Source: Opitutia bacterium (GTDB lineage: Bacteria > Verrucomicrobiota > Kiritimatiellia > CAIQIC01 > Lenti-01). From it: a stretch of 33,427 nt of DNA. Positions within the stretch are counted from its first letter, which is position 1; each line of letters begins with the position of its first letter. Location of the stretch: NCBI GenBank assembly GCA_009928955.1, contig SABN01000026.1:1-33427 (forward strand). Direction: 5' to 3'. This document shows, one piece after another, positions 1 through 33,427 of the stretch. A program made the translations under genes and the position numbers. Below the pieces are notes generated by a model that saw only the letters and a program-made list of their open reading frames with translations, was not told the origin of the DNA and ran no database searches.

Positions 1-2
1 AT

Positions 3-405
3 CCCAACACGGCGCTGCAGATCATCCCGCCGTTCTCCCTGTGGTGGATCGCCATGCTTCACGACTACGCCCTGCGGCACGATGAGCCGGAGCTGGTCCG
101 CGCCATGCTGCCCGCCGTCCGGCAGGTGCTCGCCACGTTCGCCGCCACGGCGCGCCCCGGTTCGGAACTGGTCACCGGGCCGGTTGGCTGGAACTTCTAC
201 GATTGGGTGGAGGGCTGGCCCGCGGGTGTCCCGCCCACCCAGAAAGATTGGACGTGGGGGCATCTGCCCGAAGTGGAGGATTGCGGCGCGCCGCCCAGCC
301 CCGACGCCGTCCCGGCCGGGCTCATGAACCAGCACTACGCCATGACTTTGAAAATGGCCGCCGAGCTGGAGGGTTATGTCGGGGTACTGGAGAACGCCGC
401 GCGGT
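3..405 (+). pseudogene. C-terminal-side fragment of an alpha-L-rhamnosidase-like (GH78-type six-hairpin) glycosidase, truncated at the window edge and apparently cut off at about 385-405
   Basis: Frame 3 reads PNTALQIIPPFSLWWIAMLHDYALRHDEPELVRAMLPAVRQVLATFAA...GPVGWNFYDWVEGWPAGVPP...AGLMNQHYAMTLKMAAELEGYVGVLENAARF, typical of GH78-type catalytic domains. After about 405 the frame is antisense to the adenosine deaminase and family resemblance stops. Confidence 0.6.
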
Positions 406-1342
406 TCATCGCGGCGAAATCCGCCTCCGTCAGGCCATGGAGCTGCGCAAGCATCCGGTACTCGTGGTTGAGGTCGTAATCGAACACCCCCGGATCGTCG
501 GCATTGATGCAGACCTTCACGCCCGCCGCCCGGATCCGATTGATCGGATAGGCCGCCGGCGCGGCAATGGACTTCGTCAAGATGTTGCTCGTGGGGCACA
601 GCTCCAAGAGGACGCCGCGCCGCGCCACTTCTTCCATGAGGGCGGGATCCTTGTGGATCTGGACCCCATGGCCGATGCGCTCCGCGCCCAAGTCATCCAA
701 GGCGCTCAAGATCGACTGGCTGGACGTCGGAATGAGGGATTCGCCCGCATGCACCGTCAGATGCAGCCCGGCGCTCCGGGCCTTCCGGAACAGGCCGGCA
801 AACGGCTTGCCGTCGAAATTCGCCTCGTCGTTGGCCAGATCCATGCCAATGACCGTATCCTTGTTCTCGATGAAGAAATCCGTCACGCGCGTCGCCGTCC
901 GGAGATCCCACTCGCGGCCCAGGATGCCGATCAGCCCCACGGCCATCGGACAGGACTTCACGGCCTGCTGAATCCCCTGCAGGATGGCCGCATGGATCTG
1001 GTCGAAGCCCAGGTGCTTCCGCGCCCCCTGGATGAAAACGGGGGAATAGCGCAGCTCCAGCACCCGCACCCCCTCGGCATAGGCGTCTTGGCAGGCCTCG
1101 CAGGCCATGCGCTGGATGCGCGCTTCGCTGGACAAAACTTGATGGATCAGCCCGAATTTCTCGAGGAACACCTTCAAGCCGTCCACGGGCTTGTCGATCA
1201 GGATGAAATCCTTGAATTGCGCTTCCGGGCTCGACGCCGGCAGCAACCGGTCCGCCACCACCCACTCTTTCATCGTGCCATAGCGGAGGGCGCCTTCGAG
1301 GTGACGGTGCAGTTCAACCTTGGGAATCGCGTTCACGTTCAT
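374..1342 (-). CDS. add: Adenosine deaminase (Add family), apparently missing the usual C-terminal tail
   Basis: 322 aa with VELHRHLEGALR, HAGES, GHGVQI, LCPTSN and NADDPGVF metal-binding and active-site motifs. Ends abruptly after LTEADFAAMNRAAF-SSTPT. Confidence 0.9.
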   Translation of the reverse strand: MNVNAIPKVELHRHLEGALRYGTMKEWVVADRLLPASSPEAQFKDFILIDKPVDGLKVFLEKFGLIHQVLSSEARIQRMACEACQDAYAEGVRVLELRYSPVFIQGARKHLGFDQIHAAILQGIQQAVKSCPMAVGLIGILGREWDLRTATRVTDFFIENKDTVIGMDLANDEANFDGKPFAGLFRKARSAGLHLTVHAGESLIPTSSQSILSALDDLGAERIGHGVQIHKDPALMEEVARRGVLLELCPTSNILTKSIAAPAAYPINRIRAAGVKVCINADDPGVFDYDLNHEYRMLAQLHGLTEADFAAMNRAAFSSTPT

Positions 1343-1566
1343 GGAACCGGTGTGTAGGCGAACCGGCCGGCCTTGTCAAAACCATAAGAACCGAGCCGCT
1401 TGCCGCAGACCCCGCAGTAAGGGTTGGACGGCTCGCCGAGCAGTCCGGCCCGCTCGCTCGACGACCAACCATTAACCACCAACGATCCACCGCACCCTCC
1501 GGGCGCTGCCCCCCTCCCGGCTTGCCAATCGCCGGAATAACCATCACCCTTCCGGATCAGAAACAA
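1339..1566 (-). CDS. Short putative zinc-ribbon-like peptide or remnant upstream of add
   Basis: 75 aa ORF ending NPYCGVCGKRLGSYGFDKAGRFAYTPVP; CxxC motif. Its TGA overlaps the add ATG (ATGA arrangement). The N-terminal part looks low-complexity or non-native. Confidence 0.3.
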   Translation of the reverse strand: MFLIRKGDGYSGDWQAGRGAAPGGCGGSLVVNGWSSSERAGLLGEPSNPYCGVCGKRLGSYGFDKAGRFAYTPVP

Positions 1567-1611
1567 AAGGGACCCCGCATCCGATCCGCCGTGAATTCAA
1601 AACATCATTTC

Positions 1612-1643
1612 ATAGGACTGACCCCTTTACTGACCCCTTTACG
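1612..1643. repeat. Left inverted copy of a GGGGTCAG-type element flanking the cassette
   Basis: ATAGGACTGACCCCTTTACTGACCCCTTTACG: two tandem CTGACCCCTTTA units, inverted relative to the copies at 4050-4094 and 4234-4271. Confidence 0.7.
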
Positions 1644-1729
1644 AATTTTTAATGATGGACGATTATCTCGAAATATGGCAATGTTTTATTAGGCAAACGA
1701 AGATCATTAATCAGAAGGGGCAGGTGTCT

Positions 1730-2350
1730 ATGTTAGACAGCTTTTTAACCGGAAACAATGCGCAGCAGGAGCTCGACGTATTTCATAATATCGTGTCAGG
1801 GTTGACGGGATTTGACATCGACACCCAGACTCGAATTCTTCAATCCGCAATTACCTTTTTGAAATTAGGCAGGATTTCCTTAATCGGATCGGCGGAATTC
1901 TCTGCGCGCGAGGCCTCTAATTCAGTGCCATTGTCCGCACACAGTATTGTAGACACCTCAACCGTCGAACCAAAGCAGTTCATGATTGAAAAGGCACCTC
2001 ATACAGACATTGAAAGAGTTGCGTGCCTTGCATATTATCTAACTCATTATAGAGAAACACCCAACTTCACGACGTTAGAAATAAGTAAAACAAACACCGA
2101 AGCAGCTCAACCCAAGTTCGCGAATGCCGCTCAAGCCGTTAAAAACGCAACGTACCGCGGGTTCCTTGTCCCGAGCATTGGGGGGAAAAAACAACTTGGA
2201 GCGACAGGTGAACAGTTTGTACAGGCACTCCCAGATCGCGATGCCGCTAAGCAAGTGCTGATTCGCTTGCGCGTTAGAAAACAGCGAAAGGGGGGAGGTA
2301 AAATAAAGAATGAAGGTGCTGCGCATTCGGCCAATAAATCGGAGAAATAA
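1730..2350 (+). CDS. Uncharacterised protein, first gene of the ParA/RelA-like cassette; possible helical or winged-helix-like C-terminal region
   Basis: Open frame 1652-2350. ATG at 1730 is preceded by AGAAGGGGCAGG (SD-like), so MLDSFLTGNNAQQELDVF... is a plausible start; 1652 is the alternative. The C-terminal block IERVACLAYYLTHYRETPNFTTLEISKTNTEAAQPKFANAAQAVKNATYRGFLVP...LGATGEQFVQALPDRDAAK looks like a folded domain. Confidence 0.75.
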   Translation: MLDSFLTGNNAQQELDVFHNIVSGLTGFDIDTQTRILQSAITFLKLGRISLIGSAEFSAREASNSVPLSAHSIVDTSTVEPKQFMIEKAPHTDIERVACLAYYLTHYRETPNFTTLEISKTNTEAAQPKFANAAQAVKNATYRGFLVPSIGGKKQLGATGEQFVQALPDRDAAKQVLIRLRVRKQRKGGGKIKNEGAAHSANKSEK

Positions 2351-2352
2351 TA

Positions 2353-3339
2353 ATGCCTCTTGCGGCAAAGCGCCTCTGCATTTTCAACCACAAGGGGGGG
2401 GTTGGGAAGACCACTCTTACTGTTAATATTGCTGCCGCGCTTGCGGAATTGGGGAAAACGGTTCTGCTTATAGATTCTGACCCTCAGTGCAATCTTACCT
2501 CTTACCTTATCGAGGACTCGGTTGTAAACGACCTCTTGGAGAAATCAGATTCAGCAACTGGCGAAACAATATGGTCTGCCCTGAAACCCATAGTTGAGGC
2601 GCGGGGACAAATTCGTAAAATCCCACACCTAGAGACATCTATTCGTGGAGTATTTCTCATTCCTGGCGATATCCGCCTTTCAGAATATGAAGTTGAACTG
2701 AACGACTATTGGTCTGCTTGTTTCCAACGAAAAGTCAGAGGTTTTGATGGATCGGCCTCGTTAAGCACACTGGCGAGCATGTATGCCCGCGAAATCCGAG
2801 CGGATTATATATTTTATGATACTGGACCTAATATAGGACCCCTGAATCGCGTTATTTTACTTGATTGTGATTACTTCATTATTCCTGGAGCCTGTGATTT
2901 ATTTTCTGTTAGGGCGCTGCGCACCCTTGGGCTGACTCTAGCAAAATGGATTCGGGACTGGGCGGCAGTTTCAGTCTTGGCTCCCGACGGGGGGCAAATA
3001 CTTAAAGGCATGCCCCGTTTTCTAGGTTACATTCCTCAAGGTTTCCGCGTGTATGGTCACGGAATGGCGCGACGCGCCTCTGTTTACAAGTCACGCTTCG
3101 AAAAAGAACTAAGGGGCAATATTATTGCCTCGCTGCGGGCGATTGACCCCTCTCTCGCGGAACCACTCCTTCCCGACTCAAAAATTGGCGAAGTTAAAGA
3201 TTTTGCGGCTCTCGTTCAGGCGGGTCAAATGCAGGGTGTCCCATTGTGGAAAACCACTGACACTCAACAGTATCAACGGGACCAGGCGTTCACATCTTTC
3301 ATTGAGATTGCCGAGAACATCATTGCCAAAGCCACATGA
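2353..3339 (+). CDS. ParA/Soj-like P-loop ATPase
   Basis: Deviant Walker A FNHKGGVGKTTLTVNIAAALAELGKTVLLIDSDPQCNLTSYL; second motif DYIFYDTGPNIGPLNRVILLDCDYFIIPGACD. Confidence 0.9.
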   Translation: MPLAAKRLCIFNHKGGVGKTTLTVNIAAALAELGKTVLLIDSDPQCNLTSYLIEDSVVNDLLEKSDSATGETIWSALKPIVEARGQIRKIPHLETSIRGVFLIPGDIRLSEYEVELNDYWSACFQRKVRGFDGSASLSTLASMYAREIRADYIFYDTGPNIGPLNRVILLDCDYFIIPGACDLFSVRALRTLGLTLAKWIRDWAAVSVLAPDGGQILKGMPRFLGYIPQGFRVYGHGMARRASVYKSRFEKELRGNIIASLRAIDPSLAEPLLPDSKIGEVKDFAALVQAGQMQGVPLWKTTDTQQYQRDQAFTSFIEIAENIIAKAT

Positions 3340-4061
3340 GAAAACCCCGCAACAATGGAGAAGCCAAGACCGGGCTTAAGACGGCGATAGCGGAAATTGT
3401 GTCTAAATACGAAACACAGCGTTCAGAATTCGAAATGCTGGCTCAAACACTCCTCGCGAATCTCACTGAATTCCCACCCCTTAAGCCACTAATCCACTCT
3501 GCTAAATACCGCACAAAAGCCCCTGATCACCTTGTGGACAAGCTCTGGCGCATGTTCAACGCCGCAGAAAAAGCCAATAAATCCTTAGTTATTACCCCGA
3601 GCAACTTTTACCGAAAAGTTGAGGACCTCGCAGGAGTTCGCCTCCTCCATCTGCACACAAAGCAGATGGCCGATATTCATCCGCTCATTGTAAGCCTCCT
3701 TAACGAGCACAGGTACAGATTGATTGGAAGGCCTATTGCATATACATGGGACATCGAAAATCAGGCGTTCTTTTCGGGCATTGGTTTTAAAACACGACTT
3801 CGTCCCTCAATGTATACTAGCGTCCATTACATTGTAATGGCAAATCGACGGACCGAAATGCGGTGTGAGTTGCAGGTTCGCACCCTGATGGAGGAAGTAT
3901 GGGGCGAGGTTTCCCACACCATAAACTACCCTCATGAAACCAATATTCTGTGCTGTCGAGAGCAACTTAGGGTATTAGCACGCTCTGCATCGGCATGTAC
4001 ACGGCTTGTTGATTCAATCTTTTCCTCGCACTTAGATCATAAAAAAGAGAAAGGGGTCTGA
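3336..4061 (+). CDS. RelA/SpoT-domain nucleotidyltransferase-like protein (small alarmone synthetase or toxSAS-like)
   Basis: KYRTKAPDHLVDKLWRMF, DLAGVRLL, YTSVHYIV and CELQVRTLMEEVWGEVSHTINY match the order of RelA/SpoT synthetase-fold motifs. No HD hydrolase motif seen. ATG overlaps the parA-like stop (ATGA). Confidence 0.85.
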   Translation: MRKPRNNGEAKTGLKTAIAEIVSKYETQRSEFEMLAQTLLANLTEFPPLKPLIHSAKYRTKAPDHLVDKLWRMFNAAEKANKSLVITPSNFYRKVEDLAGVRLLHLHTKQMADIHPLIVSLLNEHRYRLIGRPIAYTWDIENQAFFSGIGFKTRLRPSMYTSVHYIVMANRRTEMRCELQVRTLMEEVWGEVSHTINYPHETNILCCREQLRVLARSASACTRLVDSIFSSHLDHKKEKGV

Positions 4062-4094
4062 AAAGTCGGAGAAGGGGTCAGGAGAAGGGGTCAG
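4050..4094. repeat. Cluster of AAGGGGTC(A/T)G units at the right of the cassette
   Basis: GAAAGGGGTCTGAAAAGTCGGAGAAGGGGTCAGGAGAAGGGGTCAG: three units in about 45 bp, opposite orientation to the left cluster. The first unit contains the stop codon of the RelA/SpoT-like CDS. Confidence 0.7.
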
Positions 4095-4151
4095 TTTCAT
4101 AAATTAATATTTCTGAAACGCTCTGCGGCTTGGTGTTTCAGCTCCAAATGG

Positions 4152-4376
4152 CCCCATTTTTCCCCGCGGACCAAGATCCCGCCCTTCGAATCCCGTCCGG
4201 CGCCAATTTTCCGAAAATTTCGCGTAAAATCCCGGAAAGGGGTCAGGAAAGGGGAAAGCGGTCAGTCCTATAATCTATAATTTTTGTCCCTCGCCCCCCC
4301 CATTTCCCCGCAGACAACCTCCCCGCCCTTCGAATCCCGTCCGGCGCCATTTTTCCGGCAATTTTGCGCTAAAAAT
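4152..4376. repeat. Imperfect tandem duplication of a noncoding unit (4152-4232 and 4300-4376)
   Basis: Both copies contain CCCCATTT..CCCCGC and CCCGCCCTTCGAATCCCGTCCGGCGCCA(A/T)TTTTCCG...TTTCGCG/TTTGCGC..TAAAA; each lies downstream of a GGTCAG element. Confidence 0.65.
4234..4271. repeat. Outer right copy of the GGGGTCAG-type element
   Basis: GGAAAGGGGTCAGGAAAGGGGAAAGCGGTCAGTCCTAT. Its reverse complement begins ATAGGACTGACC, matching the left copy at 1612. Confidence 0.7.
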
Positions 4377-5045
4377 CACGTTTTCGGGCCTCTCGGCCCC
4401 TCTCAGCGGTCCATGCCTCCGGCTTGGTAAACTCTGTGGCAAAATCGTTCGAATTTTTCGTGTTTTTCGTGCATTTCGTAGTTTCGGCCTCTCCTGGCCC
4501 ATAAAATCGGCATTTTGGGCTGATTTTTGCGGTTTTTGGCCTCAAGGACTCGACTAAAAGCCCTGAGCGTTGTCCGGCCGAATCGGAATCCGATCCGAAG
4601 AATTCCTCTCGCAAAGAGCGCCAAGCTTGCCACGCCAACGGCATGGTTCGCCAAGAGGCATCGGGCATCGCAAGGGCTTCTTTGCGCTCTCCGCGTCCTT
4701 GGCGAGAAAATGGACCGGGACGGGGTCTTGGGGACTTTAATTTTCTCGATGATCCGAAATTTCGCGCTAAAAATCCCGTTTTCAAGCTCTCGGCCCCCTC
4801 TTGGCGGCCCATGCCTCCGGCTTGGTAAACTCTGCGGCAAAATCGGTCTCAAATTGGCCCCAAAATCGGCGATTTTCGCCTCCTGCGGCATCCAACAGCA
4901 TCGGGAACTCACGGCCCCGATCGGGTGAACTTCTTGGCGACTTTGGCGAAAAAACGCCTGGATTTTCGTGTTTTTCGTGCATTTCGTAGTTTAGGACCTC
5001 TCCTGGCCCGAAAATCGGCATTTTTGGCCTGTTTTTTCGTTTTTT
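4369..5045. repeat. Interleaved noncoding repeat families: A (4369-4445 and 4769-4845) and B (4456-4525 and 4964-5045)
   Basis: A: TAAAAATC(A/C)CGTTTTC...CTCTCGGCCCC...ATGCCTCCGGCTTGGTAAACTCTG(T/C)GGCAAAATCG. B: TTTCGTGTTTTTCGTGCATTTCGTAGTTT(C/A)GG..CTCTCCTGGCCC..AAAATCGGCATTTT. Confidence 0.75.
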
Positions 5046-5101
5046 AGTCTGTTTTCGGCTTTTGGACGCCCCGAAGACTCCGTCGGGGTCATTTCCCGCG
5101 C

Positions 5102-5141
5102 CTGCCGGGTCATCGCCCCGGCCTACAGCAGATCCCGGCAG
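5102..5141. repeat. Inverted repeat / nested hairpin
   Basis: CTGCCGGG (5102-5109) pairs exactly with CCCGGCAG (5134-5141). Nested GCCGGG-TCATCG-CCCCGGC lies inside. Confidence 0.55.
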
Positions 5142-5250
5142 TTCTATCCCCCACCCTCTGTTTCCTCTGCGTCCTCTGTGGCAAAAAAACGCTTTTCGGC
5201 TGTTTCCGGGCTTGATTTTCGCGGCAAACCCCCTATAAATGGCCGGCCTT

Positions 5251-6315
5251 ATGAAAAAATCCTATTCCATCGCATTGATTCCCGGCGACGGGACCGGCCC
5301 CGAAGTCACCCGCGAGGCCGTCAAGGTCTTGGAGGTCGCTTCCCAGAAGTTCGGTTTCAAGCTCAACTACACGAATTACGATGTCGGCGGCGAGCGCTAC
5401 CTCAAGACCGGTGAAACGCTTCCGGACTCGGCCATCGAAGAGCTTCGCAAGCACCACTCGATTTTCCTGGGCGCCATCGGCCATCCCGACGTCAAACCGG
5501 GCATCCTCGAGGTCGGCATCCTGCTCAAGGCCCGCTTTGCGCTGGACCAGTACATCAACCTGCGCCCCGTGAAGCTCTACCGCACCGAGGACTGCCCCCT
5601 CAAGGGCAAGGAGCCCAAGGACGTCGATTTCGTCGTGATCCGCGAAAACACCGGCGGCATCTATACCGGCGTCGGCGGCGTCGTGCAGAAGGGCACGGAC
5701 ATGGAAATCGCGACGCAGGTCATGGTCTACGGCCGGCCCGTCGTCGACCGCTGCATGAAGTACGCCTACGAATACACCCGCCGGCGCAACAAGAAGAACA
5801 TGCTCACGCTCGTCCACAAGTGCAACGTCCTGACCCATTGCGGCGACCTGTGGGTCCGCGCGCACAAGGAGATGGGCGACCGCGACTATCCCGAGATCAA
5901 GCAGGACTACAACCACGTGGACGCCTGCACGATGTGGTTCGTGAAGCAGCCCGAGTGGTACGACGTCATCGTGACGGAAAACCTGTTCGGCGACATCATC
6001 ACCGACATCGCGGCGATCATCCAGGGCGGCCTGGGCGTCGCCGCGGGCGGCAACATCAATCCCGAAGGCGTCTCGATGTTCGAGCCCATGGGCGGCAGCG
6101 CCCCGAAGTACACCGGCAAGAACGTCATCAACCCCATCGCGGCCATCGCGGCAGCGGGCATGATGCTGGACACCCTCGGCGAAACCGAAGCGGCCATCGC
6201 CATCGACAAGGCCGTCACCGGCACGCTCAACGGCGGCAAGATCCAGTCCCTCGCCGCCGGGCGCATGGGTATGGGCACCACCCAGGTCGGCGATTTGATC
6301 GCCTCCGCCGTGTAG
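5251..6315 (+). CDS. leuB: Isocitrate/isopropylmalate dehydrogenase family protein (3-isopropylmalate dehydrogenase-like)
   Basis: IPGDGTGPEV, GAIGHPDVKPG, LRPVKLY, VVIRENTGGIYTG, HKCNVLTHCGDLW, VTENLFGDIITDIAA, GSAPKYTGKNVINPIA. In-frame ATGs at 5239 and 5251; MKKSYSIALIPGDG favours 5251. Confidence 0.85.
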   Translation: MKKSYSIALIPGDGTGPEVTREAVKVLEVASQKFGFKLNYTNYDVGGERYLKTGETLPDSAIEELRKHHSIFLGAIGHPDVKPGILEVGILLKARFALDQYINLRPVKLYRTEDCPLKGKEPKDVDFVVIRENTGGIYTGVGGVVQKGTDMEIATQVMVYGRPVVDRCMKYAYEYTRRRNKKNMLTLVHKCNVLTHCGDLWVRAHKEMGDRDYPEIKQDYNHVDACTMWFVKQPEWYDVIVTENLFGDIITDIAAIIQGGLGVAAGGNINPEGVSMFEPMGGSAPKYTGKNVINPIAAIAAAGMMLDTLGETEAAIAIDKAVTGTLNGGKIQSLAAGRMGMGTTQVGDLIASAV

Positions 6316-6379
6316 CCGTCGATTTGACAAGACATCCACCCGGGGTAGATTCACCGCCCCTACACAGGAGAACAGCACA

Positions 6380-7399
6380 ATGAAGAAATACAATGTTTGC
6401 ATGGTCGGCATCGGCGCGGTCGGGACGGAAATCGTCCGCCTGCTCCGCAAGCGCAACTTCCCCATGGCCAAGTTGACGGCGTTCGCGACTCGCGAGCGCA
6501 CCGAAATGATCGACGGCCTGCCCCTCGACGTGAAGGTCGCCACGGGCGGCGAGTCCTTCAAGGGCTACGATTTCGCCTTCTTCGCGGGGACCGAGGGCGC
6601 CAAGGGCGCCTCGAAGACCCTTGGATGGGCCGCAGCCGAAGCCGGCTGCGTCGTCGTGGACAACGGCGACGACTTCCGCATGGATCCGCGCGTGCCCCTG
6701 TGCATCCCGGAAATCAACGCGGACGCCTTGAAGGGCCACTCGAACTTCATCGCGAACCCGAATTGCTCGACCGCCATCGCGCTGGTGCCGCTCTACGCGC
6801 TGCACCGCGAGGCCAAAATCAAGCGCATCGTCTGCTGCACCTACCAAGCCGTCTCCGGCTCGGGCAGCGCCGCCATCCGCGAACTCGAAACCCAAACCCG
6901 CGCCTGGGCCGAGGGCAAACCCTTGACCCACGAGGTCTATCCCGCGCAGATCGCCTTCAACGTCATCGCGCAGATCGGTTCCGAGGCCAAGGACATGCCC
7001 GGCTACACGAGCGAAGAGGCCAAACTCGGTCGCGAAACCCGCAAGATCATCGGCGACGACTCCATCCAGGCGGTCTCCACCTGCGTGCGCGTCCCCGTCT
7101 TCAACGGCCACAGCGAGGCGCTCCACGTCGAATTCCACCACCCGATCACCCCCGAGCGCGCCACGGAAATCCTCTCAAATTTCCCCGGCGTGCAAGTCGT
7201 GGACGACCTGGCCAAGTCCCGCTTCCCGATGCCCATCGAGGCCTCGGGCATCTACGACACGCTGGTCGGCCGCATCCGCAAAGACCCCACGGTCCCCAAC
7301 GGCCTCTCGCTGTTCGTCTCCGGCGACAACATCTGGAAGGGCGCCGCCCAGAACGCCATCCAGATCGCCGAAAAGATGATCGAGATGGGCCTCAAGTAA
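6380..7399 (+). CDS. asd: Aspartate-semialdehyde dehydrogenase
   Basis: VGIGAVGTEIVRLLRKRNFP, FIANPNCSTAIALVPLYAL, CCTYQAVSGSGSAAIRELE, RVPVFNGHSEALHVEF; AGGAG upstream. Confidence 0.9.
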   Translation: MKKYNVCMVGIGAVGTEIVRLLRKRNFPMAKLTAFATRERTEMIDGLPLDVKVATGGESFKGYDFAFFAGTEGAKGASKTLGWAAAEAGCVVVDNGDDFRMDPRVPLCIPEINADALKGHSNFIANPNCSTAIALVPLYALHREAKIKRIVCCTYQAVSGSGSAAIRELETQTRAWAEGKPLTHEVYPAQIAFNVIAQIGSEAKDMPGYTSEEAKLGRETRKIIGDDSIQAVSTCVRVPVFNGHSEALHVEFHHPITPERATEILSNFPGVQVVDDLAKSRFPMPIEASGIYDTLVGRIRKDPTVPNGLSLFVSGDNIWKGAAQNAIQIAEKMIEMGLK

Positions 7400-7491
7400 G
7401 CAGCGAACCCCTGCGCCCCCGTGCGGCCCCCGCCGCCCGGGGGCATTTCGCGTCCAGTCCTCCCCACCCTTCCGGATTTCATCTTGCGCGC

Positions 7492-7511
7492 TTATGCGCA
7501 TATGCGTATAA
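7492..7511. promoter_or_regulatory. Palindromic operator candidate upstream of the ArsR-family gene
   Basis: TTATGCGCAT|ATGCGTATAA, 20 bp with one mismatched pair, ending 10 bp before the ATG at 7522. Confidence 0.6.
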
Positions 7512-7521
7512 GCATATATAT

Positions 7522-7830
7522 ATGAACGCCGCACAAGCCAAAGCCAAGGCCGACATCCTGAAATCCCTTGGACACCCCATCCGCGTCCAGATGCTCGAGG
7601 CCCTCAGCCGCGGCGACCGCTGCGTCAATGACCTGCGGATGCTGGCGCTGGTGAGCCAGCCGACCATTTCGCGCCATCTGGCCTGCCTCAAGCGCGCCGG
7701 CCTCGTGACCGAGCGCCGCGCGGGCCCCCGGGTAATCCACCACCTCGCCTGCCCCGGCATGCTGCAAGCGTTGAAATGCGCCGAAGCCGCCGCCGTTGCG
7801 GCGAGGAAACGCCGCGACAGCGAAAGCTGA
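7522..7830 (+). CDS. ArsR-family HTH transcriptional regulator
   Basis: ADILKSLGHPIRVQMLEALSRGDRCVNDLRMLALVSQPTISRHLACLKRAGLVTERRAGPRVIHHL, an ArsR winged helix. In-frame inside the listed ORF 6397-7830. Confidence 0.88.
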   Translation: MNAAQAKAKADILKSLGHPIRVQMLEALSRGDRCVNDLRMLALVSQPTISRHLACLKRAGLVTERRAGPRVIHHLACPGMLQALKCAEAAAVAARKRRDSES

Positions 7831-7889
7831 GCCCCCGCCCATTGGCGGAAACGCTCCGCCGGTGGCTTCCCGCCCCCGCTGAAAAAGGG

Positions 7890-7927
7890 TTCCACGCCGC
7901 GGAAAAATCACTCCACGGCGTGGAAAA
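7890..7927. repeat. Two TTCCAC-n-GTGGAA palindromes in a convergent intergenic region
   Basis: TTCCACGCCGCGGAA (7890-7904) and TCCACGGCGTGGAAAA (7912-7927), between the ends of the ArsR gene (+) and the dehydrogenase (-). Confidence 0.6.
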
Positions 7928-7969
7928 TCCGAACCGGCGCGAGGCCGGAGCCTTGTGTTTCCCGGCCGG

Positions 7970-8908
7970 CTAGGCGCGGTTGACCACCGCCTTCGCGATG
8001 CCCTTGTCGTCGAGATCGATCAGTTCCTGCGCGGCCAGTTCGGCGGCCTTGGCGTTGGCTTCGCGCGTGCTGGCGCCCAGGTGCGGCACCATGATGTCGG
8101 CGATGTCCGCGACGCTCTTGGGGCCTTCCTCGTCCTTGGGATAGACGTCGTTCAGGAAGCGGATCTTCTTTTCGGCCTTCAGGGCGCGCAGATCGGCCTC
8201 GTTGACGATGCCGGCGCGCGCGCAATTGATCAGCGTGGCGCCAGGCTTCATCTGGCCGATCAGGTTGCGGTTGACCATGCCCTTGGTCTCGGCGATCTCG
8301 GGCAGATGCAGGGTGATGTAGTCCGACTGGGAGAACAGTTCGTCGAGCGAGACCAGCTTGACGCCCAGTTCCGCGGCCTGCCTCATCGTGATGCCCGGAT
8401 CGTAGCCCAGGAAAGTGGGTTCGAAGCCGGACAGGCGCTTGACCACCAGCCGGCCGATGTAGCCCAGGCCGACGATGCCCACCGTCTTGCCGGTGATCTC
8501 GGCGCCCATGAACGCGGTCTTCTCCCACTTGCCGGCGCGGCAGGAGGCGTCGGCGGAAATGAGCTTGCGCGCGTCGGCCAGCATCAGGGCGACGACTTCC
8601 TCGGCAACGCCGTTGGAGTTGGCGCCGGGGGTGTTCATCACGTCCACCCCCTTCTTGCGCGCATGGACGATGTCGATCGTGTTGTAGCCGGCGCCGGCGC
8701 GGAGGACGACCTTCAACTGCGGGGCGGCGTCGATGATCTCCGCCGTGATCTTCTCGCTGCGCACGATCAGCGCATGGACATCGGGGTTGTCGCGGACGAG
8801 TTGGAGCACGTCGCACTTGGGAACCTGCACCACCGCATAGCCGCCATGGGCCTCCAGCGTCTGCTTGGCCACGGAATCCAGCGCCGTCGGAATCAATACC
8901 TTTTTCAT
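7970..8908 (-). CDS. D-isomer specific 2-hydroxyacid dehydrogenase (SerA-like, no ACT domain)
   Basis: GKTVGIVGLGYIGRLVVKRL Rossmann motif, LHLPEIAETKGMVNRNLIGQMKPGATLINCARAGIVNEADL, MVPHLGASTREA. Confidence 0.9.
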   Translation of the reverse strand: MKKVLIPTALDSVAKQTLEAHGGYAVVQVPKCDVLQLVRDNPDVHALIVRSEKITAEIIDAAPQLKVVLRAGAGYNTIDIVHARKKGVDVMNTPGANSNGVAEEVVALMLADARKLISADASCRAGKWEKTAFMGAEITGKTVGIVGLGYIGRLVVKRLSGFEPTFLGYDPGITMRQAAELGVKLVSLDELFSQSDYITLHLPEIAETKGMVNRNLIGQMKPGATLINCARAGIVNEADLRALKAEKKIRFLNDVYPKDEEGPKSVADIADIMVPHLGASTREANAKAAELAAQELIDLDDKGIAKAVVNRA

Positions 8909-9073
8909 CTCTCTTCTTTTCCTTTTTCTCTATTTCAATATGAGTCCGGACACTTTATCCCGCCCGGATTCCGCGTGCAAGCCCTTCCCATGGGACTTTC
9001 CTCCGCTTGCTTTCCTGGGAAAACCTCCTAGTATTCCCGTTTTTGCGCTTTCGTGCGCGGCAAAGGACAAACC

Positions 9074-10297
<1,224 letters not shown>

Positions 10298-10347
10298 CCG
10301 CCCCGTTTGCCCGCATCGACTCCAAGACCGTGATGGAAGGAACGCCC

Positions 10348-11919
10348 ATGAAAAACACAAACGCCCCGCATATGAACCGAATCCTCGTCCTCCTCCTCGG
10401 CCTCGCCTGCGGACTCGCCGTCCGCCCGGCCCGGGCCGCCCTGACCGATCCCGCCCAGATTCAGACCGAGGCGTATGTGAACCTCGTTCAAGCCGATCAG
10501 AGCCTCGATGCGGGCCGGATGGACGAAGCCCTCTCCCAGTATCGGGCTGCGCGCAACTACTATCTCCAGCTCGGCAAGGATTTCCCCGGCTGGGAGCCGC
10601 GCGTCATCCAGTACCGCAAGACCTATTGCGACAACCAAATCGCCGACATCGAACGGCGCAAGAGCGGCGGACAGCCCGACGAGCGGCCCGGGCTGCGGAC
10701 CGAGCCTCCTCCGGCTGGGTCGCAACCGCAAGATTCGGCCCCGGTCGTTGCCGCCGGACGCGCGCCGGAACGAGCCCCCGAAGCCGACCGCGCCGTCGAA
10801 ATCAATTACCTCAAAAGCCGCATCGCCAGCCTCGAAGCCGAGCTCGCGGAATTCGAATCCCTCCAAGACGAGGCCGAAACCCTCACGGCCCAAAACAACC
10901 AGTTGCGCCAGGACATCGACGCCGCCAACCAGAAGCTTGGCGAAAAAGCGAACGGCGAACAGGCCGTCCTCGATGGCCTCCGGGCCGACTTGAAGGCCAA
11001 GGACGACCAGATCCAATCGCTCCAGCAACAGATCGATGCCAAGAAACAGCTCGATCAGGCCCTCAACGACATGGAAGGCAAGGTCAACGAACTCCGCGAC
11101 CAAAACGACCGCCTGAACAAGGAAATCAAGACGCTCGACCAAGAGCTCGACGACGCAGAGGCCCGCGCCGACAAGGCGGAGCGACAAGCCAAGCAGGCCG
11201 AGGCGAGGCAAAAAGACGCCGAGCAGGATCTCCAGAAGGCCCGCGCCGACCGGGACGGCGCCGAAAAGGAACTTGCCGCCGTCCAGCGCAAGCCCATTTT
11301 CGAGAAGTCCGCCAACGAAAAAGCCAAGACGGTGGCCAAGGCCGCGCCCGAAGCCAAGCCCGCCGAAAAGGCCGCCGAGAAGGCGAAGGCCGAATCCACG
11401 CCGGCGGCCGCCCCCGCCTCGCGGTTCCTGGCGACGGTCCCGCCCAAGCCCATCCCGGACGGCCTGTCCGCCGCCGACTATGTCCGCCAGCTCCTGCAGG
11501 AAGGTGACAATGATTCCGCCCTCGCCACCGTCCAGAACGCCCGCAAAGCCGCCCGGACCGACATGAACCTCGCCCTCATCGAAGGCATCGCGATGATCCG
11601 CCTGCAACGCTACTCCGATGCGGCCGCCATGCTCATCGACCTGGCCAAGAACAATCCGCGCAACGCGGAAGTCCACGCCACCCTCGGAGCCGCCATGATG
11701 GGCGCCGGCTTCCATGCGGAAGCCCGCGAAACCCTCTTGATGGCCGTCAAGCTCGACAAGAACCTGCCCGAGTGCCACTACAATCTCGCCCAGCTCTATG
11801 CCTTTATCGATCCCATCGATCTCAAACTCGCCCGCAAATCCTACAAGCAGGCCCGCGATTTCGGTCTCGCCGCCGACCCCCAGCTCGAAAAAATCCTGAA
11901 CCCGCCCGTCAAACGTTGA
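10348..11919 (+). CDS. Exported coiled-coil protein with C-terminal TPR domain (paralog 1)
   Basis: Signal-peptide-like N-terminus, QTEAYVNLVQADQSLDAGRMDEALSQYRAARNYYLQL, long coiled coil, C-terminal TPR-like repeats. GGAAGG upstream of ATG 10348; other in-frame starts at 10333 and 10372. Confidence 0.85.
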   Translation: MKNTNAPHMNRILVLLLGLACGLAVRPARAALTDPAQIQTEAYVNLVQADQSLDAGRMDEALSQYRAARNYYLQLGKDFPGWEPRVIQYRKTYCDNQIADIERRKSGGQPDERPGLRTEPPPAGSQPQDSAPVVAAGRAPERAPEADRAVEINYLKSRIASLEAELAEFESLQDEAETLTAQNNQLRQDIDAANQKLGEKANGEQAVLDGLRADLKAKDDQIQSLQQQIDAKKQLDQALNDMEGKVNELRDQNDRLNKEIKTLDQELDDAEARADKAERQAKQAEARQKDAEQDLQKARADRDGAEKELAAVQRKPIFEKSANEKAKTVAKAAPEAKPAEKAAEKAKAESTPAAAPASRFLATVPPKPIPDGLSAADYVRQLLQEGDNDSALATVQNARKAARTDMNLALIEGIAMIRLQRYSDAAAMLIDLAKNNPRNAEVHATLGAAMMGAGFHAEARETLLMAVKLDKNLPECHYNLAQLYAFIDPIDLKLARKSYKQARDFGLAADPQLEKILNPPVKR

Positions 11920-11984
11920 TTCCCGCCCGGCCCCCGATCGAGGAACGGCCTTTTTGTCCGTGAATCCCGGACGGGAGGCCCGCG

Positions 11985-12000
11985 GCCGGCGCGCGCCGGC
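11985..12000. repeat. Perfect 16-bp GC palindrome between the paralogs
   Basis: GCCGGCGCGCGCCGGC. Confidence 0.5.
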
Positions 12001-12114
12001 GCCCCGCCTTTGTTTCCGCGCTTGTTTCCTCCCCGGAAACTTGGTATGGATTTCCCCATGCTAATCGTTGGATGCCATCCTCGCCGATCGCCAACCCCAC
12101 AGGACGCCAGAACC

Positions 12115-14130
12115 ATGAACCGAATGCTGCCGATCGCCTTCGCCTGCTGGCTCGTCGCCAACACCCTTCACGCCGCCCCGGCCGATCCCTCCCGGCTCCA
12201 GAACGAGGCGTATGTCAACCTCGTCCAGGCCGACCAGAGCCTCGATGCCGGTCAACTGGAGCAAGCGCTTTCCCAATACCGCCTCGCGCGCGACGCCTAT
12301 CTCCAACTCCTTCAAGACTTCCCCGAATGGGAGCCGCGCATCGCCCAGTCCCGCAAGACGTATTGCGACCAGCAGATCGCCGACATCGAGCAACGCGCGG
12401 CGAACCCTCCGGCGGACGCGGCGCCCGCAGGGGAGTCGCCTCCTCCGGCCTCCCCCGTTCCGGAACCGATTCCCGCGGAAAGCGCCGAATCGCCCGCGCC
12501 GGAATCCGCCCCCGCCGATGTCTCCGCCGCCGATGTCTCCGCCGCCGAAACCGATTCGCCGCGCGAGGAATCCGGCCCCGGGCCGCAGCTCGAACAACCG
12601 CCGAACAACGCGGAAGCGGCGTCTCTCCCCGCCGAACGGAGCGACAAGAACAAGAAGCGCCGGTCTGCGGATAAAGACCAAGCCGCGCTGCGCAAGCAGC
12701 TCGACAAAGCCGAGGAATCCCTCCGGCGCCTTCAGGACGAGCTGACGGCAAAAGACGGACAGATCAAGGAAACGGACGCCGCGCGCGCCGCCGAAATCGA
12801 GCAGCTCCAGACACGCATCTCCGGCTTCGAGGCCGAACGTGCCGAAACCGGATCCACCCAAAACGCCCAGCAGGCGCTCGCCGACGAGAACGCCGCCTTG
12901 CGCAAAGAACTCGACGACGCCAAGCAACGGATCGACAAGCCGCGGCGCGATGAAAACGGGGCTCCTCTCCGCGCCCTCCGAACCGAGCTGGCCGACACGG
13001 CCAAGAAGCTCCGCGCCACAGACAAGGACAATCGGCAGCTCCGCAAGAAGCTGGACAAAGCCGAGGCATCTCTTCTGCGAATTCAGTCCGAACGGGCGGA
13101 ACAGGACGGAAAGATCAAGGAAACGGACGCCGCGCGCGCCGCCGAAATCGATCAGCTCAAAGCGCGCATCGCCGGCCTCGAAGCCGAACAGGCCCAGCCC
13201 GAATCCGTCCTGAAAGCCCAGCTGGCGCTCACCGCCGAAAACGAATCGTTGCGCAAGGAGCTCGACGACGCGAAAACCAGCCTCCAAAGCCTCCGGACCG
13301 ATTTGGACGTCCAAACAGACGAGACGAAAGTTCTCGAGGAATCCACGCGGCAACTCCGCGATCAGCAGGGCAAGGATCAGGACGGACTCCGGGACCTCCG
13401 CGACCAGCTGGCCGCCAAAGACCAGCAGATGGACAATCTCCGGAAGGAATTGGACCGCCGGAAGAATCTCGATTCGGCCATCCAGCTGGCAGAGAAGGAG
13501 TCCGCCCGGCTGCGGGGCGAGATCGACCGCCTGAACCGGCGGATCGCGGATCTCGAGGCGGCGCTTCAGGCCTCCGAATTCCGCGCCGGTCTGGCCGATA
13601 CCAAGGCCCGTCAGGCCGAGGCCAAGCGAAAAGAGGCCGAACAGGCCCTCGCCCAGGCCGGCGCCGGCTCCACGCCCGCATCGATCGGGCCGAATCCTTC
13701 CGATGCCGTCCGCAGCCTGATGCAAAGCGGAAACGACCGCGCCGCCCTTGCAGCCGTCCGAGAGGCCCGACGCGCCTCTCCGGACAACCTGGATCTTGCG
13801 CTCCTCGAAGGCACCTCGTTGATCCGCCTGCGCCTCTACCCCGAAGCGGTCTCCCTGCTCTCCGGCCTCGCCCAAAAGAATCCGCGCAAGGCGGAGATCC
13901 ATGCCGCCCTCGGCGCGGCCCAGATCGGCATTGGTTCGTACGAGGAGGCCCGCACGACCCTTCTGGAGTCGGTCCGGCTCGACAACAACCTCCCCGAAAG
14001 CCACTTCAACCTCGCCCAGATCTATGCCCGCATCGAACCCAAGAACCTCGCGCAGGCCCGCAAATGCTATCAACAGGCCCTCGAACTGGGCCTCGCCCCC
14101 AACGAGCGTTTCGAACAGGCGCTGAAGTAG
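12115..14130 (+). CDS. Exported coiled-coil protein with C-terminal TPR domain (paralog 2)
   Basis: MNRMLPIAFACWLVANTLHAAPADPSRLQNEAYVNLVQADQSLDAGQLEQALSQYRLARDAYLQL. Both ends match the preceding gene; the central coiled coil contains a duplicated segment. Confidence 0.85.
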   Translation: MNRMLPIAFACWLVANTLHAAPADPSRLQNEAYVNLVQADQSLDAGQLEQALSQYRLARDAYLQLLQDFPEWEPRIAQSRKTYCDQQIADIEQRAANPPADAAPAGESPPPASPVPEPIPAESAESPAPESAPADVSAADVSAAETDSPREESGPGPQLEQPPNNAEAASLPAERSDKNKKRRSADKDQAALRKQLDKAEESLRRLQDELTAKDGQIKETDAARAAEIEQLQTRISGFEAERAETGSTQNAQQALADENAALRKELDDAKQRIDKPRRDENGAPLRALRTELADTAKKLRATDKDNRQLRKKLDKAEASLLRIQSERAEQDGKIKETDAARAAEIDQLKARIAGLEAEQAQPESVLKAQLALTAENESLRKELDDAKTSLQSLRTDLDVQTDETKVLEESTRQLRDQQGKDQDGLRDLRDQLAAKDQQMDNLRKELDRRKNLDSAIQLAEKESARLRGEIDRLNRRIADLEAALQASEFRAGLADTKARQAEAKRKEAEQALAQAGAGSTPASIGPNPSDAVRSLMQSGNDRAALAAVREARRASPDNLDLALLEGTSLIRLRLYPEAVSLLSGLAQKNPRKAEIHAALGAAQIGIGSYEEARTTLLESVRLDNNLPESHFNLAQIYARIEPKNLAQARKCYQQALELGLAPNERFEQALK

Positions 14131-14289
14131 CCCCCCCTCTGCGGCCTTGAGCCTCGGGGGCGGGTTCGGCCTGTGGCGCCCTCGCGCCAAGTCGTCCGCC
14201 GCCAAAGGCTTCGCCCGCCATGCAAAGGGGAACCGGAGTTCTTGCATTCTGCTTCCCCTCGGCCCCCGACCCTCGCTACACTCCCCGTC

Positions 14290-15060
14290 ATGAGAATCGC
14301 GACCTTCAACTGCAATTCCATCCGCTCGCGCCTGGACATCGTTCTGCGCTGGCTCGCGGACCACACCCCGGACATCCTCTGCCTGCAGGAAACCAAGGTG
14401 CAGGATGCCGAATTCCCCCTCGACGCCTTCCGTCTGGCGGGCTGGCACGTCGCCTTGAAGGGCGAGAAATCCTACAACGGCGTCGCCATCGTCTCCAAGA
14501 AACCCGCCGACGAGATCTCCTTCGGCCTCGATTCCGAACCCTCCGACGCCCCCCGCCTCGCCCATGCCCGCTTCGGCAAGCTCCACGTCGTCAACACCTA
14601 CGTCCCGCAAGGCCGCGAGCTCGACCACGCCATGTACGCCTACAAGCTCGAATGGTTCGCCCGCCTGAAGAAATATTTCGAAACGCGCTTCACCCCCGCC
14701 ACGCCGCTGCTCTGGTGCGGCGACCTCAACGTGGCGCGCCAGCCCATCGATGTCACCCATCCCGAAACCAAGACGAACCACGTCTGCTACCACCAGGCCG
14801 TGCGCGACGCCTTCGAGGATGCGATTTCCTTCGGCTTCACCGACCTTTTCCGCCAGCACAACCCCGCCCTCGTCGACTACTCCTTCTACGACTACCGCGC
14901 CCCGTTCGATCCCGGCCAGAAGCGCGGCTGGCGCATCGACTACGTCCTCGCCACGCCGCCCCTCGCCCAAATATCCATCGCCGCCGCCATCGACATCGTC
15001 CCCCGCACGCTTCCCAAGCCCTCCGACCACTGCCCTCTCTACGCGGACTTGAAGGATTGA
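14290..15060 (+). CDS. xthA: Exodeoxyribonuclease III (AP endonuclease family)
   Basis: MRIATFNCNSIRSRL, ILCLQETKVQDAEFP, SYNGVAIVSKK, LLWCGDLNVARQPIDV, WRIDYVLATPPL, PSDHCPLYADL. Confidence 0.95.
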   Translation: MRIATFNCNSIRSRLDIVLRWLADHTPDILCLQETKVQDAEFPLDAFRLAGWHVALKGEKSYNGVAIVSKKPADEISFGLDSEPSDAPRLAHARFGKLHVVNTYVPQGRELDHAMYAYKLEWFARLKKYFETRFTPATPLLWCGDLNVARQPIDVTHPETKTNHVCYHQAVRDAFEDAISFGFTDLFRQHNPALVDYSFYDYRAPFDPGQKRGWRIDYVLATPPLAQISIAAAIDIVPRTLPKPSDHCPLYADLKD

Positions 15061-16394
15061 ACGCGAACATTCCAACGGCGCCGCTGAGCCTCCTGCGCAC
15101 GTTGCGCGAAAACGGCCACGAGGCGTTTCTCGTCGGCGGAGGCGTCCGCGACCTCCTCCTCGGCCGCGCGCCCAAGGACTGGGACATCGCCACCGACGCC
15201 TTCCCCGACCGCATCGAGTCCCTCTTCCCCAAGACCGTCGCCATCGGCAAGGCCTTCGGCATCATCACCGTCGTGCCCGCCGACGGCGATCCCGTCGAAG
15301 TCGCCACCTATCGCGTCGATTCGCCCTATGCCGATGGACGCCGGCCCGAATCCGTCGGCTTCACCGACGCCCGCGAAGACGCCCTCCGCCGCGACTTCAC
15401 GATCAACGCCCTCTTCCTCGATCCGACCACCGGCGAGATCCGCGACTACGTCCATGGCCGCGCCGATCTCGAGGCGCGCCTCGTCCGCGCCATCGGCGAT
15501 CCCGCCGTCCGCTTCGCCGAAGACCACCTGCGCATGCTGCGCGCCGTCCGCTTCGCCGCCACCCTCGGCTTCGCCATCGAACCCGCCACCTTCGCCGCCA
15601 TCCGGCGGCTCGCGCCGCAAATCCAGCGCATCAGCGCCGAACGCATCCGCGATGAATTGTTCCGCCTGCTGACCGAATCGCAAAAGGCCGGCGAAGCCCT
15701 CCACCTCCTGCGCGACTCGGGGTTGCTGAAGGAAATCCTGCCCGAGATCGACGCCATGGTCGGCGTCGAGCAGCCGCCCGAGTTCCATCCCGAAGGCGAC
15801 GTGTTCACGCACACCCGCCTCATGCTCGACGCCCTGCCGCCGAATCCTTCGCTGCGGCTCGCGCTCTCCGTTCTTCTTCACGACGTCGGCAAGCCGCCCA
15901 CCGCCGCGCTCGTCACGCTCCCCGACGGCACTCCGCGCTGGAGATTCGAATCCCATGCCGCCGTCGGCGCCGACATGGCCCGCGCCATCCTCGAACGCCT
16001 CCGCGCCCCCCACGCGCTCGTCGACGACGTCTGCGCCATCGTCGGCAACCACATGCGCCTCGCCGACGCCCCCAAGATGCGCGCCCCCAAGCTCCGCCGC
16101 CTTTTAGGCGCCCCCACCTTCGAAGACGACCTCGAACTGCACCGCCTCGACTGCCTGTCCTCGCACGCCCTGTTCGAGGTCTACGATTTCCTGAAAGCGG
16201 AAAAGGGGAAGTTCGCCGCCGAGCCCGTCCTGCCTCCGCCTCTCGTCACTGGACGCGACCTCATCGCCCTCGGCCACCCACCCGGCCCGCAGTTCTCGAA
16301 GATCCTCCAGGACGCCTACGACCGCCAACTCGAAGGCCTTTCCGACAAGTCCGCGCTCCTCGCCACGCTCCCGCCCCCGGACCTTCAGAAGTAG
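15057..16394 (+). CDS. cca: CCA tRNA nucleotidyltransferase / poly(A) polymerase family with HD domain
   Basis: EAFLVGGGVRDLLLGRAPKDWDIATDAFPD, RRDFTINALFLDP, LRMLRAVRFAATLGF, HTRLMLDAL...LLHDVGKPPT. Start uncertain: TTG at 15057 overlaps the xthA stop. Confidence 0.9.
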   Translation: MNANIPTAPLSLLRTLRENGHEAFLVGGGVRDLLLGRAPKDWDIATDAFPDRIESLFPKTVAIGKAFGIITVVPADGDPVEVATYRVDSPYADGRRPESVGFTDAREDALRRDFTINALFLDPTTGEIRDYVHGRADLEARLVRAIGDPAVRFAEDHLRMLRAVRFAATLGFAIEPATFAAIRRLAPQIQRISAERIRDELFRLLTESQKAGEALHLLRDSGLLKEILPEIDAMVGVEQPPEFHPEGDVFTHTRLMLDALPPNPSLRLALSVLLHDVGKPPTAALVTLPDGTPRWRFESHAAVGADMARAILERLRAPHALVDDVCAIVGNHMRLADAPKMRAPKLRRLLGAPTFEDDLELHRLDCLSSHALFEVYDFLKAEKGKFAAEPVLPPPLVTGRDLIALGHPPGPQFSKILQDAYDRQLEGLSDKSALLATLPPPDLQK

Positions 16395-17314
16395 GAGACC
16401 GCCCCCAGTTCGATGAGGCCTTCCTTGCTGTCGCGCGGATGTTCGTCGAGAAGATGCGCGCCCAGGAGGAGGGAGAGGCCAAAGCCCCTTGGATTGAATG
16501 CCACCTCCAATTCCACCCGTTCGCGCGAATACCATTCGTCGTCGCCGTCGAGCAGCACCTGCGTGCGGCTGTTCGCGAACAAGAGCCAGCGGTCGGCGGC
16601 GTGCAGGAGCAGCCGGAGGTCCGCCGTCAGGTCGGCGGTCCAAGCGTTGCCGCCGGCGAGGGATTCCTCGTCCATGCCGGGCAACGAGCGGAGATAGCCC
16701 CCGGCCTCCACGTACCAAATCACGCGCGGCGGAACCGGCCCGCCTTCCCTTCTCCCGAAAAACACCTGCCGCAGAATCTCCGGCCGGATCTCGCGCCGCC
16801 CCGCCCCGAGAAACAACCGGTTGTAATAGACGTCCGGCGGCACGTTGTTGCTGCCGGCGGCGACGTACCACGGCGTCTCGTTGTCCTTGTAGATCAGATG
16901 TTGGCAAACGTGGTTCCATCCGAAGCGAACCAGGTGGGCCGCCGTCCGATATTCCACGAACGGCGTGATTTCATAGGCCGTTTCCTTGGGCGAAAAGGGG
17001 AGGTTTTCCGCGACGGAGGTCCCCATGTTGGCGAGCAGGGTGAACCGGGACCGGAGCGACAGCTTTTCCGCGAACGAGATGAAAGTGAAGTCGAGGGCCA
17101 TGGCGCCTTCGGTGAGGAAGCGATCCTCCTGCAGCTCGTCCTGGTGGTTGGCGAAAAACAACAGGCGGCCGGTGCCGCTGAATTCGGACAGGAACCGCAC
17201 GGAATCCGCCGGGACCTCTGGCTCCGGCGACGCCCATGCCGGCGGCTGACAGACCGCCCAGGCGACGATCCATGCGCCGCCCCATCGAGCGAGATTCAAG
17301 GGGCATCGGTTCAT
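16385..17314 (-). CDS. Secreted or outer-membrane-associated protein of unknown function (beta-barrel-like)
   Basis: 310-codon ORF with signal-like N-terminus and alternating aromatic/polar segments, ending in an aromatic residue (ELGAVSYF). Confidence 0.65.
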   Translation of the reverse strand: MNRCPLNLARWGGAWIVAWAVCQPPAWASPEPEVPADSVRFLSEFSGTGRLLFFANHQDELQEDRFLTEGAMALDFTFISFAEKLSLRSRFTLLANMGTSVAENLPFSPKETAYEITPFVEYRTAAHLVRFGWNHVCQHLIYKDNETPWYVAAGSNNVPPDVYYNRLFLGAGRREIRPEILRQVFFGRREGGPVPPRVIWYVEAGGYLRSLPGMDEESLAGGNAWTADLTADLRLLLHAADRWLLFANSRTQVLLDGDDEWYSRERVELEVAFNPRGFGLSLLLGAHLLDEHPRDSKEGLIELGAVSYF

Positions 17315-18312
17315 AGGCTCCTTTTGAGGCTGAAGTGGAACACGACGTCGGGAGTGGTGTTCACGGCGATATCCTCGGCCACGGCGATGTCGAGCATGAA
17401 CCCCCGCGGCAGGAAAATCGTCGCCCCGGTGACGAGTTCCACCGCCCAGTCGTCGAGCGGCGCCATCTCCGTGCCCGAGAAGAATGGACTGTGCCAATCC
17501 ACCTGCAGGCGCGGCTGCAACCAATCGGCGAGGCGCCAGCCCAGCGAGAAATTTCCATATCCGGCGAAGGGCTCCTGCCGGTCTTCCATGAGGTCTCCCG
17601 GCGTCAGGGCGAGCACGCCGGCGGACCCATGGAGTTCCAACCGCCATCGGGACCAGGAAGCCAGATCGCAAGCGGCCAGCCCGAAGGAAAAATCGGTGCT
17701 GCCGCTGCCGAGCAGGCGGTCCGGATCGCCCGTGGGCAGTTCCACGCCCGCCACCGCATCCACGGCGCGCGCGCCGGCCTTGCCCCGCCACAGCGGAGCG
17801 GAGACGGACAGGCGCACATCGCCCACCCCGGTGGCGGGATCCATCAGGCTGAACGGCGTGGCGTCCCCCCGGCGATAGCGGTATTCCAGGCGGTCGGAAG
17901 GCCGCCGCTTCCGGTTCCCGTCCGGCAATCCCATGGCCTCGTGATACCCCTCGATAAACCCATCCGACACGCCCCCCCGATGCGCCACGACCGGAACGCG
18001 CATCGCGACGCGCCAGCCGTTCTTCCATCCGTGACGCAGCGCAACCCTCGCGCACCACGTCTCGCCATCGAGGACGAGTTCATCCGCCCCGGCGGCCTTC
18101 TCGAAGGAATTGTTGGCGACATCGAGCGCGACGACCAGTTGAAACCCGGCTGGCGCGGCGGCGGCGGCGTCCTCCCCCGAAGGCAGCCCGTACAGACGGC
18201 AGAGGGGATTCTCGTTCTGCGTCATGAACGGAGCCCCCGGCGGTTCCGCACGCACGCCGCCGGCCGCGGCCAGAAGCGCAAGCGCGATGGAAATGGGAAT
18301 CAGAGCCCTCAT
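17311..18312 (-). CDS. Exported DUF3187-like outer-membrane protein
   Basis: MRALIPISIALALLAAAGGVRAEPPGAPFMTQNENPLCRLYGLPSGE...FHFSLKRSL. The PFMTQNENPL start and GVGDVRLSVSAPLW/GVELPTGDPDRLLGSGSTDFSF resemble DUF3187 proteins. Overlaps the start of the next gene by 4 bp. Confidence 0.65.
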   Translation of the reverse strand: MRALIPISIALALLAAAGGVRAEPPGAPFMTQNENPLCRLYGLPSGEDAAAAAPAGFQLVVALDVANNSFEKAAGADELVLDGETWCARVALRHGWKNGWRVAMRVPVVAHRGGVSDGFIEGYHEAMGLPDGNRKRRPSDRLEYRYRRGDATPFSLMDPATGVGDVRLSVSAPLWRGKAGARAVDAVAGVELPTGDPDRLLGSGSTDFSFGLAACDLASWSRWRLELHGSAGVLALTPGDLMEDRQEPFAGYGNFSLGWRLADWLQPRLQVDWHSPFFSGTEMAPLDDWAVELVTGATIFLPRGFMLDIAVAEDIAVNTTPDVVFHFSLKRSL

Positions 18313-18409
18313 GTCCGTAGAGCGAACCTTATCGGGTTCCCCGGGAATTGCGACGCCAAAACCGGCCGGCGCGGCCGCCGTCCCCGCGCGCCTCCCGTTT
18401 CCGAGCCGC

Positions 18410-18437
18410 TTGACAATATAGTCCAATATTGTACTAT
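18410..18437 (+). promoter_or_regulatory. Sigma70-like promoter with overlapping palindromic operator for the MarR regulator
   Basis: TTGACA (18410-18415), N16, TACTAT (18432-18437). ACAATAT-AGTCCA-ATATTGT inverted repeat (18413-18432) lies between the boxes. Confidence 0.7.
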
Positions 18438-18462
18438 CCAATTTCGAACAAAAGGAATCGTT

Positions 18463-18948
18463 ATGCCCCCCCCGTCTTCCAAATTCCCTTTGCGGCGCGA
18501 CTGCCGCCCGCCGGACCAGCTGCCGGCCACCAGCATGCTCCCCCTCTGGCGGCGCGTCCATCAGGAGCTGATGATCCGCGCCCAGAAGTGGAAACTCCCT
18601 TCCAATGTCGCCATGGTCCTCGTCCATCTGCATCTCCATCCCGAGGACTCGGAGCCGGCCACCATGGCTGCCGCCAACGACTTCCCCCGCCAAACCATCA
18701 CCTTCATTCTCGACGCTTTGGAGAGTCAAGGGCTGGCCGCCCGCCAACCTCACCCCAACGACCGGCGCCGCAAGCTCGTCGAGCTCACGCCCGAGGGCAA
18801 AACCAAGGCCGAGGAGATGTTCCAAGACATGATCGCCTTCGAATCCGCCGCCCTCCGCACCATCGAAGACGTCGACATGGACCGTCTGCGGAACTTCCTG
18901 GCCCGTTACGCCGATGCGCTGGCCGCCCAGAACGACCGCGACATATAA
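18463..18948 (+). CDS. MarR-family transcriptional regulator
   Basis: MAAANDFPRQTITFILDALESQGLAARQPHPNDRRRKLVELTPEGKTKAEEMF, a MarR wHTH and wing. AAAGGA upstream. Confidence 0.88.
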   Translation: MPPPSSKFPLRRDCRPPDQLPATSMLPLWRRVHQELMIRAQKWKLPSNVAMVLVHLHLHPEDSEPATMAAANDFPRQTITFILDALESQGLAARQPHPNDRRRKLVELTPEGKTKAEEMFQDMIAFESAALRTIEDVDMDRLRNFLARYADALAAQNDRDI

Positions 18949-18966
18949 GACTTGAAAGGATCCCCC

Positions 18967-20349
18967 ATGCGTTCCCCTCCCCTGTTCCATCCGATGTTCC
19001 TCGGCCTGCTGGCCGCGCTGCTGGCGTCCGGCTGCCGCAGCTTCGAGCCGGCCCGCGCCCGCCGTGAACAGACCGGGTCGTTCACGACCCATCTCGCGCG
19101 CCTCGCCGAGGCCGAGTTGGCCAAACCCCTTGCGCTCGACGACTGCATCCGCCTCGCCATGACGAACAACTACGCGGTGCGCAAGGCCGACCTCGACCGC
19201 GAACTCTACCGCATCGGCAAGAACGTCGCCTTCACCGCCTTCCTGCCGAACGTCGCGGCTTCGGCCGGCTACCATTCCTATGAAAAAGAAATGCCGCAGC
19301 AACACGAAAAGCGGTTCGGCACGGCCGACCTCACGGCCAGCATGCCGATCTTCATGCCGTCCACGTGGTTCCTCTACGCGGCCGCCCGCCACGGCTATGC
19401 CGCCGCCGGCGTCGCCGCCCACTACGTGCGCCAAGGCATCGTGCTGCAAACCAGCGTCAACTACTACAACGTCCTCGTCCAGCAGGACACCCTCGCCGCG
19501 CTGGAAAGCCAGTGGCAGGCCGCGCGCGAAACCGCCGACCGCGTCTCGGGCCTCGCCGACGAAGGCCTCGTGACGAAATGGGAAGGCGACCAGGCGCTCT
19601 TTGCCGCCGAGTTGCGCGAAGCCGAACTGAACCGCGCCCGGCGCCAGCTCGCCGTGCTGCGCGGCGAACTGCTCCAGGGCCTCGGCCTCTCGCCGGCCGC
19701 GCCAATCGAGCTCTCCGGCGAAACCGGCGAAAAAACCATGCCGGCGGGCTCTGTCGAGGACCTCGTGCTGCAGGCGCTGGAAATCCATCCCGAACTGGCC
19801 TTGGCCGACCGGCAGGTCGTCATCCAGGACCATCAGGTGCGGCAGGCGTTCTGCAACTTCCTGCCGACGATCTCCCTCTTCTCCACCGGATCCTGGACCG
19901 GCAACGACCTGGCCGCGCACGCCGAAAACTGGGTCACCGGCTTCCGCGGCGCTTGGACGATCTTCGACGGCCTCGCGAACGTGGCGCGCTACAAGGCCGC
20001 CAAGGTCGAGCGGCGGCAGACGAAGCTGGAGCGCGAAAACACCTTCCTCTCCGTCATGGTCGGCGTCGTCGCCGCCGAGGCCGCCGCGCGCGACGCCGCC
20101 GAAGGCGCCCGCGTCCGCCAGCGCGCCTACGACGTCGCCGCCGCCAAATGGGCGGACTACGACGCCAAGGCCCGCGAAGGGCTTGTCCCCCTGAGCGACG
20201 CGCTCGACGCGCGCGGGGCCATGGACCTCGCGCAAGTCGCGCTCGTCCAGAGCCGCTATCAGGAAAAGATCGCCATCGCGACCCTCGAACTGGCCATGGG
20301 CCTCACCCTCGTCCCCGAACCGAACACCGAACCGAAAGCAGAGAAGTAA
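18967..20349 (+). CDS. TolC-family outer-membrane efflux lipoprotein
   Basis: Lipobox-like LLASGC; LALDDCIRLAMTNNYAVRKADLD; paired OEP-type repeats. GAAAGGA six bases upstream of ATG 18967. Confidence 0.88.
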   Translation: MRSPPLFHPMFLGLLAALLASGCRSFEPARARREQTGSFTTHLARLAEAELAKPLALDDCIRLAMTNNYAVRKADLDRELYRIGKNVAFTAFLPNVAASAGYHSYEKEMPQQHEKRFGTADLTASMPIFMPSTWFLYAAARHGYAAAGVAAHYVRQGIVLQTSVNYYNVLVQQDTLAALESQWQAARETADRVSGLADEGLVTKWEGDQALFAAELREAELNRARRQLAVLRGELLQGLGLSPAAPIELSGETGEKTMPAGSVEDLVLQALEIHPELALADRQVVIQDHQVRQAFCNFLPTISLFSTGSWTGNDLAAHAENWVTGFRGAWTIFDGLANVARYKAAKVERRQTKLERENTFLSVMVGVVAAEAAARDAAEGARVRQRAYDVAAAKWADYDAKAREGLVPLSDALDARGAMDLAQVALVQSRYQEKIAIATLELAMGLTLVPEPNTEPKAEK

Positions 20350-20350
20350 C

Positions 20351-21514
20351 ATGAAAACCAAGCGCATCGCCCGTTCCCTCCTCGCCGCCGCCCTGTCCGC
20401 CGCCGTTCTCGCGACCGGCTGCGGGAAGAAGGAGGCCGCCGCCGAAGAAGCCACCCGCGCGCTGGCCGTCCGCGCCCAAGCCGTCGCCCCGCGCGGTTTC
20501 GAACGGCGCCTGACCGTGCAGGGCACGCTCGAAGCCAAGAACTATGCGAACGTGGCCTCCCGCGCCGAGGGCAACCTCGACGCGATCTGGGTCGATGAAG
20601 GCGATCCCGTCGTCGCCGGCGAAACCGCCCTTTTCCAGATCGATCCCGTCAGCCGCGAGAACTCGCTGACCATCGCCAAGCAGAACCGGGCCGTCGCCGC
20701 CGCCTCCCTGAAAGTCGCCGAGGCCTCCGCCCGGAAAACCGAGGCCGAAGCCCGCAAGGCCACGCTCGATTTCGACCGCTACGAACGCCTCCATCAGGAC
20801 GGCAAGGTCAGCGACAACGAATACGAGTCCGCCGAAGTCCAGCGCGCGCAGGCCCAGGCCGGCATCGCCGTCGCCAAGGCCCAGGTCGACCTCGCCGAGC
20901 GCCAGGTCAAGCAGGCCGAGGCCTCCCTTTCCATCGCGGAGAAGAACCTCGCCGACACCCAGATCCTCGCGCCGATCTCCGGCGTCGTGAGCTCCCGCAC
21001 GGCCGAGCCCGGCGAGCAGATGGCCGTCGGCAAAGTCGTCCTGCGCATCGACGATCTCGCCGTCGTCGAAGCCGCCGCTTATCTTCCCGCCCAGTACTAT
21101 CCCGAAGTGGTTCCCGGCGAAACGACCTTCCGCCTCGGCGTCGGCGGACGCGAGGCCGGCACGCACGCCATCACAACCCGCAGCCCCACCATCAATCCCA
21201 CCCTGCGCACGTTCGAAATCAAGGGCCAGGTCGAGGCCGCCGATGGCCTCGTCGTCCCCGGCCAAATGGCCGACCTCACGATCGTCTTCGAAACCCGCGA
21301 AACCCTCGGCGTCCCCTCCGCCTCCGTTCTCGTCCGCGGCGGCAAGCCGGTCGTCTTCGCCGTGCAGGACGGCAAGGCCATCTCCCGCCAAGTCGAAACC
21401 GGCCTCCAGAACGACGCCTGGACCGAAATCCGCTCCGGCCTCGAGGCCGGCGAAATCGTCGTGACCGAAGGCCAGACCCAGCTCCGCGACGGCATGGCCG
21501 TCGAAGTCCTTTGA
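20351..21514 (+). CDS. RND efflux periplasmic adaptor (MFP) subunit
   Basis: Lipobox LATGC, RRLTVQGTLEAKNYANVASRAEGNLDAIWVDEGDPVVAGETLF-like barrel-sandwich, coiled coil, DTQILAPISGVVSSRTAEPGEQM. Confidence 0.92.
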   Translation: MKTKRIARSLLAAALSAAVLATGCGKKEAAAEEATRALAVRAQAVAPRGFERRLTVQGTLEAKNYANVASRAEGNLDAIWVDEGDPVVAGETALFQIDPVSRENSLTIAKQNRAVAAASLKVAEASARKTEAEARKATLDFDRYERLHQDGKVSDNEYESAEVQRAQAQAGIAVAKAQVDLAERQVKQAEASLSIAEKNLADTQILAPISGVVSSRTAEPGEQMAVGKVVLRIDDLAVVEAAAYLPAQYYPEVVPGETTFRLGVGGREAGTHAITTRSPTINPTLRTFEIKGQVEAADGLVVPGQMADLTIVFETRETLGVPSASVLVRGGKPVVFAVQDGKAISRQVETGLQNDAWTEIRSGLEAGEIVVTEGQTQLRDGMAVEVL

Positions 21515-21520
21515 AGTTCC

Positions 21521-21610
21521 AACCACGGATAAACACGGATGAACACGGATAAAATCATAATTGGGTCGAGGATCGAAGCCATCCGTGTCCATCCGTGTCC
21601 ATCCGTGGTT
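21521..21610. repeat. Long imperfect inverted repeat built from ATCCGTGTnn decamers
   Basis: Arms AACCACGGATAAACACGGATGAACACGGAT (21521-21550) and ATCCGTGTCCATCCGTGTCCATCCGTGGTT (21581-21610) pair at 27 of 30 positions, with a 30-nt loop. Confidence 0.85.
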
Positions 21611-21664
21611 GGCTTCTTTCTTTCCGTTTTCTTTTCCACCAAGTCATAACCGGAGTCCGCCCCC

Positions 21665-24600
21665 ATGTTCCTCGCCAACGCCTCCACGAAACGACCCATC
21701 GCGATGGGCTGCCTGCTCATCGCCCTCGTCGTGCTCGGACTCAATTCCGCCCGCAAGCTTTCCATCGAGGACATACCTGCGGTCGACATCCCCTACATCG
21801 CCGTGATCACCGCCTGGGTCGGCGCCTCGCCCGAAGACGTGGAGAAAGACGTCAGCAAGTACATCGAGGACGCCGTTTCCGGCATCGACGGCCTCAAGCA
21901 CATCGAGTCCTCCAGCCTCGAGAACGTGTCCCAGGTCGTTCTCGAATTCAACCTCTCCGTCGACGTGGATACGGCCGCGCAGGACGTGCGCGAAAAGCTC
22001 GACCCCATCCTCTCCAAATTGCCTGCGGACGCCGAACGCCCCGTCATCCAGAAGATCAACATCAACGCCAAGCCCATCGCCAACGTCTTCCTCTCCGGCG
22101 AGGCGCCCATCGACGATCTCTACGACTACGCCGACAACGTCGTCGCCGACCGCTTCGCCACCATTCCCGGCGTCGCCGAAGTCCAGGTCATCGGCGGCAA
22201 CGAACGCGAAGTGGGGGTCGAACTCGACCGCGACGCCCTCGCCGCCGCCGGCTTGACCACCTTCGACGTCACGGCCGCCTTGCAGGGCGGCGTCCTCTCC
22301 CTCCCCGGCGGCCGCATCCGCGAGCGCGGCAACGAATATTCCATCCGCTTCGACGCCGAATACCAGGACGTCGCCGACATCGCCGGCCTCGAAGTCGCCA
22401 CCCGGGGCGGCGCCCGCCGCCGCCTCGGCGATCTCGGCACCGTCCGCCTCGCCACCGCCGAAATCCGCCAGCGCGCCATCCTCGACGGCCGGCCAGGCAT
22501 CGTGCTCAAGATCGTCAAGAAGGCGGAGGGCAACATCGTCTCCGTCGTCGCGGAATCGCGCCAGCGCTTCGAGGAAATCCGCCGCACCCTTCCGGGCGGC
22601 ATGGAACTCGCCTGGGTGTCCGACGAGGCCGAAAACATCCAGGCCTCCGTCGATTCCGCCATCTCCGGCGTGCTTCAGGCCGTCGGCGTGTGCGCGCTCA
22701 TCCTCTTCATCTTCCTCGTCAACGTCCGCACGACCATCGTCGTGGCCATCACCATGCCCGTCACCATCTTGATCGGCCTGTTCTTCATGCAGCTCGCCGG
22801 GCAGACGCTCAACACCGTCACCTTGCTGGCCATCGGCCTCTCCACGGGCGTGCTGGTCTCCAATTCCATCGTCGTCCTCGAAAACATCGTTTCGAAGTTC
22901 GAGACCATGGACGACCATTGGGCCGCCGCCGGCGAAGGCGCCTCGGAAGTCACCGTTTCCGTGCTGGCCTCGGCGGGCACCAACGTCATCGTCATGTTTC
23001 CCATCGCCATGATGTCGAGCATGGTCGGCCGCATCCTCGCCCCCTTCGCCGTCGCCACCCTCATCGTCAACGCCGCGTCCATTTTTGTCAGCTTCACCCT
23101 CACCCCCATCCTGTGCGCGATCCTGATGCAGCCCGCCTCGAAGCGCAAGGACACGGCGCTGGCCCGCTTCGGCCAGCGCTGGGACGCCGGCTTCCAGGCG
23201 TTCGCCGTCCGCTACGCCAACGGCCTCCGCCGCATCGCCCGCAGCCGTTTCTTCACCGCCGCCATCGTTCTCGGCTTCGTCGTGCTCTTCTTCGGCACGA
23301 TGAAGTTCGGCGGCGGCCGGCTCGGCTTCACGTTCTTCGAAACCGCCGACAACGGCCGCATCTTCGTTCGCGTCGAAACGCCCCCCTACTACGACCTCGA
23401 AAAGACCGTCGCCCGCCTCGAGGGCATCCAGGCGCGCCTGATGGGCTCTTCCGACCTCCAGCACGTCCTCACCACCGCCGGCAAGGCCGAGTCCATGAGC
23501 GGCCAGGCCAGCGAAGGCGTCTACATGGGCCAGATCGAGCTGTTCTTCGCCCCCAAGACCGCGCGCCGCTGGAAGATCGTCGACCGCATCGGGGAAATCC
23601 GCGCCCTGCTGCGCGACGAAACCGACTGCATGGTCTCCGCCGCGCTGCCCAGCAAGATGGGCGGCCAGAATTTCCAGATCGACCAGAACCTCTCCGGCGA
23701 CGACCTCGAAACCCTCGACCGCGCCGCCCTCGCCATCCAGTCCGCCGCGCTCGCCCTGCCCGGCGTGAGCACGCTCGAAACCACCGTCCGCGACACCAAG
23801 CCCGAAATCCGCATCCAACCCAAGCGCGCCGTCCTGTCGGACCTCGGCCTGCCGGCCTCCCGGCTTGGGGCCATCGTCCGCGCCAATGTCGACGGCATCG
23901 AGGCCGCCAGCTACAAGCGCGGCGACCGCACCTACGACATCCGCGTCAAGCTCGCCGAGCGCGAAGGCAAGGACCAGATCCGCCAGTTCATGCTGCCCGG
24001 CGCCGACGGCCGCCCCATCCCCCTCGAGACCGTCGCCGACGTCGTCGATGCACGGTCCCTCATCCAGATCTACCGCGTCGACAAGCGCCGCACCGTCAAG
24101 ATCCTCGGCGACATCCGGCCCGACGCCACCATGAGCGGCGTCGGCGCCGACATGGCCCGCGCGATTAAAGAAAAGAACCTGCTCCCGGCCGGCTACACCC
24201 TCGGCAACTCCGGCATGTCCGAAATCATGGACGACGCCATCGCCGACTTCGGCGAGGCGATCCTGCTCGCCGTTTTCCTGACGCTGCTCACCCTCTCCGC
24301 CATCCTCGAATCCTGGAGCCGGCCTGGCTTCGTCCTGCTCACGCTCCCCATGGCCCTCATCGGCGTCGTCGCGTCCCTCGTGTTCAGCGGCTCCGCCATC
24401 ACCATCCTCGTCCTCCTCGGCATCCTCATGCTCATCGGCGTCGTCGTCAACGGGGCCATCCTCATCGTGGACAAGATGGCCCAGCACCTCCGCGAAGGCG
24501 TCTGCCGCCGCGAAGCCATGCTCACCGCCATGGTCGAGCAGTTCCGCCCCGTGCTCATGGTCGTGCTGGCCTCCGGGCTCGGCATGCTGCCCATCGCCCT

Positions 24601-24772
24601 CAGTTCCGGCATCGGCTCCGAAAACCGCGCCGGCATCGGCATCGCCTCCGTCGGTGGAATCCTCGTCGCCGGCGTCCTGACCTTGACCCTCCTGCCGCTG
24701 ATCTACACTCTCTTTGCCGGCAAGCCCAAGGCCGAACACCCCGGCGAGCCCACGGAGCCCTGCCCGCATTGA
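21665..24772 (+). CDS. RND (HAE1-type) efflux transporter permease
   Basis: 1035 aa. N-terminal FLANASTKRPIAMGCLLIALVVLGLNSARKLSIEDIPAVDIPYIAVITAWVGASPEDVEKDV; multiple TM segments; MALIGVVASLVFSGSAITILVLLGILMLIGVVVNGAILIVD. Confidence 0.95.
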   Translation: MFLANASTKRPIAMGCLLIALVVLGLNSARKLSIEDIPAVDIPYIAVITAWVGASPEDVEKDVSKYIEDAVSGIDGLKHIESSSLENVSQVVLEFNLSVDVDTAAQDVREKLDPILSKLPADAERPVIQKININAKPIANVFLSGEAPIDDLYDYADNVVADRFATIPGVAEVQVIGGNEREVGVELDRDALAAAGLTTFDVTAALQGGVLSLPGGRIRERGNEYSIRFDAEYQDVADIAGLEVATRGGARRRLGDLGTVRLATAEIRQRAILDGRPGIVLKIVKKAEGNIVSVVAESRQRFEEIRRTLPGGMELAWVSDEAENIQASVDSAISGVLQAVGVCALILFIFLVNVRTTIVVAITMPVTILIGLFFMQLAGQTLNTVTLLAIGLSTGVLVSNSIVVLENIVSKFETMDDHWAAAGEGASEVTVSVLASAGTNVIVMFPIAMMSSMVGRILAPFAVATLIVNAASIFVSFTLTPILCAILMQPASKRKDTALARFGQRWDAGFQAFAVRYANGLRRIARSRFFTAAIVLGFVVLFFGTMKFGGGRLGFTFFETADNGRIFVRVETPPYYDLEKTVARLEGIQARLMGSSDLQHVLTTAGKAESMSGQASEGVYMGQIELFFAPKTARRWKIVDRIGEIRALLRDETDCMVSAALPSKMGGQNFQIDQNLSGDDLETLDRAALAIQSAALALPGVSTLETTVRDTKPEIRIQPKRAVLSDLGLPASRLGAIVRANVDGIEAASYKRGDRTYDIRVKLAEREGKDQIRQFMLPGADGRPIPLETVADVVDARSLIQIYRVDKRRTVKILGDIRPDATMSGVGADMARAIKEKNLLPAGYTLGNSGMSEIMDDAIADFGEAILLAVFLTLLTLSAILESWSRPGFVLLTLPMALIGVVASLVFSGSAITILVLLGILMLIGVVVNGAILIVDKMAQHLREGVCRREAMLTAMVEQFRPVLMVVLASGLGMLPIALSSGIGSENRAGIGIASVGGILVAGVLTLTLLPLIYTLFAGKPKAEHPGEPTEPCPH

Positions 24773-24782
24773 TCGAACCGAC

Positions 24783-25487
24783 ATGGCCGCGTCCCGCCCA
24801 TCCCCGCCCGCCGCCCCTCCGGAAAAAATCCTGAAGGAGTCCCGCCACTGGGAACTCCTGCGAATACGCCGCGCCAAGGAAACCCGGCGTTCCGTGTTCC
24901 GCGTGGATGGCCATTACGTGGTCAAGAAATTCGAGATCCCGCTGGATGTCCGCCGCTACCGCCGCCCCTGGCTGGCGGAGGACGCCTGCCTGCGCCGCCT
25001 CGACGGCATCGGCGCCCCGCGCTCCTACGGCTGGTGCGAGGAAACCGAGGCCGACCAGCGCGTCGTCTGGCTGGTGAAGGAATACGTCGCCGGCAAGCCC
25101 GTCGACACCTTCGCCGCGGCCGACCTGCCCGCCGTCGCTCGCCTCATGGCCCGCATCCACAGCCAGCAGATCATCACCGACGACGCCAGCGCCGGAAACT
25201 TCATCCGCACCCTGGACGGGGAGATGCAGTTTTTGGATTTCGGCCGCGCCAAACTGTTCCGCCGGCCCGGCTTCCGGTTCGATCTGCATGCCGGCGGGGA
25301 ACTGGCCAAGTTCCGCCGCGAGGGTCTTCGCTGGAACGCCGAACTCTGGCAGGCCTTTGTCCCGCTCTACGTCGAAGCCTTCGGCGGCTCGCGCTTCCGC
25401 CGCGTCCGCCTCCACGCCGCTTGTTCCGCCGCCACCGCCCTCCGCAGGCTGCGCAAAATTTCACAAGGAAAATCCCCCAGGAGCTGA
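24783..25487 (+). CDS. Lipopolysaccharide/Kdo kinase-like protein (protein-kinase-like fold)
   Basis: VVKKFEIP, TDDASAGNFI (catalytic-loop position), MQFLDFGRAKLF (DFG). Confidence 0.7.
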   Translation: MAASRPSPPAAPPEKILKESRHWELLRIRRAKETRRSVFRVDGHYVVKKFEIPLDVRRYRRPWLAEDACLRRLDGIGAPRSYGWCEETEADQRVVWLVKEYVAGKPVDTFAAADLPAVARLMARIHSQQIITDDASAGNFIRTLDGEMQFLDFGRAKLFRRPGFRFDLHAGGELAKFRREGLRWNAELWQAFVPLYVEAFGGSRFRRVRLHAACSAATALRRLRKISQGKSPRS

Positions 25488-25493
25488 CTTCTC

Positions 25494-26585
25494 ATGACCC
25501 GCGTCCTTCTATCCGGCCTCAGCAACGACCGCGTCGAACTGAACCTGGCCTGCGCCCTCCGGAAATCCGGCGTCGAGCTGTTCGCCATCGACGATCCCCA
25601 CAGTTCCGCCATCGAATGGTGCCAGTCCTGCGGCATCCCCCATATGGACCACGAATTCCACAACCGCTTCGAACACGAGGCCATCGTGATCTATCGCGAG
25701 CTCCTGCGCGCGCACGCCTTCGACATCCTCCATTGCCTGACCAACCGCGCCCTCTCCACCGCCCTTCTCGCCACCCGCCACATGGATCGCCCCCCGACAA
25801 TCATCGCCTACCGCGGCACCATGGGCCACCTCCACCACTGGGACCCCGCCTCCCGCCTCTCCTATCTCAGCCCCCGCGTCGACGCCATCGTCTGCGTCTC
25901 CGACGCCGTTCGCCGCTACCTGAAGGAGTTCGACATCCCCGACTCCCGCCTCGACGTGATTTGGAAGGGGCACGATCCCGCCTGGTATTCCGCCTCCCCG
26001 CGCACGGCCCTGGCCGAATTCGGCATCCCTCCCGACGCCGTCGCCGTCGGCTTCGTCGGCAACATCCGCCCCGTCAAAGGCGCCGATGATCTCCTCCGGG
26101 CCTTCGACGGCATCCGCCCCGGGGAAAACATCCACCTCGTCCTGATCGGGGAAGTCCGCGACCGCCACATCGAGAAACAGATTGGCCGGCATCCCCACGT
26201 CCATTTCCTCGGCTTCCGCCCCGACGCCGCCCCGCTCGTCGGCGCCTGCGACGCCGCCGTCATGCCGTCCATCGAGCGCGAAGGCCTCCCCAAAGCCATG
26301 CTGGAAGCCATGGCCCAAGGCATTCCCCCCATCGTGACCGATGTCGGCGGCATGCCCGAGCTGGTCGAGCACGAGGCCTGCGGCCTCGTCGTCCCTCCGC
26401 GCGACCCCGCCGCCCTTCGCGACGCCATCCGCCGCCTGGCGCGGGATGCCGCCCTCCGCCGCCGGATGGGCGCCGCCGCCCGCGCCCGCATCGACGGCCC
26501 CTTCCATTTCCGCCACACCGTCGAGAAAACCCTCGCGCTGTATGCGCGACTGCTGTCCACAGGAACGGAAGCCGCCCGCCTGTGA
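25494..26585 (+). CDS. Glycosyltransferase family 4-like (GT1/GT4 Rossmann)
   Basis: VGFVGNIRPVKGADDLLRAF, HVHFLGFRPDAAPLVGACDAAVMPSIEREGLPKAMLEAMAQGIPPIVTDVGGMPELVEHEACGLVVPPRDPAAL. Confidence 0.92.
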   Translation: MTRVLLSGLSNDRVELNLACALRKSGVELFAIDDPHSSAIEWCQSCGIPHMDHEFHNRFEHEAIVIYRELLRAHAFDILHCLTNRALSTALLATRHMDRPPTIIAYRGTMGHLHHWDPASRLSYLSPRVDAIVCVSDAVRRYLKEFDIPDSRLDVIWKGHDPAWYSASPRTALAEFGIPPDAVAVGFVGNIRPVKGADDLLRAFDGIRPGENIHLVLIGEVRDRHIEKQIGRHPHVHFLGFRPDAAPLVGACDAAVMPSIEREGLPKAMLEAMAQGIPPIVTDVGGMPELVEHEACGLVVPPRDPAALRDAIRRLARDAALRRRMGAAARARIDGPFHFRHTVEKTLALYARLLSTGTEAARL

Positions 26586-27130
26586 TCCGGCCACCCCCGA
26601 CTTGGCTCGCCGCTCTGGCGCTTCTGGTCGCGGACACCCCTCCCGCCGCCGCGCATGAGTGGTTCGCGGATGATCCGCCCCTGCTCAGCCTCAGCGTCGG
26701 CGCCGCCCAGATCTTCGACGCCCACCAGGAGGTCTTCTGGGGCGTCGAATACCGCCCCGCTTTCCGCTTCTGCCGCTTCGGACCTTGGTTCTTCTTTGGC
26801 AGCGGGAAAAACGCGGCGTTCTACGCCGCCGCCGGCGTGCAGCTGAACCTCGAACTGGGCCGCGGCTGGGTGCTGACCCCCAGTTTCGGCGGCGGCTACT
26901 ACAACGCCGAAGACGGACTGGACCTCGGCTTCGACGCCGAATTCCGCACCGCCGTCGAGCTGGCCAAGCGTTTCCCCAACGGCCATCGCCTCGGTCTTTG
27001 CGCGGCCCATCTCTCCAACGGATCCCTCAGCGAAAAGAACCCCGGCACCGAGACCCTCGGCCTCGTCTATTCCCTCCCGCTCGACGCCCGGTTCCGCCGC
27101 CGCCCCGACCCCGCGCCCCCCGCCGAATGA
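26582..27130 (+). CDS. PagL-like lipid A 3-O-deacylase / acyloxyacyl hydrolase family
   Basis: Signal-like N-terminus and C-terminal AHLSNGSLSEKNPGTETLGLVYSLP, resembling the PagL H-S-N...NPG-E motif. GTG start overlaps the previous TGA. Confidence 0.7.
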   Translation: MIRPPPTWLAALALLVADTPPAAAHEWFADDPPLLSLSVGAAQIFDAHQEVFWGVEYRPAFRFCRFGPWFFFGSGKNAAFYAAAGVQLNLELGRGWVLTPSFGGGYYNAEDGLDLGFDAEFRTAVELAKRFPNGHRLGLCAAHLSNGSLSEKNPGTETLGLVYSLPLDARFRRRPDPAPPAE

Positions 27131-27185
27131 CCCGCGCGCAACCTTTGCCACACCGCCCCGCATGGGGTATAGTCCCTTTCCGCAT

Positions 27186-28127
27186 ATGATGTTCTTCTTC
27201 CAGATCCTGTGCATCCTGGGCCTCGTCGCGTGCGGCTTCTTCGCCCGCCGCCGCGGCATGCTTTCGGCGCACGGCACGAACGACCTCGCCCACGTCGCCC
27301 TCTCGCTGATCTACCCCGCCCTCATCTTCGTCTCCATCACTCAACTCTCCTTCGCCGATCTGCGCGCCAACCTCGCCCTCCCCCTCCTCGTCATGGCCAT
27401 CGCCCTCGTCGGCTTCGGCCTCGGCCTGCTCTCCGTCCGCTTTCTCGGAAGCGTCCATTCCGACACCGCCCGCGCCTTCCTGTTCCACTGCCTCGTGAAC
27501 AACTATCTCTTCCTGCCCCTGCCCCTCGTCCTCTTCCGCTACGGCGACCATGGCGTCGCCCTCCTCGTCTTCTCCTCCGTCGGCTACGAGCTCCTGCTCT
27601 GGTCCCTCGGCGTCATGCTCTTCTCCCGCGCCGAGCGCAAGCGCGACCAGCTCAAATCCCTCTTCAGCCCCCCCTTCGTCACCCTCCTCTTCAGCCTCGC
27701 CGTCGTCGCCGCCCGCGATCTGTTTCCTTGGCCCGAAATGCCCGCGTGGCTTTCGATGGCCCACGACACCCTCCGCTCCGGCTTGAAATCCCTCGGCGCC
27801 GCCACCATCGCCCTCTCGATGCTCGTCGCCGGCAGCCGCTTCGCCGTCTTGAAATTCCAAACCATGCTCGGCTGGCGCATCTGGTTCGTCTCCGCCATCC
27901 GGCTTGTCGCCGTCCCCCTCGTCATGATCCCCTTCCTCGCCCGGATCCCCATGGACCCCGCCGCCCGCGGCATCCTCACCATCATCGCCGTCATGCCCTC
28001 CGCCATGGTCAGCGTCCTCTTCTCCGAACGCTACGGCGGCGACACCGATTTCATCGCCGGCGGCCTGTTGCTCACCCACCTCTGGGCGCTCGTCACCGTC
28101 CCCCTCCTCCTCGCCTGGGCGTTCTGA
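27186..28127 (+). CDS. AEC (auxin efflux carrier) family permease
   Basis: About ten hydrophobic segments; HCLVNNYLFLPLPLV...YGDHGVALLVFSSVGYELLLWSLGV; MPSAMVSVLFSERYGGD. Alternative starts at 27162 and 27189. Confidence 0.8.
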   Translation: MMFFFQILCILGLVACGFFARRRGMLSAHGTNDLAHVALSLIYPALIFVSITQLSFADLRANLALPLLVMAIALVGFGLGLLSVRFLGSVHSDTARAFLFHCLVNNYLFLPLPLVLFRYGDHGVALLVFSSVGYELLLWSLGVMLFSRAERKRDQLKSLFSPPFVTLLFSLAVVAARDLFPWPEMPAWLSMAHDTLRSGLKSLGAATIALSMLVAGSRFAVLKFQTMLGWRIWFVSAIRLVAVPLVMIPFLARIPMDPAARGILTIIAVMPSAMVSVLFSERYGGDTDFIAGGLLLTHLWALVTVPLLLAWAF

Positions 28128-28142
28128 CGGCCCAGCCATCTC

Positions 28143-28168
28143 CTATCACATATAATTATTAGTGATAG
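28143..28168. repeat. AT-rich palindrome after the permease gene
   Basis: CTATCAC-ATATAATTATTA-GTGATAG, perfect 7-bp arms. Confidence 0.5.
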
Positions 28169-28174
28169 CTTGGG

Positions 28175-28246
28175 TTTTCCACGCTATGGAAAACTTTTCC
28201 GCGATTTTTCCACACGATGGAAAACTTTTTTCCACACCGTGGAAAA
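28175..28246. repeat. Three TTTTCCAC-n-GGAAAA palindromes in a convergent intergenic region
   Basis: TTTTCCACGCTATGGAAAA (28175-28193), TTTTCCACACGATGGAAAA (28206-28224), TTTTCCACACCGTGGAAAA (28228-28246). Same family as 7890-7927. Confidence 0.75.
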
Positions 28247-28257
28247 CCCGCCCCCGC

Positions 28258-29559
28258 CTAGCTCAGCGGCAGCCCCACGGCGCGGAACGTGCGCTTCACG
28301 TCGCGGAAATGCCGCTTCAGGTCGAAGCACGCCGCGAGTTCCCGGCGCGTCGCCGCCTTCGCGATGTCGGCATCCGCCGCCACCAGCTCCAGCAACGGCT
28401 GGCCGCTCTTCCACGCTTCCATCGCGTTGCGCTGCACCCAGCGATAGGCCTCTTCGCGCGCCACGCCCTTCTCCACCAGCAGCAGCAAGACCTGCTGCGA
28501 ATGGATCAGCCCGTGCGTCAGGTCCAGATTTTCCCGCATGCGTCCCGCGTCGACCTTCATTCCCCCCACCAGCGCCGCCAGCTTGGCCAGCATGTAGTCC
28601 AGCAGGATCGTCGCGTCCGGCAAAATGATCCGCTCGGCGGAGGAATGCGAGATGTCGCGCTCGTGCCACAGCGCCACGTTCTCCATCGCGGTCAGCGCAT
28701 AGCCGCGCAGCACCCGCGCCAAGCCGCACAGCTGCTCGGCGATGATCGGATTCCGCTTGTGGGGCATCGCGCTGGAGCCCTTCTGGCCTTTGCCGAAGAA
28801 TTCCTCCACCTCGCGCACCTCGGTGCGCTGCAGGTGCCGGAACTCCTGCGCCCAGCGCTCGATGCTCGTCCCCGCCAGCGCGACCGCCGCCACGAATTCC
28901 GCGTGCCGGTCGCGCTGCAAGATCTGCGTCGAGACCGCCGCGGCCTTCAGCCCCAGCTTTTTGCAGACCGCCGCTTCGATCTTCGGATCCAGATGCGCAT
29001 GCGTGCCCACCGCGCCCGACAGCTTGCCCACGCGCACGGTTTCGCGCGCGGCTTTCAGCCGCGCCAAGGCGCGGCCGAACTCATCGACCATCAGCGCCAT
29101 CTTGAGCCCGAAGGTCGTCGGCTCGGCATGGATGCCGTGGCTGCGGCCGATCATCGGCGTGAACGCGTGCTGCCGGGCCTGGTTCGCCGCCGCCGCCCGC
29201 ACCTGCGCCACCCCCGCGATCAGCAGGTCCGCCGCCGCGACGAGATTGACCGACAGCGCCGTGTCCACCACGTCGGAGCTGGTCATCCCCTTGTGGATGT
29301 GCCGTCCCGCCGGGCCGACGGTCTCGGACACGTTCGTCAGGAACGCGATCACGTCGTGCCGCGTCTCCGCCTCGATCTGGCGGATGCGCTTCACGTCGAA
29401 CGAGGCCTTGCGGCGGATCGCGCTCCACTCCTTCTGCGGAATCAGGCCGGAGTCCGCCATCGCCTCGCAGGCCGCCAGTTCCACCCGGAGCCACGTCCGG
29501 AACTTGTGCTCGTCGGTCCACAGCGCGCCCATTCCGGGCCGGGTGTATCGCTCGATCAT
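28258..29559 (-). CDS. purB: Adenylosuccinate lyase
   Basis: MIERYTRPGMGALWTDEHKFRTWLRVELAACEA, RHIHKGMTSSDVVDTALS, GRSHGIHAEPTTFG, GSSAMPHKRNPIIAEQL. Confidence 0.96.
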   Translation of the reverse strand: MIERYTRPGMGALWTDEHKFRTWLRVELAACEAMADSGLIPQKEWSAIRRKASFDVKRIRQIEAETRHDVIAFLTNVSETVGPAGRHIHKGMTSSDVVDTALSVNLVAAADLLIAGVAQVRAAAANQARQHAFTPMIGRSHGIHAEPTTFGLKMALMVDEFGRALARLKAARETVRVGKLSGAVGTHAHLDPKIEAAVCKKLGLKAAAVSTQILQRDRHAEFVAAVALAGTSIERWAQEFRHLQRTEVREVEEFFGKGQKGSSAMPHKRNPIIAEQLCGLARVLRGYALTAMENVALWHERDISHSSAERIILPDATILLDYMLAKLAALVGGMKVDAGRMRENLDLTHGLIHSQQVLLLLVEKGVAREEAYRWVQRNAMEAWKSGQPLLELVAADADIAKAATRRELAACFDLKRHFRDVKRTFRAVGLPLS

Positions 29560-29639
29560 GGTCTGCCTCCTGGCCGCCAATGAAAACGCCGGAAGCCTCG
29601 CGGGTTCCGGCGCTTCTTCATCGGCCTCTCCGTTCCGCC

Positions 29640-30533
29640 CTATTCCGCCGCCGGTTCTCCGGCAGCGCCGCCGTCCGCGACCGGCTTCTCCGCCGCCTTC
29701 TTCTTCGCGGACTTCTTCTTCTTCGGCTCGGAATCCTCTTGCGCCGCCTTCTTTTCCGCCACGGCCGCTTCGGCCGCCGCGGGGGCGACGGCTTCTTCCG
29801 CGTCTCCGGCGGGTGCGGCCGCGACCGTCTCCATCATGTCCGGGGTGGCTTCGAACACGACTTCCGGCGCGGGAGCCGGCATGGCCTTGGCGCGCTCGGC
29901 CTTCTTCAAGAACAACAATCCCGATTCGGCCTGCGGAAGCCACGTGCTGTCCGGATGGGCGGCGATGAAATCCTCGTAGAGCGCCCGGGCCTCGTCGAAA
30001 TCCCCCAGTTGCTCGCGGCAGCGCGCGGCGCCCATCACGGCTTGGGGCCGGAGCGGGCTGGCCGCATTCGCGGCGGCGAACGCCTCGTAGGCTTCCGCGG
30101 CGGACGTGAAATCCTCCTGCGCTTCGAGACTCGCGGCCACGCCCACCGCCGCATCGGGCGCCAGCATGTGGCCGGGGTAGAGGGAAAGAAAACGCTGATA
30201 GGCCGCCAAAGCCTCGTCGTAGCGGTTCTGCGCGTAGAACTCCGCCGCGGCCGTGGCCAGCGCCATCGGCGCGGTCACCGCCTCCGGATCGGTGGAGGCC
30301 AGCTGCTGGAACTCTTCCGGGCTCCGCCCTTGGAACAGCGCCTGCACGGCCTCCGCCGCCTTCGATTCCTTCTGGTTGCGCCAGATCGAAATCCCCAGCA
30401 TCACCATCACGGCCACCGCCAGCCCGATCAGCGCCGGACGGCCGTATTCCGCCATCCATTTCGAAAATTGCTGCGCGTCCTCGTTCGCCGCCGGCGGCGT
30501 CTCGGTCTCTTGGCTCGGAATTGGCTCGTCCAT
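29640..30533 (-). CDS. Membrane-anchored TPR protein (YfgM/BamD-like) with Ala/Lys/Glu-rich C-terminus
   Basis: MDEPIPSQ...FSKWMAEYGRPALIGLAVAVMVMLGISIWRNQKES single TM, TPR units (AAAEFYAQNRYDEALAAYQRFLSLYP), C-terminal KKKKSAKKKAAEKP. Confidence 0.8.
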   Translation of the reverse strand: MDEPIPSQETETPPAANEDAQQFSKWMAEYGRPALIGLAVAVMVMLGISIWRNQKESKAAEAVQALFQGRSPEEFQQLASTDPEAVTAPMALATAAAEFYAQNRYDEALAAYQRFLSLYPGHMLAPDAAVGVAASLEAQEDFTSAAEAYEAFAAANAASPLRPQAVMGAARCREQLGDFDEARALYEDFIAAHPDSTWLPQAESGLLFLKKAERAKAMPAPAPEVVFEATPDMMETVAAAPAGDAEEAVAPAAAEAAVAEKKAAQEDSEPKKKKSAKKKAAEKPVADGGAAGEPAAE

Positions 30534-30627
30534 AAATGCTCCATCCTTGGGTTTCAAAATCGGGACGGAATTGTCGCCGCTCCCCCCCGAAAACGCAAGA
30601 AAATCGTTCAGGGCGCCGGGCGGCGCC

Positions 30628-32049
30628 CTAGGGCTTCTGCCGGGCGGCCCACTGCCGGGCGCAGGCGAAAACGGCTTCGTTCTGCTGGATCACGGCTTCC
30701 TTGCCGGCGAAGTTCGTCGCGATGGCCTGGCGGTACGCCTCATCGGGCAGGCCCAGCCCGCCCAGCGCGGCCAGCACGCCGATCATGGCCGTGTTCGCGG
30801 CGCGCGGACTGCCGCCCTCCGTCGCCAGCTCCTGCGCGGGCACCGCCAAGGCGCGCACCCCGGCGGGCGCCTGGAATGCCCCGATGGCCGCGTTGTAGAG
30901 CAGCCATCCGCCGGGCTTCACCTCGCCCGCGAATTTCTCCAGCGAGGGCCGGTTCATCGCCACCAGCGCGTCGGCCTCGGTCACCACCGGCGAGCCGATC
31001 GGGCTTCCGGAGATCACCACCCCGCAGTTGGCCGTGCCGCCGCGCTGCTCGGGACCGTAGGACGGATACCACGAGACGAACTGGCCCGCGCCGCACGCCG
31101 CGCGCGCCAGCACCACGCCCATGCTCAGCACCCCCTGCCCCCCGAACCCCGCCATCTTGACGGCATGGGTCGGCGCGGACGGATCGAGCTGCGCGTCGGG
31201 CGCCTGGTCCGCGTCCAGCCCCAGCAGGTGGTCCAGCGTTTCCTTCCGGTAGTCGCTCCGCGCCCGCACGATGGGCGCCGCCTCCGCCACGCGGTCGCGG
31301 AGCACCCCCAGCGGAAATTCCGCCTCCATCTGCTCGGCGACGAACCGGGTCGCCGCCTCCACGTTCATCTTCTGGTTGGTGGGGCACGCCATCAGCACCT
31401 CCACGAACGCATACCCCTTGCCGTCGCGCTGCGCCTCGAGCGCCTTGCGGATCGCCTGCCGCGCCTGCCGCAGCTTGGCCATGTTCGAAAACGACACCCG
31501 CGCGACGTAGACCGGCGCCTGCAGCTGGCTGATCAGCTCCGCCATGTGCAGCGGATAGCCGGCTTGCTGCGGATCGCGCCCCTCCGGCGAGGTCTCCGTC
31601 TTCTCCCCCACCAGCGTCGTCGGCGCCATCTGCCCGCCGGTCATCCCGTAGACCGTGTTGTTCACGAAGAACACCGCGAGCTTCTCTCCCCGGTTCGCCG
31701 CCTGCAGCGTCTCGTTCAGGCCGATCGACGCCAGGTCGCCGTCCCCTTGGTACGACAGCACCACCGCCGGGTCCCGCGCGCGGGACAGGCCCGTCCCCAC
31801 GGCCGCCGCCCGCCCGTGCGCCACCTGGAGGTTCCCCGTGTCGAAATAATAGTACGCGAACACCGCGCAGCCCACCGGGCTGATCATCACCGCGCGGTCC
31901 TGCAGCTCCAGGTCGGAGAGCGCCTCGCCGATCAGCTTGTGCAGCACCCCGTGCTCGCACCCGGGACAATAGTGCGTCGCCGTCTGCGCCGAGCCTCCCT
32001 TGTGCGGAAACGTCTTGTAGAGGCCCCGGGTTTGGATCACTTTCTCCAT
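30628..32049 (-). CDS. 2-oxoacid:ferredoxin oxidoreductase, TPP-binding beta subunit fused to gamma subunit
   Basis: N-terminal [65 protein letters not shown]-terminal [22 protein letters not shown]...[20 protein letters not shown] gamma domain. Confidence 0.92.
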
Positions 32050-32065
32050 CGCGCGCCCTCCTGCC

Positions 32066-33124
32066 TCAGGCTTTCTTCGCCGTCTCGCGGATCTTCGCCA
32101 GCACCTGCGCCTGCGTGACCAGGTTCCCGCCGAGCCGGTTCGCCAGATGCACCGGACACCGGCACTCGACCGCCAGCTTGAGGTCGTCGCGCATCTGCCC
32201 GTTGCTCATCTCCACGCTGATCAGTTGCTTGCCGCCCCGGCCCACGAACGCGTTCAGCGCGTCCTTCGGGAACGGATACAGCGTCTTCGGCCGGAACAGC
32301 CCCGCGCGGATCCCCTCCGCCCGCGCCGCGTCCACCGCGCCTTGCGAGATGCGCGCGCTGATGCCGTACGCCACCAGCGCGATGTCCGCGTCCTCCATCC
32401 GGCAGCTCGCGGAGTCCTGCTCCGCCGCCTCCACCGCCGCGTACTTCGCCTGCAGCAGGTTGTTGAATTCCTCCTGCTGGTCGAAGTTCAGGAAGATCGA
32501 CGTCACCACGTTCGGCCGCGTCTCCGCCGTCCCGTCCACCGCCCAGCTTGTGTCCGTCTCCGGCGCGACGCTGCGCTCCGGAAACCGCAGCGGCTCGATC
32601 ATCTGCCCCAGCACCCCGTCCGCCAGCACGAACACCACCATCCGCCACTTCTGCGACAGCTCGAAGGCCCGCATCGTGAAATCGCACATCTCCTGCACGC
32701 TGTCGGGCGCCAGCACGATCGTCCGGTAGTTGCCGTGCCCCCCCCCCTTCACCACCTGGTTGTAGTCCCCCTGCTCCGGACCGATGTTCCCCAACCCCGG
32801 CCCCGCCCGCATGATGTCCACCACCACCGCCGGCAGTTGCGCGCCCGACAGGTACGAGATCCCCTCCTGCTTCAGGCTGATCCCCGGCCCCGACGACGCC
32901 GTCATCGCCCGCCGCCCCGACGCCGCCGCCCCGAACACCATGTTGATCGCCGCCTCTTCGCTCTCCGCCTGCACCACCCGCCGCCCCGCCCCCGGGAATT
33001 TCTTCGCCGCCTCGTGCAGAATCTCGCTCGCCGGCGTGATCGGATACCCGAAGAAGCAGTCGCACCCCGCGTACAGCGCCCCGATGATGACCGCCGTGTT
33101 GCCCTTGACCAGTTGCGTCGCCAT
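32066..33124 (-). CDS. 2-oxoacid:ferredoxin oxidoreductase alpha subunit (VorB-like)
   Basis: [93 protein letters not shown]. Confidence 0.93.
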
Positions 33125-33387
33125 TATCCGTTTCCCCGTCCCGCCGGATCCTTCACCGGCACATGCACCTCGATCGCGTTCGGCTCCGGACACACGTAGA
33201 AGCAGTTCAGGCACCCGATGCACCCCGCCCCCGCGTACTTCGCGAACACGTACCCGCGCGAATTCAGCTCCGTCCCCATCGCGATCACCTTTTTCGGGCA
33301 CGCCGCGATGCACCGCCCGCAGGCCTTGCACTCCAGCGGGTCGATCACCGGATACGGCTCCGGGGCTTTCGTTTTCGGATCGCTCAT
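33124..33387 (-). CDS. 2x[4Fe-4S] ferredoxin-type delta subunit
   Basis: [16 protein letters not shown] and [19 protein letters not shown]. Its TAA overlaps the alpha-subunit ATG. Confidence 0.93.
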
Positions 33388-33427
33388 GCGGAATCTCCCA
33401 ATACGCAAAATCCGGACGAGTCTACCC

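What the first reader, a model, noticed from the sequence alone, without database searches (positions are those of the whole stretch)
1730..2350. Unknown first gene of the cassette with a distinct C-terminal block
I cannot assign a family. The N-terminal part may be regulatory. The block from IERVACLAYYLTHYRE to LPDRDAAK has the size and pattern of a compact helical domain, perhaps winged-helix-like. Its lysine-rich tail suggests nucleic-acid or nucleotide contact. It is the most novel protein in the window.
Basis: inference. Interest (0 to 1): 0.6.

Follow-up and report, generated by a model that had tools for sequence, protein, structure and literature searches.

The report
Winged-helix gene of a toxin-type cassette
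The unassigned gene encodes a new, conserved winged-helix protein that, in 24 of 26 sampled relatives from about ten bacterial phyla, sits directly in front of a ParA-like ATPase and a small alarmone-synthetase enzyme, a three-gene module that looks like an undescribed anti-virus growth-shutdown system.

Summary
AlphaFold2 on a 28-member family alignment gives a confident winged helix (residues 81-180, pLDDT 94-98), an N-terminal two-helix segment, a disordered linker and a basic tail. The main result is context. Homologues found by gene 1 alone carry gene1-ParA-RelA/SpoT in the same order and strand in 24 of 26 loci, with gaps of -20 to +26 nt where measured. The synthetase keeps its catalytic residues and models as a RelP/RelQ/CapRel-like fold. 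One cassette lies between a DUF1156 methylase and a PLD helicase; others adjoin type II or III restriction-modification or HmaA genes. A two-gene ParA-synthetase form occupies the gpA-gpQ defence hotspot of P2-like prophages in two E. coli genomes examined (seven carry the pair). Distant gene-1 relatives precede HEPN or TIR-like genes instead. Best reading: a three-part abortive-infection module with gene 1 as adaptor or sensor, ParA as ATP-driven switch and the synthetase as toxic effector. Function is inferred; nothing was assayed. I found no published description in the papers I could search.

The parts
1730..2350 (+). Gene 1: 206-aa winged-helix protein, first gene of the cassette
1757..1858 (+). 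Gene 1 residues 10-43: N-terminal two-helix segment (H10-25, H30-43), motif L..LD.e.r.RvL..v.tF, also recognisable by eye in the distant relatives L047 and L080
1862..1969 (+). Gene 1 residues 45-80: low-confidence, variable linker
   Evidence: pLDDT 47-69, 32% mean identity
1970..2269 (+). Gene 1 residues 81-180: winged-helix domain (H81-88, H93-106, H115-124, H133-142, wing E146-148/E154-156, H158-166, start of H170-187)
   Evidence: AF2 pLDDT 94-98; Foldseek wHTH hits
2270..2347 (+). Gene 1 residues 181-206: basic C-terminal tail, basic in nearly all homologues
2353..3339 (+). Gene 2: ParA/MinD-type ATPase (328 aa), deviant Walker A KGGVGKTT; no ParB gene beside it
   Evidence: Pfam AAA_31 1.1e-27; conserved motifs; closest PDB entry by profile 3pg5, 4.4e-49
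3336..4061 (+). Gene 3: RelA/SpoT small-alarmone-synthetase-like enzyme (241 aa); start overlaps gene 2 by 4 nt
   Evidence: Pfam RelA_SpoT 1.4e-12; catalytic columns invariant; AF2 pLDDT 93, Foldseek RelP 2.5e-9, CapRel 4.3e-7
1612..1628 (+). Left arm ATAGGACTGACCCCTTT of an imperfect inverted repeat bracketing the cassette
   Evidence: I5, 94% complementary; motif dispersed in the genome
4255..4271 (-). Right arm AAAGCGGTCAGTCCTAT (as read on +), inverted copy of the left arm

Best explanation
Gene 1 is the adaptor or sensor subunit of a three-gene abortive-infection (phage-defence) module. Proposed mechanism: gene 3 is a small-alarmone-synthetase-type enzyme that, when released, transfers pyrophosphate from ATP to a nucleotide or to the tRNA 3' end and stops growth, as CapRel and FaRel2 do. 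Gene 2, a ParA-type ATPase, is the nucleotide-driven switch that holds gene 3 inactive or assembles with it. Gene 1 associates through its N-terminal helices, docks on ParA or the synthetase through the highly conserved helix 93-106 and the NTEAAQPKFSN turn, and uses the winged helix plus basic tail to sense or tether to nucleic acid or a phage product. Shown computationally: the gene, the winged-helix model, the conserved three-gene linkage, the intact synthetase site, and the defence and prophage contexts. Inferred: toxicity, the trigger, the contacts and the order of events.
For: 24 of 26 loci found by a gene-1 search carry gene1-ParA-RSH in order, same strand; in 24 cassettes measured, including the window and L004, gaps are -20 to +26 nt, and the distance matrices of the three proteins correlate (Mantel r 0.61-0.68, 0 of 5000 permutations as high), so the genes travel together. 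Synthetase columns D97, R102, Y160, H164, E178, Q180, R182 are invariant and line up with RelP/RelQ motifs; model and Foldseek agree, including CapRel, a validated anti-phage tRNA pyrophosphokinase. Defence context: L042 DUF1156_MTase-[cassette]-PLD_helicase; L048 [cassette]-type III Mod-Res with a mad3 match upstream; L030 [cassette]-HmaA; PADLOC candidate families beside L024 and L028; type II R-M beside L040. Integrases near L026, L034, L035, L036. The two-gene ParA-RSH form sits between gpA and gpQ of P2-like prophages (L084; E. coli J31 and CEA224S), the defence hotspot described in PMC9122126. ParA relatives pair with SIR2 or HEPN effectors, and distant gene-1 relatives with HEPN or TIR-like genes.
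Against: No assay exists. In this window the cassette stands alone between housekeeping-type genes, and most sampled loci show no recognised defence neighbour within 6 kb; the background rate of such neighbours was not measured. The ParA-RSH pair exists without gene 1 (L057, L084, L085), so gene 1 is not obligatory for a ParA-synthetase system. The ParA family also contains solitary plasmid and phage-associated ParAs (L021, L022). PADLOC has no model for gene 1 or the cassette.
Confidence: 0.58

Rival explanations
1. Gene 1 is the antitoxin and transcriptional autorepressor of a toxSAS-type toxin-antitoxin operon; ParA is accessory, and the operon mainly stabilises mobile DNA.
For: Small basic wHTH protein encoded first in a tight operon with a SAS-type enzyme, as is usual for TA antitoxins; mobile settings occur.
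Against: No upstream palindrome above shuffled background in any of 23 loci tested; the predicted recognition helix is weakly conserved and not basic; the ParA-synthetase pair persists without gene 1, so gene 1 cannot be the only neutraliser. TA function and phage defence do not exclude each other.
Confidence: 0.2
2. The synthetase makes (p)ppGpp or a related alarmone as a local stress signal with ParA and gene 1 as regulators, without a role against phage.
For: Closest folds by Foldseek are the SAS enzymes RelP and RelQ, and catalytic motifs are canonical.
Against: Patchy distribution (close gene-1 relatives are absent from nearly all genomes of the window's own class and phylum searched), nesting among R-M-type genes and prophage defence hotspots are unlike a housekeeping regulator.
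Confidence: 0.14
3. The cassette is a DNA-partition or positioning device (ParA plus a wHTH centromere-binding protein) to which an alarmone synthetase has been attached.
For: ParA motif set; small non-ParB partners are known for some ParA systems (own knowledge); ParA relatives on plasmids.
Against: Gene 1 has no ParB-family match; no iteron-like array or palindrome beside it in the window; hosts are mostly chromosomes and prophages; partition does not explain the constant synthetase partner.
Confidence: 0.08

Closest known systems
CapRel (fused toxSAS toxin-antitoxin, anti-phage)
   Same: SAS-type synthetase fold with the G-loop tyrosine and conserved arginines; prophage setting; probable growth-arrest effector
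   Different: CapRel carries its own C-terminal antitoxin and sensor; here regulation would come from separate ParA and winged-helix proteins
FaRel2/ATfaRel2 and other toxSAS TA pairs
   Same: Small synthetase encoded in a compact operon; tRNA 3'-CCA pyrophosphorylation is the documented activity of FaRel2 (PMC11559606)
   Different: Three genes; ParA-type ATPase present; substrate here untested
PARIS (AriA ATPase + AriB effector), a P4/P2 hotspot system
   Same: ATPase plus a translation-directed effector; the two-gene ParA-synthetase form uses the same kind of prophage or satellite hotspot (PMC9122126; L084, L085)
   Different: AriA is not ParA-like (own knowledge) and AriB is a Toprim nuclease (PMC12409363 abstract)
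Two-gene ParA-SIR2, ParA-HEPN and ParA-RSH loci (L018, L020, L023, L057, L084)
   Same: Related ParA-type ATPase encoded just upstream of an effector-type gene
   Different: No gene 1; plasmid ParAs are only 29-34% identical to the window ParA; effectors differ
MarR/IclR-type winged-helix regulators
   Same: Winged-helix fold
   Different: No sequence family match, Foldseek E no better than 0.039, no operator found, extra N-terminal two-helix segment and basic tail

Membership tests
Winged-helix domain proteins (fold level) | helix-helix-recognition helix-two-strand wing topology | tested here: met
   AF2 pLDDT 94-98 for residues 81-180, order H-H-H-H-E-E-H; wHTH proteins head the Foldseek list with prob up to 0.99, but E >= 0.039
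MarR/IclR or other curated HTH family | match to a curated family model | tested here: not met
   No Pfam, NCBIfam, PADLOC or PDB sequence match
DNA-binding autorepressor | palindromic operator upstream of the operon | tested here: not met
   Best inverted repeat in 120 nt upstream not above shuffles in 23 loci; a non-palindromic site is not excluded
Small alarmone synthetase / toxSAS (gene 3) | RelA/SpoT synthetase fold with conserved catalytic residues | tested here: met
toxSAS (gene 3) | toxicity by tRNA-CCA pyrophosphorylation or (pp)pApp synthesis | not testable with these tools
   Needs expression and biochemistry
CapRel | antitoxin fused at the C-terminus of the synthetase | tested here: not met
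   241-aa single-domain protein; model ends with one helix H205-238 after the synthetase core
ParABS partition system | deviant Walker A ParA ATPase | tested here: met
   KGGVGKTT and Asp motifs near-invariant
ParABS partition system | ParB-type adaptor gene next to parA | tested here: not met
   Immediate neighbours are gene 1 (no ParB match) and the synthetase in every full cassette
ParABS partition system | parS or iteron centromere site | tested here: inconclusive
   Only a repeat scan of window:1343-5238 and a short palindrome scan
Catalogued anti-phage system (PADLOC-DB 2.0.0) | match of the core genes to the catalogue | tested here: not met
   Gene 1 none; ParA and synthetase only weak partial hits
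Anti-phage system (function) | reduces phage propagation | not testable with these tools
   Only genomic context available

The most novel reading that the evidence does not exclude
Gene 1 founds a portable family of winged-helix adaptors that license quite different growth-arrest effectors (alarmone synthetase via ParA, HEPN, TIR-like), so that one sensing part has been combined with several toxins and with a second switch, ParA, across bacteria.
Probability: 0.35. Interest if true: 0.75.

Novelty: new variant of a known kind. Interest (0 to 1): 0.56.

Why it matters
If confirmed, it adds a three-part, ParA-linked way of unleashing an alarmone-synthetase-type toxin to the known anti-phage systems, gives a role to a group of ParA ATPases that have no ParB, and names a new winged-helix family that marks effector genes of undescribed systems. 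The E. coli two-gene form makes it directly testable in a laboratory strain.

Tried and rejected
Family assignment of gene 1 by Pfam, NCBIfam, PADLOC and PDB sequence searches: nothing. Plasmid tblastn with gene 1: none. Viral scan with gene 1: only the contig already found with ParA. Cassette as an IR-bounded mobile unit: the AGGACTGACCCCTTT repeat brackets the cassette but occurs at 17 places in the genome at up to 2 mismatches, and the other sites read lie beside unrelated genes, so it is recorded as a dispersed repeat, not as proof of mobility. Operator palindrome: none above chance. Retron Ec86 effector as a structural relative: rank 48, E 0.33, not used. The structure job was built without the distant relatives L002 and L003, because the tool names only certain sources as allowed. 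Papers: ten searches found no description of a wHTH-ParA-synthetase or ParA-synthetase defence system; the library lacks most subscription papers and all preprints, and supplementary tables (for example those of PMC9122126) could not be opened, so the E. coli pair may be listed there.

Full report
Observation. The ORF at window:1730-2350 is real: 206 codons on the + strand with ATG at 1730. The upstream in-frame ATG at 1652 shows no ribosome-binding site; AGAAGGGG precedes 1730. The gene is unique in its genome assembly of 3.42 Mb in 345 contigs.

Family. Gene 1 has no Pfam, NCBIfam or PADLOC match and no sequence relative in the PDB, alone or as a profile. A scan of one genome per species (84,980 species) with a two-sequence alignment returned 26 loci whose record titles name Acidobacteria, Proteobacteria, Bacteroidetes, Verrucomicrobia, Desulfobacterales, Marinimicrobia, Nitrospina, KSB1, Zixibacteria, Pseudobdellovibrio and others. 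Close relatives are rare within the window's own class and phylum, so the distribution is patchy.

Cassette. phmmer against the ORFs of those loci found a ParA homologue and a RelA/SpoT homologue directly downstream, same strand, in 24 of 26. The two exceptions are L047, where gene 1 precedes a 254-aa gene that by eye is HEPN-like with a C-terminal HTH but has no Pfam match, and L049, where gene 1 sits at a contig end next to an asparagine-synthase-type gene on the other strand. Because the search used gene 1 only, the linkage is not built in by the search. An IMG/VR contig, L004, also carries all three genes. In 24 cassettes measured (including the window and L004) the gaps are -20 to +26 nt, and the three pairwise distance matrices correlate (Mantel r 0.65, 0.61 and 0.68; none of 5000 permutations as high). 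One locus, L045, has all three genes broken by frame changes in an AT-rich bin; it is counted among the 24 by order, and sequencing error cannot be told from decay.

Structure of gene 1. AlphaFold2 on the 28-member alignment gives pLDDT 94-98 for residues 81-180, arranged as a winged helix, with a fairly confident N-terminal pair of helices (10-25, 30-43), a disordered linker, and a last helix running into a basic tail. Foldseek against the PDB lists winged-helix proteins among the first hits (IclR, MarR, MukE, MCM8-WH), with probabilities up to 0.99 but E-values no better than 0.039, so only the fold class can be named. Conservation peaks in helix 93-106 (94% mean identity) and the turn AAQPKFSN (85%); the predicted recognition helix is 57% conserved with net charge +0.4, the wing is +1.9, and the tail is +5.5. 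My inference: the conserved face binds a protein, and any nucleic-acid contact comes from the wing and tail. No palindrome above shuffled background precedes the operon in 23 loci.

Partners. Gene 2 is a ParA/MinD-type ATPase (AAA_31, 1.1e-27) with near-invariant KGGVGKTT and Asp motifs; its nearest solved relative by profile is 3pg5, an uncharacterised protein. No ParB gene lies beside it. Gene 3 matches RelA_SpoT (1.4e-12); D97, R102, Y160, H164, E178, Q180 and R182 are invariant over 26 sequences and align with RelP/RelQ motifs. Its model (pLDDT 93) matches RelP, RelQ and, at 4.3e-7, the anti-phage tRNA pyrophosphokinase CapRel. In CapRel the G-loop tyrosine is needed for phage protection (PMC9712102). 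Whether gene 3 makes an alarmone or modifies tRNA cannot be told from sequence here.

Defence context. In L042 the cassette lies between a DUF1156 methylase (4.6e-285) and a PLD helicase (1.9e-227), after a protein matching PADLOC candidate families. In L048 it is about 10 nt upstream of a type III methylase followed by a type III restriction subunit. In L030 it is followed by HmaA. A PADLOC candidate (PDC-S01) lies upstream in L024, another (PDC-S54) downstream in L028, and a type II methylase-endonuclease fusion next to L040. Integrases lie near L026, L034, L035 and L036. So 6 of the 24 cassette loci have a PADLOC-type neighbour among the genes I scanned; the background rate was not measured, and the others show ordinary neighbours or short contigs.

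Two-gene form. ParA-synthetase pairs without gene 1 were found in Caballeronia (L057) and two IMG/VR contigs. In L084 the pair lies between a replication gene A protein and the portal gene, followed by the terminase. A near-identical stretch (88% DNA identity over its full length) is in 7 of 5,426 complete E. coli genomes; in the two examined, J31 and CEA224S, it sits between the replication endonuclease and the portal gene of a P2-family prophage, with small accessory genes on the endonuclease side. That interval is the anti-phage hotspot described for P2-like phages; the P4-like one lies between psu and int (PMC9122126). L085 resembles the P4 case: an integrase follows and a weak Psu match (E 0.0099, below the curated cut-off) precedes.

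Other partners. ParA relatives at 29-34% identity precede SIR2 genes (Salmonella L018, Photobacterium L020) and a HEPN gene (Burkholderia L023); others stand alone on plasmids or near phage genes (L021, L022), so the ParA family is not defence-only. Distant gene-1 relatives precede genes with a weak TIR match (L002), a weak DUF4145/HEPN match (L079; by eye also L055), and, by eye only, TIR-like (L003, L080) or HEPN-like (L082) sequences. The by-eye labels have no model support.

Site. A congener, G001, keeps the adenosine-deaminase-like gene and the isocitrate-dehydrogenase-like gene with 1.3 kb between them and no cassette; the window has 3.8 kb there. An inverted repeat brackets the cassette at 1612-1628 and 4255-4271, but it belongs to a repeat dispersed through the genome.

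Interpretation. The most economical reading is a three-part growth-arrest module for phage defence: gene 1 adaptor or sensor, ParA switch, synthetase effector. The linkage, folds, active site and contexts are computed results; toxicity, trigger and interactions are inference. A toxin-antitoxin reading with gene 1 as antitoxin and repressor is the main rival and partly overlaps. Partition is unlikely without ParB.

Novelty. Each part is of a known kind. Gene 1 as a family, the three-gene combination and the ParA-synthetase pairing were not described in any paper found in ten searches of the open library, which lacks most subscription papers and preprints. The finding is rated a new variant of a known kind.

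Noticed in passing
window 1612-1640 and 4072-4271: AGGACTGACCCCTTT/AAGGGGTCAG repeats, inverted on either side of the cassette; 17 copies genome-wide at up to 2 mismatches, some in tandem, beside unrelated genes.
   Followed up: partly
window 4150-5200: Repeat-rich non-coding stretch with imperfect direct repeats of 78-91 nt (e.g. 4360-4450/4758-4848, 4455-4542/4963-5050) between the cassette and the next gene.
   Followed up: no
L045:5900-8300: All three cassette genes are interrupted by frame changes in an AT-rich Zixibacteria bin; assembly error or decay.
   Followed up: partly
L044:640-1641: ParA homologue with KGGVGETT instead of KGGVGKTT (Walker lysine replaced by glutamate); one genome only, could be an error or an ATP-dead variant.
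   Followed up: no
L008, L009: ParA relatives directly preceded by a SLFN_AlbA_2 protein (Pfam checked for L008), followed in L009 by what looks like a type I restriction R subunit: a further ParA-linked arrangement.
   Followed up: partly
L018:2902-5916: Salmonella plasmid operon DNA methyltransferase-ParA-SIR2_2 with tightly spaced or overlapping genes; looks like a separate ParA-SIR2 system.
   Followed up: partly
L058-L062: Other SAS-like genes on plasmids and in a Vibrio phage (Geobacillus, Paracoccus, Ilyobacter, Fusobacterium, PQ189348) without a recognised ParA beside them.
   Followed up: no
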